This document shows, one piece after another, positions 1-64,000 of a stretch of 64,000 bases of DNA. Location: the NCBI GenBank assembly GCA_016764775.1, contig JAESRE010000015.1, positions 1 through 64,000 on the forward strand. The letters run 5' to 3'. The translations under genes and the position numbers were made by a program. Numbering within the stretch: the first letter of the stretch is position 1; each line of letters opens with the position of its first letter. This DNA comes from Alphaproteobacteria bacterium (GTDB lineage Bacteria; Pseudomonadota; Alphaproteobacteria; Micavibrionales; Micavibrionaceae). The notes beneath the pieces are model-generated. The model did no database searches and was not told the DNA's origin. It saw nothing but the letters and a program-made list of their open reading frames with translations.

Positions 1-731
1 ATGAACGTGACTATCTCATCGGAGTCGTCTCGATGACCGATGTGGCGGCCTGTATCGCAGGAGACAAGAGTCAGAGTTCTTGCGGTTACTATTCTCACCC
101 CGACACTCAGGATGGCTCTCTCATCAAGGCGTCATCCATCAGCAAAAACAAACGAGTCTCCGACATCATGACCAACCAGATCCACAAGGTCTCCATGGAT
201 GCCAGCTTGGAAGAAGTGTTGGACCTCATTCTGGAAGAGGACATCCATCGAGTGATCGTCACTCACCGAAGTCATGTGGTCGGTATCGTGACCTCCGGCG
301 ACCTACTTCACGCCTTCCGGGAGTATCTTCGTGACGACGATGAGGATGATGATGACGACGAGTTTGATGAGGATGAAGAGGACGAAGGCGAAGCAAGCGG
401 TGAAGGCAGCTCTGTCATTCACCCCGATGGCCGCGAACAAATCTTGTGGATGCGTTGCCAACCGGTCGTTGACGAAAAATGGACAGCCAAATTACTGCGC
501 ATAAAAGGCAAAGACTATGTCAATGAATTCCATGGCTGGGAAGAAAAGGGCTGCGAATTTTTCTTATCCTGCGTTGAAGCGCTGCAAATGGGTGAACTGC
601 CCGATATCGATATTCTGCTCGAAGATAAGATGCGCGATGATTCCATGTGGGGCGGCGGCCGTCGCGGCAAGATCGGGCGTAAGTCACCGAAAATCAAACC
701 CGCATCCTTGCTGGGCGTGAAAAAACCGTAA
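1..731 (+). CDS. CBS-domain protein with acidic linker and unknown C-terminal domain (5' end outside window)
   Basis: The reading frame is open from base 3, and the first codons (ERDYLIGVVSMTD) look like the end of a CBS motif, so the gene starts upstream and the ATG at 33 is internal. A second CBS motif follows about 40-95 residues after that ATG (VSDIMTNQIHKVSMDASLEE ... HVVGIVTSGDLL). CBS pairs usually bind adenine nucleotides and act as regulatory modules. Next comes a run of Asp/Glu of roughly 25 residues, then a domain of about 100 residues containing RCQPVVDEKW and CEFFLSCVEALQMGELPDID, which I do not recognise, and a basic tail. It converges on the TerD-like gene. A CBS-pair regulatory protein is well supported; its partner and the role of the C-terminal domain are unknown. 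Confidence 0.8.
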   Translation, partial: ERDYLIGVVSMTDVAACIAGDKSQSSCGYYSHPDTQDGSLIKASSISKNKRVSDIMTNQIHKVSMDASLEEVLDLILEEDIHRVIVTHRSHVVGIVTSGDLLHAFREYLRDDDEDDDDDEFDEDEEDEGEASGEGSSVIHPDGREQILWMRCQPVVDEKWTAKLLRIKGKDYVNEFHGWEEKGCEFFLSCVEALQMGELPDIDILLEDKMRDDSMWGGGRRGKIGRKSPKIKPASLLGVKKP

Positions 732-748
732 CCAAAAAATTTCCGGAA

Positions 749-1390
749 TTATTCCTGATTGATGATGTGGCCGTAACGGCGCGCAATCTCGCCCAAACCG
801 CCGGGTACAAATTCGGCCATCGGCGCAAAGTGCCATTTCGGCCCCTCACGATTAATGGCACCGATAAGCACGCCTGTCTCTTCCTTGTCTTCAAGAACCT
901 TATCGATTCTAAAACGGCAAAGCTCTTGCTTCGTATCGCCGTTCACAAGACGTATATAGGCGTTGCGAACCATATCCAGATTTTGCTGCTTCTCATACCC
1001 TTTATAGATCGTAATCGTAATCATGATCTGCACGATATCGAATGGCACGGCCTGTAAATCGACAGTAATGTTTTCATCATCGCCGTCCCCTGCACCTGTA
1101 CGGCTGTCACCGTGGTGTTTGATACCGCCTTCAAGACCTTCGGGCTGATTATAAAAGATGAAATCAGGATCATGGCGCGTTTGCCCGTTCTTGTTCAACA
1201 AAAACAAGCTTAGATCCAGATCCAGCGCATCGGCATTAAAGGCATTCAAATCCCACCCCGCGCCCAACAATACGTTGCGCAAAGCCGGGTCCTTTGCGGT
1301 CAGATTGATATCGTCTCCGAGATTGACAAAGTTATCGTCAAGATCAATGTTCTTGCCTTCAAACCGGGTGTCAAAAATATCATCGCTCAT
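749..1390 (-). CDS. TerD-family (stress/tellurium resistance) protein
   Basis: This 213-residue protein carries TerD signatures: GAGWD, ALDLDLSLFLLNKNGQ, DPDFIFYNQ, then GGIKHHGDSRTGAGDGDDE followed by a hydrophobic strand. The acidic loops match the calcium-binding sites known in TerD proteins. TerD proteins are cytoplasmic or membrane-associated and belong to a broad stress and surface-sensing module; the tellurite phenotype is only one readout. The start is supported by CAGGATG about nine bases upstream of the ATG. It is the last of three minus-strand genes (TerA-like, calcium antiporter, TerD-like). The C-terminal part (AMAEFVPGGLGEIARRYGHI) is typical of the family. Confidence 0.88.
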   Translation of the reverse strand: MSDDIFDTRFEGKNIDLDDNFVNLGDDINLTAKDPALRNVLLGAGWDLNAFNADALDLDLSLFLLNKNGQTRHDPDFIFYNQPEGLEGGIKHHGDSRTGAGDGDDENITVDLQAVPFDIVQIMITITIYKGYEKQQNLDMVRNAYIRLVNGDTKQELCRFRIDKVLEDKEETGVLIGAINREGPKWHFAPMAEFVPGGLGEIARRYGHIINQE

Positions 1391-1438
1391 AAAAACATCC
1401 TGAGGTTTTTTCTATTCTATCACGAGAAAGGTTAAGCC

Positions 1439-2437
1439 TTAACTGCCAAAATTAATGGCATAAATGTAAATTGTGTACGCCACATACGCCGCAATAAATG
1501 TGATCCCGATAGGCTTGTTGATTTTGCGGTATCCGACCACAAGCCCCGCAAAGACGAGCGCGGTTGCTAACATCACCCAGATATCAAAGTTTAGAAGCTG
1601 CTCGGCATAGGAATGATGCGTGATCGGTTTAACAAGCGCCGTGACACCGATAATCATCAAAATATTGAACACGTTGGAACCGACGATATTCCCCAAAGCC
1701 ATATCGGAATGGCCGCGACGCGCACTGATAATACTGGTTGAAAGTTCAGGCAAGGATGTACCGAAAGCAATAATGGTCAAAGCAATGACATCCTCGGGGA
1801 CACCGATGATGACCGCCGACTCACTCGCACCGCGCACAAGCAACTCCGCCCCCAGCGCGACGGCAATCAAGCCGAAAAACAGGAATATATAAGGATGGCT
1901 GGTCAGCTCCTCTTCCGCGTCTTCAGCACCGATCCCTTCGGGGGTTTCAACTTCGATCTCGCCTTTCAACGCCATGCGGTATTGCAAAAATACATACGCC
2001 AAAAGCAACGCAATCATAATGCCTGCGGATATACGCTCGATATCGCCGTATATCATCAATCCCATTAATAAGACGGAGGACAGAAGCATCATAATCAGGT
2101 CTTTGATCAGACCTTTGGATATCTTGATATACATCGTCGAAATCAGGGCCGCCGAACCGATCACCAACAAAATATTGGCAATATTCGACCCGATCACATT
2201 CCCCATCGCGATCCCTTCGGAGCCGCGCAACACGGCGAGAATAGATACAATCAGCTCGGGCATGGATGTCCCGAATGCCAGAACGGTAAAACCCACAACC
2301 ATGGGCGAAAGCCCAAAGCGGCGTGCAATATAAACTGCGGAATCAATCGTCCAGTCACCACCTTTGATCAACAGAAAGATCCCGCCGATCATAAATACCA
2401 GCGGCAGAAGTAAAGACTGTAAAGTCACCATATCCAT
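1439..2437 (-). CDS. Calcium/sodium antiporter, CaCA family (YrbG-like)
   Basis: A 332-residue integral membrane protein with about ten hydrophobic segments in two inverted halves. Each half carries the alpha-repeat signature of cation/calcium exchangers: GFTVLAFGTSMPELIVSI with GNVIGSNIANILLV in the first, and LTIIAFGTSLPELSTSI with GNIVGSNVFNILMI in the second. The Glu in each PEL and the Asn in each GSN motif are the cation-coordinating positions in this family. An acidic cytoplasmic loop (around residues 160-180, VETPEGIGAEDAEEEL) joins the halves. It should export calcium across the inner membrane against a sodium or proton gradient. Its place between two Ter-family genes suggests a shared role in calcium-linked stress response; that is inference. 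Confidence 0.93.
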   Translation of the reverse strand: MDMVTLQSLLLPLVFMIGGIFLLIKGGDWTIDSAVYIARRFGLSPMVVGFTVLAFGTSMPELIVSILAVLRGSEGIAMGNVIGSNIANILLVIGSAALISTMYIKISKGLIKDLIMMLLSSVLLMGLMIYGDIERISAGIMIALLLAYVFLQYRMALKGEIEVETPEGIGAEDAEEELTSHPYIFLFFGLIAVALGAELLVRGASESAVIIGVPEDVIALTIIAFGTSLPELSTSIISARRGHSDMALGNIVGSNVFNILMIIGVTALVKPITHHSYAEQLLNFDIWVMLATALVFAGLVVGYRKINKPIGITFIAAYVAYTIYIYAINFGS

Positions 2438-2528
2438 AAAAGCGATTGCCTCGAATATAATCTATGAGCGATGAAATTGCTGCGTGGACATCACAACAAT
2501 CGATATAGAATTTTGGAGCGGAAAATCA

Positions 2529-3266
2529 TTATTTCTGCCCGTCGCCCCATTCTAACCCGAAACCGAAGGCGCGGTCCATCTCGTAATGTCCCGGAAAATA
2601 TTCCGTGTAATTGGTCAACTTGATGCCGCCGCGAACATTCTCCAGACCGCCAACGGCACATAATGCCAGCGCGTCGTCATGCGCGCCCAGCGTGACGATT
2701 AAATCGTCTTCGCCCGGCACATCCAGAATAATTTGCGGGTTGATTTCACTCCAGCGCGGCGCGCCTTCGTAAATATAAATATAAACCAGCACACGTTTGA
2801 TGTCGTTCCAATGCGTGCCGTTAACCATGATGAATTCGTCATGCCCTTCCGAGTCACCTGTTTGCTCGTCACCGGAAAGCTGCATGAACGGGGGCTTATC
2901 GTAATTGCCGAATTTCTCGCCGAATGCCTGTATCGCGCCACGAGTGCCATCCTGCATTTCGTACAAACAGCCAATATCCAGATCGACGCCTTGCTGTCGG
3001 ACTTTTTTGAACATTTTTCCGAAAAATCCGGCTTCCTCAACCTGAATATTGTCCCATGCCACGCCGATCAACATCGCTTCGAACCCTTCGGGGCCAGGTG
3101 ATACGGCAATACTGGAGCCTGGCTCGTTCAGAAACTCGCAGTTCTCCGGATCAGACGCAATTTCACGGTACCCTGCGGCACCGAGAGCCCCGCCATGGCC
3201 TGAAAAATCCGCGCGGCTTCTGGTTGCTTCTGCCAATGCGTCAACGGACGTCTTGTCTTGCTTCAT
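2529..3266 (-). CDS. TerA-like tellurium resistance family protein
   Basis: The preferred start is the ATG at 3266, preceded by AAAGG at 7-11 bases; a longer TTG start at 3281 is possible but less likely. The protein (about 245 residues) has the core of the TerA branch of the TerD superfamily: VDLDIGCLYEMQDGTRGAIQ, PPFMQLSGDEQTGD, then HWNDIKRVLVYIYIYEGAPRW and a closing strand DDLIVTLGAHDD. The residues before the core are low complexity. Acidic turns are consistent with calcium binding. It heads the minus-strand group that continues into the calcium antiporter and TerD-like gene, with 91 bases separating it from the antiporter. Family assignment is firm; physiological role is not. Confidence 0.82.
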   Translation of the reverse strand: MKQDKTSVDALAEATRSRADFSGHGGALGAAGYREIASDPENCEFLNEPGSSIAVSPGPEGFEAMLIGVAWDNIQVEEAGFFGKMFKKVRQQGVDLDIGCLYEMQDGTRGAIQAFGEKFGNYDKPPFMQLSGDEQTGDSEGHDEFIMVNGTHWNDIKRVLVYIYIYEGAPRWSEINPQIILDVPGEDDLIVTLGAHDDALALCAVGGLENVRGGIKLTNYTEYFPGHYEMDRAFGFGLEWGDGQK

Positions 3267-3359
3267 AATACGGCCTTTCAAATCGCAAACATTTAACGGA
3301 GATTAGCACAGCTTGCGGATATTCCAAATCCTTACCCTGCGTTGATTTTGCGGGGATTT

Positions 3360-3974
3360 TTAAGGCCGTTGCATGGAGTTGCGTTTTTTCTCAATCTCGT
3401 CACGCATATGACATCCCTCAAGATGGTCATTCACCATCCCCATCGCCTGCATATGGGCATACATCGTTGTCGGCCCTACAAATTTGAACCCGCGCTTTTT
3501 CAAATCCTTGGAAAGCACCTTCGATATATCGGTATCAGCGGGAATATCTTTAAGAATTTTGGGCGCAGCCAGAGCCTTTGGCTCGAAACTCCAGAAATAC
3601 TTGGCCAGAGAACCGAACTCCTCAACGACCTCGATTGCGCGCTGCGCATTATTGATGGTTGCCTCGATCTTGCCGCGGTGACGGATAATACCCTCATCCT
3701 GTAACAATCGCTCGACATCTTTTTCCGTGAATTTAGCAACTTTGTGAAAATCGAACCCGGCAAACACTTTTCTGAAATTCTCACGCTTTCTCAAAATCGT
3801 GATCCAGCTCAGCCCCGCCTGAAACCCTTCAAGACAAACCTTTTCGAACAATCGGATGTCGTCCGTAACGGGCTGCGCCCATTCATCGTCATGATACGCC
3901 ACATATAACGGGTCGTCCCCACACCACCAGCAACGTTGCTTACCATCCGCGCCTTCAATTAATCCCTTACCCAT
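3360..3974 (-). CDS. tag: DNA-3-methyladenine glycosylase I
   Basis: This 204-residue protein aligns by eye along its whole length with E. coli Tag: RCWWCGDDPLYVAYHDDEW at the N-terminus, the CLEGFQAGLSWITILRKRENF block, GIIRHRGKIEATINNA, then LKKRGFKFVGPTTMYAHMQA and VNDHLEGC at the end. Cys15, His28 and the C-terminal His/Cys pair correspond to the structural zinc site. Tag removes 3-methyladenine from alkylated DNA as the first step of base excision repair. It lies two bases downstream of the TetR gene on the same strand, so the two are probably co-transcribed. Confidence 0.96.
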   Translation of the reverse strand: MGKGLIEGADGKQRCWWCGDDPLYVAYHDDEWAQPVTDDIRLFEKVCLEGFQAGLSWITILRKRENFRKVFAGFDFHKVAKFTEKDVERLLQDEGIIRHRGKIEATINNAQRAIEVVEEFGSLAKYFWSFEPKALAAPKILKDIPADTDISKVLSKDLKKRGFKFVGPTTMYAHMQAMGMVNDHLEGCHMRDEIEKKRNSMQRP

Positions 3975-3976
3975 GT

Positions 3977-4561
3977 TTAATCCTTGATCAGACGCTCGAT
4001 CATTTCGCTCAAAGCCATAAACTCCCGACCTGCGCGGTTTTTATCTTTATGCACCTTAATCGTCATGGTGATGCCCTGCATCGCCGCGATTACGATCCGC
4101 GCAAATTGCCGCGGCTCCATAACCAACTGCCCCTCTTTGGCCTTTTCACGCAGATGACGAACCAACGCATTTTCCCATTCCAGAAACAGCGCCGATAAAT
4201 CCTCGCGGATATCATCATCACGATCCGCCAGCTCCAGCGCCAGATTACCCATCAGACATCCGGCCTGATAGTCATGCTCTGTGTAATATTTGTAATTACC
4301 CTGCACCCATGCCAGCAAAGCATCCTTCACATCATCATGAGCCGCAAAAAACTGGTCCATCGGGCCGATAAGCCGTTCATGCGCATATTTAGCCAGTACT
4401 TTCTTCGTAACGTCGTTCTTGTTGCGGAAATAATGGAAAAACGCGCCCTTGCTCTGGTTCGCGTTGGCCGCTATCTGATCGAGAGACGTCGCTTTATGTC
4501 CCTGCTGCCAGAACAAGGATGATGCACTATCCAGTAATTTCGCCTCGGTCTTCTTCGTCAT
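3977..4561 (-). CDS. TetR/AcrR-family transcriptional regulator
   Basis: A 194-residue protein with a TetR N-terminal helix-turn-helix: ASSLFWQQGHKATSLDQIA followed by KGAFFHYFRNKNDVTKKVL, the family's most conserved block. The rest is helical and would hold the ligand-binding and dimerisation domain; an AGCLMGNLALELADRDDDI segment resembles the TetR_C subgroup near YezE/AcuR-like regulators. It is immediately upstream of tag and divergent from ettA, with 138 bases between the two start codons. I do not see a convincing operator palindrome there. Ligand and regulon are unknown. Confidence 0.9.
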   Translation of the reverse strand: MTKKTEAKLLDSASSLFWQQGHKATSLDQIAANANQSKGAFFHYFRNKNDVTKKVLAKYAHERLIGPMDQFFAAHDDVKDALLAWVQGNYKYYTEHDYQAGCLMGNLALELADRDDDIREDLSALFLEWENALVRHLREKAKEGQLVMEPRQFARIVIAAMQGITMTIKVHKDKNRAGREFMALSEMIERLIKD

Positions 4562-4699
4562 GCTTGAATTCCCTTCTGCATTTTATGATACCGACCGCCT
4601 CGCCACTGGCAAGCACGAAATAACGTCTGACGCGTTCTATGTGTTGATTTAAGCGGCATTCTGGGATACCCCTACACAGATATTCAACAAGGAGAAACC

Positions 4700-6373
4700 A
4701 TGTCCGTCCAATACGTATATGTGATGAATGGCCTATCAAAGGCTTACGACAATAACAAAATTCTCGAAAACGTAACGTTAAGCTTCCTGCCCGGCGCAAA
4801 AATCGGCGTACTCGGCCCGAACGGTGCGGGTAAATCGACCTTGTTAAAAATCATGGGCGGCGTGGATACGGATTTCACCGGCGAAGCATGGGCCGCCGAA
4901 GGTGTACGTGTCGGATATTTGCAACAGGAACCCGAACTCGACCCGAATAAAACCGTTGAAGAAAACGTGATGGAAGCTCTGTCCGACATCACCGCCATGA
5001 TCGCGCGCTATAACGAAGTCGCTGCCGAAATGGCCGATCCGGATGCGGATTTCGAAGCTCTGACCGAAGAGATGGGCGAACTACAGGAAAAAATCGACGC
5101 CGCCGACGGCTGGGAACTGGAACGCACAATCCAGATCGCGATGGATGCTCTGCGCTGTCCGCCCGCCGATGCCGATGTAACCAAGCTCTCGGGTGGTGAA
5201 CGCCGCCGCGTTGCGCTTTGCCGCCTACTGCTTGAAAAACCCGACATTCTGCTTCTTGACGAACCGACCAACCACCTTGACGCTGAAAGTGTCGCGTGGC
5301 TGCAACGATTCCTGAGTGAATATAAAGGGACCGTGGTGATGGTCACGCACGACCGTTACTTCCTTGATAATGTCACAGGCTGGATTCTGGAGATCGACCG
5401 CGGCAATGCCATTCCTTACGAAGGTAATTACTCCGCCTATCTCGAAGCCAAGCGCAAGCGTCTTGAGCAGGAAGCCCGCGAAGAGGACACACGTCAAAAA
5501 ACCCTCAAACGCGAACAGGAATGGATGGGCCAAAGCCCGAGCGCACGTCGCTCCAAGTCCAAAGCCAGAATCAGCTCTTATCAGGACTTGCTGGCCGAAT
5601 CCGCAAAACTCGACAAACGCGGCTGTCAGATTGTTATTCCGACCCCACCGCGCCTCGGCGACCTTGTTATTGAGGCCACAAATGTCAAAAAAGGCTTCGG
5701 CGACCACCTTTTGATCGAAGATTTGTCCTTCAAACTGCCTCCGGGCGGCATTGTCGGCGTCATCGGCCCGAACGGCGCGGGTAAAACCACGCTTTTCCGC
5801 ATGATTACGGGACAGGAAGAACCTGATGAAGGCTCCTTCAGAGTGGGAGATACCGTACAACTCGGCTATGTCGATCAAAGCCGTGATTCGCTCGATGGTA
5901 GCAATACCGTCTGGGAAGAAATTTCCGGCGGCACGGATATCATCAAATTGGGTAAAATCGAAATGCAATCACGGGCGTACGTGTCTGCCTTCAACTTCCG
6001 AAAAGGTGATCAACAACAATTGGTTAAGGACCTTTCAGGCGGACAGCGCAACCGCGTACACCTCGCAAAAATGCTGAAAAGCGAAGCCAACGTTATTTTG
6101 CTCGATGAGCCGACAAACGACCTCGACACGGAAACATTGGCCGCTTTGGAAGAAGCCATCGAGCGATTCCCCGGTTGTGCGGTGATTATTTCTCACGACC
6201 GTTGGTTCCTAGACCGCCTGTGCACGCACATTCTGGCCTTCGAAGGAAACTCTCAAGTCACATGGTTTGAGGGCAATTACGAAGATTACGAAGCCGATTA
6301 CAAACGCCGCATGGGGATCGACGCCGACACGCCGACGCGCATAAAATATAAACCGCTTCGCAAAGCCGGATAA
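4700..6373 (+). CDS. ettA: Energy-dependent translational throttle protein EttA (ABC-F ATPase)
   Basis: At 557 residues it matches E. coli EttA (555) from end to end. It has two ABC cassettes in one chain: Walker [10 protein letters not shown] near residue 40 and GPNGAGKTT near 355, signature motifs [15 protein letters not shown] and [15 protein letters not shown], and Walker B blocks [11 protein letters not shown] and [11 protein letters not shown]. The EttA-specific arm insertion lies in the first cassette around residues 95-140, and the charged linker follows the first cassette. The ending RIKYKPL is also typical. It has no membrane domain and acts at the ribosomal E site, gating entry into elongation according to the ADP/ATP ratio. 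AAGGAG precedes the ATG at a good distance. Confidence 0.96.
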
Positions 6374-6449
6374 CCACACCCGCAAAAATTTAATTTCTAC
6401 TGAATTAACAGCTGCTTAAGACAAATGTGGCAAAATTGTGTCCTGCCCG

Positions 6450-6458
6450 TGATATACT
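6450..6458 (+). promoter_or_regulatory. Possible extended -10 promoter for the DotA-like cluster
   Basis: TGATATACT fits an extended -10 element (TG-N-TATACT) and is close to the TGCTATACT seen before rpoN and hpf in this window. No good -35 box is visible. It would give a leader of about 107 bases before the GTG start of the first DotA-like gene. Assigned on pattern only. Confidence 0.35.
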
Positions 6459-6571
6459 AATATCTTGGGCGGATTGAGGCATAATCCTCTGAAAATAATA
6501 AAAGAGTGCGGAATTAACTAAAATTTTAACTATTTTAGCGGTACACTATAAGAAGTGGTGAGTATTTTATT

Positions 6572-9500
6572 GTGAGCGGTATACAGACAAAAACTATTGT
6601 TAAATATACGTTGCTGCCGGGGATTATCCCTCGGATCAGCGCGCTTTTCTCGTCCGGCTTTGCCTATGTAGCCTTCCTTATGGCGCAGATATACGGCATG
6701 GTCCGCTTGCTGCCACCTGGCCACCCCTACTTAAATCCGAAGAACACAGGCCGTTACGGTATTCGCCACGTTATCGCCGAATCAGCCAACTCCATCGTCA
6801 TCAGTAAAAGAAACATAGATCAGATCGTAATCTTCGTGCTGATGCTCACCGCAATCACATTATTGGCGCTGCAGCTCGGAACATTGGTCTTGAGCCTGTT
6901 ATTCGGCCCCGCAATGGCGGTCTCCATTTTCGAAACAACAAACCCTGACAACGACATCGCTTTCATGCTGCTCGATCAGGTATTCGGCGTTGGTGACGGT
7001 ACTGTCGCCAACAACTTCTTTAATTCATGTGTAGCCAACACGGGTATTGCATGTCAGGACCAACCGGCATCCATACCGTTTCCGTGGCCGTTCCACATCG
7101 CGTTGCAGAACCTGTTCCGCTTTTACTCATTGGCTATTTTGATCATCGGTACGCTAATCTTCCTGTACTTCGTGCTGGTTGTTGTTGTTGAAACGGCCGC
7201 AACAGGCGCACCGTTCGGGCAAAGGTTCCAGAATGTCTGGGCACCGATCCGTCTGGTCGTCGCCATCGGTCTGCTGATCCCATTGCAGTTCGGTTACAAC
7301 TCAGGTCAGTACATTACATTCGCCGCCGCCAAATACGGCTCCGGTCTGGCGACACAATCATGGCTTCGTTATAACAACGCAATCGCAGGACGCCTCGGCG
7401 CCAAAGCCAACCCGCTTGGTGAGGCCGAAAACCTGATTGCCGCACCGGCGTATCCTGATGCCGCACCAATGGTTATGGCTATGTCCATGGTTCATGCTTG
7501 CGCATTCGCCACATATTTCGCTGATGAGGAAATTAAAAAGCAAGCCGCAACACCGGGACCACCAGGCTCGGATCCCCCTCCGCCTGAAGTTACGATTCCT
7601 GAAGATTCCGGAGCGTATTCATCTTACATTTCCGCAGCAGACAACCCGCGCGGCGTACGCCCATACCTTGTGAAATCTCCACAGGCTTGGCAAACAGCTA
7701 CATCGCCCGACACATTCGAGGAAGTAACGGATTTCGCTCCGGGCTCGGGTACAGATTACAACACAGCGCTGAACTTCTACAGCGGCGGCGACATCGTCAT
7801 TCGCTTCGGCCGTAAAGGCGACCTTGACTGGAACAGAGACGGCGACACCGCAGACGATGTCGCGAGTGACCGTTTTAAGGACGAGCCGGGCCGCGTGGAG
7901 CCAACATGTGGTGAAATCCGCATCCCGATCAGCGACCGCCGCCAAACACCAACGTCAAACGTACACGCAACCGACGGTTTCCTTGGTGCCGTCGCGATGC
8001 AACGCTTCTATTACAATCTGGTACGCGCACACTGGCATGATTTCAGCGTTGCTGAAAACTACGTCGATTTCGGCGGTCGTATGTCCATGCTGAATGGTGG
8101 TACCTACACAAGAACAGAAGAATGGAACCCATGTGCTATCGGGTGTTCACCTGCAAACGCATTACTGGTCGAAGGGCCGCACGAATGTTCAGCCGGTTTG
8201 CCGGACCCGGACAACCGTCAATGTTCTAAACAACAACCAAGCGTGCGTTGGCGTCAGGACGCTATCAACACCATGCAAACTACCATTAATACGCAAATGG
8301 ATGATGTATGGGTTCAATACAATACGGACACCAACGAATTTGATATGGATCCGCTGATTCTGGATCGTGGATGGGGTGGTGCAGGTATCTGGTTCAACCG
8401 TCTGGCGCAAGTTAACGGCGCATTCGTTGAATCACAACTGAATTTCCCGAGCTACGACCTGATGCCGAAAGTCATGCAATCGGTCAGCGAACAGAAAAAG
8501 CAAAAAGATAACGACTCCGCGTCTTGTGAAGCATTCAATCCGAATGCATCCCCGGATTCCGGTCAAATCGTCTTCCCAGTTGTAACGGACCGTCGTGTTG
8601 CATTGATCCTGTATCGTGTTGGTTGTTACTGGACTGAAAAAGGTGACGTAAACGAAGCCAAACCCGACAAGGGCCTCGACTCCAACATCCTGAAACAGGG
8701 TATGAACCTTGTATTCGGTACGTATGGTCTCTTTGCAATGACCGAGCGGAACGCAAACATTCACCCGTTGGCACAACTTGTGACTATGGGTAAAGGACTG
8801 GTCGAAGCAACGGTCCGTAACATTGCCGGCTCCACACTCTTTGCCGTCGGTGGCGGTCTTGCCGCAGCTTTGGGCGCGCAAGGCGGTAGCGGACTTGGCG
8901 ATACAGCCAGTGGCTTCCTGTCATCCACGGCTTTTATCGGCCTGACAGCCGGGGTCGTGTTGTACTATATCCTGCCGTTCCTGCCGTTCGTATATTTCTA
9001 CTTCGCCGTCGCGTCTTGGATCAAAACAATCTTCGAAGCGATGGTCGGCGTACCGCTTTGGGCTCTGGCGCACCTGCGATTGGATGGTGACGGCCTGCCG
9101 GGCGAATCCGCAGCTAACGGGTACTTCCTCATATTCGAGATATTCGTCAGGCCGGTGCTCTCGGTGGCGGGCCTCATAGCGGCCATGATCATCTTCACAG
9201 CACAGGTGCGCGTACTGAACTATATCTGGATGCTCGTAACTGAAAATGTCGGCGGCCACCATGGCGATCCATCAATCGGTATCGCAGGCAAGCTGGAATT
9301 CAAGCGCGGGATTATTGACGAATTTTTCTACACAATTGTATACGCAATTATTTGCTACATGATGGCAACAACAGCATTCAAACTGATCGACAAAATTCCT
9401 GACAACATCCTGCGTTGGATGGGTCAGGGTGTGTCCTCATTCGGTGACATCAACCAGGATCCGACCGAAAGTCTGACCAAATACGCCGCTCTTGGTGGTT

Positions 9501-9832
9501 TGACAGCCGGTCAACAGGTCGTCGGCGGTATCAATACAGCCGGTAAAGGTCTGGGTCAGGCAATTGCCGCAGGCCGCGCAGGCAGCGGTGGTTCTGACAG
9601 ACACCTGAAAGAAAACATAGAATATCTCGGTCTGGAAAACGGTATCCCGATTTACGCCTTTAATTATATTGGCGAGCCTGAACGCTACAAAGGCGTCATG
9701 GCACAAGACATCTTGGCAATCATGCCTGAAGCCGTCTTTATGATGAACGGTTATCTGGCAGTGGATTACGACAAGATTGGAATTAAAATGGAGCGGCTTG
9801 ATACAACAGTCGCAGGGGGAAGAACAGCATGA
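6572..9832 (+). CDS. DotA/TraY-like polytopic membrane protein with C-terminal peptidase S74 domain
   Basis: This 1086-residue protein begins with a GTG (GGTGAG about ten bases upstream). Conserved with its two downstream paralogues are VKYTLLPGIIPR, VRLLPPGHPYL, GRYGIRHVIAE and NIDQ at residues 10-85. Hydrophobic segments lie near 84-112, 184-206 and 225-245. A large hydrophilic loop of about 500 residues with paired cysteines follows, then more segments near 780-960 and the block IPDNILRWMGQG. This arrangement matches DotA/TraY, inner-membrane components of type IVB secretion and IncI conjugation systems. Residues 1008-1086 are an added intramolecular chaperone domain absent from the paralogues. 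The gene overlaps the next by four bases (ATGA). DotA-like assignment is by motif and topology; no other dot/icm gene is in the window. Confidence 0.75.
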   Translation: MSGIQTKTIVKYTLLPGIIPRISALFSSGFAYVAFLMAQIYGMVRLLPPGHPYLNPKNTGRYGIRHVIAESANSIVISKRNIDQIVIFVLMLTAITLLALQLGTLVLSLLFGPAMAVSIFETTNPDNDIAFMLLDQVFGVGDGTVANNFFNSCVANTGIACQDQPASIPFPWPFHIALQNLFRFYSLAILIIGTLIFLYFVLVVVVETAATGAPFGQRFQNVWAPIRLVVAIGLLIPLQFGYNSGQYITFAAAKYGSGLATQSWLRYNNAIAGRLGAKANPLGEAENLIAAPAYPDAAPMVMAMSMVHACAFATYFADEEIKKQAATPGPPGSDPPPPEVTIPEDSGAYSSYISAADNPRGVRPYLVKSPQAWQTATSPDTFEEVTDFAPGSGTDYNTALNFYSGGDIVIRFGRKGDLDWNRDGDTADDVASDRFKDEPGRVEPTCGEIRIPISDRRQTPTSNVHATDGFLGAVAMQRFYYNLVRAHWHDFSVAENYVDFGGRMSMLNGGTYTRTEEWNPCAIGCSPANALLVEGPHECSAGLPDPDNRQCSKQQPSVRWRQDAINTMQTTINTQMDDVWVQYNTDTNEFDMDPLILDRGWGGAGIWFNRLAQVNGAFVESQLNFPSYDLMPKVMQSVSEQKKQKDNDSASCEAFNPNASPDSGQIVFPVVTDRRVALILYRVGCYWTEKGDVNEAKPDKGLDSNILKQGMNLVFGTYGLFAMTERNANIHPLAQLVTMGKGLVEATVRNIAGSTLFAVGGGLAAALGAQGGSGLGDTASGFLSSTAFIGLTAGVVLYYILPFLPFVYFYFAVASWIKTIFEAMVGVPLWALAHLRLDGDGLPGESAANGYFLIFEIFVRPVLSVAGLIAAMIIFTAQVRVLNYIWMLVTENVGGHHGDPSIGIAGKLEFKRGIIDEFFYTIVYAIICYMMATTAFKLIDKIPDNILRWMGQGVSSFGDINQDPTESLTKYAALGGLTAGQQVVGGINTAGKGLGQAIAAGRAGSGGSDRHLKENIEYLGLENGIPIYAFNYIGEPERYKGVMAQDILAIMPEAVFMMNGYLAVDYDKIGIKMERLDTTVAGGRTA
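9593..9829 (+). other. Peptidase S74 (intramolecular chaperone) domain within the first DotA-like protein
   Basis: From Ser1008 the protein reads SDRHLKENIEYLG, then IPIYAFNYIGEP, YKGVMAQDI and YLAVDYDKIGIKM. This is the peptidase S74 pattern known from phage tailspikes such as endosialidases, where the chain cuts itself just before the conserved Asp after a trimer has folded. The Ser and Lys of the catalytic dyad are five residues apart in those enzymes, as here (Ser1008, Lys1013). A predicted fragment of about 78 residues would be released. A Gly/Ala-rich linker precedes the domain. Confidence 0.85.
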
Positions 9833-12756
9833 GTGATGGCATAACGCATAAGGACGTGCTCAAATATTCCTTCCTGCCGGGTCTCAAGGGTCGCTTTAAG
9901 GACTTATTCGGCACAGGCTTCCAGTACATTCCGTATTTCATTGCACTGGTTTACGGTGCCGTACGTTTGCTACCGGCAAACCACCCATACCTGTCGCCAC
10001 AAAATATGGGCCGCTACGGCATACGTCACGTTGTAGCCGAAGCCGCAAATAATATTGTCATGTCACGGCAAAACATAGATCAGGTCATCCTGTTCTTTGC
10101 CGTTATGGTCGGACTTATACTTATTGTCATCCAGCTCGGGTTTTTGGGGATGGCTGTATTCATTCAACCGGCGGTAGCCGCCATGCCGACAAACTTCGGC
10201 GGTTTCTTTGTCACGGCAGCCCCCCAACAGGATCTTGCCTTCATTATGCTGGATATGGTTTTCGGTGTACCGGGCATGTTTGATTCATGTATTTCGACCG
10301 GTGCTGCTTGTGTGGACATGCGCGGCGACCCTATTACACGCGCTCCCGGATCTCCTGCTCCTCCGGATGCATGGGCTTATGAACCGGCGGCGTTCCCGTT
10401 ACCGGTACATGACGGTTTGCATACACTGTTCCTGACATACAACACGGCACTGACAGTTGTAGCTGTATTGATCAGTATTTACTTCATTACAACCATCATC
10501 ATGGAAACAGCCCAAAGCGGCACAGCGTTCGGTAAGCGCTTTAACAAAGTCTGGGCCCCTGTTCGTTTTGTCGTGGCCTTCGGGCTCGTATTCCCGATCA
10601 CTTACGGGTACAGCTCCTCACAATATATTGTGTTGTATGCCGCGAATTACGGGTCTTCCTTTGCTACGAACGGATGGCTGATTTTCAACGACGTCCTGAA
10701 CACATCATACGGTGCAGGGTTCAGCAACCTGCTCAATGACGGAGATACAACCGGACAAAGCCTTGTAGGCGCCCCGAACATTCCGGAAGTCGGTACATTG
10801 CTGCAATTCCTGTTCGTCGCCAAATCCTGTGCTGAAGGTTATGCCTTCGCAGGACCTGAGAAAGCCCCGCTGCCGCAATTGCCTGTACAAATGTACTTGG
10901 TACGGGATTCCATGGCCGCACCTCCCAACCTTGAAGTGGCAAACTTCGGCGCCGTTGATTACAACCAGTTGATCAACTTCGCAGACGGTGAAGGTAAGGT
11001 CGTTATTCGTTTCGGTAAGCGTGATCCTGACAGCGTTCAGGGTGATGGCGGTGCCGCGGTGAATGTTGAAAGATTTCCAACAGAAAAAGGGTTCGTTGAG
11101 CCGACTTGCGGCGAGCTGACCATGGATTTAACCGATCCGCGCCCCGCAGGCGATGCCGAAGACGGCTTGCGTATCATGCAGGAATATTACTGGTTCATTA
11201 TTCGTGAAGTCTGGTTTGATGTCATGGACGGCGTAGCCGCTGCTGCTTTGCCGACAAATGCGCCATATCCGCAGAACTTTGTGTGTGTCTACACAGACTT
11301 TGCCGCCTCCCCGTCTACAGGAACGGGAGACGAAGAAACAGTGGCGTTGACAGGTGCGACAGCCTGTAACCCGCCTGATTTGCCGGAATCCGAATACAGA
11401 AGCCAGTTGCAGGACTTCTATTCTGCTGATATCCGTGAAGTTCTAACAGGTACAGTATCTACGCCACCGGGCTCCACAGGTATTGTCGGTATTGTCGGTG
11501 GTACACCCGCCGTTGATGCGATGGCCGCATCCGGCCGTTGGGCAATCGACGCCGACTTACGCCAAAAAGGCTGGGCAGGCGCGGCCATCTGGTACAACCG
11601 CATTGCGGAAATGAACGGTGGTTTGACCAATGCTGTTCTCAGCATTCCGCAACCGACAAAATATCCGAAACTGATGGAAAAGGTATATGCCGAAAAACGT
11701 CAGGGTGAGCAAAACGTAAACTTTGCCCGTCGTTTCGATCCGTCCTCGAACACAGGAACAGCGACGGAAGGCTTGTCTGAAAAAGAAAAGAAACTGGCAA
11801 ACGCCTTATGGATGGCCTTTAACTTCTGGCAAGAAGGTGGAGGTGTTGCATCAACACATACAGCCGAAACAGGTAACGCAGCCGTCGATATTCTGAACAC
11901 ATTATTCGGTACGGAAGGTTTGTTCAGTATCCGCCGAAACGCAGATACACACCCGCTGGCGCAGCTGACAGGTGTAGGACGTTCTTTGGTTGAAGCTTCT
12001 ATCCGTAACCTCGTGGCCGGTGTAACAGTCGGCGCCGGTGGTGCGATCCCCGCGATCTTTGACAAAACAATCGGTAGCGCAAAACAAGTCGTATCAAGCG
12101 TGTTGTTCACGGCCGCTATGGTCGGTCTGACAGCCGGATTTATCTTATTCTACGTTGTACCGTTCATGCCGTTTATCTACTTCTTCTTCGCCGTCGGCGG
12201 GTGGATTAAGGGTATTTTCGAAGCCATGGTCGGTGTGCCGCTCTGGGCGCTTGCTCACCTGCGCATTGATGGTAACGGCCTACCCGGACAAGCCGCCGTA
12301 GCTGGATACTTCCTCGTCTTCGAGGTCTTCCTGCGGCCGATTTTGATTATTTTCGGTATGTTGGCCAGTATTTCGATTTTCTCCGCATTGGTAAGCGTAC
12401 TGCACCAGGTTTTCGATCTTGTGGTCGCCAACACAGGCGGTTTCGACTCAACTCTGGAAATTGCAGGCCCAGCAGGCACACTGCCGAAAGTGAATGCTTG
12501 GCGCTCTGCGGTAGATGAATTCTTCTTCACTGTGATCTACACGATCATCGTATATCTGATGGGACTGTCTTCATTCAAACTTGTAGACCTGATCCCGAAC
12601 AACATCCTGCGTTGGATGGGACAATCCGTCGCAACCTTCGGCGATCAGCGCGAAGACTCAGGCCAGAGCTTGGTCAGCACCTCTACTGTTGGTGCTCAGC
12701 AGACTCTTGGTTCTCTGGATAGAGGTCTGAAATCTATCGCCGGAGCAGGAAACTAA
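9829..12756 (+). CDS. DotA/TraY-like polytopic membrane protein, second paralogue
   Basis: A 975-residue protein starting in the ATGA overlap with the previous gene, so translation is probably coupled. It repeats the family blocks: LKYSFLPGLKGR, VRLLPANHPYL, MGRYGIRHVVAEAANNI and NIDQ near the N-terminus, FMPFIYFFFAVGGWIKGIFE and VGVPLWALAHLRIDGNGLPG near the C-terminus, and LIPNNILRWMGQSVATFGD close to the end. A cysteine pair (CISTGAAC) sits after the first membrane segment at the same place as in its neighbours, and another Cys in VEPTCGEL, which supports a periplasmic loop with disulfides. It ends about 35 residues after the IPNNILRWMG block and lacks the S74 domain. Probable inner-membrane secretion or conjugation component. 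Confidence 0.75.
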   Translation: MSDGITHKDVLKYSFLPGLKGRFKDLFGTGFQYIPYFIALVYGAVRLLPANHPYLSPQNMGRYGIRHVVAEAANNIVMSRQNIDQVILFFAVMVGLILIVIQLGFLGMAVFIQPAVAAMPTNFGGFFVTAAPQQDLAFIMLDMVFGVPGMFDSCISTGAACVDMRGDPITRAPGSPAPPDAWAYEPAAFPLPVHDGLHTLFLTYNTALTVVAVLISIYFITTIIMETAQSGTAFGKRFNKVWAPVRFVVAFGLVFPITYGYSSSQYIVLYAANYGSSFATNGWLIFNDVLNTSYGAGFSNLLNDGDTTGQSLVGAPNIPEVGTLLQFLFVAKSCAEGYAFAGPEKAPLPQLPVQMYLVRDSMAAPPNLEVANFGAVDYNQLINFADGEGKVVIRFGKRDPDSVQGDGGAAVNVERFPTEKGFVEPTCGELTMDLTDPRPAGDAEDGLRIMQEYYWFIIREVWFDVMDGVAAAALPTNAPYPQNFVCVYTDFAASPSTGTGDEETVALTGATACNPPDLPESEYRSQLQDFYSADIREVLTGTVSTPPGSTGIVGIVGGTPAVDAMAASGRWAIDADLRQKGWAGAAIWYNRIAEMNGGLTNAVLSIPQPTKYPKLMEKVYAEKRQGEQNVNFARRFDPSSNTGTATEGLSEKEKKLANALWMAFNFWQEGGGVASTHTAETGNAAVDILNTLFGTEGLFSIRRNADTHPLAQLTGVGRSLVEASIRNLVAGVTVGAGGAIPAIFDKTIGSAKQVVSSVLFTAAMVGLTAGFILFYVVPFMPFIYFFFAVGGWIKGIFEAMVGVPLWALAHLRIDGNGLPGQAAVAGYFLVFEVFLRPILIIFGMLASISIFSALVSVLHQVFDLVVANTGGFDSTLEIAGPAGTLPKVNAWRSAVDEFFFTVIYTIIVYLMGLSSFKLVDLIPNNILRWMGQSVATFGDQREDSGQSLVSTSTVGAQQTLGSLDRGLKSIAGAGN

Positions 12757-12784
12757 ATGAAGTTAGCTGGGATATGAATACTCA

Positions 12785-15613
12785 ATGGCAACACGTAATG
12801 AAATTCTGAAATATACAATGCTTCCGGGCTTTATTCCCCGGATTGCTGCGCTATTCAGAAACGCCTTTGCTCATACCGCTTACATCATTGCCATTATCTT
12901 TCATAATGTGCGGCTGCTGCCTTACAACCACCCGTATTTGTTAGAAGAGAATTTCGGTCGTTACGGCATACGCCATGTCATAGCGCAGGCTTCGTCTAAT
13001 CTGGTCTATTCACGAAGGAACATCGACCAGATTATCATTTTCTATACGATCCTGATCGGTATGGCCTTGCTGGTCTTACAGTTCGTTTTATTGATTTCGG
13101 CCATATCGGCCACCCAGCCGGCCTTTGCTATAGGGGTCTTTACTGACTTCAGGGATATGTTCCGTAACCCAAGCGCGACCGCAGGGTCTTTGGGACCGGA
13201 TCAGGATATAGCCTTTATCGTTCTGGACCATGTCTTCGGCCTTGGTGACGGAACAGCGGCTAATAACTGGTACAACTCGTGTGTTTCCAATCTGGCCGTG
13301 CAATGTACGGATATGAACGGCGTCGCCATGCCATCACCATCGGCATACCCGTTCCCGTTTCATGACGGTCTGCATCAGCTTTTAAGATTTTACTCTCTGG
13401 GCCTTTTATATGTCGGCGCGATGGTGATCATCTATCTTGTCACCGCCGTCGTCGCAGAAACCGCGCAAACAGGTGTTCCGTTCGGACAAAGATTCAACAA
13501 GGCATGGACCCCTGTGCGTCTCATTCTGTTCTTTGCCCTATTAATGCCCATTAACGTAGGCGGCTCGAACACAATCGGCGCAGGCGGCATGAATGAAGGC
13601 TTGAACGGCGCACAATTGATAACATTTCTGGTCGTGAAGTGGGGGTCTAACCTCGCTACGAATGCATGGTCCTACTTCAATACAGGTGGTGGCGCAGGCG
13701 GCAGCCCGTATGTCGCATTCCTCGACGACCAGTATGAGCTCGTCGGCGCGCCGCAAATCCCCGAAGTGACCTCGCTTCTAAAAGATGTGTTTGTTGCCAA
13801 AACATGCGAAGCGCTTTACGCCAAAAAATACAGAATAGACGTACATCCTTATGTCGTGCGCTCTACACCGCCTCAGGTTATGGGCTTCGCACCACCGGGT
13901 GCCGGTGATCTGACGCCGAATGATTCAGATTTCCTTACAACCAATTACGCAACCGCAAAGGACTTCGTCTACCAAGGGAATATCGAAATCGTATTCGGTG
14001 AGCTGGGTATGGCAGATCCCGAGGACGCAACAAAACTGGTCAGTGAATACGAAACATATAAAGGTAACGTCAAACCGCTTTGCGGCAGTGTAACACTACA
14101 AATGCAGGGCACAGCCGAGCGGGGCTCTGACCAGATTTTCGAGGGGTATTACGATACGTTACAGGATATCTGGCAGGACCCTGATTTCCAGAGCCATGCA
14201 GAATGTCTTGCAGACCAAAACCTTCCGCAAAATCAAAACCCGAACTGTACACCAGTATTAGATGACGGCACGTGGGCACAAGGCGAGAAGAACGCATACA
14301 AAGCTGTTATTGAAGGCATTGTCCAAGCCGCTATCACGGACCAGCGCGACAACGGTACATTCATATCTCCACCGGGCATTCTGGATCGCGGCTGGGCCGG
14401 TGCCTCGATTTGGTATAACCGCGTCGCCGAAATGAACGGGGCGGTCACAACAGCCACGCTGAATATTCCGAAAATGACGAAAATTCCGATGCTGATGGAT
14501 AACGCTTTGCGCGCCAACCTTGCTCAAAACAAAGACATCAGCACAGGCGACCTGTTCGACCAGAACATGGCAAACCGTCTCGGCTTGAACGTACTTTTCG
14601 ATATTGAAGACGAAGACCAGCGCCGTATGCTCGCCACAATGGATCAGGCAAACCAGTACTGGGTTCGCGGCGGTAATGCAGTGGATTCAACATTCAGACG
14701 CCCGACAAACAATGTATTGGTCGAAGCCGCAAACGCCATCCTCGGTACGGAAGGCATTTTCGAAATGCGCCGGAACACGGACGTACATCCGCTGGCACAA
14801 TTATCATCCATCGGACGAAGCATGATGGAAAACACGCTGCGGAATACCGCTTACGCGGCCGCGGCCAAGGCCACAGAAATTGGCACAGCCCAACTCGATC
14901 TTGGGTTTGAGAAAAACACAGCCAAAGCCGCAGGTGACTTCTTCATTGCGATGATCGCGGCGAGTCTCGCCATCTCGATCATTTTGTATTACATCCTGCC
15001 GTTCCTGCCGTTTATTTACTTTATGTTCGCATTGAGCGGCTGGGTGAAAAGTATCTTCGAAGCCATTGTAGCAATGCCTCTGTGGGCATTGGCACACCTT
15101 CGTATCGATGGCGAAGGCGTACCCGGTCCAGGAGCAAGTAACGGTTACTTCCTGTTGCTTGAAATCTTCCTGAGGCCAACTCTAATTCTTGTCGGCTTCA
15201 TCGCCAGTATCAGCATATTCTCGGCGCTCGTGAATGTCCTTAACCAGATATTCGACCTCGTCGTGTCGAACGTCGGCGGCTATGACAATGAGCTGGAGCA
15301 ATTAATTCAGGACGGCGCCGCCGCACCGAAATTCATTTCCAAGCTCAGCGTTGCGCGCGGGCCGATTGATGAATTCTTCTTCACCGCGATCTACGCCATC
15401 ATTTGCTACCTGATCGGCTTGGCTTGTTTCAAACTCGTGGACCTGATCCCGAACAATATCCTGCGTTGGATGGGCGTATCCGTGTCTACATTCCAGGAAA
15501 ATGCAGGCGATCCGGCCGGCCAGCTGACCAGCAACGTCTACCGCGGAACCAACCTGACCGTGAACCAGGTCAGAGGGTCCGTACAGGGCGACCTGCCGAA
15601 CATCCTCGGATAA
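12785..15613 (+). CDS. DotA/TraY-like polytopic membrane protein, third paralogue
   Basis: A 942-residue protein 28 bases after the second paralogue. It shares LKYTMLPGFIPR, VRLLPYNHPYL, FGRYGIRHVIAQASSN and RRNIDQ, the cysteine pair CVSNLAVQC, the VKPLCGSV block in the large loop, ILPFLPFIYFMFALSGWVKS, MPLWALAHLRIDGEGVPG and LIPNNILRWMGVSVSTF. The middle loop diverges most among the three, as expected for an exposed region. Conservation of both ends suggests the three proteins occupy equivalent positions, perhaps in one hetero-oligomer. It ends 19 bases before the convergent mlaC gene. Confidence 0.75.
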   Translation: MATRNEILKYTMLPGFIPRIAALFRNAFAHTAYIIAIIFHNVRLLPYNHPYLLEENFGRYGIRHVIAQASSNLVYSRRNIDQIIIFYTILIGMALLVLQFVLLISAISATQPAFAIGVFTDFRDMFRNPSATAGSLGPDQDIAFIVLDHVFGLGDGTAANNWYNSCVSNLAVQCTDMNGVAMPSPSAYPFPFHDGLHQLLRFYSLGLLYVGAMVIIYLVTAVVAETAQTGVPFGQRFNKAWTPVRLILFFALLMPINVGGSNTIGAGGMNEGLNGAQLITFLVVKWGSNLATNAWSYFNTGGGAGGSPYVAFLDDQYELVGAPQIPEVTSLLKDVFVAKTCEALYAKKYRIDVHPYVVRSTPPQVMGFAPPGAGDLTPNDSDFLTTNYATAKDFVYQGNIEIVFGELGMADPEDATKLVSEYETYKGNVKPLCGSVTLQMQGTAERGSDQIFEGYYDTLQDIWQDPDFQSHAECLADQNLPQNQNPNCTPVLDDGTWAQGEKNAYKAVIEGIVQAAITDQRDNGTFISPPGILDRGWAGASIWYNRVAEMNGAVTTATLNIPKMTKIPMLMDNALRANLAQNKDISTGDLFDQNMANRLGLNVLFDIEDEDQRRMLATMDQANQYWVRGGNAVDSTFRRPTNNVLVEAANAILGTEGIFEMRRNTDVHPLAQLSSIGRSMMENTLRNTAYAAAAKATEIGTAQLDLGFEKNTAKAAGDFFIAMIAASLAISIILYYILPFLPFIYFMFALSGWVKSIFEAIVAMPLWALAHLRIDGEGVPGPGASNGYFLLLEIFLRPTLILVGFIASISIFSALVNVLNQIFDLVVSNVGGYDNELEQLIQDGAAAPKFISKLSVARGPIDEFFFTAIYAIICYLIGLACFKLVDLIPNNILRWMGVSVSTFQENAGDPAGQLTSNVYRGTNLTVNQVRGSVQGDLPNILG

Positions 15614-15632
15614 AATAAAAGAGAATTGTTTT

Positions 15633-16271
15633 TTAAGATCTCAAATGTTGAAGCAAGGCTTCGACATTACCGCCGCCGCGTTGGATAACGGACGCAAAGT
15701 CAGAGCGCTGTGTCAAAGACATGCTGACACCTTCAACGATCACATCGACAACTTTAAAGCCGCCGTTCTTCTCACGAACACGCCAGTCCAGACGCACGTC
15801 GGGACCGCCTTTTTGCTTCATGACTGAAGACACGAGAACATCTTTCTTACCTTCAGGGCGGGAGCCTGTAATTTTGATGTCCTGACCGTTGTAATCTTCA
15901 AAACGCTGCGAATACACATCAATAACCATTGTGTTGAACAATTTCAGATATTCGTCACGTTGCTCTTTATTTGCACTTTTCCAGTAACGGCCAAGGGCAA
16001 AACGACCAATCGTGTTCAGATCGAAATCACGGTTCAGAATGGTTTTGAATTCCTGTTTTTGCTGCTCCACAGACAGGCTGCTATCGCTCAGGAACGCGAC
16101 ACCCTTATCCGTCAAATTCTGGATGAAGGCTTCCGCTCCACTGGCCTGCTTTTCTTCAGCATGGGCTGTAGATGTCAGTGAAAAAGTGTTTGTACCCAGA
16201 GCCATAACGCCGACACACACTGCCGCACCGCTCAAAAGCACAAGACCTAAACGCAAATTACGATTTCTCAT
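15633..16271 (-). CDS. mlaC: Periplasmic phospholipid-binding protein MlaC
   Basis: A 212-residue protein with a signal peptide (residues 1-38, hydrophobic LGLVLLSGAAVCVGVMAL and a cleavage site after STAHA). The mature part shows MlaC/Ttg2D features: FIQNLTDKGVAFLSD, FKTILNRDFDLNTIGRFALG, RYWKSANKEQRDEYLKLF, DVLVSSVMKQKGGPDVRLDW and FKVVDVIVEGVSM. MlaC carries phospholipid through the periplasm between the outer-membrane MlaA complex and the inner-membrane MlaFEDB transporter. It lies 17 bases downstream of mlaA on the same strand, a common two-gene unit in Alphaproteobacteria. The mlaFED genes are not in the window. Confidence 0.94.
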   Translation of the reverse strand: MRNRNLRLGLVLLSGAAVCVGVMALGTNTFSLTSTAHAEEKQASGAEAFIQNLTDKGVAFLSDSSLSVEQQKQEFKTILNRDFDLNTIGRFALGRYWKSANKEQRDEYLKLFNTMVIDVYSQRFEDYNGQDIKITGSRPEGKKDVLVSSVMKQKGGPDVRLDWRVREKNGGFKVVDVIVEGVSMSLTQRSDFASVIQRGGGNVEALLQHLRS

Positions 16272-16288
16272 GGATATTTCCTTTAAAC

Positions 16289-17062
16289 TTATTCGTCGTC
16301 GTAATCAGGAATATCAGGAGCTGCAAACTCACCTGAGTCCTGATCTTGGACCAGCGCTTCACGCTGTTGATAATATGCACTACGTGTAGCCGCATAGTAA
16401 TCAATAGAACTATTTTCCAAATCTTCCAGTACATCAACCAAAGATGCCCGCAGATTCAGATACTGCAAACCAACTTTGCCGTAATAAATTCCCTCTTCAT
16501 CGATATTAAATAGATACCAGCGTAGAGGATCGAGGTATGAATCGACGAAAAACCCGACGTAATCACGTGTTGAAGACGGGCCGATAATCGGCACAACCAG
16601 ATAAGGACCGTGTGGAACACCCCAAACAGCTAGTGTCTGGCCGAAATCTTCAAATTCGTATGGAATACCTTCATAGGCGGCCACATCAAACAGACCTGCG
16701 CCACCGACCATTGTGTTAACAACGGCACGTACAGCAACATCATGCGCGCCTTGCGCATCTCCCTGCAACACTTGGTTAGCAAGATCTACAGGACTTCTGA
16801 GGTTGCGCAACACATTCGTTACACCCGTACGTACAGGACTTGGCAAAACAGTATTATACCCTTTAGCGATCGGGTGAATAACAGCGTCATCAACCACGTT
16901 GTTGAATTTGAACATCGCACGATTGTAATCCTCATACGGATCGTACATTTCCACATCGCCCACAGCGATGGTTTGTGTCTCGTTCGTAGCGCAACCGCTA
17001 ACCGCCAATATACCTACGGCCATGAAGGCCAGAATTTTTATTTTATATAATGATGTTTTCAT
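16289..17062 (-). CDS. mlaA: Outer-membrane lipoprotein MlaA (VacJ)
   Basis: A 257-residue lipoprotein: a basic N-terminus, a hydrophobic stretch and the lipobox LAVSGC at about residue 24. MlaA hallmarks follow: YDPYEDYNRAMFKFN, PSPVRTGVTNVLRNLRSPV, FDVAAYEGIPYEFEDFGQTL, WGVPHGPYLVVPIIGPSSTRD and SYLDPLRWY. MlaA removes misplaced phospholipids from the outer leaflet of the outer membrane and passes them to MlaC, encoded just downstream. The acidic tail (DIPDYDDE) is a local variation. AAGGGA lies upstream of the ATG. The 154 bases behind the gene, up to the end of lptG, probably hold its promoter. Confidence 0.95.
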   Translation of the reverse strand: MKTSLYKIKILAFMAVGILAVSGCATNETQTIAVGDVEMYDPYEDYNRAMFKFNNVVDDAVIHPIAKGYNTVLPSPVRTGVTNVLRNLRSPVDLANQVLQGDAQGAHDVAVRAVVNTMVGGAGLFDVAAYEGIPYEFEDFGQTLAVWGVPHGPYLVVPIIGPSSTRDYVGFFVDSYLDPLRWYLFNIDEEGIYYGKVGLQYLNLRASLVDVLEDLENSSIDYYAATRSAYYQQREALVQDQDSGEFAAPDIPDYDDE

Positions 17063-17216
17063 CAGACCAAGTCCCTTGTAACCCCTATTAAGTGATTGAT
17101 TGCGATGATTAAGTCAAGAGCAGAAAGTGAAAAAGAAACCTCACCCCTCATTGAGTATCGCCCACGGTTATTAAAGATTCGTTTAAATGTGTGGAAAAGT
17201 GTTAATGAGCCTCATA

Positions 17217-18353
17217 TTACCCGTCCTCAAGCGACAAAAGCGCCGTAATTCCAAGCAAAAAGCAAATCATCGCCGGTGACCATGCGGCCAAAGGCGGCGG
17301 CAGTTGCTGCGATGCACCCAGTGCTTGCAAATAGCTCGAGACAAAAAAGGTGAAAAATCCTATCCCCACACCAAGCGCAATAAGCCCCATAACACCGCCG
17401 AAACGCGGGGGCCTGATCGACACTGTCGCCGCCAGCAAGACCATCGCCACGAACAATAATGGCTGTGATAAAAGGGTGTGGAAATGTACGCGCAAACGGT
17501 CCGCACCGAATCCCGTTTGTTCAAGTGTTTGTATATGACCGGGCAAGCTCCAGAAAGAAACACTCTCGGGTGAGGAAAAACTATCCTCGATATCCATCAC
17601 GGTCAGCGTGGTCGGCAATACAACCTCACGTTTGGTTAAAGGTGGAATGCCGGGCCGGTGCAACCGTGCCTGCTTGAACAACCAGCGGCCTTCCTTCAAC
17701 AACGCGCTAGGCGCATCCAGACGCGTGAGAAGCTGGTCATTCTGTCCGAAATAAAACACGGTCACGTCACTCAAGGTCCAGTCAGGAGAGCGCACCTTCT
17801 TCGCATGCACAATGACATAGCCTTTCTGAACCTCGTCACCCTGCTCTAAAATCGCACCGTCCGTGCTCTGGCGAAGCCATAAACCTTCCTGAAACAACGC
17901 CACCGAACTTTGCTGGCGGTTCAGATACTGATCCTCAAGCTGTTGGTACTTACCGATCAGCAAAGCACCGACAGGATTGATCACCGTTAGCTGCAACCCA
18001 CCGACCAATGTCACAATCACAATAAGCGGCAACAGGAATTGCCACACCGAAAACCCGGCAGAACGCAAAACCACGAGTTCGGATCGGCGGTTCAATTGCC
18101 AGAATGTAAACATCGCGGAAAACAAAACGGCGAAAGGAAACAGAATCTGTCCGACCTCGGGCAGCTTCAATAAGCCCATCTGCAAAACCAATGACATTGG
18201 AACATCATCCGTCTTGTTAGCGCGGCGGATCAACTCGACAGTATCGAACAGGTAAATCACGCCCAAAAGCGCGGCGAGAAGAAACAGCAGGTTTAACACG
18301 TACACCCGTGCTAGATAATTCCCCAAAGTAAAACCGGGCATAAAGGATTTCAT
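17217..18353 (-). CDS. lptG: LPS export permease LptG
   Basis: A 378-residue YjgP/YjgQ-family permease. The first helices end in YLFDTVELIRRANK; helices 2-3 hold LLKLPEVGQILFPFAVLFSAMFTFWQLNRRSELVVLRSAG (given in part). A beta-jellyroll periplasmic domain spans about residues 130-270, and the closing helices contain the basic loop SIRPPRFGGVMGLIALGVGIG. LptG pairs with LptF and the LptB ATPase to pull LPS from the inner membrane. It starts inside the stop of lptF (ATGA overlap). lptB, lptC and lptA are encoded about 14 kb away. Confidence 0.94.
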   Translation of the reverse strand: MKSFMPGFTLGNYLARVYVLNLLFLLAALLGVIYLFDTVELIRRANKTDDVPMSLVLQMGLLKLPEVGQILFPFAVLFSAMFTFWQLNRRSELVVLRSAGFSVWQFLLPLIVIVTLVGGLQLTVINPVGALLIGKYQQLEDQYLNRQQSSVALFQEGLWLRQSTDGAILEQGDEVQKGYVIVHAKKVRSPDWTLSDVTVFYFGQNDQLLTRLDAPSALLKEGRWLFKQARLHRPGIPPLTKREVVLPTTLTVMDIEDSFSSPESVSFWSLPGHIQTLEQTGFGADRLRVHFHTLLSQPLLFVAMVLLAATVSIRPPRFGGVMGLIALGVGIGFFTFFVSSYLQALGASQQLPPPLAAWSPAMICFLLGITALLSLEDG

Positions 18354-19489
18354 GATGCACCCCCGGTTTCAGGCTCGTGCTGGTAAAGAACCGTGCGGCG
18401 CCATTTTTCACTAAGCCCGCTTAACCCGTACGCACTGGCGATAAGCGGCAAGAACACAAGCAAATACATCATCACCAGACCGGCCGTATGATTACGTGCG
18501 ATGTTATAGGCTGCAATATACAAGCCTTGAATAACAACCACGGCTATGACGGCCATCAATATACGCCGCCCTTGCCCTCGGCGGTCGATCGGACCGATCA
18601 ATAAAGTCACACAGGAAATAAGAGTGAACGTCAGCGCCAGCAACGGACTCAAAGCCCGCCGGTGTGCTTCAATCTGAAAATCGCGCACACTATCCAGATC
18701 CCGCTGTACACTCGGGTCGGGATTCAGTAGTTCGAAAATTGTTCGCTCGTCCGGCTCCGCCCACCTCTGGCGTACGGGGTCGCTATCGGGCAGATCAATT
18801 GTGTAGGTTTCAAAGTTCAACCGTTTCAGCGCACCGCTTTCTTTATTATATTCCTGACGGCTGCCTTCATAGACAACAACCTGATACCCCTCCTCGGTAG
18901 AAAGAAGTATCCCGCGCTTGGCCAAAATGGTTGATGGGGTCGCGGCGGCCTCGCGGCTGTCATGTATCATCAGCCCGAATAACGCTCCGTCTTCAGTTCG
19001 TTCCCGTATATATACGGTCAGCCCCTTACCGGCGCGGTTAAACACGCCTTCGCGGAACAAATAGGTCGAAAACTGCGCCTTAATCACTGAACGCATGTGC
19101 TGCATGGTGCTGATCGATTTCGGCGCCACATACATCGTAATCCCGAGCAAAATAAAGGTCACAATAAGCGCCAGCGTAATCGCGGGGCGTGCAAGCTGGA
19201 ACGGGGCATAACCGACGGAACGGACAACGATCAGTTCGGAATCCCCCGTCATGCGGTTATACAAAAACAACGTGGCCGCCATCAGCGCGAGCGGAAGAAT
19301 AATTTCGAAAAACCGTGGCAGGGCCAGCACGGTCAAAATCCAGAAAGAGCCGCTCGACGCGCCGGATTCAATCACCAGCTCCAGAAATTTCAGCGATTGC
19401 GTCAAAAAGACGACAACCGCCAACGTCACCGCTACAAAAATCGTCGCGATCAAAAGATTTCTGAAAATATAACGGTCGAAAACAGTCAT
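18350..19489 (-). CDS. lptF: LPS export permease LptF
   Basis: A 379-residue partner of LptG, beginning MTVFDRYIFRNLLIATIFVA, the usual LptF opening. Conserved blocks include LPRFFEIILPLALMAATLFL, YNRMTGDSELIVVRSVGYAP and a periplasmic segment with FNRAGKGLTVYIRERTEDG. C-terminal helices contain LLIGPIDRRGQGRRILMAV. It is divergent from pepA with about 145 bases between start codons; no strong Shine-Dalgarno is visible. Order lptF-lptG with a four-base overlap is the common proteobacterial arrangement. Confidence 0.94.
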   Translation of the reverse strand: MTVFDRYIFRNLLIATIFVAVTLAVVVFLTQSLKFLELVIESGASSGSFWILTVLALPRFFEIILPLALMAATLFLYNRMTGDSELIVVRSVGYAPFQLARPAITLALIVTFILLGITMYVAPKSISTMQHMRSVIKAQFSTYLFREGVFNRAGKGLTVYIRERTEDGALFGLMIHDSREAAATPSTILAKRGILLSTEEGYQVVVYEGSRQEYNKESGALKRLNFETYTIDLPDSDPVRQRWAEPDERTIFELLNPDPSVQRDLDSVRDFQIEAHRRALSPLLALTFTLISCVTLLIGPIDRRGQGRRILMAVIAVVVIQGLYIAAYNIARNHTAGLVMMYLLVFLPLIASAYGLSGLSEKWRRTVLYQHEPETGGAS

Positions 19490-19635
19490 AGGTTTTGATA
19501 TTTTTGCCTAAATTCCCCTTTACGCACTGGTCTCGTATTCGGAAAAGCTTATAGTGTTTATAGCCTTCTCATACGTTCAATGCGAAGGATTTATGTACAA
19601 AACTCGCTTTTAAACAAGAAAGAACCAATCGACAA

Positions 19636-21147
19636 ATGACATTGCGCATTACATTCCCGAAAGCCGACACCACACCCAAAGGCCACATCGTCGTAACCGT
19701 CTTCGAAGGCGACACCCTTTCGACGGCCGCCAAGAAGATTGATAAAGCCCTCGACGGGCTGGTTGCGAGCGCAATGAAGAAGGACAAAAGCTTCAAAGGC
19801 AAGCTCGGGCAGGTTTTAACCCTGTACGCGCCCGAAAAATCCAAAATCGACCGTGTAACCATTCTCGGTCTGGGTAAAACCGATGATTTCGATTCCCTGA
19901 AAGCCGAAGAAGCAGGCGGAAAGCTGTTCGCCGCTATCGGCAAAGCCGGTTCCAAAGACATTATGCTGGTGACAGAAAAGTCTAAAGCTTTGAAAAACGA
20001 ATTGGCGGCCGCGCATCTGGCCAATGGCTTCAGCCTGCGCGCCTATAATTTCGATCGTTACAAATCCAAAAAGGACAGCAAGGACGACGCACCGAAACTG
20101 GCTGCGCTCAAAGTATTGTCATCACATCCCGCCAACAGCAAAGCTGCATTCGACGCACTCGACAGCGTCACATCCGGCACATTCTGGGCCCGTGATCTTG
20201 TTAACACCGCACCCAACGATCTTTACCCCGACAGCTACGCCAAGCAAATCAGGGACGAACTCAAACCTTTGGACGTCAGCGTTGAAATCCTCGACGAGAA
20301 AAAGCTGGAGAAAATGGGCGCTGGCGCGATTCTCGCCGTCGGCAAAGGCTCGGAACGCCAGCCACGCATGGTCATCATGCGATGGAACGGCGCAGGCAAG
20401 AAAAAGGGCGCCAAAACGATCGGACTGGTCGGGAAAGGCGTCACCTTCGACACAGGCGGCATCTCCCTTAAACCCGGTGCGGGCATGGACGAGATGAAAA
20501 TGGATATGGGCGGTTCGGCCGCTGTTGTCGGCACGGTAAAGGCACTGGCCAAAAGCAACGCCAAAGTGAATGTCGTCGCGATTATCGGGCTGGCTGAAAA
20601 CATGCCGTCTTCAAACGCATACAGACCGGGCGACATCGTCACATCGCTGTCCGGTAAAACAATTGAAGTCCTCAACACCGATGCGGAAGGGCGCCTCGTC
20701 CTCGCCGATTGCCTGACACACATACAGAGCAAGTATAAACCCGACATCATTATCGATCTCGCCACACTGACAGGCGCGATGATGGTCGCACTGGCCCATG
20801 AATATTGCGGCACATTTGTAAATAATGACGAGCTGTGGAAACAGCTTGAAAAATCCAGCGCCGGGACGGGCGAAAAACTCTGGCGCATGCCATTGGACGA
20901 CGTCTGGAAAAAAGAAATGGAAAGCACCGTCGCCGATGTACAAAACCTTGCCAAAAGCGGACGCTGGGGCGGAGCATGTACAGCCGCAGGATTTTTAGAG
21001 CATTTCATCGAAGACGGTGTAGAATGGGCCCATATGGACATTGCGGGAACGGCATGGAGAAAATCCGACAAGCCAACCGTGCCGAAATTCGGCACCGGCT
21101 TTGGTGTACGCGTACTGCATGACTGGATTACCCAGAACTATCAATAA
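19636..21147 (+). CDS. pepA: Leucyl aminopeptidase (cytosol aminopeptidase, M17)
   Basis: A 503-residue M17 peptidase. The C-terminal catalytic domain shows GLVGKGVTFDTGGISLKPG (metal- and substrate-binding Lys and Asp), MDMGGSAAV, the family signature NTDAEGRLVLAD, and TLTGAMMVALAHEYCG. The N-terminal half is the variable macro-like domain. PepA removes N-terminal residues using two divalent metals and in some bacteria also binds DNA. It is followed by the epmB-like gene and holC; pepA next to holC is common in Proteobacteria. Confidence 0.96.
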   Translation: MTLRITFPKADTTPKGHIVVTVFEGDTLSTAAKKIDKALDGLVASAMKKDKSFKGKLGQVLTLYAPEKSKIDRVTILGLGKTDDFDSLKAEEAGGKLFAAIGKAGSKDIMLVTEKSKALKNELAAAHLANGFSLRAYNFDRYKSKKDSKDDAPKLAALKVLSSHPANSKAAFDALDSVTSGTFWARDLVNTAPNDLYPDSYAKQIRDELKPLDVSVEILDEKKLEKMGAGAILAVGKGSERQPRMVIMRWNGAGKKKGAKTIGLVGKGVTFDTGGISLKPGAGMDEMKMDMGGSAAVVGTVKALAKSNAKVNVVAIIGLAENMPSSNAYRPGDIVTSLSGKTIEVLNTDAEGRLVLADCLTHIQSKYKPDIIIDLATLTGAMMVALAHEYCGTFVNNDELWKQLEKSSAGTGEKLWRMPLDDVWKKEMESTVADVQNLAKSGRWGGACTAAGFLEHFIEDGVEWAHMDIAGTAWRKSDKPTVPKFGTGFGVRVLHDWITQNYQ

Positions 21148-21158
21148 TCTGACGAATA

Positions 21159-22232
21159 ATGCGTTTAAAGAGTAAAACCGAAAACCCGCTATCTGCTGAA
21201 AAACCTGAAGACTATATCGACAGGCTTGGCGGTGATTCACATCCCGCACTGATGAAAAAATACGCGGCCCGCATTACCGACACCGTCAAAGATACGATCA
21301 AGGGCGATGTACAATCCGACCCCGTAGCCAAACAATACATTCCGCAAATGCAGGAACTCACCATCCTGCCCGAAGAAATGCGTGACCCGATCGGCGATGA
21401 TGCACATACAACCGTAAAAGGCATCGTCCATCGCTATCCCGACCGCGTTTTATTCAAACCCGTCAATGTCTGCGCGGTCTATTGTCGCTATTGCTTTCGC
21501 CGTGAACATGTAGGCCCGCAACATGCCGCGCCATTAAATGAAGCCGAGTTAAACGCCGCACTCGATTACATCGAAACCCATAAAGACATATTCGAGGTCA
21601 TCCTCACGGGCGGCGATCCGCTTGTCCTATCCGCTAAACAGATGACAACGATCATGCAGCGTCTGGAAGCAATCGAGCATGTAAAAATCGTCCGCTTCCA
21701 TACCCGTGTGCCGATGGCCGACCCCGCACGCGTGACGGCGGAGTTGATCAAAGCCATGAGCAGCAGCAATAAAGCCGTTTACATGGCCCTGCACATCAAT
21801 CATGCGCAAGAATTAAACGATGATGTACGTGCGTGTTTAAAGCAATTACATACAGCGGGCCTCAATCTTCTATCCCAATCAGTCTTACTGAAAGGCGTTA
21901 ATGATGATGCCGCCATTCTGGCCGACCTGTACCGCGAATTGTTGGGCGTAAACGTAAAACCGTACTATTTACATCATCCCGATCTAGCACCCGGAACATC
22001 ACACTTCCGTCTTTCTCTTAAGCGCGGACAAGCCATTGTCGAAAAACTGCGCGGGCATTTATCGGGTCTGTGCCAGCCAACATACATGGTTGATATTCCC
22101 GGCGGGCACGGCAAAGTCCCCTGCACCCCCGGCACACCGGTGTATAAAGGTAACGGCGAATACGAAATCACCGATTTCAACGGCCAATACCACACATACA
22201 CCTCCAAAGCCGATCAGGAGGATACGGAATGA
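21159..22232 (+). CDS. epmB: Radical SAM lysine 2,3-aminomutase-type protein, EpmB-like
   Basis: A 357-residue radical SAM enzyme. The iron-sulfur motif is CAVYCRYCFRREHVG (CxxxCxxC). DPIGDDAHTTVKGIVHRYPD precedes it, and ILTGGDPLVLSAKQM, VRFHTRVPMADPARVT and LYRELLGVNVKPYYLHHPDL follow, all typical of lysine 2,3-aminomutases. The length is nearer EpmB (about 340), which makes (R)-beta-lysine for modifying elongation factor P, than catabolic KamA (about 470). Neither epmA nor efp is in the window, so EpmB versus a catabolic mutase rests on length. Its end overlaps holC by four bases. Confidence 0.8.
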   Translation: MRLKSKTENPLSAEKPEDYIDRLGGDSHPALMKKYAARITDTVKDTIKGDVQSDPVAKQYIPQMQELTILPEEMRDPIGDDAHTTVKGIVHRYPDRVLFKPVNVCAVYCRYCFRREHVGPQHAAPLNEAELNAALDYIETHKDIFEVILTGGDPLVLSAKQMTTIMQRLEAIEHVKIVRFHTRVPMADPARVTAELIKAMSSSNKAVYMALHINHAQELNDDVRACLKQLHTAGLNLLSQSVLLKGVNDDAAILADLYRELLGVNVKPYYLHHPDLAPGTSHFRLSLKRGQAIVEKLRGHLSGLCQPTYMVDIPGGHGKVPCTPGTPVYKGNGEYEITDFNGQYHTYTSKADQEDTE

Positions 22233-22678
22233 GCGAAATCCGTTTCTATCACCTTGAACGCCAGAGTCTGGATACCGCCTTGCCCGCTTTGGTCGCTAAA
22301 GCCCTCAGCAAAGGTCATAGAATTGTCATCAAAACATCTGATGAAAAAGAAGCCGAGCGTTTGAACGGGCACTTATGGACCTATGACCCGAACAGCTTCA
22401 TTCCGCACGGAACCAAAAAAGACGGACACGAATCCGACCAGCCGGTATGGCTGACCGATAATAATGAAATTCCCAACGGCGCGGATGTGCTTATCCTGAC
22501 CCATAACACCGAACATGGTGATTTGGGGCAATTCAAACTGATCTGTGACATGTTTGACGGACGAAGCGACGAAGCCGTGCAGGCCGCGCGGGGCCGCTGG
22601 AAAACCTATAAGGACGCCGAGCACGACGTCACTTACTGGCAACAATCCGCACAGGGCGGTTGGACAGAAAAATCCTAA
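22229..22678 (+). CDS. holC: DNA polymerase III chi subunit
   Basis: A 149-residue protein with HolC features: EIRFYHLERQSLDTALPALV at the N-terminus, KGHRIVIKTSDEKEAERLNG, LWTYDPNSFIPHG, QPVWLT, then FDGRSDEAVQAARGRWKTYK. Chi links the clamp loader (through psi where present) to single-strand binding protein. The ATG lies in the stop overlap of the preceding gene with GGAGG just upstream. The pepA-holC neighbourhood supports the assignment. Confidence 0.92.
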   Translation: MSEIRFYHLERQSLDTALPALVAKALSKGHRIVIKTSDEKEAERLNGHLWTYDPNSFIPHGTKKDGHESDQPVWLTDNNEIPNGADVLILTHNTEHGDLGQFKLICDMFDGRSDEAVQAARGRWKTYKDAEHDVTYWQQSAQGGWTEKS

Positions 22679-22687
22679 AAGAATGAA

Positions 22688-23371
22688 TTAGTGAGCGGCA
22701 GGCTCTGCTTCAGCTTCAGTCTCGGCTGCATCATCTGATGCAGGAGCAGCTTCTGACGCATCGGCACTTTCTTCGGCTTCCGGCTCTTCAGGCTCCGGCG
22801 GTGCCAAAGCAGCCTTCTCGGCTTCAATTTCACCGGCAGAAGGAAGTGGGAAAGATGATGAACCTTGCTGTCTTAACCATGCAATCATCGCTGCACGGTC
22901 ACTCGGCTTTTTCAAACCGAGATAGTTCATCTTGGTGCCTTCGATATATTTTTTGGGCTTCCAGAGGAAAAAGTTCAGATCTTCATAGCCCCATGCGCCG
23001 CCTGCATTTTGCATGGCCACAGAATATTCAAAATCACCCGCATGCGCTTTGGGGCCGCCAACCAAACCGTACAGGTTCGGACCGACTCGGTGCGGGCCGC
23101 CCTGATCAAAGGAGTGACACGCCGCACACGCTTTGGAAAGTTTTTCACCTTTGGAAATGTCGGCTTCGGCAATCAAATCCATGATCGGATCAGGCAATTG
23201 CGGCTTGGCTGGTCCGCCGCCCGCAACGACTTCAACGCCTTCAATCGGCACCGCGTCTTCATCGGGAATGTGAGGGTGCACAAGCTTTCCGGCTATAAAG
23301 CCACTAAGCATAGCCATGATACCCGCGCACAAAACGGCGGCGAAAATCTTGTTTTTTTCCATACTGTCCAT
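22688..23371 (-). CDS. Membrane-anchored class I cytochrome c
   Basis: A 227-residue protein with one N-terminal anchor (about residues 8-28) and a cytochrome c domain of about 110 residues. The heme-attachment motif is CAACH within LSKACAACHSF, followed by PHRVGPNLYGLVGG; the distal Met ligand is in GTKMNYLGLKKPSDR. This matches the CycM / cytochrome c552 group that carries electrons from the bc1 complex to terminal oxidases in Alphaproteobacteria. The last 45 residues are a Pro/Glu/Ala-rich tail not needed for the fold. It is divergent from pheA, a typical alphaproteobacterial pairing. Confidence 0.93.
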   Translation of the reverse strand: MDSMEKNKIFAAVLCAGIMAMLSGFIAGKLVHPHIPDEDAVPIEGVEVVAGGGPAKPQLPDPIMDLIAEADISKGEKLSKACAACHSFDQGGPHRVGPNLYGLVGGPKAHAGDFEYSVAMQNAGGAWGYEDLNFFLWKPKKYIEGTKMNYLGLKKPSDRAAMIAWLRQQGSSSFPLPSAGEIEAEKAALAPPEPEEPEAEESADASEAAPASDDAAETEAEAEPAAH

Positions 23372-23523
23372 AAGGCGTTCCGCTAATTCTTATGTTTTAA
23401 AAAAGGGTTCTTGTTCTTTGTATTAATCTGTAGCAGTTTAAACCAAGGTTAGATAACAGACATATACAGTGTGCGTAAAGCCATTCAAGCAAAAATTGAA
23501 CACAAAAGCCGTTAAATCACAGT

Positions 23524-24390
23524 ATGGATCTATCAAAAATTAAAACAATAGCTTTTCAAGGCGCTAAAGGTGCCTATTCCGATCTTGCCTGCCGTACCGT
23601 TTTCCCATCGCTGGAAACGCTAGGCTGCAACTCCTTTGAAGACGCCTTCGTCGCTGTACGCGACGGAAAAGCCGAGCTGGCCATGATACCGATTGATAAC
23701 ACGATCGCGGGCCGCGTTGCCGATGTGCATCATCTGATGCCGGATGGCGGCCTTTACATTATAGGTGAGCATTTTCAGCCTATCCGTCACGCTTTATTAG
23801 GCGTCAAAGGCTCCAGTAAGAAAAAACTCAAACACGTACACAGCCATATCCACGCCCTGCCGCAATGTCGCAAGCTTCTGGGTAAGCTGGATGTTCAGCC
23901 CCATGTCCATGCCGATACCGCGGGCGCAGCGCAGGAAATTGCTGAAAAGAACGATCCCGAACACGGGGCCATTGCTTCCGAACTGGCTGCACAGATTTAC
24001 GATCTCGAAATTCTCGACCGCGACATACAGGACGCCGCACATAACACGACGCGCTTCCTGATTTTGGGTACAGAACCCGAAATCCCCGATGAGGAAATCA
24101 CTACAATAACCTCGCTGATCTTCACGGTACGGAATATCCCCGCGTCTCTATACAAATGTCTGGGCGGTTTCGCGACAAACGGCTTTAGCTTCACAAAATT
24201 GGAATCCTACGTGGACCCGAATTTTCAGGCCGCACGCTTTTATTGCGACATTGAAGGACACCCCGACAATGACAGCTTTAAACTCGCCCTCGAGGAATTG
24301 GGTTTCTTTGCTACGGATGTCAGATTCTTGGGCGCTTACCCCGCCCACGCCTTTCGCGCACACGATAATGACGGGTCCACTATTAATTAA
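23524..24390 (+). CDS. pheA: Prephenate dehydratase
   Basis: A 288-residue monofunctional dehydratase. The catalytic domain (about 1-190) has IAFQGAKGAYSDLACRTVFP, ELAMIPIDNTIAGRVADVHH and the active-site segment HNTTRFLILG, in which TTRF is the substrate-binding signature. An ACT domain (about 200-285) senses phenylalanine. The usual ESRP motif of the ACT domain reads ESYV here, which could weaken feedback inhibition; that is inference. The enzyme converts prephenate to phenylpyruvate. No leader-peptide attenuator is visible upstream. Confidence 0.95.
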   Translation: MDLSKIKTIAFQGAKGAYSDLACRTVFPSLETLGCNSFEDAFVAVRDGKAELAMIPIDNTIAGRVADVHHLMPDGGLYIIGEHFQPIRHALLGVKGSSKKKLKHVHSHIHALPQCRKLLGKLDVQPHVHADTAGAAQEIAEKNDPEHGAIASELAAQIYDLEILDRDIQDAAHNTTRFLILGTEPEIPDEEITTITSLIFTVRNIPASLYKCLGGFATNGFSFTKLESYVDPNFQAARFYCDIEGHPDNDSFKLALEELGFFATDVRFLGAYPAHAFRAHDNDGSTIN

Positions 24391-24467
24391 GAGTTTGAAA
24401 TTAAGGCTTGATCTGGCAGGGCGCGTCCGTGTTAGGGTCAATAAACATAATTAAGGAGCACATATTC

Positions 24468-24806
24468 ATGCCCACGCATGCCGAACTGGCCACAAAACTT
24501 CTCGTCGATGCTGCCGACTTTTTCGTCACCCTCGGTGAGCAAAATCCGCCTCTCAGCGACCAGATGCAGGAAAATGCAACTGTATTCAAGCAAATGGGCA
24601 GCCTGCTTTCTCAAGAGCCTGAAGGCGCACTGAACGGCACGCCGCATGGCGAACTGGCCGGTAAATTATTGGTGGATGCCTCGACATTCTTTACGACTCT
24701 GGCCGAGCAAAACGAACCGATTAAGGAACAAATGCTCGAAAACGCGAAAGTTTATAAGCAAATCGGCGAATTGGTTATGGCAGATCCTAAAGGGGTTCTG
24801 GACTAG
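24468..24806 (+). CDS. Small protein of two tandem ~55-residue repeats, function unknown
   Basis: Translation should start at the ATG at 24468, which has AAGGAG nine bases upstream. The 112-residue product is two copies of one helical unit. The first reads HAELATKLLVDAADFFVTL, GEQNPPLSDQMQENA and VFKQMGSLL; the second HGELAGKLLVDASTFFTTL, AEQNEPIKEQMLENA and VYKQIGELV. The copies match at roughly two thirds of positions, so the duplication is fairly recent. There is no signal peptide or membrane segment. Its stop overlaps the convergent gene by four bases. I do not recognise the family. Confidence 0.8.
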   Translation: MPTHAELATKLLVDAADFFVTLGEQNPPLSDQMQENATVFKQMGSLLSQEPEGALNGTPHGELAGKLLVDASTFFTTLAEQNEPIKEQMLENAKVYKQIGELVMADPKGVLD

Positions 24807-25168
24807 ATTAATCCAAGATAAACCAGGCTGAGTACGCCCACGCACAGCAATACGCTGCACAGCGCCAACTTGGCTTCAAGCGGAATATCCACTTTCTCAT
24901 GCATAAAAACTTTGAGAACCTGATCCTTCACAGCGGAAGTTTCGGGGTCGAATAGACGTTTTTTAATCTCGACTTTCCGGTATCCTTCGCTCTCATGCAG
25001 GGATACCGCTTCGTTGATGGCAGCGTTCAGGTCATACGTCGTGGAACGCATTTCCCAGTCATTCTGTCCTTCATGTTGGTTTTCAGGCCTGTGGTAAATA
25101 TATACCGAATACTCCGGCCCCTGCGTATCGGTAGCTTGTATATCAGCTTTGGCAAAAGCCTGAACCAT
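24803..25168 (-). CDS. Small tail-anchored membrane protein, unknown
   Basis: A 121-residue protein with a soluble N-terminal part (EYSVYIYHRPENQHEGQ, then AINEAVSLHESEGYRKVEIK) and one hydrophobic C-terminal segment of about 20 residues (LALCSVLLCVGVLSLVYLGL). The topology predicts a tail-anchored inner-membrane protein facing the cytoplasm. No known domain is recognised. It converges on the repeat protein with overlapping stops. A coding role is supported by a full-length open frame and a membrane-protein composition, but not by a recognised homologue. Confidence 0.65.
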   Translation of the reverse strand: MVQAFAKADIQATDTQGPEYSVYIYHRPENQHEGQNDWEMRSTTYDLNAAINEAVSLHESEGYRKVEIKKRLFDPETSAVKDQVLKVFMHEKVDIPLEAKLALCSVLLCVGVLSLVYLGLI

Positions 25169-25474
25169 GCGTGAAATCTCCGTGTCTAGCTGTTAAGATG
25201 ATTTTCAATAAGACTCAACATTCATACCCACCAAATAACCTTAAAAAGATTAACGAAAGCTTAAGATTGCCTTAAATTCTATGTAAATTTTAGATTTTTG
25301 CCGATTGCGCTTGTATTTAAGCCTTCTGCGCACGGAAATGACGCTCCGCCGCGCTTGTATTTTTTCGCTTAAATCGCTAAACTAAAAGCTCATCAAGCGA
25401 TTGGGTTACCTTTCCACAACCCCGAAAATCGCAACCAACATCACGCTAATATCCTGAGTAGGAACACTGATTTC
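25169..25474. other. 306-base AT-rich intergenic region upstream of ftsK with a 12-base direct repeat
   Basis: No convincing gene is present. The sequence GCGCTTGTATTT occurs twice, at 25307-25318 and 25351-25362, 44 bases apart on the same strand. GCGCTTGT also occurs just before the hpf promoter. The repeats could be binding sites or duplicated promoter elements for ftsK. The ftsK ATG has a weak AGGA about twelve bases upstream. Confidence 0.5.
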
Positions 25475-28000
25475 ATGGCCCGCACACGCACCATTCGACG
25501 CGCCCCGATCAAAACTTCGCGCAAACGTAAAAATTCACGATCAAAATCAAACACGCCTTGGTTATTAAAAATCGTGCCTGCAGGGCTGCAGGCTTTCTTT
25601 GCACGCAGGGTGGTGGATGTTACAGCCGGTATATTCACACTCGGTGGCCTGTTCCTGCTGGCTGCTTTGTGGAGCTATACGCCGCATGACCCATCATTGA
25701 ATGTTGCCGCCGCCGATGACGGCGTACAGAACTGGATGGGGCTTTACGGCGCATGGTCTGCCGATGCCATTATCCAGACCTTCGGCGTCGGCGCCTTTAT
25801 GGCCGCCTTGGTTTCAATATGCTGGGGCGTACGGATATTTAACCGCGCCAGCCTGACATGGTTTATTGCCCGTGTTGTCGCATTGGGTGCCAGCGTTGCA
25901 CTAATCGCCGCTGCATTCGCACCGCTACCTTCCGGCAATTACATGATTCAAGAAGGGTTGGGCGGCTCTATCGGTTCGCTGATTCTCACCTCTGTGACGG
26001 ACGCCGTCGCCTACCTCATTCCTTCTGTAAGCCCTCTGATTATGGCTGCGCTTTGCGGCGTACTGGCCATCATAACCAGCATCTACGCCTCCACCCTTAA
26101 ATTGGCTCATATTGGCTATGCACTTCAAAAGACTTTAATTATTTCAATCAATGCCGTCCTCGCAACCGTCGAGACAATCCAGAGATTCATCAGCTGGATC
26201 GGTCATCATAACGACGAAGACGCCCGTCCGGACATACGTGGCGCACTGGATAAAATGCCGCGCTTTTCCATCCCTATGCCGAGCTTTGGCAATGCGGAAG
26301 AAGAGGCCCCTGCGCCACAGAAAAAAGCCCCGACAATGCGTGCCGAGCCGGTCGAGGCCGCCCCCGAATCAAAAGCCGTACCGAGACAGCAGCCGAATAT
26401 TCCCGTCGTCGCTACACCGGCCAAAGCCACCAAAGTTGAAACCCCGCAGCAACGCTTCAGCCTTGACGGAAACGCTGAATGGGCATTCCCCAGCCTCGAC
26501 CTGCTCGAAGCTGCGCCCGAAGATCATCACGAAGACCAGCTGGATGAAAATGCGCTGCGGCGCAATGCCGAGCTGCTGCAAAACGTGTTGGCAGACTTCA
26601 ATGTTGAAGGCGAAATCACCAGCATCCACCCCGGTCCCGTTGTGACGCTGTACGAACTCGAACCCGCACCGGGGACGAAATCCGCGAAGGTTATCGGTCT
26701 GGCCGATGATATCGCGCGCTCCATGTCGGCCATCTCCGTACGTGTGGCCGTTGTGCCGGGCCGCAACGTGATTGGTATCGAACTGCCGAACAAATCCCGT
26801 CAGATTGTGTACATGCAGGATCTGCTGGCCACATCCATGTACGAAAAGTCAAAAGCCTCGCTCCCGTTGGTGCTGGGTAAAGATATCGGCGGGCAGCCCA
26901 TTCTGGCCGATCTGGCGAAAATGCCGCACTTGCTTGTCGCTGGTACAACCGGTTCAGGTAAATCTGTCGCCGTAAACACCATGATTCTGTCCTTGCTGTA
27001 CCGCTTATCACCTGAGCAATGCCGCTTCATAATGATCGACCCGAAAATGCTGGAACTCTCCGTCTATGACGGTATTCCGCACCTTCTCTCTCCTGTTGTA
27101 ACCGAACCCGGCAAGGCCGTTGTTGCCTTGAAATGGACGGTGCAGGAGATGGAAGAACGTTACCGCGCCATGTCCAAGCTGGGTGTACGGAACATCCACG
27201 GCTATAACGAACGCGTTAAGGAAGCCCGTGAAAAGGGTGAGACAATCGTCCAGAAAGTGGAAACAGGGTTCGACCCCGAAACGGGACAAAAAACATACGA
27301 AGATCAGGAAATGGATTTGAGCGAACTGCCGTTCATCGTCGTGATCGTCGACGAATTCGCCGATTTGATGCTGGTGGCAGGCAAAGACGTCGAAAACGCG
27401 ATCCAGCGCTTGGCCCAGATGGCGCGTGCCGCCGGTATCCACCTGATCATGGCGACGCAGCGCCCATCCGTAGACGTAATCACAGGCGTGATCAAAGCCA
27501 ACTTCCCGACCCGAATCTCGTTCCAGGTCACATCCAAAGTCGACTCCCGTACCATTCTGGGTGAAGGCGGTGCCGAACAACTGCTCGGTATGGGTGACAT
27601 GCTGTATATGGCACCGGGCGGACGTATCACACGCGTACACGGCCCGTTCGTCAGCGACGATGACGTTGAAAAAGTCGTGGCCGACCTGAAAGCGCAAGCC
27701 GAACCGGCCTACATCGACAGCATCACATCCGATGATTTCTCCGATGCCAGCGAAGTCATGCAAGCCATCTTCACCGACCGCGGCAGCGGCGGCGAAAAAG
27801 TGGACGAACTGTACGACGAAGCCGTGGCGTTGGTTGCACGCGAAGGCAAAGCTTCAACCAGCTTCATCCAGCGCTACCTGCAAATCGGCTACAACCGTGC
27901 CGCACGTATCATCGAAGAAATGGAAAAACAGGGCGTGGTCTCCAAAGCGACCGCAACCGGTAAACGCGAAGTCCTGATTTCCGACTTCAGTGATGTATAG
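25475..28000 (+). CDS. ftsK: DNA translocase FtsK
   Basis: An 841-residue FtsK. The N-terminus has four hydrophobic segments (about 45-215) that anchor it at the septum. A Pro/Ala-rich linker follows, short compared with E. coli. The motor domain begins around residue 350; Walker A is GTTGSGKS at about 490-497, Walker B is VIVDEFADLM near 622, and MATQRPSVDVITGVIKANFP follows. The last 65 residues are the winged-helix gamma domain (YLQIGYNRAARIIEEMEKQG) that reads polar KOPS-type sequences. FtsK pumps chromosome termini through the septum and activates dimer resolution. lolA and recR lie downstream. Confidence 0.97.
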   Translation: MARTRTIRRAPIKTSRKRKNSRSKSNTPWLLKIVPAGLQAFFARRVVDVTAGIFTLGGLFLLAALWSYTPHDPSLNVAAADDGVQNWMGLYGAWSADAIIQTFGVGAFMAALVSICWGVRIFNRASLTWFIARVVALGASVALIAAAFAPLPSGNYMIQEGLGGSIGSLILTSVTDAVAYLIPSVSPLIMAALCGVLAIITSIYASTLKLAHIGYALQKTLIISINAVLATVETIQRFISWIGHHNDEDARPDIRGALDKMPRFSIPMPSFGNAEEEAPAPQKKAPTMRAEPVEAAPESKAVPRQQPNIPVVATPAKATKVETPQQRFSLDGNAEWAFPSLDLLEAAPEDHHEDQLDENALRRNAELLQNVLADFNVEGEITSIHPGPVVTLYELEPAPGTKSAKVIGLADDIARSMSAISVRVAVVPGRNVIGIELPNKSRQIVYMQDLLATSMYEKSKASLPLVLGKDIGGQPILADLAKMPHLLVAGTTGSGKSVAVNTMILSLLYRLSPEQCRFIMIDPKMLELSVYDGIPHLLSPVVTEPGKAVVALKWTVQEMEERYRAMSKLGVRNIHGYNERVKEAREKGETIVQKVETGFDPETGQKTYEDQEMDLSELPFIVVIVDEFADLMLVAGKDVENAIQRLAQMARAAGIHLIMATQRPSVDVITGVIKANFPTRISFQVTSKVDSRTILGEGGAEQLLGMGDMLYMAPGGRITRVHGPFVSDDDVEKVVADLKAQAEPAYIDSITSDDFSDASEVMQAIFTDRGSGGEKVDELYDEAVALVAREGKASTSFIQRYLQIGYNRAARIIEEMEKQGVVSKATATGKREVLISDFSDV

Positions 28001-28003
28001 ATC

Positions 28004-28312
28004 ATGCGCAAAGAGCACGAAAAACCGATAGACCCCGGAAAAATCATTGCAAATTTTCTGGAATTTCTTACCCAGAACTGGGGGATCGATGCGAAAAAAC
28101 TCGCCCCCGGACTGCAAACAGAATTCAAGGAGTTCAATTACGGCCGCTACGCCATCATCGGCGGAATACTGGCCATCGTGTTCCTTGAAGGCTTAACGGG
28201 CCTGCTCATCGGCGGTGCTTTGATTTACTGGGGCTACAAGGAATGCGCGAAAATCTATCCGCGCTTGAAAGACGACCTCGCCTTTCACAGATCAATGCAT
28301 AAAAACGATTGA
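28004..28312 (+). CDS. Small membrane protein, unknown
   Basis: A 102-residue protein starting three bases after the ftsK stop, so probably translated with it. A charged N-terminal part of about 45 residues (EKPIDPGKIIANFLEFLTQN) is followed by a double hydrophobic stretch (YAIIGGILAIVFLEGLTGLL, then a second part) and a basic tail. This predicts one hairpin in the inner membrane. No family is recognised. Its position between ftsK and lolA suggests an envelope or division setting, which is inference. Confidence 0.7.
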   Translation: MRKEHEKPIDPGKIIANFLEFLTQNWGIDAKKLAPGLQTEFKEFNYGRYAIIGGILAIVFLEGLTGLLIGGALIYWGYKECAKIYPRLKDDLAFHRSMHKND

Positions 28313-28382
28313 TCCCATCCAAAGGGTTTGCAAAGCGCCGCACGTATATTATCTGTAATACACAACAACAAACGAAAAGCGC

Positions 28383-29018
28383 ATGAAAACCCTATTCCGC
28401 ATTCTGGCCTTGACGGCCCTCCTATTCAGCCCGCTGGCGCTGTCACAAAGTGCATCGGCCGAGAAAACCGAAAAATTCGTACAGGACATCGCACTGGTCG
28501 AACATTACCTGCAAGGCTTAAGCTCCGCCCGTGCACGCTTCGTCCAAACCACACATGACGGCACACAACTGGTTGGTACGTTTTACCTGCAACGCCCCGG
28601 AAAGCTGCGCTTTGAATATGACGACCCCATCAAAGATTTCGTCGTCGCCGACGGCGTCTTCATCTATTTCTATGACGCAGAACTGGGCGAACAAACCAAC
28701 GCCCCGATCGGACAAACACTGGCTGACTTCATCTTGCGCAAAGACCTGTCCTTGAGCGGTGACGTTCTGGTCGAAAGCATCCGCCGCAAAGGCGACCTTC
28801 TGCAAGTACAGCTGGTGCAGGCCTCCGACCCCGAGGCCGGCTCCCTTACACTGGGCTTCGAAGAAGGCCCGATGACGCTAAAAAAATGGCGCGTGGTCGA
28901 CGGACAGGGGCTGATCACCGAAGTCGAGCTGTTCTATCTCAAAACCGACATCAAACACCCCTCCGACCTGTTCGTATATCAGGCACCGGATAGCGGCGAA
29001 CCGAGCTTTAACGAATAA
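28383..29018 (+). CDS. lolA: Outer-membrane lipoprotein carrier protein LolA
   Basis: A 211-residue periplasmic protein with a signal peptide (hydrophobic residues 8-20, cleavage after SASA about residue 26). The mature chain shows LolA features: VEHYLQGLSSARARFVQTT, GTFYLQRPGKLRFEYDDP, VVADGVFIYFYDAELGE and LKKWRVVDGQGLITEVEL. LolA ferries lipoproteins from LolCDE to the outer membrane. It sits in the ftsK-lolA order common in Proteobacteria; recR begins two bases after its stop. Confidence 0.92.
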   Translation: MKTLFRILALTALLFSPLALSQSASAEKTEKFVQDIALVEHYLQGLSSARARFVQTTHDGTQLVGTFYLQRPGKLRFEYDDPIKDFVVADGVFIYFYDAELGEQTNAPIGQTLADFILRKDLSLSGDVLVESIRRKGDLLQVQLVQASDPEAGSLTLGFEEGPMTLKKWRVVDGQGLITEVELFYLKTDIKHPSDLFVYQAPDSGEPSFNE

Positions 29019-29020
29019 TC

Positions 29021-29608
29021 ATGCAGGACGGCCCGCTCGATCATCTCATCAAAATGCTGTCCGGCTTGCCGGGCCTCGGTAACCGTTCCGCACGTAGGGT
29101 TGCCCTGCACTTGCTGTCCAAACGCGGACAATTGATGATCCCGCTTGCCGATCTGCTCAAACAAACCGCCGAAGACATCAAAGCCTGCGGCACTTGCGGC
29201 AATCTGGATAATGTCGAACCATGCCGCATCTGCCAGAGCGCCAAACGCGACCGTACACAAATATGCGTAGTCGCACAGGTCAGCGATCTCTGGGCGATCG
29301 AGCGCACAGCCTCCTTCAAAGGCATGTACCATGTTCTCGGGGGCGTTTTATCGGCTCTGGACGGCGTAGGACCCAAAGATTTGAATTTGGATGCCCTGAT
29401 AGCCCGAAGCCGCGACGAAGCCGTCACAGAGGTCATTTTGGCACTTAGCGCCACGGTTGACGGGCAAAGCACCGCCCATTACATCAACGATCACATCGCA
29501 CGCGACGGCTTGCAAATCACCCACCTCGCACACGGTGTCCCCGTCGGCGGAGAGCTGGATTACCTCGATGACGGCACCATCACAACGGCGCTAAGGTCCA
29601 GAAAATAA
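29021..29608 (+). CDS. recR: Recombination mediator RecR
   Basis: A 195-residue RecR: the N-terminal helix-hairpin-helix (LIKMLSGLPGLGNRSARRVA), a four-cysteine zinc finger (CGTCGNLDNVEPCRICQ), then a Toprim domain beginning ICVVAQVSDLWAIER and containing YHVLGGVLSALDGVGP. The ending ITHLAHGVPVGGELDYLDD is characteristic. With RecO it loads RecA onto gapped DNA. It starts two bases after lolA, with no clear ribosome site of its own, which suggests coupling. Confidence 0.96.
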   Translation: MQDGPLDHLIKMLSGLPGLGNRSARRVALHLLSKRGQLMIPLADLLKQTAEDIKACGTCGNLDNVEPCRICQSAKRDRTQICVVAQVSDLWAIERTASFKGMYHVLGGVLSALDGVGPKDLNLDALIARSRDEAVTEVILALSATVDGQSTAHYINDHIARDGLQITHLAHGVPVGGELDYLDDGTITTALRSRK

Positions 29609-29638
29609 AGGCTTACACCTTAATACCAACCAGTCGGT

Positions 29639-29974
29639 TTATTCTTTTTCAGATACATACAGCACACCGTTCGTATCCACACGGACCGCGGCAATATGCG
29701 TATAATGCCCCGCACCGTCACCGCCAATAGCAACGTCATAATACTGCCCCGCGGGGAAGAAATGGTCGCCGGAATCGGCTGTTACGGACCCATCGCCGAA
29801 ACGTACATACATATTCTGCGTCGCATACAGGCTGATAACCCGCGTATCTTCATCGAACGCCGTAGAATTACGGGCGGATGAATCGGTAAAATTGATCACA
29901 TGAGCTGCATCATTCTTGAACCGCAACGCAGGAATGGGATTGTTATTCGTATCCAAAGGCAATTTGGTGGACAT
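29639..29974 (-). CDS. Small protein of unknown function, phage-structural-like composition
   Basis: A 111-residue protein with AAGGAG in front of its ATG. It is rich in beta-strand and Gly/Asp/Asn (VISLYATQNMYVRFGDGSVT, then HFFPAGQYYDVAIGG). The pattern of a short strand-rich chain with 'RFGDGSV...' resembles small head- or tail-associated proteins in phages and gene transfer agents, but I cannot name a family. No other phage gene is nearby. It is isolated between the convergent recR and the terminator of the receiver gene. Confidence 0.65.
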   Translation of the reverse strand: MSTKLPLDTNNNPIPALRFKNDAAHVINFTDSSARNSTAFDEDTRVISLYATQNMYVRFGDGSVTADSGDHFFPAGQYYDVAIGGDGAGHYTHIAAVRVDTNGVLYVSEKE

Positions 29975-29995
29975 AGATTTCTCCTTTTAAAAATG

Positions 29996-30018
29996 AAAAA
30001 ACCGGCCAAACGGCCGGT
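29996..30018 (-). terminator. Intrinsic terminator of the receiver/degenerate-GGDEF gene
   Basis: Read on the minus strand, a seven-base perfect stem (ACCGGCC / GGCCGGT) with a four-base loop is followed by a run of five to six T. It lies about 90 bases past the stop of the gene ending at 30109 and just before the start of the small gene at 29974, so it insulates the two. Confidence 0.9.
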
Positions 30019-30108
30019 CCGAAAATTCCGCATCACGCGGACATACTTGTGGTGAGATAAAAAACCCTATCCCGCTTTTAATTCAAATTCAAGGAATTTT
30101 TTCCTAAA

Positions 30109-30948
30109 CTACTGCGCGGCGGCCTTTTCGACTTCACCGGGGCGGAAGACATGCTCGATACGCATTTCTCCCGAAGGAATATCCAGCAAGGATACTGTAA
30201 TCTCGACGGGTGTACGTCCCGACGCATCGATATCCTTATACCCGCCAAGCTGCTGTGCGAAACGGTTTGCGGCATCAACCGGCTCCGTTTCATAGGCGGG
30301 ACGTTGCAGTAACAGACTGTACTCGTTCTTGCCCGTCTGGCCGATAATATCGGATTGACGACGGAGCAGCACAAGATACTGACACAGCTTGGCAACCGCG
30401 AATTCGGCGGCATAGACACCATCCGTGCCCTGAATTTCGGTGTGGTTGCTCAACGCAATGCGCAAAACATAAGTTTGCTCGCCGTAACGATCGGCACGGT
30501 CCATGGCGGAGAGGAATAGCTGGTTAAACGCGGATTTGGCGATAACCCCGCCCGCACTCGGGAAATCTTCGGAGTCATCACTGAGGTTTTTCACGACCTT
30601 GATCAGGCGTTTGGCATTATCCAGCGAATTGAACACCGCATCGGGGTTCATAGGCTTCTTGAGCAGGTCATTCGCACCCGCCTGCACGGCGTCTTCACGC
30701 GAAATCGTCTCCGAAGCGATCAGGATATACGGATAATTCGTCACCGAACGGCGCATATTCAAAATCAGCGGACGTGGCGTCGTCAACGGCGCCGGATCCA
30801 TAATAACGATGTCAAAATTGTCATTGGCCAGTTTTTCGACCGCATTGTTCTTTACCGGCTCTTCAACTATCTGGTGGCCGACTGGCTCGAGCTTAGAACG
30901 CAACAATTGCGTTACAAGTGCATCTTGATCGACCAGCAAAATCTTCAT
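30109..30948 (-). CDS. Receiver-domain protein with degenerate GGDEF-like domain
   Basis: The first 115 residues are a response-regulator receiver: MKILLVDQD acidic start, phosphoacceptor Asp51 in FDIVIMDPAP, and the conserved Lys98 in LLKKP. The second part (about 135-225) follows the GGDEF fold (FNQLFLSAMDRADRYGEQTY, later QSDIIGQTGKNEYSLLL), but the signature reads GKNEY (206-210) instead of GGDEF. It should therefore not make cyclic di-GMP. The ATG is followed by a normal start; the gene is monocistronic with a terminator. It may be a phosphorylation-controlled scaffold or sensor. Partner kinase unknown. Confidence 0.75.
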   Translation of the reverse strand: MKILLVDQDALVTQLLRSKLEPVGHQIVEEPVKNNAVEKLANDNFDIVIMDPAPLTTPRPLILNMRRSVTNYPYILIASETISREDAVQAGANDLLKKPMNPDAVFNSLDNAKRLIKVVKNLSDDSEDFPSAGGVIAKSAFNQLFLSAMDRADRYGEQTYVLRIALSNHTEIQGTDGVYAAEFAVAKLCQYLVLLRRQSDIIGQTGKNEYSLLLQRPAYETEPVDAANRFAQQLGGYKDIDASGRTPVEITVSLLDIPSGEMRIEHVFRPGEVEKAAAQ

Positions 30949-31089
30949 GGTAAAAATTCCCCAATAAATACTACTTATAGCATGATAATGCTTAATATTT
31001 TCATGATCACCGAAAATGGATCAAAAGCAAAGCCTAAATTTGAAGGTTTTTTGCAGATAAAAATTGTGTCGCCGCAATGATTTGTATGT

Positions 31090-31118
31090 TTGACATGTGC
31101 GCAGGAGTATATTAGACA
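31090..31118 (+). promoter_or_regulatory. Candidate promoter of tRNA-Leu
   Basis: A perfect -35 box TTGACA is followed after 17 bases by TAGACA as a weak -10. A TATATT also lies closer in, at a non-ideal spacing. Transcription would start about 30 bases before the tRNA. Confidence 0.45.
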
Positions 31119-31156
31119 TCAAACACCTTAATACCCCAGAAGTGTTGGTGGTTTAA

Positions 31157-31243
31157 GCCCAGGTGGCGGAATTGGTAGACGCGCTACGTTCAGGTCGTAG
31201 TTCTCGCAAGGGAGTGAAGGTTCAAGTCCTTTCCTGGGCACCA
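31157..31243 (+). tRNA. tRNA-Leu (anticodon CAG)
   Basis: An 87-base class II tRNA. The acceptor stem is GCCCAGG pairing with CCTGGGC, the anticodon stem CTACG/CGTAG (31184-31188 and 31196-31200) encloses the loop TTCAGGT, and the anticodon is CAG at 31191-31193. The T arm contains GGTTCAAGTCC. A long variable arm (TTCTCGCAAGGGA) marks a leucine tRNA, and the CCA end is encoded. Confidence 0.98.
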
Positions 31244-31278
31244 AACACAAAACGAGATTTAAGAGTATTTACAGTCCT

Positions 31279-31893
31279 ATGAGCATTACCCTCCATAAAG
31301 GGGATATCCCCGCAGATCTTGATCTGGGCACCGTGATTGCGGTTGATACCGAAACACAAGGATTAAACCCGCAACGTGACAACCTCTGTCTCGTGCAGCT
31401 TTCTTCCGGTGACGGCAGCGCCCACATCGTACAGCTAGACCGCGAAACATATGACGCGCCGAACCTCAAGGCCATGCTGGGCAATCAGGACAATCTGAAA
31501 ATTTTCCACTTCGCACGCTTCGACATTGCCGTGTGCAAGAAATACCTCGAAATCGACTGCACACCTGTGTATTGCACACGTACGGCATCACGCCTCGTGC
31601 GTACATATACCGACCGTCACGGTCTGGCACATTGCTGCCGCGAACTCCTCGGTGTGGATTTGAACAAGCAACAGCAATCCTCCGACTGGAGCGCAGAAGA
31701 GCTGAGCGATGCTCAACTGGAATATGCTGCCAGTGATGTTTACCACCTGCACGCTCTTAAAGAAAAACTGGATATGATGCTGAACCGCGAAGGCCGCATG
31801 GAATTGGCGCAAGGCTGTTTTGAATGCCTGCCCGTACGTGCCGACCTCGATCTCGCAGGCTGGGCATCAGAGGACATTTTCGCGCATAACTAG
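31279..31893 (+). CDS. nrnC: NrnC-type 3'-5' exoribonuclease (nanoRNase / short RNase D)
   Basis: A 204-residue DEDDy exonuclease: IAVDTETQGLN (first Asp/Glu), FHFARFDIAVC (second Asp), then YAASDVYHLHALKEKLD (Tyr and last Asp). The length equals NrnC, the alphaproteobacterial dinucleotide-degrading enzyme, and the HRDC domains of full RNase D are absent. It would finish degradation of short RNAs, including pGpG made by EAL enzymes such as the one at 48.8-51 kb. No Shine-Dalgarno is visible; TATTTA seven bases before the ATG could be a -10 for a leaderless mRNA. Confidence 0.88.
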   Translation: MSITLHKGDIPADLDLGTVIAVDTETQGLNPQRDNLCLVQLSSGDGSAHIVQLDRETYDAPNLKAMLGNQDNLKIFHFARFDIAVCKKYLEIDCTPVYCTRTASRLVRTYTDRHGLAHCCRELLGVDLNKQQQSSDWSAEELSDAQLEYAASDVYHLHALKEKLDMMLNREGRMELAQGCFECLPVRADLDLAGWASEDIFAHN

Positions 31894-31897
31894 CGCA

Positions 31898-32929
31898 ATG
31901 AAGCTTTATATGAGCAACGCCCCCAAAAAAGACACGCAAAAACAGGACATCCGAGACAAAGATCAGGACCATGCCCGCACGGTCCTGCAAACCGAGATTG
32001 AAGGCTTGCAGGCGTTACAGGATGCACTGGACGAAAACTTCGACGCCGCCGTAACCCGCGTTCACGAAATGAAGAACAACGCGAGCCACGGACGCTTCAT
32101 CATCGCCGGTATCGGTAAAAGCGGTCATGTCGGCCGTAAAATCGCCGCCACGCTCGCCTCTACGGGTACACCGTCATATTTCGTCCATCCCGGCGAAGCC
32201 AGTCACGGCGACATGGGCATGATCACAGAACATGACATTGTACTGATGCTGTCCAATTCGGGTGAAAACAGCGAACTAACCGACCTCATTCACTATACCC
32301 GCCGTTACGGCATTACCCTGATCGCGATGACCAGCAACGCGGACAGCACACTCGGCCAGCATGCCGATATCACATTGCTGTTGCCCAAAGCACCCGAAGC
32401 GTGCCCCAACGGTCTCGCCCCGACAACATCGACAACGATGATGATTGCATTCGGCGATGCTTTGGCGGTTGCCCTGCTTCACCGTATGGGTCTGACACCC
32501 GAACAATACAAAGTCTTCCATCCGGGCGGTAAACTCGGCCAGCGCTTGATGAATGTTTCAGACATCATGATCGCCTATGACGATCTGCCGCTTATTGAAG
32601 ACAGCGCAAAAATGGATCAGGCGATCCTGACCTTAAGCGAGAAAAACCTCGGCGCTGTTCTGGTCCTTAACAACGACGGCAACTTGCAAGGCATGATCAC
32701 CGACGGAGACTTGAAACGCCACATGGCGCCAGATCTGCTGGAAAAGCCGGTACACGAAGTCATGAGCACAACACCAAAAACCATTGAAGCCAAAGCGCTC
32801 GCCGTGGAAGCGGTTAAAATCATGACACAGACACCGGGCAAATATATCAGCAGTCTGATCGTCATGGACGGTAAAAAACTGGCCGGCATGATCCGTCTTC
32901 AGGATTGTATTCAGGCCGGATTGCTCTAG
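31898..32929 (+). CDS. kdsD: Arabinose-5-phosphate isomerase
   Basis: About 343 residues from the ATG at 31898 (ATG 31910 is an alternative; neither has a clear ribosome site). The SIS domain contains FIIAGIGKSGHVGRKIAATL, HPGEASHGDMGMI, LSNSGENSEL and the segment LAPTTSTTMM. Two CBS domains follow (VSDIMIAYDDLPLIEDSA and VHEVMSTTPKTIEAKAL). The enzyme makes arabinose 5-phosphate from ribulose 5-phosphate for Kdo, the inner sugar of LPS, consistent with lptCAB downstream. Confidence 0.95.
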   Translation: MKLYMSNAPKKDTQKQDIRDKDQDHARTVLQTEIEGLQALQDALDENFDAAVTRVHEMKNNASHGRFIIAGIGKSGHVGRKIAATLASTGTPSYFVHPGEASHGDMGMITEHDIVLMLSNSGENSELTDLIHYTRRYGITLIAMTSNADSTLGQHADITLLLPKAPEACPNGLAPTTSTTMMIAFGDALAVALLHRMGLTPEQYKVFHPGGKLGQRLMNVSDIMIAYDDLPLIEDSAKMDQAILTLSEKNLGAVLVLNNDGNLQGMITDGDLKRHMAPDLLEKPVHEVMSTTPKTIEAKALAVEAVKIMTQTPGKYISSLIVMDGKKLAGMIRLQDCIQAGLL

Positions 32930-32945
32930 CTACGCTTTAATCCAT

Positions 32946-32973
32946 TTGCCTTGCGCCTATAACGGGCTATAAC
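32946..32973 (+). promoter_or_regulatory. Candidate promoter of lptC, leaderless geometry
   Basis: TTGCCT and TATAAC are 16 bases apart. TATAAC ends eight bases before the lptC ATG, so transcription would begin within a base or two of the start codon. There is no Shine-Dalgarno. CTATAACG is directly repeated (32957-32964 and 32967-32974). The GCTATA-N9-ATG spacing is identical before rpoN and trpB. Confidence 0.5.
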
Positions 32974-32980
32974 GCTTAAG

Positions 32981-33706
32981 ATGAACGATCTATCTTCAGA
33001 ACATAATTCCGCCGCGGGTGCTAACCCACCCGGTGAAAGCAAGGAACGGGAAAAGCTGTCTGGCCTTTCACGCGGCGAAAATCGCACGAGTGCGAATGTT
33101 CAACGCTATTCGAAATGGATCAAATCCCTAAAAATCATCCTGCCACTTATTGCGTTGTGCATCGTGGCGGTTCTGTTTACCTCGAACATGTTCGATGCCG
33201 AAACGGTCATAAAGGATAGTGTGGACGAGGACATTACACCCGTAGCCGGTACAAACCAGCTCGTGAACCCGCGCTTTGACAGTGTCGACAACAAAAACCA
33301 GCCCTACACAATCACGGCCGAAAGTGCGTTACAAAATATGAAAAGCGAACAAATTGCGCTTGAAAAACCGCTGGCCGACATTGTCCTGAATTCCGGACAG
33401 TGGGTCGCCCTGCGCTCCGATAAGGGTGAGTTTAACCAAAAAACACAAAAACTCCGTCTTGATGATAACGTAAAGCTCTATCATGATGCGGGTTATCAGT
33501 TTTCCATGCAGGCACTGGACATCGACCTGAAGGCCAATACGGTAACAACCGACACGACCGTCACAGGTCACGGACCTTTAGGCACACTGGATGCCAATGG
33601 CCTGCAGGGTAACGGGGAAAGCGAACAGCTGATCTTTATCGGCCCCGCGAAACTGGTACTGTACGACACTGAAAACAACAATATTGCCGAGGTATTCCGC
33701 CCATGA
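32981..33706 (+). CDS. lptC: LPS export protein LptC
   Basis: A 241-residue protein with a disordered cytoplasmic start, one membrane anchor (about 47-66, LKIILPLIALCIVAVLFTSNM) and a periplasmic beta-jellyroll (VNPRFDSVDNKNQPYTITAE, LNSGQWVALRSDKGEFNQKT, VTGHGPLGTLDANGL). LptC connects the LptB2FG pump to the LptA bridge. Its last codons overlap the lptA start (ATGA). The N-terminal tail of about 40 residues is longer than in enterobacteria but usual for Alphaproteobacteria. Confidence 0.9.
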   Translation: MNDLSSEHNSAAGANPPGESKEREKLSGLSRGENRTSANVQRYSKWIKSLKIILPLIALCIVAVLFTSNMFDAETVIKDSVDEDITPVAGTNQLVNPRFDSVDNKNQPYTITAESALQNMKSEQIALEKPLADIVLNSGQWVALRSDKGEFNQKTQKLRLDDNVKLYHDAGYQFSMQALDIDLKANTVTTDTTVTGHGPLGTLDANGLQGNGESEQLIFIGPAKLVLYDTENNNIAEVFRP

Positions 33707-34533
33707 AAAAGCCGGGCTTTCACATCATCATGGCTTTGACCGCAATGCTCTCCGTGTCGTACGCGTACGCCCAGAGCGCAGGGTTGGGTTCCGATTCCAA
33801 AGCACCGCTGGAAATCACAGCTGACGGCAGCCTTGAATGGATGCGCGCCCAGCAAAAATTGATCGCCCGTAAAAATGCATTGGCCAAACAAGGCGACGCG
33901 TCTGTAGCGGGGGAAATTCTCACCGCTCTGTATCGTGAAGGCCAGAACGGTGAGAAATTCGAGATTTTTCAGGTCAAAGCGGACCAAAACGTAAAACTAA
34001 AATCCCGTGACAGCACCGTCTTCGGCGAAAACGCGGTCTATAACCTCGATGACGGCGTTGCGGTGATGACCGGTAACAACCTGAAAATGGTCGCCCCTGA
34101 CCAAACCGTTACAGCCGAAGATAAATTCGAATACTGGGTCGCCGACGGTCGCATCAACGCGCTCGGCAATGCCCGTGTCGTGCGCCCCAAACCCGAAGGC
34201 GGCAACGATACTTTGAAAGCTGATAAAATCTCCGCCGTGCTGAAAGAGAACGAGCAAGGCGAGCAGGTTCTGCACTCCCTCGAAGCGATCGGCAACGTCA
34301 TCATCACAACCCCGACAGAGGTAATCACGGGCGCATACGGCATCTTCCGAAGCGAAACGAACAAGGCCGAATTGACGGGCGGCGTTAAAATCAAACGCGG
34401 GCCGAACGTGCTCGAAGGCGAAAAAGCCATCGTCGACATGACCACCAATGTCAGCACAATCTACGGTCAAAATCAGGCTACAGGCGCAGGAGACGGCCGC
34501 GTACGCGCTGTTTTATATCCTGATTCACAATAA
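33703..34533 (+). CDS. lptA: LPS transport periplasmic protein LptA
   Basis: A 276-residue protein with a signal peptide cleaved about residue 24 (SYAYAQS). The OstA-like domain shows APLEITADGSLEWMRAQQKL, NAVYNLDDGVAVMTGNNLKM, AEDKFEYWVADGRINALGNA and YGIFRSETNKAELTGGVKI. It polymerises into the periplasmic bridge carrying LPS to LptD. It is somewhat longer than E. coli LptA, with an insertion around residues 50-80. It follows lptC with a four-base overlap. Confidence 0.92.
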   Translation: MKKPGFHIIMALTAMLSVSYAYAQSAGLGSDSKAPLEITADGSLEWMRAQQKLIARKNALAKQGDASVAGEILTALYREGQNGEKFEIFQVKADQNVKLKSRDSTVFGENAVYNLDDGVAVMTGNNLKMVAPDQTVTAEDKFEYWVADGRINALGNARVVRPKPEGGNDTLKADKISAVLKENEQGEQVLHSLEAIGNVIITTPTEVITGAYGIFRSETNKAELTGGVKIKRGPNVLEGEKAIVDMTTNVSTIYGQNQATGAGDGRVRAVLYPDSQ

Positions 34534-34579
34534 TTTTTCTGGTACTTTTCTCAAATTCGGGTAGTTTGGAGATTATGGA

Positions 34580-34630
34580 ATGTTGCAGCACATCATCGAA
34601 AAATTCTTCGCAGGCGGCCAAATAATATGA
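34580..34630 (+). CDS. Possible 16-codon leader ORF overlapping the lptB start
   Basis: GGAG at 34568-34571 stands eight bases before an ATG that opens [16 protein letters not shown] and stops at a TGA overlapping the lptB ATG (ATGA). lptB itself has only a poor ribosome site, so re-initiation from this mini-ORF may set its translation. Too short to prove by sequence. Confidence 0.3.
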
Positions 34631-35394
34631 ATATCTCCCTGAGCTCCATAAAGCCCCGCCTGAGGGAAGTGCCCAAAGGATTGGGCGTCCAGCACCTGTC
34701 TAAAAGCTATAAGAAACGTCCGGTTTTGCGGGACGTGTCCTTTACCCTGCAACGGGGTGAGGCTGTGGCTCTGCTCGGCCCTAACGGTGCGGGTAAAACC
34801 ACATGTTTTTACATTACAACCGGCCTGATCCCCGCCGATGGCGGCGTCATCCAGCTTGACGGGCAGGATATTACACATCTGCCGATGTATCGCCGTTCGC
34901 GTCTGGGTATCGGCTATCTACCGCAAGAATCCTCTATTTTTCGCGGCTTGAATGTTGAAGATAATATCCGCGCTGTCCTCGAAGCGCAGGAATTAAGCGA
35001 AGAAGATCAGGACATCCTGCTCGAAGACCTTTTGAGCGAATTCGGTGTCGAGCATCTTAGACGTACACCTACACCGGCACTGTCCGGTGGTGAGCGTCGT
35101 CGTGTTGAAATCGCACGCGCACTGGCTGCACGTCCCGACTTCATCCTGCTTGACGAACCGCTCGCCGGTATCGACCCGATCGCCGTCGGCGAGATCAGAA
35201 ACCTGATCGCCCATTTGAAAGACCGCGGCATCGGCGTGCTGATCACCGACCACAATGTCCGCGACTGTCTGGGCATTGTTGACCGCGCATACATCCTGCA
35301 TGACGGTCAGGTTTTGATGGAAGGCTCCGCCGACGACATCATCAACGACGAAAATGTACGCCGCGTCTATCTCGGCGACGAATTCAAGCTTTAA
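34627..35394 (+). CDS. lptB: LPS export ABC transporter ATPase LptB
   Basis: A 255-residue ATPase: Walker [11 protein letters not shown]-loop [19 protein letters not shown], signature [16 protein letters not shown], Walker [14 protein letters not shown] and switch histidine [29 protein letters not shown] closes the domain as in other LptB proteins. It powers LPS extraction with LptFG. The first 17 residues precede the usual family start ([20 protein letters not shown]), so an internal start is conceivable but no better ATG exists. Confidence 0.96.
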
Positions 35395-35438
35395 CCGCGC
35401 CTTTAATCCCCTCCTGCAGCCGTATATCGGCTTTTGCG

Positions 35439-35461
35439 AAATCCGCGCTCATGCTATACTT
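35439..35461 (+). promoter_or_regulatory. Candidate rpoN promoter, leaderless geometry
   Basis: AAATCCGCG (35439-35447) and GCTATACTT (35453-35461) also occur before hpf, eight rather than five bases apart. TGCTATACT is an extended -10. Its TATACT ends eight bases before the rpoN ATG and there is no Shine-Dalgarno, so the mRNA would start at or next to the ATG. Confidence 0.5.
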
Positions 35462-35467
35462 GAGTCT

Positions 35468-36913
35468 ATGAACAAGCCCACCCAGAGTCTGGATCTCAGA
35501 CAGTCCCAACAGCTTGTAATGACCCCTCAGTTGCAGCAGGCCATCAACATGCTGCAAATGAGCAATGTCGAGCTGGCGGAACTGGTCGAAGAGGAGTTGG
35601 AAAAGAATCCGCTGCTCGAAAAGGATGAAAGCACGCCCGATGACTCGGGCGATGACAGCCCTGATCGCGAAACAGGCAACGATGAAGTCGACGAAGCCTA
35701 TGAACAGGCCGGCGGCGAAACCGATTTCGACGCAGGATCGAAAATGGCGGAAGTCGGTGCGGGCGGAAACACAAAATTCGAAGATGTCGAAAACAGTTTT
35801 GAAAACCGCATGTCTTCCGAGAAGACATTGCGCGAGCATTTGATCGACCAGCTACACGTACGCTTCAACGACAACCGTGACCGTATGGTCGGCGCCATGT
35901 TGATCGACCGCATTGATGAAAGCGGATATTTACGCGAAGACCCGAACGAACTGGCGGAAAAAATCGGCGCTTCGGAAGAGCGTATCGAACGTTTGCTCGA
36001 AAAAATGAAGGGCTTCGACCCGACAGGCATTTTCGCCCATGATCTGGCTGAATGCATGGCCCTGCAACTCGAAGAACGCGGCCAGCTGGACGAGCCTATG
36101 CGTATTCTGGTCGAAAACCTCAATATGCTCGGCGACCATGACTTTAAGGGCCTCGCCGACAAATGCGGCGTCAACGAAACCTATCTCAAGGATATGATCG
36201 GCGAAATCCGCGCTTTGAACCCGAAACCCGCATCCGAATTCGACCATCTGGTCGTGCAAACCGCTATTCCCGACGTACTCATGAAACGCCTGCCGAAAAA
36301 TCTCGGCGGCGGATGGCGCGTGGAATTGAATAACGACACCCTGCCCCGCGTACTTGTTAATCAGGAGTACTACATGGAAGTCGCCAAATCCGCGACGCAA
36401 AAAAAGGATAAGGAATATCTCTCCACGCAACTAAACAACGCCAGCTGGCTCGTACGTGCCATGGACCAACGCGCACAAACCATTTTGAAAGTTGCGGGCG
36501 AAATCATCGAACAGCAGGATGCCTTCTTTAATTACGGTATCGAGTTTTTAAAGCCGTTAAAGCTTGTCGATATCGCCGAAGAAATAGAAATGCATGAAAG
36601 TACGGTTTCACGCGTTACGACCAATAAATATATCGGCACACCGCGCGGCATTTTCGAATTGAAATACTTCTTCTCTACGGCACTCGTCTCTGAGGACGGG
36701 ACGGCCCATAGCGCAGAAAGCATCAAGGCCCGGATTAAAGCTCTGACCGACGAGGAAGACCCGAAGAAAATCCTCAGTGACGATAAAATCGTCGAGATCC
36801 TCAAAAGTGAAGGAATCGACATCGCCAGAAGGACGGTAGCCAAATACCGCGAAGCCATGCACATAGGCTCCAGCGTGCAGCGCAGGAAAGAAAAAAAACA
36901 CCTTATTGCCTGA
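35468..36913 (+). CDS. rpoN: RNA polymerase sigma-54 factor
   Basis: The ATG at 35468 gives 481 residues; an upstream in-frame ATG inside lptB adds an unrelated tail and is not preferred. Region I is SLDLRQSQQLVMTPQLQQAI with NMLQMSNVELAELVEEELEK, an acidic region II follows (about 50-110), and the core-binding region comes next. The helix-turn-helix is in EEIEMHESTVSRVTTNKYI, and the RpoN box reads ARRTVAKYREAM near residue 460. Sigma-54 reads -24/-12 promoters with AAA+ activators. It is followed by hpf and, after an interruption, ptsN. Confidence 0.97.
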   Translation: MNKPTQSLDLRQSQQLVMTPQLQQAINMLQMSNVELAELVEEELEKNPLLEKDESTPDDSGDDSPDRETGNDEVDEAYEQAGGETDFDAGSKMAEVGAGGNTKFEDVENSFENRMSSEKTLREHLIDQLHVRFNDNRDRMVGAMLIDRIDESGYLREDPNELAEKIGASEERIERLLEKMKGFDPTGIFAHDLAECMALQLEERGQLDEPMRILVENLNMLGDHDFKGLADKCGVNETYLKDMIGEIRALNPKPASEFDHLVVQTAIPDVLMKRLPKNLGGGWRVELNNDTLPRVLVNQEYYMEVAKSATQKKDKEYLSTQLNNASWLVRAMDQRAQTILKVAGEIIEQQDAFFNYGIEFLKPLKLVDIAEEIEMHESTVSRVTTNKYIGTPRGIFELKYFFSTALVSEDGTAHSAESIKARIKALTDEEDPKKILSDDKIVEILKSEGIDIARRTVAKYREAMHIGSSVQRRKEKKHLIA

Positions 36914-36925
36914 TTTCTGCCCTAA

Positions 36926-36951
36926 AAATCCGCGGCGCTTGTGCTATACTT
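36926..36951 (+). promoter_or_regulatory. Candidate hpf promoter
   Basis: Contains AAATCCGCG and the extended -10 TGCTATACTT shared with rpoN. The start site would be near 36957, giving a 33-base leader with AAAGGA before the ATG. This is the leadered counterpart of the rpoN arrangement. Confidence 0.45.
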
Positions 36952-36989
36952 AATACATAGCAGTAAAAATCGAAGAAAAGGACTAACCG

Positions 36990-37595
36990 ATGGAACTGAA
37001 CGTTCATGGAAAACAGATCAATGTCGGTGACGCTTTGCGTACCCACGTTGAAGACAAACTGTCAGATCTTAATGAGAAATACTTCAATCACGCCGCATTC
37101 GCGACCGTAACATTTTCGAAGGAAGGCCACGGTAAAAAAGAGACACGCGCCCATATTTTAATTCAAATCGGTAAAAACGTCATGGTCGTCGCCGACGCAA
37201 CAGACCACGACCCGTACGCGTCTTTCGAAGCAGCCGCTACAAAAGTCAGCAAGCAAATGCGTCGTTACAAAAAGAAATTGCGCGACCACCACGAGCGTAT
37301 CCAGCAGACGCCTGAAGATGAAATCATGAAAGCGCGCGATTACGTACTGGCCGCCGCACCCGAGCAGGACGACACACCTGAAGATGCCGCCGAGTCAGGA
37401 GACGAACCGTTGATCGTCGCCGAGATGACTCAGGAAATCACAAAAATGAGTGTGTCCGACGCAGTCATGCGCCTCGACCTTTCAGGCGAGAATGCCATGC
37501 TGTTCCGTAACGCCAGCCATGGCGGCATCAACATGATTTACCGTCGCGAAGACGGCAATATCGGTTGGGTCGACCCTGAAGGCCACGGTAAATAA
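36990..37595 (+). CDS. hpf: Ribosome hibernation promoting factor, long form
   Basis: At 201 residues this is long HPF. The N-terminal S30AE domain (1-100) has VHGKQINVGDALRTHVEDKL, GHGKKETRAHILIQIGKNVM and SKQMRRYKKKLRDHH. A flexible acidic linker (115-140) leads to the C-terminal dimerisation domain (SVSDAVMRLDLSGENAMLFR, then GGINMIYRREDGNIGWVDP). Long HPF packs idle 70S ribosomes into 100S dimers. Position after rpoN is standard. Confidence 0.96.
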   Translation: MELNVHGKQINVGDALRTHVEDKLSDLNEKYFNHAAFATVTFSKEGHGKKETRAHILIQIGKNVMVVADATDHDPYASFEAAATKVSKQMRRYKKKLRDHHERIQQTPEDEIMKARDYVLAAAPEQDDTPEDAAESGDEPLIVAEMTQEITKMSVSDAVMRLDLSGENAMLFRNASHGGINMIYRREDGNIGWVDPEGHGK

Positions 37596-37616
37596 TCTAG
37601 AAAGTCAGTTTTGAAA

Positions 37617-40600
37617 TTAACCGGGCGTGGTCGCTAAGGCCACGTCCATGGTTGCATTTGGATTAGCTTGCTGCGCGAGGTAGTTGTCACGGAAATCTTC
37701 CAGTAACCCAACCGTGTCGTTCCAGCTTACACGCGCATCATTGTGGAAACCGTCGCCTCCGTAATGGCTCAAATTATCCGTACCGGCCGGTAACGAAGCC
37801 CATTCTTTTGCAATCTGCTGTGCAAACCATTCAGCGCTTTTTTCACCGCTCAAGAATTGAGCAAGACCGCGCTCATGTAAGAGATAGATACCAAAACGGT
37901 CCTGCATTTCTTCATCAAAAACATCTGTATTGGGATCAATGTCGGGATTGGCACGCAAGAAGCCATCAATTGTATCGCCAACGCCCTGATATTTACCCAG
38001 AGCAGACGATGGCCAAATACCGTTGGCACGCAACTCCGCCAAGTGACCCGAACGCCAGCTTGTAATTTCAGCAAATGTCATTTCGGTCGCAGGCACAGAG
38101 CGACCATCGGCAGTACCGTCAAACGCAATGTTATACTCTCCGCGGGATTCATAATGACCGATGAAGTCCAACAATGTCTTCGTATTCACATCCGTGCCGG
38201 TAATACCTTCGATAAAGCGTCCACCGGATGGGATCTTCGCAGATTCAAGCATGTCCGCACGTTGCGTACCATCAAATGTTTGTGTCCATGTGTTGTCCAG
38301 CCACTCTCTGTTCTCTCGGGAGGCATGACGGTAAATAGCGCTTAAGGCGCTTTGACTCATATTGGCCAACAGAGTCGGATCATCTTTCAGCGCCTGCATA
38401 ATACCGCTGTTACCATCCGAACCGTTGACCGTTTTAGTACCGATCATCCCGTCAGGGTCACCAACATCATATCCTTGAGCAACCAAAAGCTCTTGAAGGT
38501 CGAAAACCTTACTGGACGCCAGAACTGAAGAAGACAGTACCGAGGCAAGATCAAGATCTTCAATATCAGCACTGGAAGAAACATCATCATAATCGCTACC
38601 GCCTCGGCGAAGCGTACGACCAATTGTACCTCTGGAACTGATCTGCAGACCGTATTTTCTAGCCGCTTCGAGCGAAGCGTTTGCTGTGTTCTCACCCATA
38701 TAGGCATCAACGCCGTCGGGGTTAAGGTCAACATCGTTACCACCATCCAGATCATCAATACGATCCATATAATTCAAATTCTGTTGAAGACGCATAATCT
38801 CGGCGGGGCTGAGATTGGCTTTATTGATCAGGCTATTCACATCTTCAATAACCGAAGCTGTAAAAGCGGAATCTTGTGGGTTTTCGGTATTGAGCAACTC
38901 CTCGGCCATGCGCAAACCGCGTTGTGTAACCGGACCGTCATAACCGTCAGCATAATATTTATGCGGTTGCGTTGCGTATAAGCCCATCGCCGTAAGAACG
39001 CGTTGAACCTCACGGATGTCCTGTCTTGACGGAGATGACAAAGCATTGAATCCGTCGATATATTCTTTGGCGAGTGTAGGATCCGCAGTAATCGCCGCGA
39101 GGTCCTGTTGCGCAACTTGAGAAAACGCGTCAGGCAAAGCACCGCCACCATCTTGATCGCGACGTCTGCGACGTTCGATAACACGGGTCGGATTTGCACG
39201 CTCGGCATCGAGCTGTGCATCCCATTCGCGCAACTGCGCCAGTGAATGTTGTGTAATGGTTTGACTCATACGGGTGGTATGGGACGTCGCCAGAATACTT
39301 TGTAGAATTGCCGGATCCGTTAAATCAGCAGCTGGCCCTGACAAATCTTCACCAAGCAGGATTTGCGGATCGACCGGAACCACAATCTTTGAACCGTCAG
39401 CCATATCCAGACGGATATGCGTTTCCCAGTGAATATGTGCCGGAGAACTGGAGAATGTTTGACCGTTTCGGCCATAGCTCACCCCGTTCAAACCAATCGG
39501 CGTACCGTCAGGCATAATGTCGCCGGTATTCATATCGGCAACATCCTCACCATAGGCGTTCATATGTCCGTTAATGGTGAACACACTAATTGAACTCACT
39601 TCGCCGGAAATTCGCGGATTATCGCTCATGCCGTTATTCGGCGTTACATCAATGCTGACGCCCGGAGGCAAATCCTGTTGATCTGTCATGGTTACGACTG
39701 TTCGGCCGTAACCTGTATGAAGTGCACGGTGCACCATAATCGCGGGACCGCCGACCATAGAAATCTCGGCGTTGGCACCGCCATCAAGCTGGTACAAATC
39801 TACACCGTCATGCTCACGGTTTCTTTGTGTGCCGAAAAACGGCGTTCTGGAATATGTGTCCTTACCGAACGTCCAACCACCGTCAAATTCAATACCTGTG
39901 ACATAGAGCGGGCTATCGCCGCGACCCAGATCAACACCGGCGTAATTATCCATTTTGGGGTTGCTGCCGCCTCTGTCGACGAAACCTGACGGTCCGCCTA
40001 AATCGGATTGGCGGATATCGGATGCGCCCGGTGGTGTTTCTGCAAGCGGCTGTACGGAATTTGCGGCAAGATACGTGCTGAATTGCTCGCGCCCTTCAAG
40101 CAAATAACGATCCAGAAGCTCCCGGCCGCCTTCACTCGGTATGAGATTGTATTTTCTGTAGTAACCGGCAAGACCCATGGCAACTTCGTTACCCATGAAT
40201 GTGTCAACTTCCTGAACACCCATGTTGTAATCTTCGCCGCCATCGGCGAGATCCTTTGCATCCAGTACATTCAAGTTTTGCTGGATACGGGTGACAAGAT
40301 GCTCACGGTCACGACCGAAAGTGCCTTCTATTTGTTGAATAACGGATTGTGTTTCACGGACAATCTCCTCGGGTGTAGGTGCCCCCTCTACATCCAGTAA
40401 CGTTTTAGCCCGTTGCAGACCAGTCCATGTCAGGGATTCTGAAGGTGTTTCTCCCATGTCACCGTCAATGAACGCTTCCGCGCGGTCACCGGTGTTTACG
40501 TAGAGGCCTTCAAGGGCTAATGCTGTTTGGAGATTGCGTAGTTCTTCTTCGCCAAGGGCGGCGATTTCGGCAGCACTTTTCGTGCCGTGCTGAGCCAGAA

Positions 40601-40649
40601 ATTCTCTTAAATAATCAGTGGCTTCCTCTTTGGTTCCAGGAACCGCCAT
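37617..40649 (-). CDS. 1010-residue multidomain peptidoglycan hydrolase (M23 peptidase plus lysozyme-like domain)
   Basis: Three kinds of module are readable. An M23/LytM endopeptidase lies at about 245-440: HDGVD (His280, Asp284) and AHIHWE (His405, His407) give the zinc and catalytic residues, with FTINGHMNAYGEDV and DGTPIGLNG between. A lysozyme-like domain lies at about 825-975: IGHYESRG with candidate catalytic Glu834, then SSALGKYQGVGDTIDGFL. Peptidoglycan-binding-like units appear near 30-90, 545-600 and 705-745 (FDLQELLVAQGYDVGDPDGM). Residues 30-170 and 545-690 look like a duplicated module (RIQQNLNVLD..DLADGG against RLQQNLNYMD..DLDGG). There is no signal peptide or anchor, so export would need a special route or cell lysis. 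GAGGGT precedes the ATG. It opposes and separates hpf and ptsN. Confidence 0.8.
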   Translation of the reverse strand: MAVPGTKEEATDYLREFLAQHGTKSAAEIAALGEEELRNLQTALALEGLYVNTGDRAEAFIDGDMGETPSESLTWTGLQRAKTLLDVEGAPTPEEIVRETQSVIQQIEGTFGRDREHLVTRIQQNLNVLDAKDLADGGEDYNMGVQEVDTFMGNEVAMGLAGYYRKYNLIPSEGGRELLDRYLLEGREQFSTYLAANSVQPLAETPPGASDIRQSDLGGPSGFVDRGGSNPKMDNYAGVDLGRGDSPLYVTGIEFDGGWTFGKDTYSRTPFFGTQRNREHDGVDLYQLDGGANAEISMVGGPAIMVHRALHTGYGRTVVTMTDQQDLPPGVSIDVTPNNGMSDNPRISGEVSSISVFTINGHMNAYGEDVADMNTGDIMPDGTPIGLNGVSYGRNGQTFSSSPAHIHWETHIRLDMADGSKIVVPVDPQILLGEDLSGPAADLTDPAILQSILATSHTTRMSQTITQHSLAQLREWDAQLDAERANPTRVIERRRRRDQDGGGALPDAFSQVAQQDLAAITADPTLAKEYIDGFNALSSPSRQDIREVQRVLTAMGLYATQPHKYYADGYDGPVTQRGLRMAEELLNTENPQDSAFTASVIEDVNSLINKANLSPAEIMRLQQNLNYMDRIDDLDGGNDVDLNPDGVDAYMGENTANASLEAARKYGLQISSRGTIGRTLRRGGSDYDDVSSSADIEDLDLASVLSSSVLASSKVFDLQELLVAQGYDVGDPDGMIGTKTVNGSDGNSGIMQALKDDPTLLANMSQSALSAIYRHASRENREWLDNTWTQTFDGTQRADMLESAKIPSGGRFIEGITGTDVNTKTLLDFIGHYESRGEYNIAFDGTADGRSVPATEMTFAEITSWRSGHLAELRANGIWPSSALGKYQGVGDTIDGFLRANPDIDPNTDVFDEEMQDRFGIYLLHERGLAQFLSGEKSAEWFAQQIAKEWASLPAGTDNLSHYGGDGFHNDARVSWNDTVGLLEDFRDNYLAQQANPNATMDVALATTPG

Positions 40650-41025
40650 GTGTACACCCTCAGTTTTTTATTCGTTTTTATGTCCAAATTATGAGGGGAA
40701 AGGCTTAATATATGGTTAAACATTGGGCGCTGCGACGCAAAAATCCGCCATTTTTATTGTGCTCGAAAAAAAATTTTTGTTTTCCACAGCGGATAAAATT
40801 GCACATTTGCGCACCGCAAAAACACCAAAATGCGATTATTTTTATCACAAACGTCATCAAAGATAACAAAACTCGAAAATGGCGGATTTCTGGCCCTAAT
40901 ATAACGTTTTTCTAATACTGCAATGCCGTAAATTTTTTTCTGGACGCCCATCGCGGAAGGGAGTAGACCACTGTCCTGAAAGAACGATCTAGGTATGAAA
41001 AATCGGTTTTAGGAGATTGTAATAA
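40650..41025. other. 376-base AT-rich intergenic region with a 14-base inverted repeat
   Basis: Divergent starts of the hydrolase gene (minus) and ptsN (plus) flank this region. AAATCCGCCATTTT at 40741-40754 is perfectly complementary to AAAATGGCGGATTT at 40876-40889, enclosing 121 bases rich in A/T runs. GATTTCTGGCCCTAA after the right arm resembles GATTTCTGCCCTAA before the hpf promoter. A 67-codon open frame here does not look like a protein. TAGGAGA lies before the ptsN ATG. Confidence 0.6.
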
Positions 41026-41496
41026 ATGAATAATTACGCCCACGATTTAGAGTTCGAAATTATTATTCCCGGTCTTAAAGGGACATCATATTTGCAAATT
41101 CTCAAGGCGCTCTCGCAAGAAGCGGCAGATGTGTTGAACGTGTCCGCAAAGGCTCTTTACGACCTTTTGCTGGAAAAAGAAGCATCGTCCAGCTCCGGCA
41201 TCGGCGGCGGCGTGGCCATCCCGCATATTCAAGTTCAGGGACCGACCAAGGGCATGGCCATTCTGGCAACGCTCAACACGCAGGTTGATTTTAACGCAAT
41301 CGATGAAGAACCTGTTGATCTGGTATGTCTGGTCATCTCGCCGGAACGCGACGGCCCGATCCACCTGCGCCGTCTGGCCCGCGTATCCCGTCTGCTGAAA
41401 TGCGACGACTTGCGCAAAAAGCTGGTTGAAGCCCGCGATGTCGAAGCCATTCGCGCATTGCTCATCGACCCCGAAGGCTGGTTGATGGCCGCATAA
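41026..41496 (+). CDS. ptsN: Nitrogen PTS EIIA component
   Basis: A 156-residue EIIA-Ntr. The phosphorylated histidine is His67 in GGGVAIPHIQVQGP. Other conserved blocks are KALSQEAADVLNVSAKALYD, NAIDEEPVDLVCLVISPERD and HLRRLARVSRLLKCDDLRK. It receives phosphate from the Ntr PTS chain and regulates potassium uptake, stress and nitrogen responses. Its usual place is directly after hpf; here a 3-kb opposed gene intervenes. An intrinsic terminator follows. Confidence 0.95.
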   Translation: MNNYAHDLEFEIIIPGLKGTSYLQILKALSQEAADVLNVSAKALYDLLLEKEASSSSGIGGGVAIPHIQVQGPTKGMAILATLNTQVDFNAIDEEPVDLVCLVISPERDGPIHLRRLARVSRLLKCDDLRKKLVEARDVEAIRALLIDPEGWLMAA

Positions 41497-41524
41497 AAAA
41501 GGCTGCACAAAACGGCAGCCTGTT
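41495..41524. terminator. Bidirectional intrinsic terminator between ptsN and the DUF1150-like gene
   Basis: A stem GGCTGC (41501-41506) / GCAGCC (41515-41520), extendable by one A-T pair, has an eight-base loop. Six A precede it and GTTT follows it, so it works best for the minus-strand gene and more weakly for ptsN. Confidence 0.75.
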
Positions 41525-41549
41525 TACCAAAAGATATTAACTACAAAAA

Positions 41550-41780
41550 TTAGTGAACGTGGGCGGAAGCCAGATCGTTATGTTCGATCAACTGGATTGC
41601 TTCATCCATTGTATCCATCACAGATAGCGGCGTACCGTCCGCTGCGTGAATGGCAAATCCTTCTTGGCCCTGCGTGTCAATTTTACGAACATACGCAATG
41701 TCGTGAATGCCGAACGTCAGGAAGTCTTGAGAAGACAAGCCCTTTAAAGTTGTAGCTGTAGTGTCGTCAATATTGTTCAT
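41550..41780 (-). CDS. DUF1150-like small protein
   Basis: The start at 41780 is set by GAGGG seven bases upstream; an extended frame to 41831 lacks a ribosome site. The 76-residue product contains LKGLSSQDFLTFGIHDIAYV, then EGFAIHAADGTPLSVMDTMD and EAIQLIEHNDL. This pattern (a GxxxxAYVRxI core with 'IHAADG..L') matches DUF1150, a family confined largely to Alphaproteobacteria and usually found beside small heat-shock genes, as here. Function unknown. Confidence 0.78.
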   Translation of the reverse strand: MNNIDDTTATTLKGLSSQDFLTFGIHDIAYVRKIDTQGQEGFAIHAADGTPLSVMDTMDEAIQLIEHNDLASAHVH

Positions 41781-41866
41781 CGTATTACCCTCGCAAATCT
41801 CAGTATAGCAAAAAATGGGTTTCGAAATCACTAAAATCCTATAATCAAAAGTATATTAGAAGATGT

Positions 41867-42349
41867 TTAGTCGTTTTTTTCTTCAATATCAGACGCTTCG
41901 ACATCGATGGCTTGTGGAGTTTTGTTACCTCCTTCAGCATCCGTTATTTCGATTTTACGCGCCTTTGATTCCGGAATCACACGCTCCAATTCAACATGAA
42001 GCAAGCCGTTATTAAGGCTAGCACCGCGCACTTCTATGCCGTCGGCAAGTACGAAACTGCGCTGGAATTGTCGGGCGGCAATACCGCGATGCAGATACAC
42101 GCGTTCCTCATCGTCCGTTTGCTTGCCGCGGATCGTCAACTGGTTGCTTTCAATCTCGACATCCAGATCATCCATAGTAAAACCGGCTACGGCCAACGTA
42201 ATTCGCAAGCCCGCATTTCCGATCTGTTCAATATTGTAAGGGGGGTATCCTTCTCCGCCAGATTTGCGCAGGCGGTCGAAAGTTTTTTCAATCTCGTCAA
42301 ACCCCAGAAACAGCGGGCTGTCGAACAATGTCAGTCGTCCTGTACTCAT
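41867..42349 (-). CDS. Small heat-shock protein, Hsp20/IbpA type
   Basis: A 160-residue holdase. The alpha-crystallin domain (about 38-130) shows YPPYNIEQIGNAGLRITLAV, AGFTMDDLDVEIESNQLTI, RGIAARQFQRSFVLADGIEV and ASLNNGLLHVELERVIPES. The N-terminal arm (LFDSPLFLGFDEIEKTFDRL) is IbpA-like; the C-terminal tail is long and acidic. It binds unfolding proteins during heat stress. Its 5' leader carries a ROSE-like element and a good promoter, both listed separately. Confidence 0.94.
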   Translation of the reverse strand: MSTGRLTLFDSPLFLGFDEIEKTFDRLRKSGGEGYPPYNIEQIGNAGLRITLAVAGFTMDDLDVEIESNQLTIRGKQTDDEERVYLHRGIAARQFQRSFVLADGIEVRGASLNNGLLHVELERVIPESKARKIEITDAEGGNKTPQAIDVEASDIEEKND

Positions 42350-42407
42350 AAATTCTCCTCATCGTTGAGCGAGTTTTCAAACATCGGCCCTGCAAGAGGC
42401 GCCGATA
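42350..42407 (-). promoter_or_regulatory. ROSE-like RNA thermometer in the hsp20 leader
   Basis: The predicted leader folds into two hairpins. The first pairs ATCGGC (42406-42401) with GCCGAT (42388-42383). The second pairs CTCGCTC (42373-42367) with the Shine-Dalgarno GAGGAG (42360-42355) across a six-base loop, leaving a bulged G opposite the ribosome site. The anti-SD strand contains UCGCU, matching the U(U/C)GCU of ROSE elements, which control small heat-shock genes in Alphaproteobacteria. Confidence 0.6.
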
Positions 42408-42413
42408 CAACTT

Positions 42414-42441
42414 AATATAGTGATTTTATGATAGGTGACAA
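42414..42441 (-). promoter_or_regulatory. Candidate hsp20 promoter
   Basis: On the minus strand TTGTCA (42441-42436) and TATATT (42419-42414) are 16 bases apart. Transcription would start near 42407, at the foot of the first leader hairpin. It looks like a housekeeping rather than a sigma-32 promoter, which fits control by an RNA thermometer. Confidence 0.6.
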
Positions 42442-42453
42442 GGTGCCCGCGCG

Positions 42454-42660
42454 TTACTCAGCGCTAAAACGGCCCTTTGAAGACTCTCTGACAAACAGGC
42501 GATCACAATAACCGCACTCGACATAGTCTTTCTGGTCAAAGCTGTACCACACAACCGGATGTCCCAAAGGACCACCGCCGCCGTCACATTTCACACCGTC
42601 GGCATGATCGTCAACGACAATGAGTTCTGGATTTTCGGATGTGGCTGCGTTATCGGCCAT
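42454..42660 (-). CDS. Zinc-finger (CHCC, NDUFS6-like) small protein
   Basis: A 68-residue protein with the CHCC zinc-finger pattern: CDGGGGPLGHPVVWY supplies the first Cys and the His, and YVECGYCDRLFV the last two Cys. This family (PF10276) is widespread in Alphaproteobacteria and is related to mitochondrial complex I subunit NDUFS6. A structural or assembly role near respiratory complex I is suggested by homology only. It lies upstream of hsp20, on the same strand. Confidence 0.85.
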   Translation of the reverse strand: MADNAATSENPELIVVDDHADGVKCDGGGGPLGHPVVWYSFDQKDYVECGYCDRLFVRESSKGRFSAE

Positions 42661-42750
42661 GATTGCATTCTCTTAGTGCTCTGTTAAAGTACAACTCGTT
42701 ATATCTGCAAAAGAATAACATATTCAATACCTAAAACCGATTTATAGCGA

Positions 42751-43161
42751 ATGGACAAACCTGAAAGCATCGACCCCGGGACTTTGAAATTTAAAGACAG
42801 CAAGCCCGTACAAGCCAACCCCGAACGTTACATGCTTATCACCGTTGATACAGCCAAAATCCTCGAAAGCTGGGCCATCTCGCTATACAGCTTTGAATGG
42901 ATATACACCAACGGTACGATCAAAACGGGCGATGAGTTAAAGCCGTCCGACCGCGAAAAGCAAAGTAACATCATGGATGCTATTGAAAACGGAAAACCGT
43001 TGGAGCAGCCGGTGCTCGGTATCGGTATTCAGGACAATGTGGAAATCGGTTCGGGCAGACCTGTGTTTTTAACGCTGGCCTCACTGGGTGTAAAAACTCT
43101 GCCCGTTCATATCCTGCAATCAACTGAAAAAGATTTTAAAGCGTTCCGCACGGACCTGTAA
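42751..43161 (+). CDS. Unknown protein with a ParB/sulfiredoxin-like C-terminal motif
   Basis: A 136-residue soluble protein. The second half (PLEQPVLGIGIQDNVEIGSG, then RPVFLTLASLGVKTLPVHIL) resembles the ParB/Srx fold, in which a strand, a 'DGxxR' turn, a helix and 'lG..tvPV.v' follow each other; here the turn reads GSGR. The N-terminal half contains DTAKILESWAISLYSFEWIY and is not recognised. No partner gene gives context: it is divergent from the zinc-finger gene and convergent with cysS. Probably expressed; function open. Confidence 0.6.
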   Translation: MDKPESIDPGTLKFKDSKPVQANPERYMLITVDTAKILESWAISLYSFEWIYTNGTIKTGDELKPSDREKQSNIMDAIENGKPLEQPVLGIGIQDNVEIGSGRPVFLTLASLGVKTLPVHILQSTEKDFKAFRTDL

Positions 43162-43172
43162 AATCAGGTGAA

Positions 43173-44534
43173 CTAGTTGGCCTTGCGCCACTTCGGCCCT
43201 TCGGGTGTGTCGACAATCTCGATACCTTGCGCCGCCAGCTCGTCACGAATTTCATCCGCACGCGCAAAATTCTTCTCGGCCTTTGCTGCGGTTCGTTCAT
43301 CAAGCAAAGCCTGAATATCACTGTCTTGATTGTCACCGCCAAAACCAAGCCATGCTGCAGGATCTTTCTGCAAAACATTCAACACACGACCCGCAGCCAA
43401 CAACTTGCTTTTCAGCTCTGGCGAATTTTCTTCCTTCAATAACGCGTTCATTTCGGCCAATGCCTGCGGCGTATTCAAATCATCACATAACGCAGCCGTA
43501 ATGCTTTCGGGCACCGCATCGGGTGTCGCGTCCATATCTTTCATTTCATCAAGACGGGCATAAAAACGATCGAGCTGCTTTTTGTTCTGCTGGATTTTCT
43601 CCACCGACCAATCAAGCGGCTGACGATATTGTGCAGACAACAACGTCAGGCGAAGCGCTTCACCGGGATACTTCCCAACCAGATCATGCACCAACGTCAC
43701 ATTCCCCAGAGACTTGGACATCTTCTCGCCTTCGACCGTAACAAAGCCGTTATGCACCCATACATTGGCAAATGCTGCAAGGTCACTTTCGCCGTGCGCG
43801 CAGCACGATTGCGCAATTTCATTTTCGTGGTGCGGAAATTTCAAATCCGCGCCGCCGCCGTGAATATCAAACGGCAAACCGAGATGTTTTTCGGACATTG
43901 CCGAACATTCGATATGCCAGCCCGGACGGCCACGCCCCCACGGGCTATCCCAACCCGGTTCGTCATCGTTTGAGGGTTTCCACAATACAAAATCCGCAGC
44001 ATCCTTTTTGTAAGACGCCACTTCAACACGTGCACCCGCAACTTGCTCATCGCGGCTGCGGCCTGACAAACCACCGTAATTTTCAAATGACGGCACATTG
44101 AACAGGACATGCCCGTCGGCATCATAGGCATGACCGCGTTCGATCAACGCTTCGATCAAGGCAATCATGTCACCGATATGTTCGGTCGCCCGCGGCTGAA
44201 TATCGGGCTTATCACAACCCAGAGCCGCCATGTCGTCATTGTAGATTGTTTCGTACTTACGCGTAATCGCATCGATCGGCTCGCCTGTGTCCTTCGATGC
44301 CTGCATGATCTTGTCATCAACATCCGTAATGTTCGAAACGTACGTCACCTTTGGGTACAACGTTTTCAAAACACGGGTCAGCAAATCAAATACAACCGCC
44401 ATACGTGCATTGCCGATATGCGCATAATTATAGACCGTCGGGCCGCACGCATAGAGCCGCACATGGTTCGGGTCAAGCGGTTCGAAAATCTGTTTCTCGC
44501 GTTTAAGCGTATTGAAAAGGGCTAGCTGCGGCAT
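43173..44534 (-). CDS. cysS: Cysteinyl-tRNA synthetase
   Basis: A 453-residue class I synthetase. HIGN in CGPTVYNYAHIGNARM is the HIGH motif; KMSKSLGN is the second signature. Zinc ligands include Cys30 in ACGPTVYN, the Cys of GWHIECSAMS and the HHENE histidines. The C-terminal anticodon-binding helices include DERTAAKAEKNFARADEIRD. Length is close to the E. coli enzyme (461). No Shine-Dalgarno is obvious before its ATG; TTTAAA sits seven bases upstream. Confidence 0.97.
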   Translation of the reverse strand: MPQLALFNTLKREKQIFEPLDPNHVRLYACGPTVYNYAHIGNARMAVVFDLLTRVLKTLYPKVTYVSNITDVDDKIMQASKDTGEPIDAITRKYETIYNDDMAALGCDKPDIQPRATEHIGDMIALIEALIERGHAYDADGHVLFNVPSFENYGGLSGRSRDEQVAGARVEVASYKKDAADFVLWKPSNDDEPGWDSPWGRGRPGWHIECSAMSEKHLGLPFDIHGGGADLKFPHHENEIAQSCCAHGESDLAAFANVWVHNGFVTVEGEKMSKSLGNVTLVHDLVGKYPGEALRLTLLSAQYRQPLDWSVEKIQQNKKQLDRFYARLDEMKDMDATPDAVPESITAALCDDLNTPQALAEMNALLKEENSPELKSKLLAAGRVLNVLQKDPAAWLGFGGDNQDSDIQALLDERTAAKAEKNFARADEIRDELAAQGIEIVDTPEGPKWRKAN

Positions 44535-44616
44535 AATTCACTTTAAAGAATGAAATTTTTTTCTGGTATTGAGCGCATTAAAAAGCTAGAAGACCCGAAA
44601 CACAAGGATTTTTCAC

Positions 44617-45258
44617 ATGGTTTCATCCAAAGATACCTCCAAGGTCGTCGATATGTGCAGTGACGAAAAAAATAGCGCAAAACCATCCCGCGACGAAGCC
44701 GAAGAGGCTGTCCGCGTTCTTTTACGCTACATTGGCGAGAATCCGAAACGCGAAGGTCTGGTTGATACGCCTGCCCGCGTAATTCGCGCCTATGACGAAT
44801 TTTTCGAGGGATATTGTCAGGACCCGGCCGCCGAGTTGGGCAAAACATTCGAAGACATCGAAGGTTTTGATGACATCGTGCTGGTCAAAGACATTGAATT
44901 CACATCCCATTGTGAGCACCACATGGTGCCGATTAACGGTGTGGCACATGTCGCCTATTGGCCCGATAAAGCCGTAGTCGGTATTTCCAAACTGGCCCGC
45001 ATTGTCGACATTTATTCCAAGCGTCTTGTCTCGCAAGAGAACATGACCAACGGCATTGCGAATTGCATCGAAGACACACTGAAACCAAAAGGCGTGGCCG
45101 TTTACATCGATGCAGACCACCAGTGCATGTCAATCCGTGGTGTTAAAAAGCGTCAATCCTCAACAGTGACCACGACATTCCGTGGCCGTTTACAGGATGA
45201 CCACAGCGCACAAATGCGTTTCCTCACCATGATCGGCGAGCAAAAGAAATACCTCTGA
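44617..45258 (+). CDS. folE: GTP cyclohydrolase I
   Basis: A 213-residue FolE: ENPKREGLVDTPARVIRAYD, FTSHCEHHMVPINGVAHVAY (zinc Cys and His), GISKLARIVDIYSKRLVSQE and YIDADHQCMSIRGVKKRQS (second zinc Cys). It converts GTP to dihydroneopterin triphosphate, the entry to folate synthesis; folC is also in the window. AAGGA lies upstream of the ATG. The N-terminal 25 residues are a variable tail. Confidence 0.97.
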   Translation: MVSSKDTSKVVDMCSDEKNSAKPSRDEAEEAVRVLLRYIGENPKREGLVDTPARVIRAYDEFFEGYCQDPAAELGKTFEDIEGFDDIVLVKDIEFTSHCEHHMVPINGVAHVAYWPDKAVVGISKLARIVDIYSKRLVSQENMTNGIANCIEDTLKPKGVAVYIDADHQCMSIRGVKKRQSSTVTTTFRGRLQDDHSAQMRFLTMIGEQKKYL

Positions 45259-45267
45259 TAAAATCTG

Positions 45268-46173
45268 TTAGTGGAACATTTGTTCGGAACCGACGCGGTC
45301 GCTTTTAAGTTGTGCACGCACATAGGGTGAATTTTTCACCGCATCTATGAGCCGTTCTTTCGTGAACGGCTTTTTGATGAAGTTGCTGGCCCCCAGCGAT
45401 GCGGCAAGCTGAATATTTTCGCGAACCGTATCAACACTCAACATCACAACAAACGCTCCTTCATCCACGGCATGAATGGCCTGTAATGCCTGATGGCCTG
45501 TCATACCGGGCAAATGTACATCCATAAAAACGATGTCCGGTGCTGTTTCGATATATTGCTGAATTGCGGACTCGCCGTCCTTGCACACAATCAAATCGAA
45601 CTTTGTATTCAAAATGTTGGATGCGTAATGCGCAGTAAAGCGGTCATCTTCAACCAGCATCACCAAAGGATCCTCGCGGCGTCTGCGGCGGGATGGAATA
45701 CTGGCAATTTTGTGCATATCCGCCATCGCATCATAAGACGCCATGCATTTGACACTCAGCAATTTTTGATCAGCGAACTTTTGATATGCGCGCGACTGGT
45801 TGGCGAATGTATCCATATCGGCCATCCCTTTCGGTAACTTGGCCGATAACTGCTTGAACAATGCCTGCAGCTCCGCACGCTCGTTTTCGGATTTCAGCTT
45901 TACGATCACGAAAATATCCATGTCTTTAAAAACACAGACACTGCCTTCAAACTTGCCGTCCAATGCAGCATGAAGCTCTTCGGCGAATACGTCGCTGCGC
46001 GCTTTGGCTTTTTGAATGTTGTCTTGAATAGTCGATAAATCCGCAACAAGATCGTCATGTTTCAGATTTTTCGACAGCGAAAAGAACAGGCCGAAGTAAT
46101 CCTCGGGCTTGCCTTTGAGTGTTTCCATTTGCGTTAGAAAGAAATGCTCTGCGCTCTCACGAACGAGTTTCAT
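45268..46173 (-). CDS. Response-regulator receiver protein with novel N-terminal domain
   Basis: A 301-residue protein. The receiver is at the C-terminus (about 170-290): VMLVEDDRFTAHYASNIL, phosphoacceptor Asp218 in DIVFMDVHLPGMTG, and Lys268 in FIKKPFTKERL. The first 165 residues are mostly helical with LKGKPEDYFGLFFSLSKNLK and FEGSVCVFKDMDIFVIVKLK and contain no domain I know. A basic spacer (RRRRRED) separates them. A C-terminal receiver with an upstream output or sensing part is less usual than the reverse. No kinase gene is adjacent. Confidence 0.82.
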   Translation of the reverse strand: MKLVRESAEHFFLTQMETLKGKPEDYFGLFFSLSKNLKHDDLVADLSTIQDNIQKAKARSDVFAEELHAALDGKFEGSVCVFKDMDIFVIVKLKSENERAELQALFKQLSAKLPKGMADMDTFANQSRAYQKFADQKLLSVKCMASYDAMADMHKIASIPSRRRRREDPLVMLVEDDRFTAHYASNILNTKFDLIVCKDGESAIQQYIETAPDIVFMDVHLPGMTGHQALQAIHAVDEGAFVVMLSVDTVRENIQLAASLGASNFIKKPFTKERLIDAVKNSPYVRAQLKSDRVGSEQMFH

Positions 46174-46282
46174 TGAACTTTACCCCTGCACTACCTTTTA
46201 TTTATTATTCACCCTTCTACACGCCGCACTCTCCCAAATGCGGCAACTCACTTAAGTTTAGGTTGAATGTGTTAATTATTCG

Positions 46283-47383
46283 TTATGCTTCACTATACGA
46301 CCAGGGGATCGTGTTCTGCCCCAGCCCGAGCGGCAAAGGCGTGATGCTTCCGTCAGAAGTCTCAATTTTTTCAACACTTTGAGGCTTTTTCTCCAGCTTG
46401 AACGTTTCTTCCGAAATCGGTAATCCGTAAAAATTCGGCCCGTTTTCGCATAAAAATCGCTGGAAAGCGGCCTGATCGGCGTCGCTCGCCAAATCCAGCC
46501 CTGCTTCCTCAAAACCTTGCGCATATAATTGCGGTGCGATACCGCCCGTAAAGCATCCGGCTGCGCACCCGCAATCGGTGGCTTTGACCGTATGGGCCGC
46601 GCTATCCGTGCCTGCATAGAATTTGGTGTTATTGGCATCGGTCGCCGCCGCACGAAGCGCATCACGGTCTTCGGCAAACTTCACCAAAGGCAGGCAGTAT
46701 AGATGGTATTTCAGCCCCATCAGCAAATCCCCGACCGTATAGAGCAAATGTTGCGGCGTGATGGAGGCGGCAACATGATCATCGCACTCTGTCACAAAAG
46801 CAGCGGCAGTGCGGGTCGTCACATGCTCGCAGGCCACTTTCAGTTTCGGGAATTTTTCAACCAGCTTCGGCATCTGCTCACGATAGAACACATCTTCAGC
46901 GTTGCTGTCCTGTGCGAAATATTCTTCACCCTTCATCGCATGCTGCTCACCGTGAATACACAGAACGACATTATTATCCTGTAACGCTTCGAATACGCCA
47001 TTTTCAAAATAATTGGCGAACGGGTATCCGAAGTCCGCACCTGTCGTGCCGTGCGGCGGGTAATATTTACAGGCACGTAACAAACCGCTCTTCGCACCCT
47101 GCTCGATCATGGCCGGCGTTGTATCCTTGGTCAGGTAAAGCGGCACGATGATATCATCAAAAGCATCGCCCCCTTCGCGCTTGATCAGGTCGAGATACCC
47201 CTCGATGCACCAATACACCAGCGGATCGTCCTTAAAGACCTTGGCCACAGGCGGCTTTGTGTTGGGCATTGCCAGCACGCCGCAACACCCCATATCCAGC
47301 TGCGATTGAATAATCGGGCCCACGAGCGCGTCCTGACGCAGATGGGTGTGAAGGTCGTACCATTTCGGGAGTGTCAATTTCAT
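46283..47383 (-). CDS. pyrC: Dihydroorotase
   Basis: A 366-residue class II dihydroorotase. KWYDLHTHLRQD gives the HxH zinc ligands and substrate Arg; the carbamylated Lys is in LRACKYYPPHGTTG; the further zinc histidines are in CIHGEQH and CEHVTTRTAA; the catalytic Asp lies in YAGTDSAAHT. AMPNTKPPV is a substrate-loop signature. The enzyme cyclises carbamoyl aspartate in pyrimidine synthesis; pyrF is also in the window. It is divergent from the methyltransferase gene with about 20 bases between the starts. Confidence 0.96.
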   Translation of the reverse strand: MKLTLPKWYDLHTHLRQDALVGPIIQSQLDMGCCGVLAMPNTKPPVAKVFKDDPLVYWCIEGYLDLIKREGGDAFDDIIVPLYLTKDTTPAMIEQGAKSGLLRACKYYPPHGTTGADFGYPFANYFENGVFEALQDNNVVLCIHGEQHAMKGEEYFAQDSNAEDVFYREQMPKLVEKFPKLKVACEHVTTRTAAAFVTECDDHVAASITPQHLLYTVGDLLMGLKYHLYCLPLVKFAEDRDALRAAATDANNTKFYAGTDSAAHTVKATDCGCAAGCFTGGIAPQLYAQGFEEAGLDLASDADQAAFQRFLCENGPNFYGLPISEETFKLEKKPQSVEKIETSDGSITPLPLGLGQNTIPWSYSEA

Positions 47384-47406
47384 ATCTTATGCTTTAGCTT
47401 AAAGTG

Positions 47407-48591
47407 ATGGATTTTCAAACCCTCCTTGACCCTGAAATACAAAAATTCATAGCCGCGCATGAAAAAGACGATGTCGCAAAGCTGGCCTTGAAACCCATGC
47501 CCGATAAAGACTGGGATCGCGTAACCATCATGGATCAAATCAAGGCACGGCAAAAGGCTAGACATAAAGTGCCGCACTGGTTTGAGAATGAAAACATCCT
47601 GATGTTCCCCGCCGCCAATCTGGTCGAACAGGCATCATCCGCAGCCACAGCCCTCTATAAAAGCTCCGTTTTTAAAGGCGAAACATTCGTCGACCTGACA
47701 GGCGGCATGGGCGTCGACAGCTGGGCGTTCAGCCAAAGCTTCACGAAAGGGGTTTGCATTGAGCACAACGTAGACGCCGCAAAATTACTGGCGCACAACC
47801 TGCCGCAAATCTGCGAAGGTTCGGTCGATGTAGTCCATGCATCTGCGGAAAAGTTTATTGAAACCATGGAAAACACCGGTCTGGTCTTCATCGACCCGCA
47901 GCGCCGTGACAACAATGCAAAAGGAAAATTCCGCTTTGAGGATTGCAGTCCCGATATTGTACAGCTTTTGCCCGCACTCAAAGACAAAGCAAAAACAATC
48001 GTCATCAAGGCGTCACCGATGATGGATATTCAACAAGGTATAGAACAGCTTGAATGCGTTACCCAAGTGCACGTGCTGGAAAAACAGCAAAACTGCAAGG
48101 AAGTTCTGTTTGTTATGGAGCCTGACACACAAGGGAGTAATCCCGAAATCATTGCGGCCGCTTTAGATGAAAACGGAAAAATGCTGCACCGCATCGCATT
48201 TCTTGCGGAAGAAGAGCTGCAATACGCATGTGATTTCGCCTTGCCGCAAACCTATTTATACGAACCGGGCCCCGCATTTATAAAAAGTGGCGGAATCAAA
48301 ATTCTGTGTAAAAAATACGCCGTTTCAAAATTACACCCGCATACGCATCTTTACACGTCGCAAGAACGCATAGACGACTTCCCCGGGCGCATTTTTAAAA
48401 TAAACGGTGTCCACAAAGCGCAAACCAATGATATTCCAGAGAAAAAAGCCAATCTGGCCGTCCGCAACTTTCCTATGTCGGTAGAAAATTTAAGAAAAAA
48501 GCTCAAAATTGCAGAAGGCGGAGACATGTATTATTTCGCCTGTACGCTCATGGACGACAGAAAAATCGTTCTCAGCGCCGTAAAAGGATAA
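47407..48591 (+). CDS. Class I SAM methyltransferase with THUMP-like domain
   Basis: About 394 residues from the ATG at 47407 (a GTG three bases earlier is equally possible). A Rossmann methyltransferase core holds TFVDLTGGMGVDSWAFSQSF (SAM-binding), CIEHNVDAAKLLAHN and FIDPQRRDNNAKGKF. The C-terminal part (PGPAFIKSGGIKILCKKYAV, then HLYTSQERIDDFPGRIF and LAVRNFPMSVENLRKKLKI) matches the THUMP-like domain described in proteins common in Bacteroidetes. An RNA or tRNA substrate is likely from the THUMP relationship but is not shown. Such a gene is unusual in Alphaproteobacteria, so transfer is possible. Confidence 0.8.
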   Translation: MDFQTLLDPEIQKFIAAHEKDDVAKLALKPMPDKDWDRVTIMDQIKARQKARHKVPHWFENENILMFPAANLVEQASSAATALYKSSVFKGETFVDLTGGMGVDSWAFSQSFTKGVCIEHNVDAAKLLAHNLPQICEGSVDVVHASAEKFIETMENTGLVFIDPQRRDNNAKGKFRFEDCSPDIVQLLPALKDKAKTIVIKASPMMDIQQGIEQLECVTQVHVLEKQQNCKEVLFVMEPDTQGSNPEIIAAALDENGKMLHRIAFLAEEELQYACDFALPQTYLYEPGPAFIKSGGIKILCKKYAVSKLHPHTHLYTSQERIDDFPGRIFKINGVHKAQTNDIPEKKANLAVRNFPMSVENLRKKLKIAEGGDMYYFACTLMDDRKIVLSAVKG

Positions 48592-48689
48592 AATTTTAGA
48601 CAAATACATATGAAATTTAACATTTATTTTGCATTAAATTGTTTAAAATAAAAGAGTATTAACTTTTACAAATATATATTTGGTACAAC

Positions 48690-48713
48690 GTGCAACTCTT
48701 CATTTGATTGCAC
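48690..48713. repeat. Inverted repeat upstream of the GGDEF/EAL gene
   Basis: GTGCAA (48690-48695) and TTGCAC (48708-48713) form a six-base inverted repeat with a twelve-base centre in an AT-rich leader of 189 bases. It could be an operator half-site pair or a weak hairpin. A second small inverted repeat (TATGC / GCATA) lies at 48740-48758. Confidence 0.4.
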
Positions 48714-48780
48714 AAAAAATAACGATAAGATAACAAGGGTATGCTCAACTTAGGCATATTCACGTAGGACAGGGTCATAT

Positions 48781-50985
48781 ATGCTATCTGGTGCTAAATC
48801 TTCTCTGCGTACCCGCGACACACATGAGAGTTTATCTCCAACAACTGAAGACTATTCCGTGTTAAAAGAGCGCAGTACAGCTAAAAACGTCAAAAGCCTG
48901 CTTTTCTCCTCGCCAGGGCAAATATGGAGAAGCCGGGTCAGTTGGCGTATTGCGGCGGCTGTGTTTATGACGATTCTGCTCGTCCAGACACTGGTTTTGT
49001 ATTTCGGAACCCTGCCCGCATATAAAGACCGTTTGTTGAAAGATTTGCGTGAATCCGGTCGTGGCGCCATCGCATCCATCATCGACACATCTGTCAGCAT
49101 TAACGAAGTCCCGTTCAGCGAAGATCAGGTCAAACGTTTGATCTACACTACAAACGTTAGCGGTTTGAGCATCTACACATATGAAACAGACTATTTGAGC
49201 ACTTTTGGCGCACGGCCAACCCAGAATGTGGGTCAGCTGCAAGATACATCATTCACGATTTTCGACGAAGAAGCGGCCAATTACGTTACCGTACTTAACC
49301 CCGGCGATCTGAAGCGCCCTTATTACGTCGTTATGCGAATGAATTCGCAAGAAGTTCTCGACGAAATATCCACCTACATTCAGGACACAATCTGGGTCAT
49401 GCTGACAATGTCCCTGTTCGTGACCACTGTATTGATGATCGCTTTAGGGCGCTGGTTGCTTGAACCTGTTCTGTTTATGCGCCGTAACCTTCTCGCCGCA
49501 TTCCAAAACCCCGAACAACCGAACATTCCCGATTCTCCGTTCGACAAGCGTGATGAAATCGGTGGTGCCATCGATCTGGCCAACAAACTGATTCTGCAAA
49601 ACGCCGACAACCTGACCCGTATCAAAAGCGCCGCAGAAGACAAAATCCATAAACTCGCTTATTACGACACGCTCACGGGATTGCCGAACAGGACGTTGTT
49701 CGTCCAGACATTGAGCGAACGAGCACGACAAAAAAGCGACGGCACGGCCGATCGTTTTGCTGTTGTAACAATCGACTTGGACCACTTCAAAGACATCAAT
49801 GATTCCATGGGCCATAATGTCGGCGATGCCATTTTGCGCTCTGTTGCCAAACGCTTACGCGCCGCCATGCCGGAGTCAGCCGTCGTTTCCAGATCGGGCG
49901 AGGACGAATACGCAATCATGATGCCGCTCTCTAGCAGCATTAATACATCCCGTGATGTCGCCGAAAAAGTGCTGCATGTTATCCGTTCCGAACCGTTCAA
50001 AGTATTCAACGAAGCCTTTCAGGTCCGTGCCTCCATCGGTGTTTCAACATTCCCCGATGATGCAGTCGATCCCGATCAGGTTTTGAAAAACGCAGATATC
50101 GCATTGAACCGTGCAAAGGAAGAAGGCCGCGACGCGATCAAGGAATACTCGGAAGACTTCGACCGTGCCGTGCAACAACGCTTCCAGATGCTGCGTGACC
50201 TGCGTGACGCGATGGAGCACGAACAGCTTCAACTGTACTACCAGCCACAACTGGACCTGCGTACAGGGAAAGTCATCGGCGCCGAAGCTCTTTTAAGATG
50301 GTGGAAACCGGACAATAGCAAACAAGGCGGGACCTTTATTTCCCCTGGTGAATTTATTCCCGTTGCCGAACAATCCGGTCTGATCGTGCCCATCGGTGAA
50401 TGGGTCATGAAAACGGCCTGCACAATGGCAAAGAGCTGGCACGACGAGCACGATCTTAAGGACCTGCGCATCGCCATTAACGTTTCCGGTGCTCAATTTA
50501 CACAAAGCGACATTTGCGGCTTTACCCAGCGCATCATCAATGAAGTCGGCATTAATCCCGAAAGAGTTGAGCTGGAAGTGACCGAAAGTATTTTCATGGA
50601 TGATATCGGCCACACCATCCAGACGCTGCAAAATCTGCACGCCATCGGTGTTGAACTGGCGATTGACGACTTCGGCACTGGCTACTCGTCTTTGTCCTAT
50701 TTGCGTCAATTCCCGATCGACCGCTTGAAGATCGACCAGAGCTTTATCCGTAACGCACTCAATGATCAGGACGACGCCTCTATCGCGAAAACAATCATTG
50801 CGTTGGGCCGCGCGCTCAATCTCAGCGTTATTGCGGAAGGCGTGGAAACTATCGAGCATGAGAAATTCCTACAAAGCGAAGGCTGTGACGAAGTACAGGG
50901 CTTCCGCTATTCCCGTCCTATTCCCGCCGAAGACTTTCTTGAGTTCGTCAAAAGCTATAACGGCGATCTGAAATCTTTCGGTTAA
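48781..50985 (+). CDS. Membrane GGDEF/EAL protein, probable cyclic di-GMP phosphodiesterase
   Basis: A 734-residue protein: two membrane helices (about 55-78 and 200-225) enclose a periplasmic sensor of about 120 residues, then a HAMP-like segment. The GGDEF domain (about 285-450) has the signature GEDEY at 373-377, so cyclase activity is doubtful although DLDHFKDINDSMGHNVGD is intact. The EAL domain (about 465-720) keeps EALLRWW (Glu502), NVSGAQF, ELEVTES, DDFGTGYSSL, LKIDQSF, AEGVET and QGFRYSRP, all catalytic positions. It should degrade cyclic di-GMP, with the GGDEF part perhaps as a GTP-responsive regulator. Confidence 0.92.
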   Translation: MLSGAKSSLRTRDTHESLSPTTEDYSVLKERSTAKNVKSLLFSSPGQIWRSRVSWRIAAAVFMTILLVQTLVLYFGTLPAYKDRLLKDLRESGRGAIASIIDTSVSINEVPFSEDQVKRLIYTTNVSGLSIYTYETDYLSTFGARPTQNVGQLQDTSFTIFDEEAANYVTVLNPGDLKRPYYVVMRMNSQEVLDEISTYIQDTIWVMLTMSLFVTTVLMIALGRWLLEPVLFMRRNLLAAFQNPEQPNIPDSPFDKRDEIGGAIDLANKLILQNADNLTRIKSAAEDKIHKLAYYDTLTGLPNRTLFVQTLSERARQKSDGTADRFAVVTIDLDHFKDINDSMGHNVGDAILRSVAKRLRAAMPESAVVSRSGEDEYAIMMPLSSSINTSRDVAEKVLHVIRSEPFKVFNEAFQVRASIGVSTFPDDAVDPDQVLKNADIALNRAKEEGRDAIKEYSEDFDRAVQQRFQMLRDLRDAMEHEQLQLYYQPQLDLRTGKVIGAEALLRWWKPDNSKQGGTFISPGEFIPVAEQSGLIVPIGEWVMKTACTMAKSWHDEHDLKDLRIAINVSGAQFTQSDICGFTQRIINEVGINPERVELEVTESIFMDDIGHTIQTLQNLHAIGVELAIDDFGTGYSSLSYLRQFPIDRLKIDQSFIRNALNDQDDASIAKTIIALGRALNLSVIAEGVETIEHEKFLQSEGCDEVQGFRYSRPIPAEDFLEFVKSYNGDLKSFG

Positions 50986-51051
50986 GGCATAAATTAACCT
51001 TCTCAAATTGAGACTGGAACTTCCCAAAGTGACGCTGTATCCCTGTCTCTC

Positions 51052-52386
51052 ATGACAGCTATACAATCAAAGAACTGCGGCCGCCTCGAAGGTCTCGCAC
51101 GCATTCCCGGCGATAAATCGATCTCGCACCGCGCATTGATGTTCGGCGCCCTGACCGTGGGTGAAACCATGATCAGCGGATTGCTCGAAGGCGAAGACGT
51201 CCTGCACACCGCCGAAGCTATGCGTAAGCTCGGCGCTAAAATTGAAAAAAGCAGCGACGGCTTGTGGCGCACATACGGCGTTGGTGTCGGTGGACTGCAA
51301 CAGCCCGACAGCGCGCTCGAAATGGGCAATAGCGGTACCTCGACACGGCTTCTGATCGGCCTGGTCGGCGGCCACAATATCTCCGCGACCTTCACAGGCG
51401 ATGCCTCACTATCCAAACGCCCGATGAAACGGGTTATTACGCCACTGGAAATGATGGGCGCAACCGTCGACGCCACTGACGGCGACAAGTTACCACTGAC
51501 GGTTACGGGCCCCGAAGACGTGCTGGCGATTGAATACGAACTGCCCGTAGCCTCGGCGCAAGTGAAATCCGCTGTCCTGCTCGCGGGATTGAACGCACGT
51601 GGCACAACCACAGTTATTGAATCCAAGCCTACCCGCGACCATACCGAAAAAATGCTCCAGCATTTCGGCGTTGAAGTCGACGTCGAGGATTTGGGTGGCG
51701 GCAAATCCGCCATCAGTTTAAAAGGCTACCAGAGCTTACACCCCGGCGCTGTCGATGTGCCGAGCGATCCGTCATCAGCCGCATTCCCAGCCGTCGCCGC
51801 CATCTTGCTCGAGGGCTCCGAAATTGCCCTTCCCAATATTGCGATGAGTGACCGCAGAAACGGGATTTACCTGACCTTGAAAGAAATGGGCGCAGACATT
51901 GAATTCCGTAACCGGCGTGTTCAGGCGGGTGAGGATGTCGCCGACCTTGTCATCCGTGGTACAGGCCCACTAAAGGGTATCGATGTTGATCCCGCCCGCG
52001 TGCCATCCATGATCGATGAATTCCCCGTCCTGGCCATGGCTGCCGCCTGCGCCAAGGGCACGACGACAATGACAGGCCTCGAAGAACTGCGCGTGAAAGA
52101 GAGTGACCGCCTGCTGATGGTCGCCAACGGCCTGAAAGCCTGCGGTGTCGATCTGGAAATGGGTGAAGACAGCCTGACCATTCACGGCAACGGCAAACCG
52201 CCGAAAGGCGGCGCACTGATCGAAACTGCACTCGACCACCGCATTGCGATGAGCTTCCTCGTGCTGGGTACGGTGACACCCGAATTCATTACGGTCGATG
52301 ACGGTGCGCCGATCATGACCAGCTTCCCGAATTTTGTACCGTTGATGAACGAACTCGGCTGCCATATCGGTGCGGTCAATGACTAA
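51052..52386 (+). CDS. aroA: 3-phosphoshikimate 1-carboxyvinyltransferase (EPSP synthase)
   Basis: A 444-residue EPSP synthase: GRLEGLARIPGDKSISHRAL (substrate-binding Lys and Ser), LEMGNSGTSTRLLIGLVGGH, DASLSKRPMKRVITPLEMMG, VDVPSDPSSAAFPAVAAILL and MIDEFPVLAMAAACAKGTTT with EELRVKESDRL. The loop around LNARGTTT and MGNSGT places it with class II-like enzymes often found in Alphaproteobacteria. It joins shikimate 3-phosphate and phosphoenolpyruvate. cmk starts eight bases before its end. Confidence 0.96.
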   Translation: MTAIQSKNCGRLEGLARIPGDKSISHRALMFGALTVGETMISGLLEGEDVLHTAEAMRKLGAKIEKSSDGLWRTYGVGVGGLQQPDSALEMGNSGTSTRLLIGLVGGHNISATFTGDASLSKRPMKRVITPLEMMGATVDATDGDKLPLTVTGPEDVLAIEYELPVASAQVKSAVLLAGLNARGTTTVIESKPTRDHTEKMLQHFGVEVDVEDLGGGKSAISLKGYQSLHPGAVDVPSDPSSAAFPAVAAILLEGSEIALPNIAMSDRRNGIYLTLKEMGADIEFRNRRVQAGEDVADLVIRGTGPLKGIDVDPARVPSMIDEFPVLAMAAACAKGTTTMTGLEELRVKESDRLLMVANGLKACGVDLEMGEDSLTIHGNGKPPKGGALIETALDHRIAMSFLVLGTVTPEFITVDDGAPIMTSFPNFVPLMNELGCHIGAVND

Positions 52387-53053
52387 GCCGGTAATTGCGA
52401 TCGACGGCCCCGCTGCCAGCGGGAAAGGCACATTAGCCAGATCTCTGGCTACCAAACTCGAGTTCGCATTTATGGACACAGGCGCGCTCTATCGCGCAAC
52501 AGCCTTCGAACTACTGGCCGCAGGCCTAAGCGCAAAAGACAAATCCGACGCCATGGATGCGGCCAAAATTCTGGTCAAACGCATCAAAAACGCCGAAAAC
52601 CCGCAAGATGTGCTGGAAAATAAAACTTTACGCGAAGACAAAATCGGCAAGGAAGCCTCTAAAATCGCCGCCTACCCCGTTGTGCGCGAAGCCTTGAACA
52701 AACTGCAACGCGACTTCGCCGCAGACCCCGGCACACTCTACAAGGGCGCGGTTCTCGACGGACGCGACATCGGCACTGTGATCTGCCCTGACGCTGATTT
52801 AAAGCTGTTTATTACGGCCAAAACCGAAATTCGGGCCGAAAGACGGTTAAAAGAGTTGCAATCCCGCGGCATTGCCGCTACATATGAGGCCGTTTTGGAA
52901 GATATGCGCGAGCGAGACGCGCGGGATGCGGAAAGAGAAACCGCCCCCATGAAACCGGCAGATGACGCAGTCATTATAGATTCATCCGATCTGGATGCCG
53001 GTGAAATGCTTGAAAAAGTTATACTTTTAGTCAAGCAGCGGCTCACAAACTGA
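52379..53053 (+). CDS. cmk: Cytidylate kinase
   Basis: The ATG at 52379 overlaps the aroA stop by eight bases and gives 224 residues; the longer in-frame start at 52370 is not needed. IAIDGPAASGKGT is the P-loop, followed by FMDTGALYRATAFELLAAGL, LDGRDIGTVICPDADLKLFI and RERDARDAERETAPMKPADD. It phosphorylates CMP and dCMP. The order aroA-cmk-rpsA is widely conserved. Confidence 0.96.
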   Translation: MTKPVIAIDGPAASGKGTLARSLATKLEFAFMDTGALYRATAFELLAAGLSAKDKSDAMDAAKILVKRIKNAENPQDVLENKTLREDKIGKEASKIAAYPVVREALNKLQRDFAADPGTLYKGAVLDGRDIGTVICPDADLKLFITAKTEIRAERRLKELQSRGIAATYEAVLEDMRERDARDAERETAPMKPADDAVIIDSSDLDAGEMLEKVILLVKQRLTN

Positions 53054-53084
53054 CCCTCAAACAGACCCTTTTGAAACGCACCCG

Positions 53085-53122
53085 TCGGCCTTTATTTCAA
53101 TAAAGGACTTTTACAAGGCCGA
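53085..53122 (+). promoter_or_regulatory. Two mutually exclusive hairpins in the rpsA leader
   Basis: CCTTTAT (53089-53095) pairs perfectly with ATAAAGG (53100-53106) over a four-base loop. Alternatively TCGGCCTT (53085-53092) pairs with AAGGCCGA (53115-53122). The two stems share 53089-53092, so only one can form. S1 autoregulates its own mRNA in other Proteobacteria through leader hairpins; that this leader does the same is inference. Confidence 0.5.
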
Positions 53123-53161
53123 TTGAAGGTGCAATTGAACCTCTAACGTTAGGATAAAGAA

Positions 53162-54949
53162 ATGGCACATGCCGCAGCACGTTTAGAAGATAGAGAAGAT
53201 TCAAAAGATTTCGCGAAACTTCTCGAAGAATCCCTTGGTAATCAAGACAACTTTGCAGGTTCCGTAGTGAACGGAACTGTCGTAGCCGTCACAGACGACT
53301 TCGCCCTCGTTGATGTGGGTCTGAAGTCTGAAGGCCGCGTACCTTTACAGGAATTCTCCCGTCCGGGCGAAGACCCTGAAATCAAAGCCGGTGACACGGT
53401 TGAAGTATTCGTAGAGCGTATGGAAAACCGCGATGGCGAGACTGTTCTCTCTCGTGAAAAAGCCCGCCGCGAAGAAGCATGGGTCGAACTTGAAAAAGCC
53501 CATGAAAAAGAAGAGCGCGTTACTGGCGTTATCTTCGGTCGCGTTAAAGGCGGTTTCACTGTTGACCTTGGCGGCGCGGTTGCGTTCCTGCCGGGTTCAC
53601 AAGTAGACATTCGCCCGGTTCGCGACGTATCCCCATTGATGGATACACCACAACCATTCCACATTCTGAAAATGGACCGCGCCCGTGGAAACATCGTTGT
53701 TTCACGTCGTGCCGTTCTGGAAGAAAGCCGCGAAGAAGCCCGTTCAGACCTTATGGACAATCTGGCCGAAGGTCAGGTTCTGCAAGGTGTGGTCAAAAAC
53801 ATCACCGATTACGGTGCGTTCGTTGACTTGGGCGGCGTTGACGGCCTGCTTCACGTCACAGACATTTCATGGAAGCGCGTAAACCACCCATCAGAGTCTC
53901 TCCAAATTGGTCAGACAATCGATGTTCAGGTCATCCGCTTCAACGAAGAAAACCAGCGTATCTCTCTGGGTATGAAACAACTCGAGAAAGATCCTTGGGA
54001 AAATATCGACCAGCGCTTTGCTGTTGGTGCCGTATTAAAAGGCCGCATTACAAACATCGCCGATTACGGTGCGTTCGTGGAGCTTGAAGACGGTATCGAA
54101 GGTCTGGTTCACGTGTCCGAAATGTCATGGACAAAGAAAAACGTCCACCCAGGCAAAATCGTGTCTACGTCTGAAGAAGTCGAAGTCATGGTTCTGGAAG
54201 TTGACGAAGAAAAACGTCGTATCTCTCTCGGTCTGAAACAAACTCAGCCGAACCCATGGGAGAAAATCGCCGAAACACGTAAAGAAGGCGAAGTCTTTGA
54301 AGGCGAAGTCCGCAACGTTACCGAATTCGGTCTGTTCATCGCACTGGATGACGAAATCGACGGTATGGTTCACCTCTCCGACGTCTCTTGGGACGATGAG
54401 AGCGAAGAAGTCCTTCGTGATTACAAGACAGGCGAAAAAGTCAAAGTGAAGATCCTCGAAATCGACGCTGATAAAGAACGCGTTGCTCTGGGTATCAAAC
54501 AGCTGACAGACGACCCATTCGAAGGCGCCATGGACGGCGTGAAGAAAGGTGCGGTTGTTACATGTACTGTTACTGAAATCACATCAGGCGGTGTTGAAGT
54601 CTCCGTGAACGAGAACGTGAAAGGCTTCATCAAGAAGTCCGAACTGTCCCGTGAACGTTCAGAACAACGCCCTGACCGTTTTGCAGTCGGCGAGAAAGTG
54701 GATGCGAAAGTCATTTCCATCGACAAGAAATCCCGCAAGATCGGCGTATCCATCAAGGCCCGCGAAGTCGATGAAGACAAGCAGGCAATGAAAGAATTCG
54801 GTTCAACCGAATCAGGTGCGTCTCTTGGTGACATTCTGGGTGCCGCCCTTGAGGAAAATCAGGGTGATGCCGCTAAAAAAGAAGAGAAAGCCGAAGAAAA
54901 GCCAAAGAAAAAGGCAACCAAGAAGGCTGACGACAAAGACGCTGAATAA
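53162..54949 (+). CDS. rpsA: 30S ribosomal protein S1
   Basis: A 595-residue S1 with six S1/OB repeats: GSVVNGTVVAVTDDFALVDV, TGVIFGRVKGGFTVDLGGAV, LQGVVKNITDYGAFVDLGGV, LKGRITNIADYGAFVELEDG, FEGEVRNVTEFGLFIALDDE and VVTCTVTEITSGGVEVSVNE. A Lys/Glu-rich tail follows. S1 unfolds and holds mRNA on the 30S subunit, which matters most for leadered messages with weak ribosome sites. AGGA seven bases before the ATG overlaps the palindrome CTAACGTTAG. A strong terminator follows. Confidence 0.97.
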   Translation: MAHAAARLEDREDSKDFAKLLEESLGNQDNFAGSVVNGTVVAVTDDFALVDVGLKSEGRVPLQEFSRPGEDPEIKAGDTVEVFVERMENRDGETVLSREKARREEAWVELEKAHEKEERVTGVIFGRVKGGFTVDLGGAVAFLPGSQVDIRPVRDVSPLMDTPQPFHILKMDRARGNIVVSRRAVLEESREEARSDLMDNLAEGQVLQGVVKNITDYGAFVDLGGVDGLLHVTDISWKRVNHPSESLQIGQTIDVQVIRFNEENQRISLGMKQLEKDPWENIDQRFAVGAVLKGRITNIADYGAFVELEDGIEGLVHVSEMSWTKKNVHPGKIVSTSEEVEVMVLEVDEEKRRISLGLKQTQPNPWEKIAETRKEGEVFEGEVRNVTEFGLFIALDDEIDGMVHLSDVSWDDESEEVLRDYKTGEKVKVKILEIDADKERVALGIKQLTDDPFEGAMDGVKKGAVVTCTVTEITSGGVEVSVNENVKGFIKKSELSRERSEQRPDRFAVGEKVDAKVISIDKKSRKIGVSIKAREVDEDKQAMKEFGSTESGASLGDILGAALEENQGDAAKKEEKAEEKPKKKATKKADDKDAE

Positions 54950-54978
54950 GCACACTTCTTTTAATAAAGATCATAAGA

Positions 54979-55008
54979 AACCGGAGCTTCTTATAGCTCC
55001 GGTTTTTT
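54979..55008 (+). terminator. Intrinsic terminator after rpsA
   Basis: A nine-base perfect stem AACCGGAGC / GCTCCGGTT (54979-54987, 54996-55004) with an eight-base loop is followed by a T run to 55008. Confidence 0.95.
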
Positions 55009-55237
55009 CATGAATGCGGCGTGAATAGCGGCAATCGCATGATTTTCTGATATAAAACCCGTGCAAAAACAGCAATTTAAATTCAATTTACCTGCGTAAA
55101 TTTTCATCTCTTTTCCTTGACGACCCCCCCAAAGTTCAGGCACTGTAGATTCATACAGTGTATTGAAGTTGCTCAGTTTTTTGATAAACACGCCGAAATG
55201 GTGAAAACCTGTTTTCGAATGGAAAGGAAAAGGCGCG

Positions 55238-55555
55238 ATGACGAAGTCAGAACTCATTCAGCGTTTAGCCGAACAAAATCCCCACCTGTATTTGCGGGAT
55301 GTCGAAAAAATCGTTGATACGATTTTTGAAGAAGTCACAGAAGCGCTGGTCCGTGGAGATCGCGTGGAATTACGTGGTTTCGGTGCTTTTTCCGTTAAAC
55401 ACCGCGAAGCCCGCATGGGTCGTAACCCGCGCACGGGTGAGAGTGTTCCTGTCGCTGCGAAACGTCTGCCGTTCTTCAAAACAGGTAAAGGCCTGCGTGA
55501 GCGTCTGAACGACGAAGTAAGCGATACGCCTCCTAAAGAAGACGACTGGTACTAG
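55238..55555 (+). CDS. ihfB: Integration host factor beta subunit
   Basis: A 105-residue HU/IHF-family protein: [57 protein letters not shown] and the DNA-intercalating arm [20 protein letters not shown]. The rpsA-ihfB order and '[12 protein letters not shown]' identify it as IHF-beta rather than HU. The last ten residues ([10 protein letters not shown]) are an acidic tail. IHF bends DNA and assists sigma-54 promoters, rpoN being in this window. AAAGG precedes the ATG. Confidence 0.94.
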
Positions 55556-55571
55556 GGTTTAGATCTGTGGC

Positions 55572-55943
55572 ATGGCTTTGATCCGCACTTTTATCGGCTT
55601 TCTGATCGCCATAACGCTGATTGCCTTTGCCATTACCAATCGTCAAACGACCACTTTGGTCTATAGCCCCCTTCACGACCCCCTGGAATTGCCGCTCTAT
55701 ATGGTCACGCTGCTGTTCATGGCTGCCGGATTTTTTCTCGGCATCATGATGCTCTGGATCAATATGGGCAAAAGCCGCAAAGTTAAACGCGACCAGCGGC
55801 AAACCATCAAGGAACTGGAAAAAGAACTGAAGTCCGTCAAAGGTAAGGACCCCGACTCACAAGACCCGCCTTCTGAATTTTTCCCGGCCCTTCCCAAAGC
55901 CAAAACATCTGAAAATACTGATAAAAATCACAACGCAGCCTGA
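55572..55943 (+). CDS. lapA: LapA-family membrane protein (DUF1049)
   Basis: A 123-residue protein with two membrane helices (FIGFLIAITLIAFAITN and LYMVTLLFMAAGFFLGIMML) and a cytoplasmic coiled-coil tail (QRQTIKELEKELKSVKG). This is the LapA/YciS pattern: NRQTTTLVYSPLHDPLELPL is the typical periplasmic hairpin. In enterobacteria LapA works with LapB in controlling LPS synthesis; lapB is not in the window. It sits in the conserved ihfB-lapA-pyrF order. Confidence 0.87.
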   Translation: MALIRTFIGFLIAITLIAFAITNRQTTTLVYSPLHDPLELPLYMVTLLFMAAGFFLGIMMLWINMGKSRKVKRDQRQTIKELEKELKSVKGKDPDSQDPPSEFFPALPKAKTSENTDKNHNAA

Positions 55944-55987
55944 CAGGCGGCTTGTCAGATACGCCAAATTAGGCGAGAATAAAAGCT

Positions 55988-56704
55988 ATGAGCGCTGCAT
56001 CCTCACCTATGATTTTTTGTGCGTTAGACACACCCGACTTGGCTCAAGCCAAAGCATGGGCGGAAACCATAGGTCCCGTAACAGGCGCGCTCAAGGTCGG
56101 CATGGAATTCGTCAACGCCTATGGCCCACATGGCATAGAAACGGTACAGAACGCCGCCCCTGATGCGGAATTGTTCATCGACCTTAAATACCATGACATC
56201 CCTAACACCGTTGCCGGCGCCGTCAGAGCCGTCTGTCAGCGTTTTGCACCCGCATACCTGAATGTCCACGCGGCAGGGGGCATAGAAATGATGCAGGCCG
56301 CCAAAGATGCCTGCACACCGCAGACAAAACTGCTGGCCGTAACCATTCTGACATCATTGAATCAGGAAGCCATCCGCACGGTCGGCTATGAACACCCGCT
56401 AACCGAGCAGGTTACCCGTATGGCCAAACTGACACAGGACAGCGGACTGGATGGTGTTGTCTGCTCTGCACTCGAAATCGAACCTATACGTGCTTTATGC
56501 GGCAACGATTTCGACTTGATGGTCCCCGGCATTCGCCCCGCAGGCTCACAATCACAAGATCAAAAACGGGTAATGACGCCCGAAGAAGCGCTCGGCAAAG
56601 GCGCTACACATCTGGTTATCGGTCGTCCCATCACGGGTGCGGCTGACCCCGCGCAAGCCGCGCAAGATATTTTAGAAAGCATTAGAAAGGACGCTGCCGC
56701 ATGA
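55988..56704 (+). CDS. pyrF: Orotidine 5'-phosphate decarboxylase
   Basis: A 238-residue TIM barrel: MIFCALDTPDLAQAKAWAE, GALKVGMEFVNAYGP, the active-site tetrad region ELFIDLKYHDIPNTV (Asp65, Lys67, Asp70), LLAVTILTSLNQEAIRTVG, LMVPGIRPAGSQSQDQKRVM and HLVIGRPITGAADPA. It makes UMP in the last step of pyrimidine synthesis. The next gene begins in a four-base overlap. Confidence 0.97.
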   Translation: MSAASSPMIFCALDTPDLAQAKAWAETIGPVTGALKVGMEFVNAYGPHGIETVQNAAPDAELFIDLKYHDIPNTVAGAVRAVCQRFAPAYLNVHAAGGIEMMQAAKDACTPQTKLLAVTILTSLNQEAIRTVGYEHPLTEQVTRMAKLTQDSGLDGVVCSALEIEPIRALCGNDFDLMVPGIRPAGSQSQDQKRVMTPEEALGKGATHLVIGRPITGAADPAQAAQDILESIRKDAAA

Positions 56705-57669
56705 CACCCTATAGAGCTACCGCAGGAATTGGTGAAAGTGCCAAAAATGCCCGTACATTCGTACGTGAGCACAAAGGCATTTTCTGGGATATTTTCAAAC
56801 CGTTGATACCCTACATCGCAGTCTTAACACTGATTGATGTCGCGATCGCCTATTATCAGATATCGCAAAATCCGGATAGTGAACTGGCGGGCAGCATTAC
56901 ACCCGGCGCTTTGATTGCGTACTATTTCTTCAGCGCCTTGATCATCTCATGGCACCGTGTGGTGCTGGACGGCGTCGACAGGTTTCAGCCCATGAACCCG
57001 CTTAAGCCCGAAAGCAGAGATTGGGCCTTTATCGGTATGGGTATTCTGGTCGGTATCATTGTATTGCTGGTTCCCCTGATTATAGGGGTTATCAGTGGCG
57101 TAATCGCAGGGCTTACAGGCATGAGCTTCCTCATGATCCTGATTGTTCCTGCTGTACTCTTCTCGGTTTATCTAACGTTCAAGTTCCTGTTCTATTTCCC
57201 GTCCAAAGCCACGGGCAATAACTTGAGCTTGAAACAGTCCTATCACCTGACCAAAGGCTATGTCTGGAAAATTATCGGTTCCAGCATCCTAGCCAGTTGG
57301 CGCGTATATCTGGCCATGATCGGATATATGATTTTGGCCTTCACCAGTCTAGCCTTCCTCGGCATTGCCGCAGGCGCCTCAGGTGCGGACGTAGGAAACA
57401 TGAGCACCGCAGGCTTTATTGCGGGTGCGCTTGTTATGCTTCCCGTGACATTCTATTTCCAGCCGATCCTGACTGTGCTGGGCGTGACTGTGCTTTCGAA
57501 CTTCTACCAGCACGCGTTGCAAAACCGTCCCACACCGGGCGGCGCATCCGGCAAGCCGGAAGCGGATAAAGAACCGGAACCGTCACTTGAAAATGACCCG
57601 ATGAATCAACTGGAAGACAATCATCAGGACATGAACAAGGCCCGTAAGGCGCTTGATAAAGGAAAGTGA
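56701..57669 (+). CDS. Polytopic membrane protein, unknown
   Basis: A 322-residue protein coupled to pyrF (ATGA). About six hydrophobic segments: near 38-58, 70-90, 112-138, 142-165, 200-228 and 236-265. A charged C-terminal tail of about 55 residues (KPEADKEPEPSLENDPMNQL) faces the cytoplasm by the positive-inside rule. The pattern of a YIAVLTLIDVAIAYYQ start and 'HRVVLDGVDRF' resembles families annotated only as hypothetical membrane proteins (DUF-like, glycerophosphodiesterase-membrane-domain type), but I cannot name it. It lies between pyrF and trpF, which normally adjoin or nearly so. Confidence 0.8.
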   Translation: MTPYRATAGIGESAKNARTFVREHKGIFWDIFKPLIPYIAVLTLIDVAIAYYQISQNPDSELAGSITPGALIAYYFFSALIISWHRVVLDGVDRFQPMNPLKPESRDWAFIGMGILVGIIVLLVPLIIGVISGVIAGLTGMSFLMILIVPAVLFSVYLTFKFLFYFPSKATGNNLSLKQSYHLTKGYVWKIIGSSILASWRVYLAMIGYMILAFTSLAFLGIAAGASGADVGNMSTAGFIAGALVMLPVTFYFQPILTVLGVTVLSNFYQHALQNRPTPGGASGKPEADKEPEPSLENDPMNQLEDNHQDMNKARKALDKGK

Positions 57670-57687
57670 TTGTTATAACGGGTATAT

Positions 57688-58323
57688 ATGACAGCCGTTA
57701 AAATCTGCGGGTTATCAGAACCCGAAACATTAAAGACAGCAATCGGGGCCGGCGCACGTTTCGTCGGCTTCGTGTTTTATGAACCATCACCCCGCTATGT
57801 CTCCTTTGACATCGCATGGAATCTGGCGCGCGCCGTGCCAACCTCCATCCGCTCGGTTGGCCTGTTTGTTGACCCTGACAATGCATTGCTTGAACGCGTT
57901 CTCACAGGTATCCAGCTGGATATGATCCAGCTGCACGGCAATGAAACACCCGGCCGCGTCGCGGAAATCAAAGACAAATACAAAATGCCCGTCATGAAAG
58001 CTATCCGCGTGCGTGAAGAAAGCGATCTGGATGGCATAGAAGGCTTTGAAGCAGCGGCTGATTGGTTGCTCTTCGATTCCAAACCCGAACAGGCGACCCT
58101 GCCGGGTGGCACAGGACACAAATTCGACTGGAGCTTGCTCGAAGGACGAAGCTTCTCCAAACCTTGGATGCTGGGCGGCGGCCTCACCCCTGAAAATGTC
58201 GCAGACGCACTGACCCAACTTTCCCCTGATGCCGTCGATGTATCCAGCGGCGTGGAAAGCGCACCGGGGCAAAAAGACAGCCGCAAGATCAAAGCCTTTA
58301 TCGAGACTGTAAAAAGCACCTGA
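57688..58323 (+). CDS. trpF: Phosphoribosylanthranilate isomerase
   Basis: A 211-residue barrel: VKICGLSEPETLKTAIGAGA (catalytic Cys), RFVGFVFYEPSPRYVSFDIA, SVGLFVDPDNALLERVL, QLHGNETPGRVAEIK, WLLFDSK (catalytic Asp) and WMLGGGLTPENVADAL with VDVSSGVESAPGQKDSRKI. It performs the third step from anthranilate to tryptophan. A nine-base perfect stem (CCTGAAAAA 58319-58327 / TTTTTCAGG 58336-58344) overlaps its stop codon and may act as a weak terminator or processing site before the riboswitch. Confidence 0.96.
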   Translation: MTAVKICGLSEPETLKTAIGAGARFVGFVFYEPSPRYVSFDIAWNLARAVPTSIRSVGLFVDPDNALLERVLTGIQLDMIQLHGNETPGRVAEIKDKYKMPVMKAIRVREESDLDGIEGFEAAADWLLFDSKPEQATLPGGTGHKFDWSLLEGRSFSKPWMLGGGLTPENVADALTQLSPDAVDVSSGVESAPGQKDSRKIKAFIETVKST

Positions 58324-58384
58324 AAAAAATTTCAATTTTTCAGGAACAGTTTTTCACCCCGCGCGTTTGTCCAAACAACACAAA

Positions 58385-58465
58385 AAACAGCAGGGGTGCT
58401 CCCTCATTACGATAGCTGAGATCATACCCTTAGTACTTGATAGGTAATTCTATGAAGAAGCGTTT
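58385..58465 (+). promoter_or_regulatory. TPP-class riboswitch aptamer (candidate) upstream of trpB
   Basis: Conserved TPP blocks occur in order: AGGGGTGCT (P2 5' side), GCTGAGA (pyrimidine-sensing loop), ATACCC (P2 3' side), ACTTGAT (P4 and J4/5), GGTAAT (L5) and TGAAG (P4 3' side). P1 is AAAC-A-GC (58385-58391) with GCGTTT (58460-58465), P4 pairs CTT with AAG, and P5 pairs ATAG with CTAT. The base equivalent to the conserved C before the J5/4 G is U. A terminator begins three bases later. No thiamine gene lies downstream in the window. Confidence 0.82.
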
Positions 58466-58468
58466 AGG

Positions 58469-58510
58469 CCCCATGCTGTCCTTATCTTAGGAAGCATGGG
58501 GTTTTGTTTT
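58469..58510 (+). terminator. Riboswitch-associated intrinsic terminator before trpB
   Basis: CCCCATGCT (58469-58477) pairs with AGCATGGGG (58493-58501); an inner TCC/GGA extends the stem past one bulged G. TTTTGTTTT follows to 58510. The aptamer segment AGCAGGGG (58389-58396) imitates the 3' arm and can pair with the 5' arm instead, giving an antiterminator. trpB starts 48 bases after the T run. Confidence 0.93.
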
Positions 58511-58545
58511 GGAATTTGAGTCTCGCATCTCGCGTAAAAACCAGC

Positions 58546-58551
58546 TATATA
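58546..58551 (+). promoter_or_regulatory. Possible leaderless promoter -10 before trpB
   Basis: TATATA within GCTATATAAG ends eight bases before the trpB ATG, the same GCTATA-N9-ATG spacing as lptC and rpoN. No Shine-Dalgarno is present and no good -35 box is seen. If active, it would express trpB independently of the riboswitch. Confidence 0.35.
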
Positions 58552-58558
58552 AGCGCCC

Positions 58559-59773
58559 ATGACAGCTAATTCGTATAAAAACCAGCCCGATGAGCGCGGC
58601 CATTTCGGTCCCTATGGCGGGCGTTATGTTGCCGAAACCCTGATGCCGCTGATTTTGGAGGTCGAAAAGGCCTATGAAGCGGCCAAGGACGACCCCAAAT
58701 TCTGGGAAGAGCTTGAAGAGCTGCAACGTGACTATGTCGGACGTCCCTCCCCGCTTTATTTCGCCAAAAGCGCAACTGAAAAGCTTGGCGGCGCCAAAAT
58801 CTATTTCAAACGTGATGAGCTAAACCATACGGGCGCACACAAGATTAACCACTGTCTCGGTCAGATTCTGGTCGCCAAACGCATGGGCAAAACCCGCATC
58901 ATTTGTGAAACGGGCGCAGGCCAGCACGGCGTTGCGACGGCCACTGTCTGCGCACTGTTCGACCTGCCCTGCACGGTCTTCATGGGCGCGACAGATATCG
59001 AACGCCAAGCCCCGAATGTGTTCCGAATGAAACTGCTCGGCGCAGAAGTCAAAGCAGTAGACAGTGGTTCAGGCACGCTGAAAGATGCGATGAACGAAGC
59101 TTTACGCGATTGGGTCACCAATGTGCATGACACATTCTACCTGATCGGCACGGTTGCGGGTCCACACCCGTTCCCACAGATGGTCCGCGACTTCCAGTCC
59201 ATTATCGGCACAGAACTAAAAGAGCAGATGATAGAACGCGAAGGACGCCTTCCTGACACCCTTGTCGCCTGTATCGGCGGCGGGTCAAACGCCATGGGGC
59301 TGTTTTACCCATTCCTTGATGATGCCGACGTAAAAATGGTTGGCGTCGAAGCGGGCGGTCACGGCGTAGATACCGATCAACACGCCGCCAGTTTGAACGG
59401 GGGTAAACCGGGCGTGCTTCACGGCATGCAAAGTTACTTCCTGCAAAACGAAGACGGACAAATTCAGGAAGCCCACTCAATTTCCGCAGGCCTTGATTAT
59501 CCGGGCATCGGACCGGAGCATGCGTGGCTCTTTGACCAGAAACGAGTCAACTACGTATCGGTTACGGATCAGGAAGCACTGGATGCCTTTCAGGAATGTA
59601 CCAAGCTGGAAGGGATTATCCCTGCTCTCGAACCCTCCCATGCCTTTGCGCATGTGATGAAGCTGGCCCCGACCCTGCCGAAAGATCATATCTTGGTCAT
59701 GAATATGTGTGGCCGTGGTGATAAAGACATTTTCACAGTTGCCGAAAAACTGGGCGTAGACATCGAGTCATGA
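58559..59773 (+). CDS. trpB: Tryptophan synthase beta chain
   Basis: A 404-residue Trp[43 protein letters not shown] lysine Lys95 in [53 protein letters not shown] and [18 protein letters not shown] with the closing CGRGDKD. It condenses indole and serine. It is preceded by the riboswitch/terminator and lacks a Shine-Dalgarno. Unusually, trpA does not follow directly; two small genes intervene, the first overlapping trpB by four bases. Confidence 0.97.
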
Positions 59774-60099
59774 TTTTAACGATATTGAAGAAGTTCAAGA
59801 TCACTGCGCTCTTTTCATTATATTTTCTTCTATGCTCGGTGATTTTTATGGCAGAAATCATCGTCCCTGACGCTTTCTCCATGCTGCTTCTCCCCTTTGC
59901 TCTGGTTATGCTCGTGTTTTCGATCCCGATGGTACAAGCCGGCTTTGTTATTCAAGAGTATAGCGGTGAAGGACCGTTTGCAGATCCCGCAATCAGCGAT
60001 CTGGGTGTCGCTTTGATTTGTCTGGGATGTCTGGCCTTTGTTTTTCTGGTCGAGCTCACAATTAATAAGGCGTTCGAACAACTTTGGAGCATAAAATGA
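59770..60099 (+). CDS. Small membrane protein between trpB and trpA
   Basis: A 109-residue protein starting in the trpB stop (ATGA). Three hydrophobic segments are readable ([40 protein letters not shown] and [20 protein letters not shown]). The loop [18 protein letters not shown] separates the last two. No family is recognised. Tight overlaps on both sides place it firmly in the trp operon. Confidence 0.72.
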
Positions 60100-60578
60100 G
60101 CCAATACGAAGTTAAAGCGGGACTGGCCGAGGTCGACAGCTTCAATGTCGTCGGCGTAAGTGTGGTCACGGACAATTCCAAAGGGACCGAAGACATCAAC
60201 GCCCTGTGGGAGCGTTTTTTCAAAGACAGCATCGGTCAAAAAGTCGCAAACAAGACCGATGATGTGATTTACGCAGTCTATAGCGACTATGAAGGCGATC
60301 ACGAGGCCCCATACCGACTCACAATCGGATATCGGGTCAAGGACGAGCGCGTAGAGGGTCAAATGACACCCGACCTGCATCACGTTGCGGTTCAGGGTGG
60401 TGAATACGCCCTGCTCAGTGCCGCAGGCGATCAACCCAAAGCGCTGATTGAAACATGGGAAGCAATTTGGTCCAGTGATCTCGACCGTGAATTTAAAACC
60501 GATTTCGAAGTATACGGCCCGCGCTTTTTCGAAGATGGTTTACACGAAGTCCTTGTTCACATAGGAATACAGGGCTAA
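60096..60578 (+). CDS. GyrI-like small-molecule-binding protein
   Basis: The ATG at 60096 overlaps the previous stop and has GGAG eight bases upstream, giving 160 residues. YEVKAGLAEVDSFNVVGVSV at the start, INALWERFFKD, IYAVYSDYEGDHEAPYRLTI and VQGGEYALLSAAGDQPKALI with FEVYGPRFF near the end fit the GyrI-like / effector-binding (Cass2-type) domain seen alone or fused to AraC regulators. Standalone forms bind small molecules or hydrolyse cyclopropyl compounds. No DNA-binding part is present. A role in the trp operon is not evident. Confidence 0.78.
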   Translation: MSQYEVKAGLAEVDSFNVVGVSVVTDNSKGTEDINALWERFFKDSIGQKVANKTDDVIYAVYSDYEGDHEAPYRLTIGYRVKDERVEGQMTPDLHHVAVQGGEYALLSAAGDQPKALIETWEAIWSSDLDREFKTDFEVYGPRFFEDGLHEVLVHIGIQG

Positions 60579-60590
60579 GGAAAAGAAATT

Positions 60591-61367
60591 ATGAGCAGAA
60601 TTGAAACCGTTTTCGCCAACTTGGACCGCCCCGCCCTGATCACCTTCATTATGGCGGGTGACCCTGATGCGAAAGTCTCTCTGGATGTCCTGAAATCCCT
60701 GCCTGATGCGGGCGCGGATATTATCGAGCTTGGTATGCCGTTTACAGACCCGATGGCCGACGGCCCCGTGATCCAGCTGGCTGGTGGACGCGCCTTAACT
60801 GCAGGCGCAAATATGAATCAAACCCTGCAAATGGTCAGGGATTTCCGCGAGGAAAATGACACAACACCGATTGTCCTGATGGGTTACTACAATCCCGTCA
60901 TGCAATACGGCGCAGTAAAATTCGTCGATGACGCCGCTGAGGCAGGTGTAGACGGGCTGATTATCGTCGATTTACCGCCGGAAGAAGCCGATGAAACGCT
61001 CAAAGCCGCCAAAACAAAGGATATAGACATCATCCGTCTAATCACCCCGACAACGACCAATGAACGCCTCGGCAAGATTATCGACGGCGCCAGCGGCTTC
61101 CTGTACTACGTTTCAATCACAGGCGTGACAGGCGCAGCCAGCGCGGATTTGAACGCTATCAAGCCACATATAGAAGAGATCAAAGGCCAGACGGACATCC
61201 CCGTGGCCATCGGTTTCGGCATTAAAACGCCCGAAGACGCCAAAAACATGGGTGAATTGGCCGATGCCGTCGTCGTTGGCTCCTCAATTGTGAATACAAT
61301 CGCGGAAAGCCAAGATATTTCAAAGGTTTCCGATCAGGTTAAAGGCCTCGCAGGCGCATTGAAATAA
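60591..61367 (+). CDS. trpA: Tryptophan synthase alpha chain
   Basis: A 258-residue alpha subunit: LITFIMAGDPDAKVSLDVLK, ADIIELGMPFTDPMADGPVI (catalytic Glu), VLMGYYNPVMQYGAVKFVDD, GLIIVDLPPEEADE (catalytic Asp), FLYYVSITGVTGA and AIGFGIKTPEDAKNM. It splits indole-3-glycerol phosphate and passes indole to TrpB. AAGGAAAAG precedes the ATG. It is separated from trpB by about 820 bases holding two genes. Confidence 0.97.
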   Translation: MSRIETVFANLDRPALITFIMAGDPDAKVSLDVLKSLPDAGADIIELGMPFTDPMADGPVIQLAGGRALTAGANMNQTLQMVRDFREENDTTPIVLMGYYNPVMQYGAVKFVDDAAEAGVDGLIIVDLPPEEADETLKAAKTKDIDIIRLITPTTTNERLGKIIDGASGFLYYVSITGVTGAASADLNAIKPHIEEIKGQTDIPVAIGFGIKTPEDAKNMGELADAVVVGSSIVNTIAESQDISKVSDQVKGLAGALK

Positions 61368-61377
61368 GCGGATTTCC

Positions 61378-61406
61378 TTGACTTTTTCATCTCAAAAGCG
61401 GATAAA
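61378..61406 (+). promoter_or_regulatory. Candidate accD promoter
   Basis: TTGACT and GATAAA are 17 bases apart in the 62-base gap after trpA. The start site would be near 61413, with AAAGGA before the accD ATG. It would let accD-folC be made apart from the trp genes. Confidence 0.5.
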
Positions 61407-61429
61407 CACGCCCTAAAGGATATTAAAAA

Positions 61430-62326
61430 ATGAACTGGTTAACTGATTACATTCGTCCCCGTATTCGCTCCATTGTCGGCGACCAGAAAGAGGTGCCCGA
61501 TAATCTATGGACCAAGTGCCCGTCTTGCGAAGGCATGCTGTTCCATCGCGACCTCAAAGACAATCTGAATGTCTGCTACCACTGTAACCACCATTTGCGG
61601 ATTACAGTGAAAGAGCGTCTGGGCTACATGTTCGACGAAGGCAAGTACGACAAAGTCGACCTTCCAAAGGTGCCGTTCGACCCGTTGAAATTCAAAGACC
61701 GTAAGAAATATGCTGATCGTTTGAAAGATTCCCAGCATAAAACAGGTCTGAAAGACGCCATTACGGTGGCCAAAGGTACAATCGGCGGGCAAAAAGCCGT
61801 GATCGCCGCCTTTAACTTCAGCTTTATGGGTGGCTCGATGGGGGCCGCCGTTGGCGAAGGTATCGTTCTGGCTGCCGAACAAGCCGTTAAAGACAAAGCC
61901 GCCCTGATCTGCATCCCGTCATCCGGTGGTGCCCGTATGCAGGAAGGCATGCTGTCATTGATCCAGATGCCCCGCTCTATTATCGCGGTGGAAATGGTCA
62001 AGGACGCCAAGCTTCCATACATCGTGCTGCTGACCGACCCGACCACGGGCGGCGTAAGCGCATCTTTCGCCATGGTTGGTGACATTCATCTGGCCGAGCC
62101 CGGCTCGACAATCGGTTTTGCGGGTCGCCGCGTGATCGAAGAAACCGTGCGCGAAACCCTGCCTGATGACTTCCAGACAGCCGAATACCTGCTTGAGCAC
62201 GGTATGGTTGATCAGGTTGTAAACCGCAAAGACTTGCGCGACATCATCGGCCGTATGCTCAGCATGCTGATGGACCCTGAGAACAAGAACGTGAAGAAAA
62301 AAGCGAACGGCAAGGCCGCAGCATAA
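61430..62326 (+). CDS. accD: Acetyl-CoA carboxylase carboxyltransferase beta subunit
   Basis: A 298-residue AccD. The N-terminal zinc finger is WTKCPSCEGMLFHRDLKDNL followed by CYHC. The crotonase-like core has FNFSFMGGSMGAAVGEGIVL, PSSGGARMQEGMLSLIQMPR, LLTDPTTGGVSASFAMVGD and EPGSTIGFAGRRVIEETV. With AccA it transfers carboxyl groups to acetyl-CoA for fatty acid synthesis. accD followed by folC after trpA is standard. Confidence 0.97.
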   Translation: MNWLTDYIRPRIRSIVGDQKEVPDNLWTKCPSCEGMLFHRDLKDNLNVCYHCNHHLRITVKERLGYMFDEGKYDKVDLPKVPFDPLKFKDRKKYADRLKDSQHKTGLKDAITVAKGTIGGQKAVIAAFNFSFMGGSMGAAVGEGIVLAAEQAVKDKAALICIPSSGGARMQEGMLSLIQMPRSIIAVEMVKDAKLPYIVLLTDPTTGGVSASFAMVGDIHLAEPGSTIGFAGRRVIEETVRETLPDDFQTAEYLLEHGMVDQVVNRKDLRDIIGRMLSMLMDPENKNVKKKANGKAAA

Positions 62327-62335
62327 ACACCTTCG

Positions 62336-63592
62336 ATGTACCAAAGCGACATTCAGCACCCTTCAGAGCAGCTTCAACAGAAGCTGTACACGCTCTATAC
62401 GCTTAATCGTGACAAGAAAATAGATTTGTCTTTCCGCCCGCCGTATCTAGGCTTGCTGGAAAAACTCGGCAATCCGCATTTAAAGCTGCCACCCGTCATT
62501 CATGTCGCGGGCACAAACGGCAAAGGCTCAATCATCGCCGCAATGCGCAGCATCCTTGAACATGCGGGATATAACGTCCATGTCTACACCTCACCACACC
62601 TGATACGCTTTAACGAACGCATCCTGCTGGCCGGAAAGCCCATTGATGATGAGCCATTGGAAGACTTAATTGACGAAGTGCTGGAGCTAAACGGGGACGG
62701 CGATCTGACTTTCTTTGAAATCACCACCGCGATTGCCTTTGCGGCATTCTCCCGCACCCCTGCGGACATCTGCCTGCTGGAGGTCGGCATGGGCGGACGG
62801 CTGGATTGCACCAATGTTATCGAACAACCACTAGCCGCCATCATCAGCGCAATCGGAATGGATCACGCCGAACATCTCGGCGATACAATTGAAAAAATTG
62901 CTGCAGAAAAAGCAGGCATCATAAAGGCGGGCGCCCCCTGCATCATCTCTCCTCAATATGACGACTCTGTACACAACGTTTTTGAAAACCGTGCGGCAGA
63001 ATTGAGCTGTGATCTGCACAATATCAAAGTAGGTAACGAGCAACACCAAACCAATCTAGTCGGTCCGCACCAACAACAAAACATCGCTACAGCTCTCTCG
63101 GCCCTCAACCAGATCAAAGACAAATTTCCCGTTCAGGACGACCACATCAAAAACGGCCTCAAAAATATTTACTGGCCTGCGCGGCTGCAGCAACTCGAAG
63201 CGCAGCATTTCGGTCTGGATGAAAATTTTGAAGTCTATCTCGATGGCGGACACAACGCGGCTGCAGGACAAGCACTATCTGCTCAAATGGAGCAATGGAC
63301 AGACAAACCCAACATTCTCATCACAGGTATGATGGACGGTAAGGACTCACACGCATTTGCTGCACCGATTATCAAGCATTGCAAAGCCGTATACTGCGTC
63401 AACATTGTCGACGAACCCAAAAGCCTGACAGCGGAACAGCTACAATCCCTCATCGGCTCGGGCGAATGCAAGCACAGTTTCCGCGATGCGATTACTGATG
63501 GCAAAAAACAATTCCCTGACGGTGCCCGTATATTGATTGCGGGCTCGCTCTACCTTGCGGGACAGGTTCTTGCAGATATCGCACATCTATAA
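62336..63592 (+). CDS. folC: Folylpolyglutamate / dihydrofolate synthase
   Basis: A 418-residue Mur-ligase-family enzyme: [20 protein letters not shown] (P-loop), [80 protein letters not shown], then [14 protein letters not shown] in the second domain. It adds glutamate to folates and possibly to dihydropteroate. It starts ten bases after accD, without a clear ribosome site. Confidence 0.95.
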
Positions 63593-63606
63593 AAGACTGC
63601 GTCTTG

Positions 63607-63638
63607 CCACCAAGCCTGTATAGACGCATACTTGGTGG
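63607..63638 (+). promoter_or_regulatory. Hairpin covering the chvI ribosome-binding region
   Basis: CCACCAAG (63607-63614) pairs perfectly with CTTGGTGG (63631-63638) over a 16-base loop. The 3' arm contains GGTGG, the only Shine-Dalgarno-like sequence before the chvI ATG at 63643. No T run follows, so it is not a typical terminator; it may hold back chvI translation. Confidence 0.45.
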
Positions 63639-63642
63639 GCAT

Positions 63643-64000
63643 ATGACTGGACAAAATAGCAAAATCACCCTTGTAGATGACGATCGGAACATCCTCACCT
63701 CCGTCTCGATGGCATTGGAAGCAGAAGGGTACGACATCACCACCTTTAATGATGGTGAAGCGGGGTTAAAAGGCATTCTCGAGGGCAGTCCTGATCTGGT
63801 CGTTCTAGACATCAAAATGCCGCGCATGAACGGAATGGAAGTGCTGGAAAAACTGCGCGAGACATCAGACATTCCCGTCATTTTTCTCACATCGAAAGAC
63901 GACGAAATTGATGAAGTTCTCGGCCTGCGCATGGGTGCGGATGATTACATCACAAAACCGTTTTCGCAGCGCCTGTTAATCGAACGCATCCGCTCTCTTC
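63643..64000 (+). CDS. chvI: ChvI-type response regulator (3' end outside window)
   Basis: The frame is open to the window edge, giving 119 residues. The receiver reads [20 protein letters not shown], phosphoacceptor Asp in [40 protein letters not shown] and [20 protein letters not shown]. This wording ([24 protein letters not shown]) is that of ChvI, the alphaproteobacterial OmpR-family regulator paired with ChvG, which governs envelope and acid responses. The DNA-binding half lies beyond 64000. Confidence 0.88.

Follow-up and report, generated by a model that had tools for sequence, protein, structure and literature searches.

The TPP-class aptamer that lies in front of trpB in the stretch of DNA analyzed here (64,000 nucleotides, hereafter the window) is best read as part of a stand-alone, self-contained small RNA gene, which has a stress-type promoter and a terminator of its own and merely precedes trpB instead of serving as its leader; judging from the sequence features described below, we give this reading a probability of about 0.6. 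TPP riboswitches are regarded as elements that switch thiamine genes in cis. The predicted unit consists of an EcfG-type promoter, a diverged TPP-class aptamer, and an intrinsic terminator (Table 1), and it would yield an RNA of ∼135 nucleotides. The entire unit lies on a 214-bp piece of DNA that was inserted between trpF and trpB, in this lineage alone, and it can be regarded as a putative, diverged representative of the stand-alone TPP-aptamer RNAs, a group that occurs at thi-free loci in three or more families of the order.

Table 1 Features of the trpF-trpB region in the window and settings of the stand-alone elements found in other genomes of the order
Feature	Position	Strand	Remarks
trpF (PRA isomerase)	57688..58323	+	Final codons changed by the insertion
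Left copy of 11-bp imperfect direct repeat beside the insertion	58309..58319		GTAAAAAGCAC; single in the closest relative, where both window flanks align
Weak terminator-like hairpin across the new trpF stop codon	58319..58344	+	CCTGAAAAA/TTTTTCAGG
214-bp insertion at the trpF end	58320..58533	+	This genome only; breakpoints from comparison with G056
EcfG-type (general stress sigma) promoter-like site	58343..58367	+	GGAAC-N16-CGTT; predicted RNA start at ∼58373-58380
TPP-class aptamer, diverged	58382..58462	+	Weak P1, short P4-P5, C77-G78 missing; Rfam alignment extends to 58476
Aptamer 5' strand, possible antiterminator	58387..58397	+	Can pair with terminator 5' arm, 58468-58479, with one bulge
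Intrinsic terminator	58468..58510	+	GCCCCATGCT...AGCATGGGG, then TTTTGTTTT
Right repeat copy, ancestral trpF 3' end	58534..58544		GTAAAAACCAG
TATATAA, -10-like, likely leaderless trpB promoter	58546..58552	+	13 nt before trpB ATG; TATAA conserved
trpB	58559..59773	+	
G040 element			After ribonucleotide reductase gene, facing convergent gst
G045 element			Ribonucleotide reductase locus upstream as in G040, with one gene between; faces convergent pit-like gene
G050 element			After flgH and a terminator, facing dksA-like gene
G085 element			Upstream gene divergent
G125 element (other family)			After DNA ligase gene
G108 and G128 elements (other families)			Both after CBS-domain gene; then SOD gene and tRNA-Arg

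A cmscan search of positions 58320 to 58580 matched the TPP model RF00059 at 58382 to 58476 on the forward strand (38.5 bits, E value of 2.2e-6), and against the whole 2.38-Mb genome the same aptamer was the third of three TPP matches, with an E value of 4.8e-6. The aptamer blocks quoted in the original prediction are present as described and are backed by a significant covariance-model match, though one under the Rfam gathering score of 54.3 bits, which is why a default Rfam scan of the window remains silent at this position. The span first proposed (58385 to 58558) missed the promoter-like element upstream and took in the old 3' end of trpF. The window aptamer has retained P2, P3, the UGAGA T-loop, and G60, while its P1 is weak (-2.6 kcal/mol) and bulged, its P4-P5 arm is shortened, and the J5/4 dinucleotide C77-G78 (Escherichia coli thiM numbering) is absent, leaving the set of conserved ligand-contact letters (UGAGA T-loop, G60, C77, G78) incomplete. 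In the E. coli thiM aptamer, C77-G78 touches the pyrophosphate of TPP (PMC3764141; PMC7824784). Because this dinucleotide is gone, the window copy may have lost its TPP response, and we file the element as TPP-derived rather than as a proven TPP sensor. Among the 36 family aptamers checked, 34 have kept C77-G78; the two exceptions are the window copy and the element of genome G040, neither of which stands before a thi gene. Loss of C77-G78 beside a retained pyrimidine-sensing T-loop would also be expected if the aptamer had given up pyrophosphate for another ligand, perhaps one linked to tryptophan; we consider such a change of ligand very improbable, as the altered aptamer occurs in one species only and so offers no sign of selection at the changed positions, and as the G040 element, likewise devoid of C77-G78, is not near trp genes.

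Consistent with what was first noted, the aptamer is followed by a strong terminator, whose hairpin (58469 to 58501) has a predicted energy of -23.8 kcal/mol and runs into TTTTGTTTT. The two higher-scoring TPP matches of the same genome, one before a gene resembling 5-carboxymethyl-2-hydroxymuconate isomerase (CHMI-like) and thiC and the other before thiO, extend to the start codon without an intervening terminator. The same arrangement was found throughout the order, where thi-linked TPP aptamers, unlike the window element, extend to near the start codon and no such terminator was seen. The pairing of the aptamer 5' strand with the terminator arm is only suggestive of an antiterminator, since shuffled strands pair equally well in 2 to 3.5% of cases (18 of 1,000 in a separate count); for four other elements, the corresponding counts were 50 to 509 of 1,000.

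Upstream of the aptamer, GGAAC (58343) and CGTT (58364) are separated by 16 nucleotides, and the site ends 14 nucleotides short of where the Rfam match begins. The EcfG motif of Sphingomonas melonis is GGAAC-N17-20-GTT (PMC6599016), and the site in the window conforms to the [GT]GAAC-N17/18-GTT pattern upstream of the stand-alone group described below. When [GT]GAAC-N16-18-GTT was sought within 130 nucleotides upstream, it was detected for seven of nine stand-alone elements (the seven full-length ones, the truncated one of G042, and the window copy), for none of 46 thi-linked aptamers, and in 1.0% of random windows; the motif had been noticed by eye before counting, which weakens these numbers, while neither the thi-linked control set nor the published consensus depends on that choice. 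In the two elements that do not match, G050 and G128, GGAAC is present but a GTT at the proper spacing is not; the EcfG-like site of G045 is located 111 nucleotides upstream of the element. Such enrichment is consistent with dependence of these RNAs on EcfG, the general stress sigma factor.

Comparison of the trpF-trpB gap across related genomes revealed that the two closest relatives, G056 (TrpB 95% identical) and G055 (93%), lack the element, with trpF running on to end 12 to 15 nucleotides before trpB. Alignment to G056 placed the breakpoints at 58319 and 58534, with 214 bp added and 11 bp of the trpF end doubled imperfectly, and the aptamer element is wholly contained in this species-specific insertion, which was probably recent in this lineage. 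No further copy of the insert was found in its own genome, in the relatives searched, or among 385 genomes of the class (its own included). A mobile element with inverted ends or extra copies was considered, and neither feature was found for the insert. Descent by duplication from the thiC or thiO aptamer of this genome was likewise set aside, as there is no similarity and the architecture differs. For a foreign source, plasmids and phages gave no match to the insert, and exact-pattern scans of GTDB contigs and viral contigs found none.

The genes downstream are those originally listed, namely, trpB, a membrane protein gene, a GyrI-like gene, trpA, and accD, with no thi gene among them; hence, control of genes for thiamine synthesis, salvage, or transport was not found at this locus. 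The element could nonetheless be a cis riboswitch, in which TPP governs whether transcription arriving from the element or from trpF continues into these five genes and thereby couples thiamine to tryptophan metabolism. It lies on the same strand, with fewer than 100 nucleotides between the aptamer and the ATG, and it has the strong terminator and the possible antiterminator that a switch of this kind would use. We nevertheless judge cis control to be rather improbable, considering that the element is absent from the closest relatives, that C77-G78 is missing, that what lies downstream of the sister elements in other genomes varies (convergent gst, pit, or dksA-like genes, a tRNA, or SOD), and that trpB has a conserved leaderless-type TATAA after the terminator. 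Across 56 relatives, TATAA starting at -14 to -11 of the trpB ATG occurred in 18, versus 1 to 2 of 56 in shifted windows, and it persists in relatives where trpF is not upstream. The promoter near 58546 that had been suspected of bypassing the switch is supported by this conservation at 11 to 14 nucleotides before the ATG. Leaderless mRNAs are frequent in Caulobacter (PMC4117421), and trpB is probably transcribed from its own leaderless start past the terminator. Since the TATATAA sits downstream of the terminator, a switch could affect only read-through. The thiamine-tryptophan coupling initially proposed finds no support, as the insertion is species specific, trpF is joined to trpB without the element in relatives, and the other thi-free aptamers occupy unrelated loci; the Salmonella contact between the two pathways mentioned at the outset concerns TrpD and not TrpB (PMC3485032).

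Two neighbors of trpB deserve mention in their own right. The 109-amino-acid membrane protein gene (59770 to 60099) has an ATGA overlap with each of its neighbors, trpB before it and the GyrI-like gene after it, and it too is a species-specific insertion, because trpB of the closest relative overlaps the GyrI-like gene directly. A thiamine link for this protein was considered and dropped, as it matched no protein family and no clear relative was found in the rest of the family. The GyrI-like gene (Cass2/GyrI Pfam; 60099 to 60578) keeps its place directly after trpB in most of the other genomes from the genus.

TPP matches were surveyed in 142 genomes of one order, with weak and unassigned matches checked. 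In total, 47 TPP aptamers precede thiC, a CHMI-like gene with thiC, or thiO. A further seven full-length TPP aptamers (G040, G045, G050, G085, G108, G125, and G128) have no thi gene and are immediately followed by a terminator, and the window aptamer shares these properties, with an immediate intrinsic terminator and no thi gene. An eighth thi-free aptamer, in G042, lies after a ribonucleotide reductase gene and is represented only by its start, as the contig end cuts it. In each of the seven genomes, the stand-alone element was the only TPP match. Rfam scores of the full-length elements ranged from about 47.5 to 66 bits, the highest being that of G125, and C77-G78 was kept in six of the seven (not in G040), with scores of 53 to 66 bits. 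Where the elements have any tie to a neighbor, it is to the upstream gene rather than to a downstream one; gene names other than trp, thi, and tRNA in these loci were read from translations without profile searches. The G085 element would need its own promoter because the upstream gene is divergent. Some stand-alone elements could instead be 3'-untranslated-region elements because they closely follow a gene on the same strand without a terminator, as in G040, where the distance is 45 nucleotides.

These elements also bear on whether the window copy is simply debris, i.e., a piece of thi regulatory DNA of foreign origin that retains aptamer and terminator, has no gene left, and decays while merely insulating trpF from trpB. 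Confinement to one genome, the lowest-but-one Rfam score, the lost C77-G78, and the weak P1 would all fit such decay. On the other hand, the aptamer sits precisely between promoter and terminator, six of the seven full-length look-alikes retain the ligand-contact dinucleotide without any thi gene and all seven retain aptamer and terminator, and the element 3' of the ribonucleotide reductase gene recurs in two genera. A plain relic of a lost thi gene, as had been suggested at the outset, is thus a poor fit, and since the other stand-alone elements turned up we regard it as unlikely.

Structural evidence came from the P1 helices. Among eight elements (the window copy and the seven full-length ones), the P1 strands covary while differing in sequence, and they pair best with their own partners, with summed energies of -39.6 versus -20.7 kcal/mol when permuted (fraction, 0.0016). 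Moreover, a covariance model built from the seven elements, with the window copy left out, gave the window 53 bits (E value of 7.9e-14), above 44 of the 47 thi-linked aptamers, a ranking to be read with the caveat that a model made from stand-alone elements rewards any terminator; Rfam's own model ranks the window aptamer second lowest. A chance likeness to the TPP aptamer, for which the score below the gathering cutoff might speak, is scarcely credible given this match to a model built without the window and the genome-wide E value reported above. The window and G050 elements have in common P3 letters that are not conserved in Rfam (TCCCTCATT...GATA), as well as TTTCAGGAAC upstream at the promoter. 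An anti-Shine-Dalgarno CUCCCUC loop was rejected as a general feature, being restricted to these two. A degenerate pattern for the short P5 arm was also discarded, its sole match being a canonical Peptoniphilus TPP aptamer with the CG kept.

Under the stand-alone small RNA reading, the general stress sigma factor would transcribe the RNA, and during transcription the 5' strand of the aptamer would pair either inside the aptamer or with the terminator arm. Binding of TPP would tip the balance toward the aptamer and termination, so that the short RNA is made, while read-through would be possible at low TPP; this short RNA may work in trans. With C77-G78 gone, the window copy may terminate regardless of TPP. 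More broadly, and only tentatively, the order may possess a family of stress-sigma-driven, TPP-sensing small RNAs that move between loci and, as trans-acting or antisense read-through regulators, link coenzyme B1 to the general stress response.

The window element has the core, T-loop, P2/P3/P4-P5 plan, terminator, and possible antiterminator of TPP riboswitches (THI element, RF00059) of the terminator type, from which it differs in lacking a thi gene and C77-G78 and in having its own stress-type promoter. In layout, it is comparable to the EcfG-controlled small RNA GsrN of Caulobacter, an alphaproteobacterial short structured RNA with an EcfG-type promoter and an intrinsic terminator, for which, unlike the window element, no metabolite aptamer is described (PMC5869019). 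In SreA, Rli55, and AspocR of Listeria, a metabolite aptamer sets the length or fate of a regulatory RNA, as proposed here, but the ligands are S-adenosylmethionine (SAM) or B12, in contrast to the TPP-type window element, and SreA retains a cis target operon (PMC8079631). We found no TPP example of a stand-alone or trans-acting riboswitch RNA in the open-licence literature searched. If our reading is correct, a recurrent promoter-aptamer-terminator group without a gene to switch would put a very old aptamer to a new use, and the stand-alone TPP-aptamer RNAs would connect the general stress response with coenzyme status. Caution is warranted in annotation, as a gene adjoining an aptamer need not be under its control.

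Several further arrangements were observed in the order. Three genomes from two genera have TPP aptamers 3' of the same ribonucleotide reductase gene (L151, 3596-3722, reverse strand; L181, 3763-3889, reverse strand; L156, 2354-2406), and because two of the three run toward convergent genes, their read-through would be antisense to gst or pit. Aptamers directly following a CBS-domain gene were present in two different families (L184, 1469-1602, reverse strand; L185, 1503-1633, forward strand). In addition, many genomes of the family have the small CHMI-like gene (L001, 1163-1504, reverse strand) placed after the TPP riboswitch and ahead of thiC, a position that suggests a role in thiamine metabolism.
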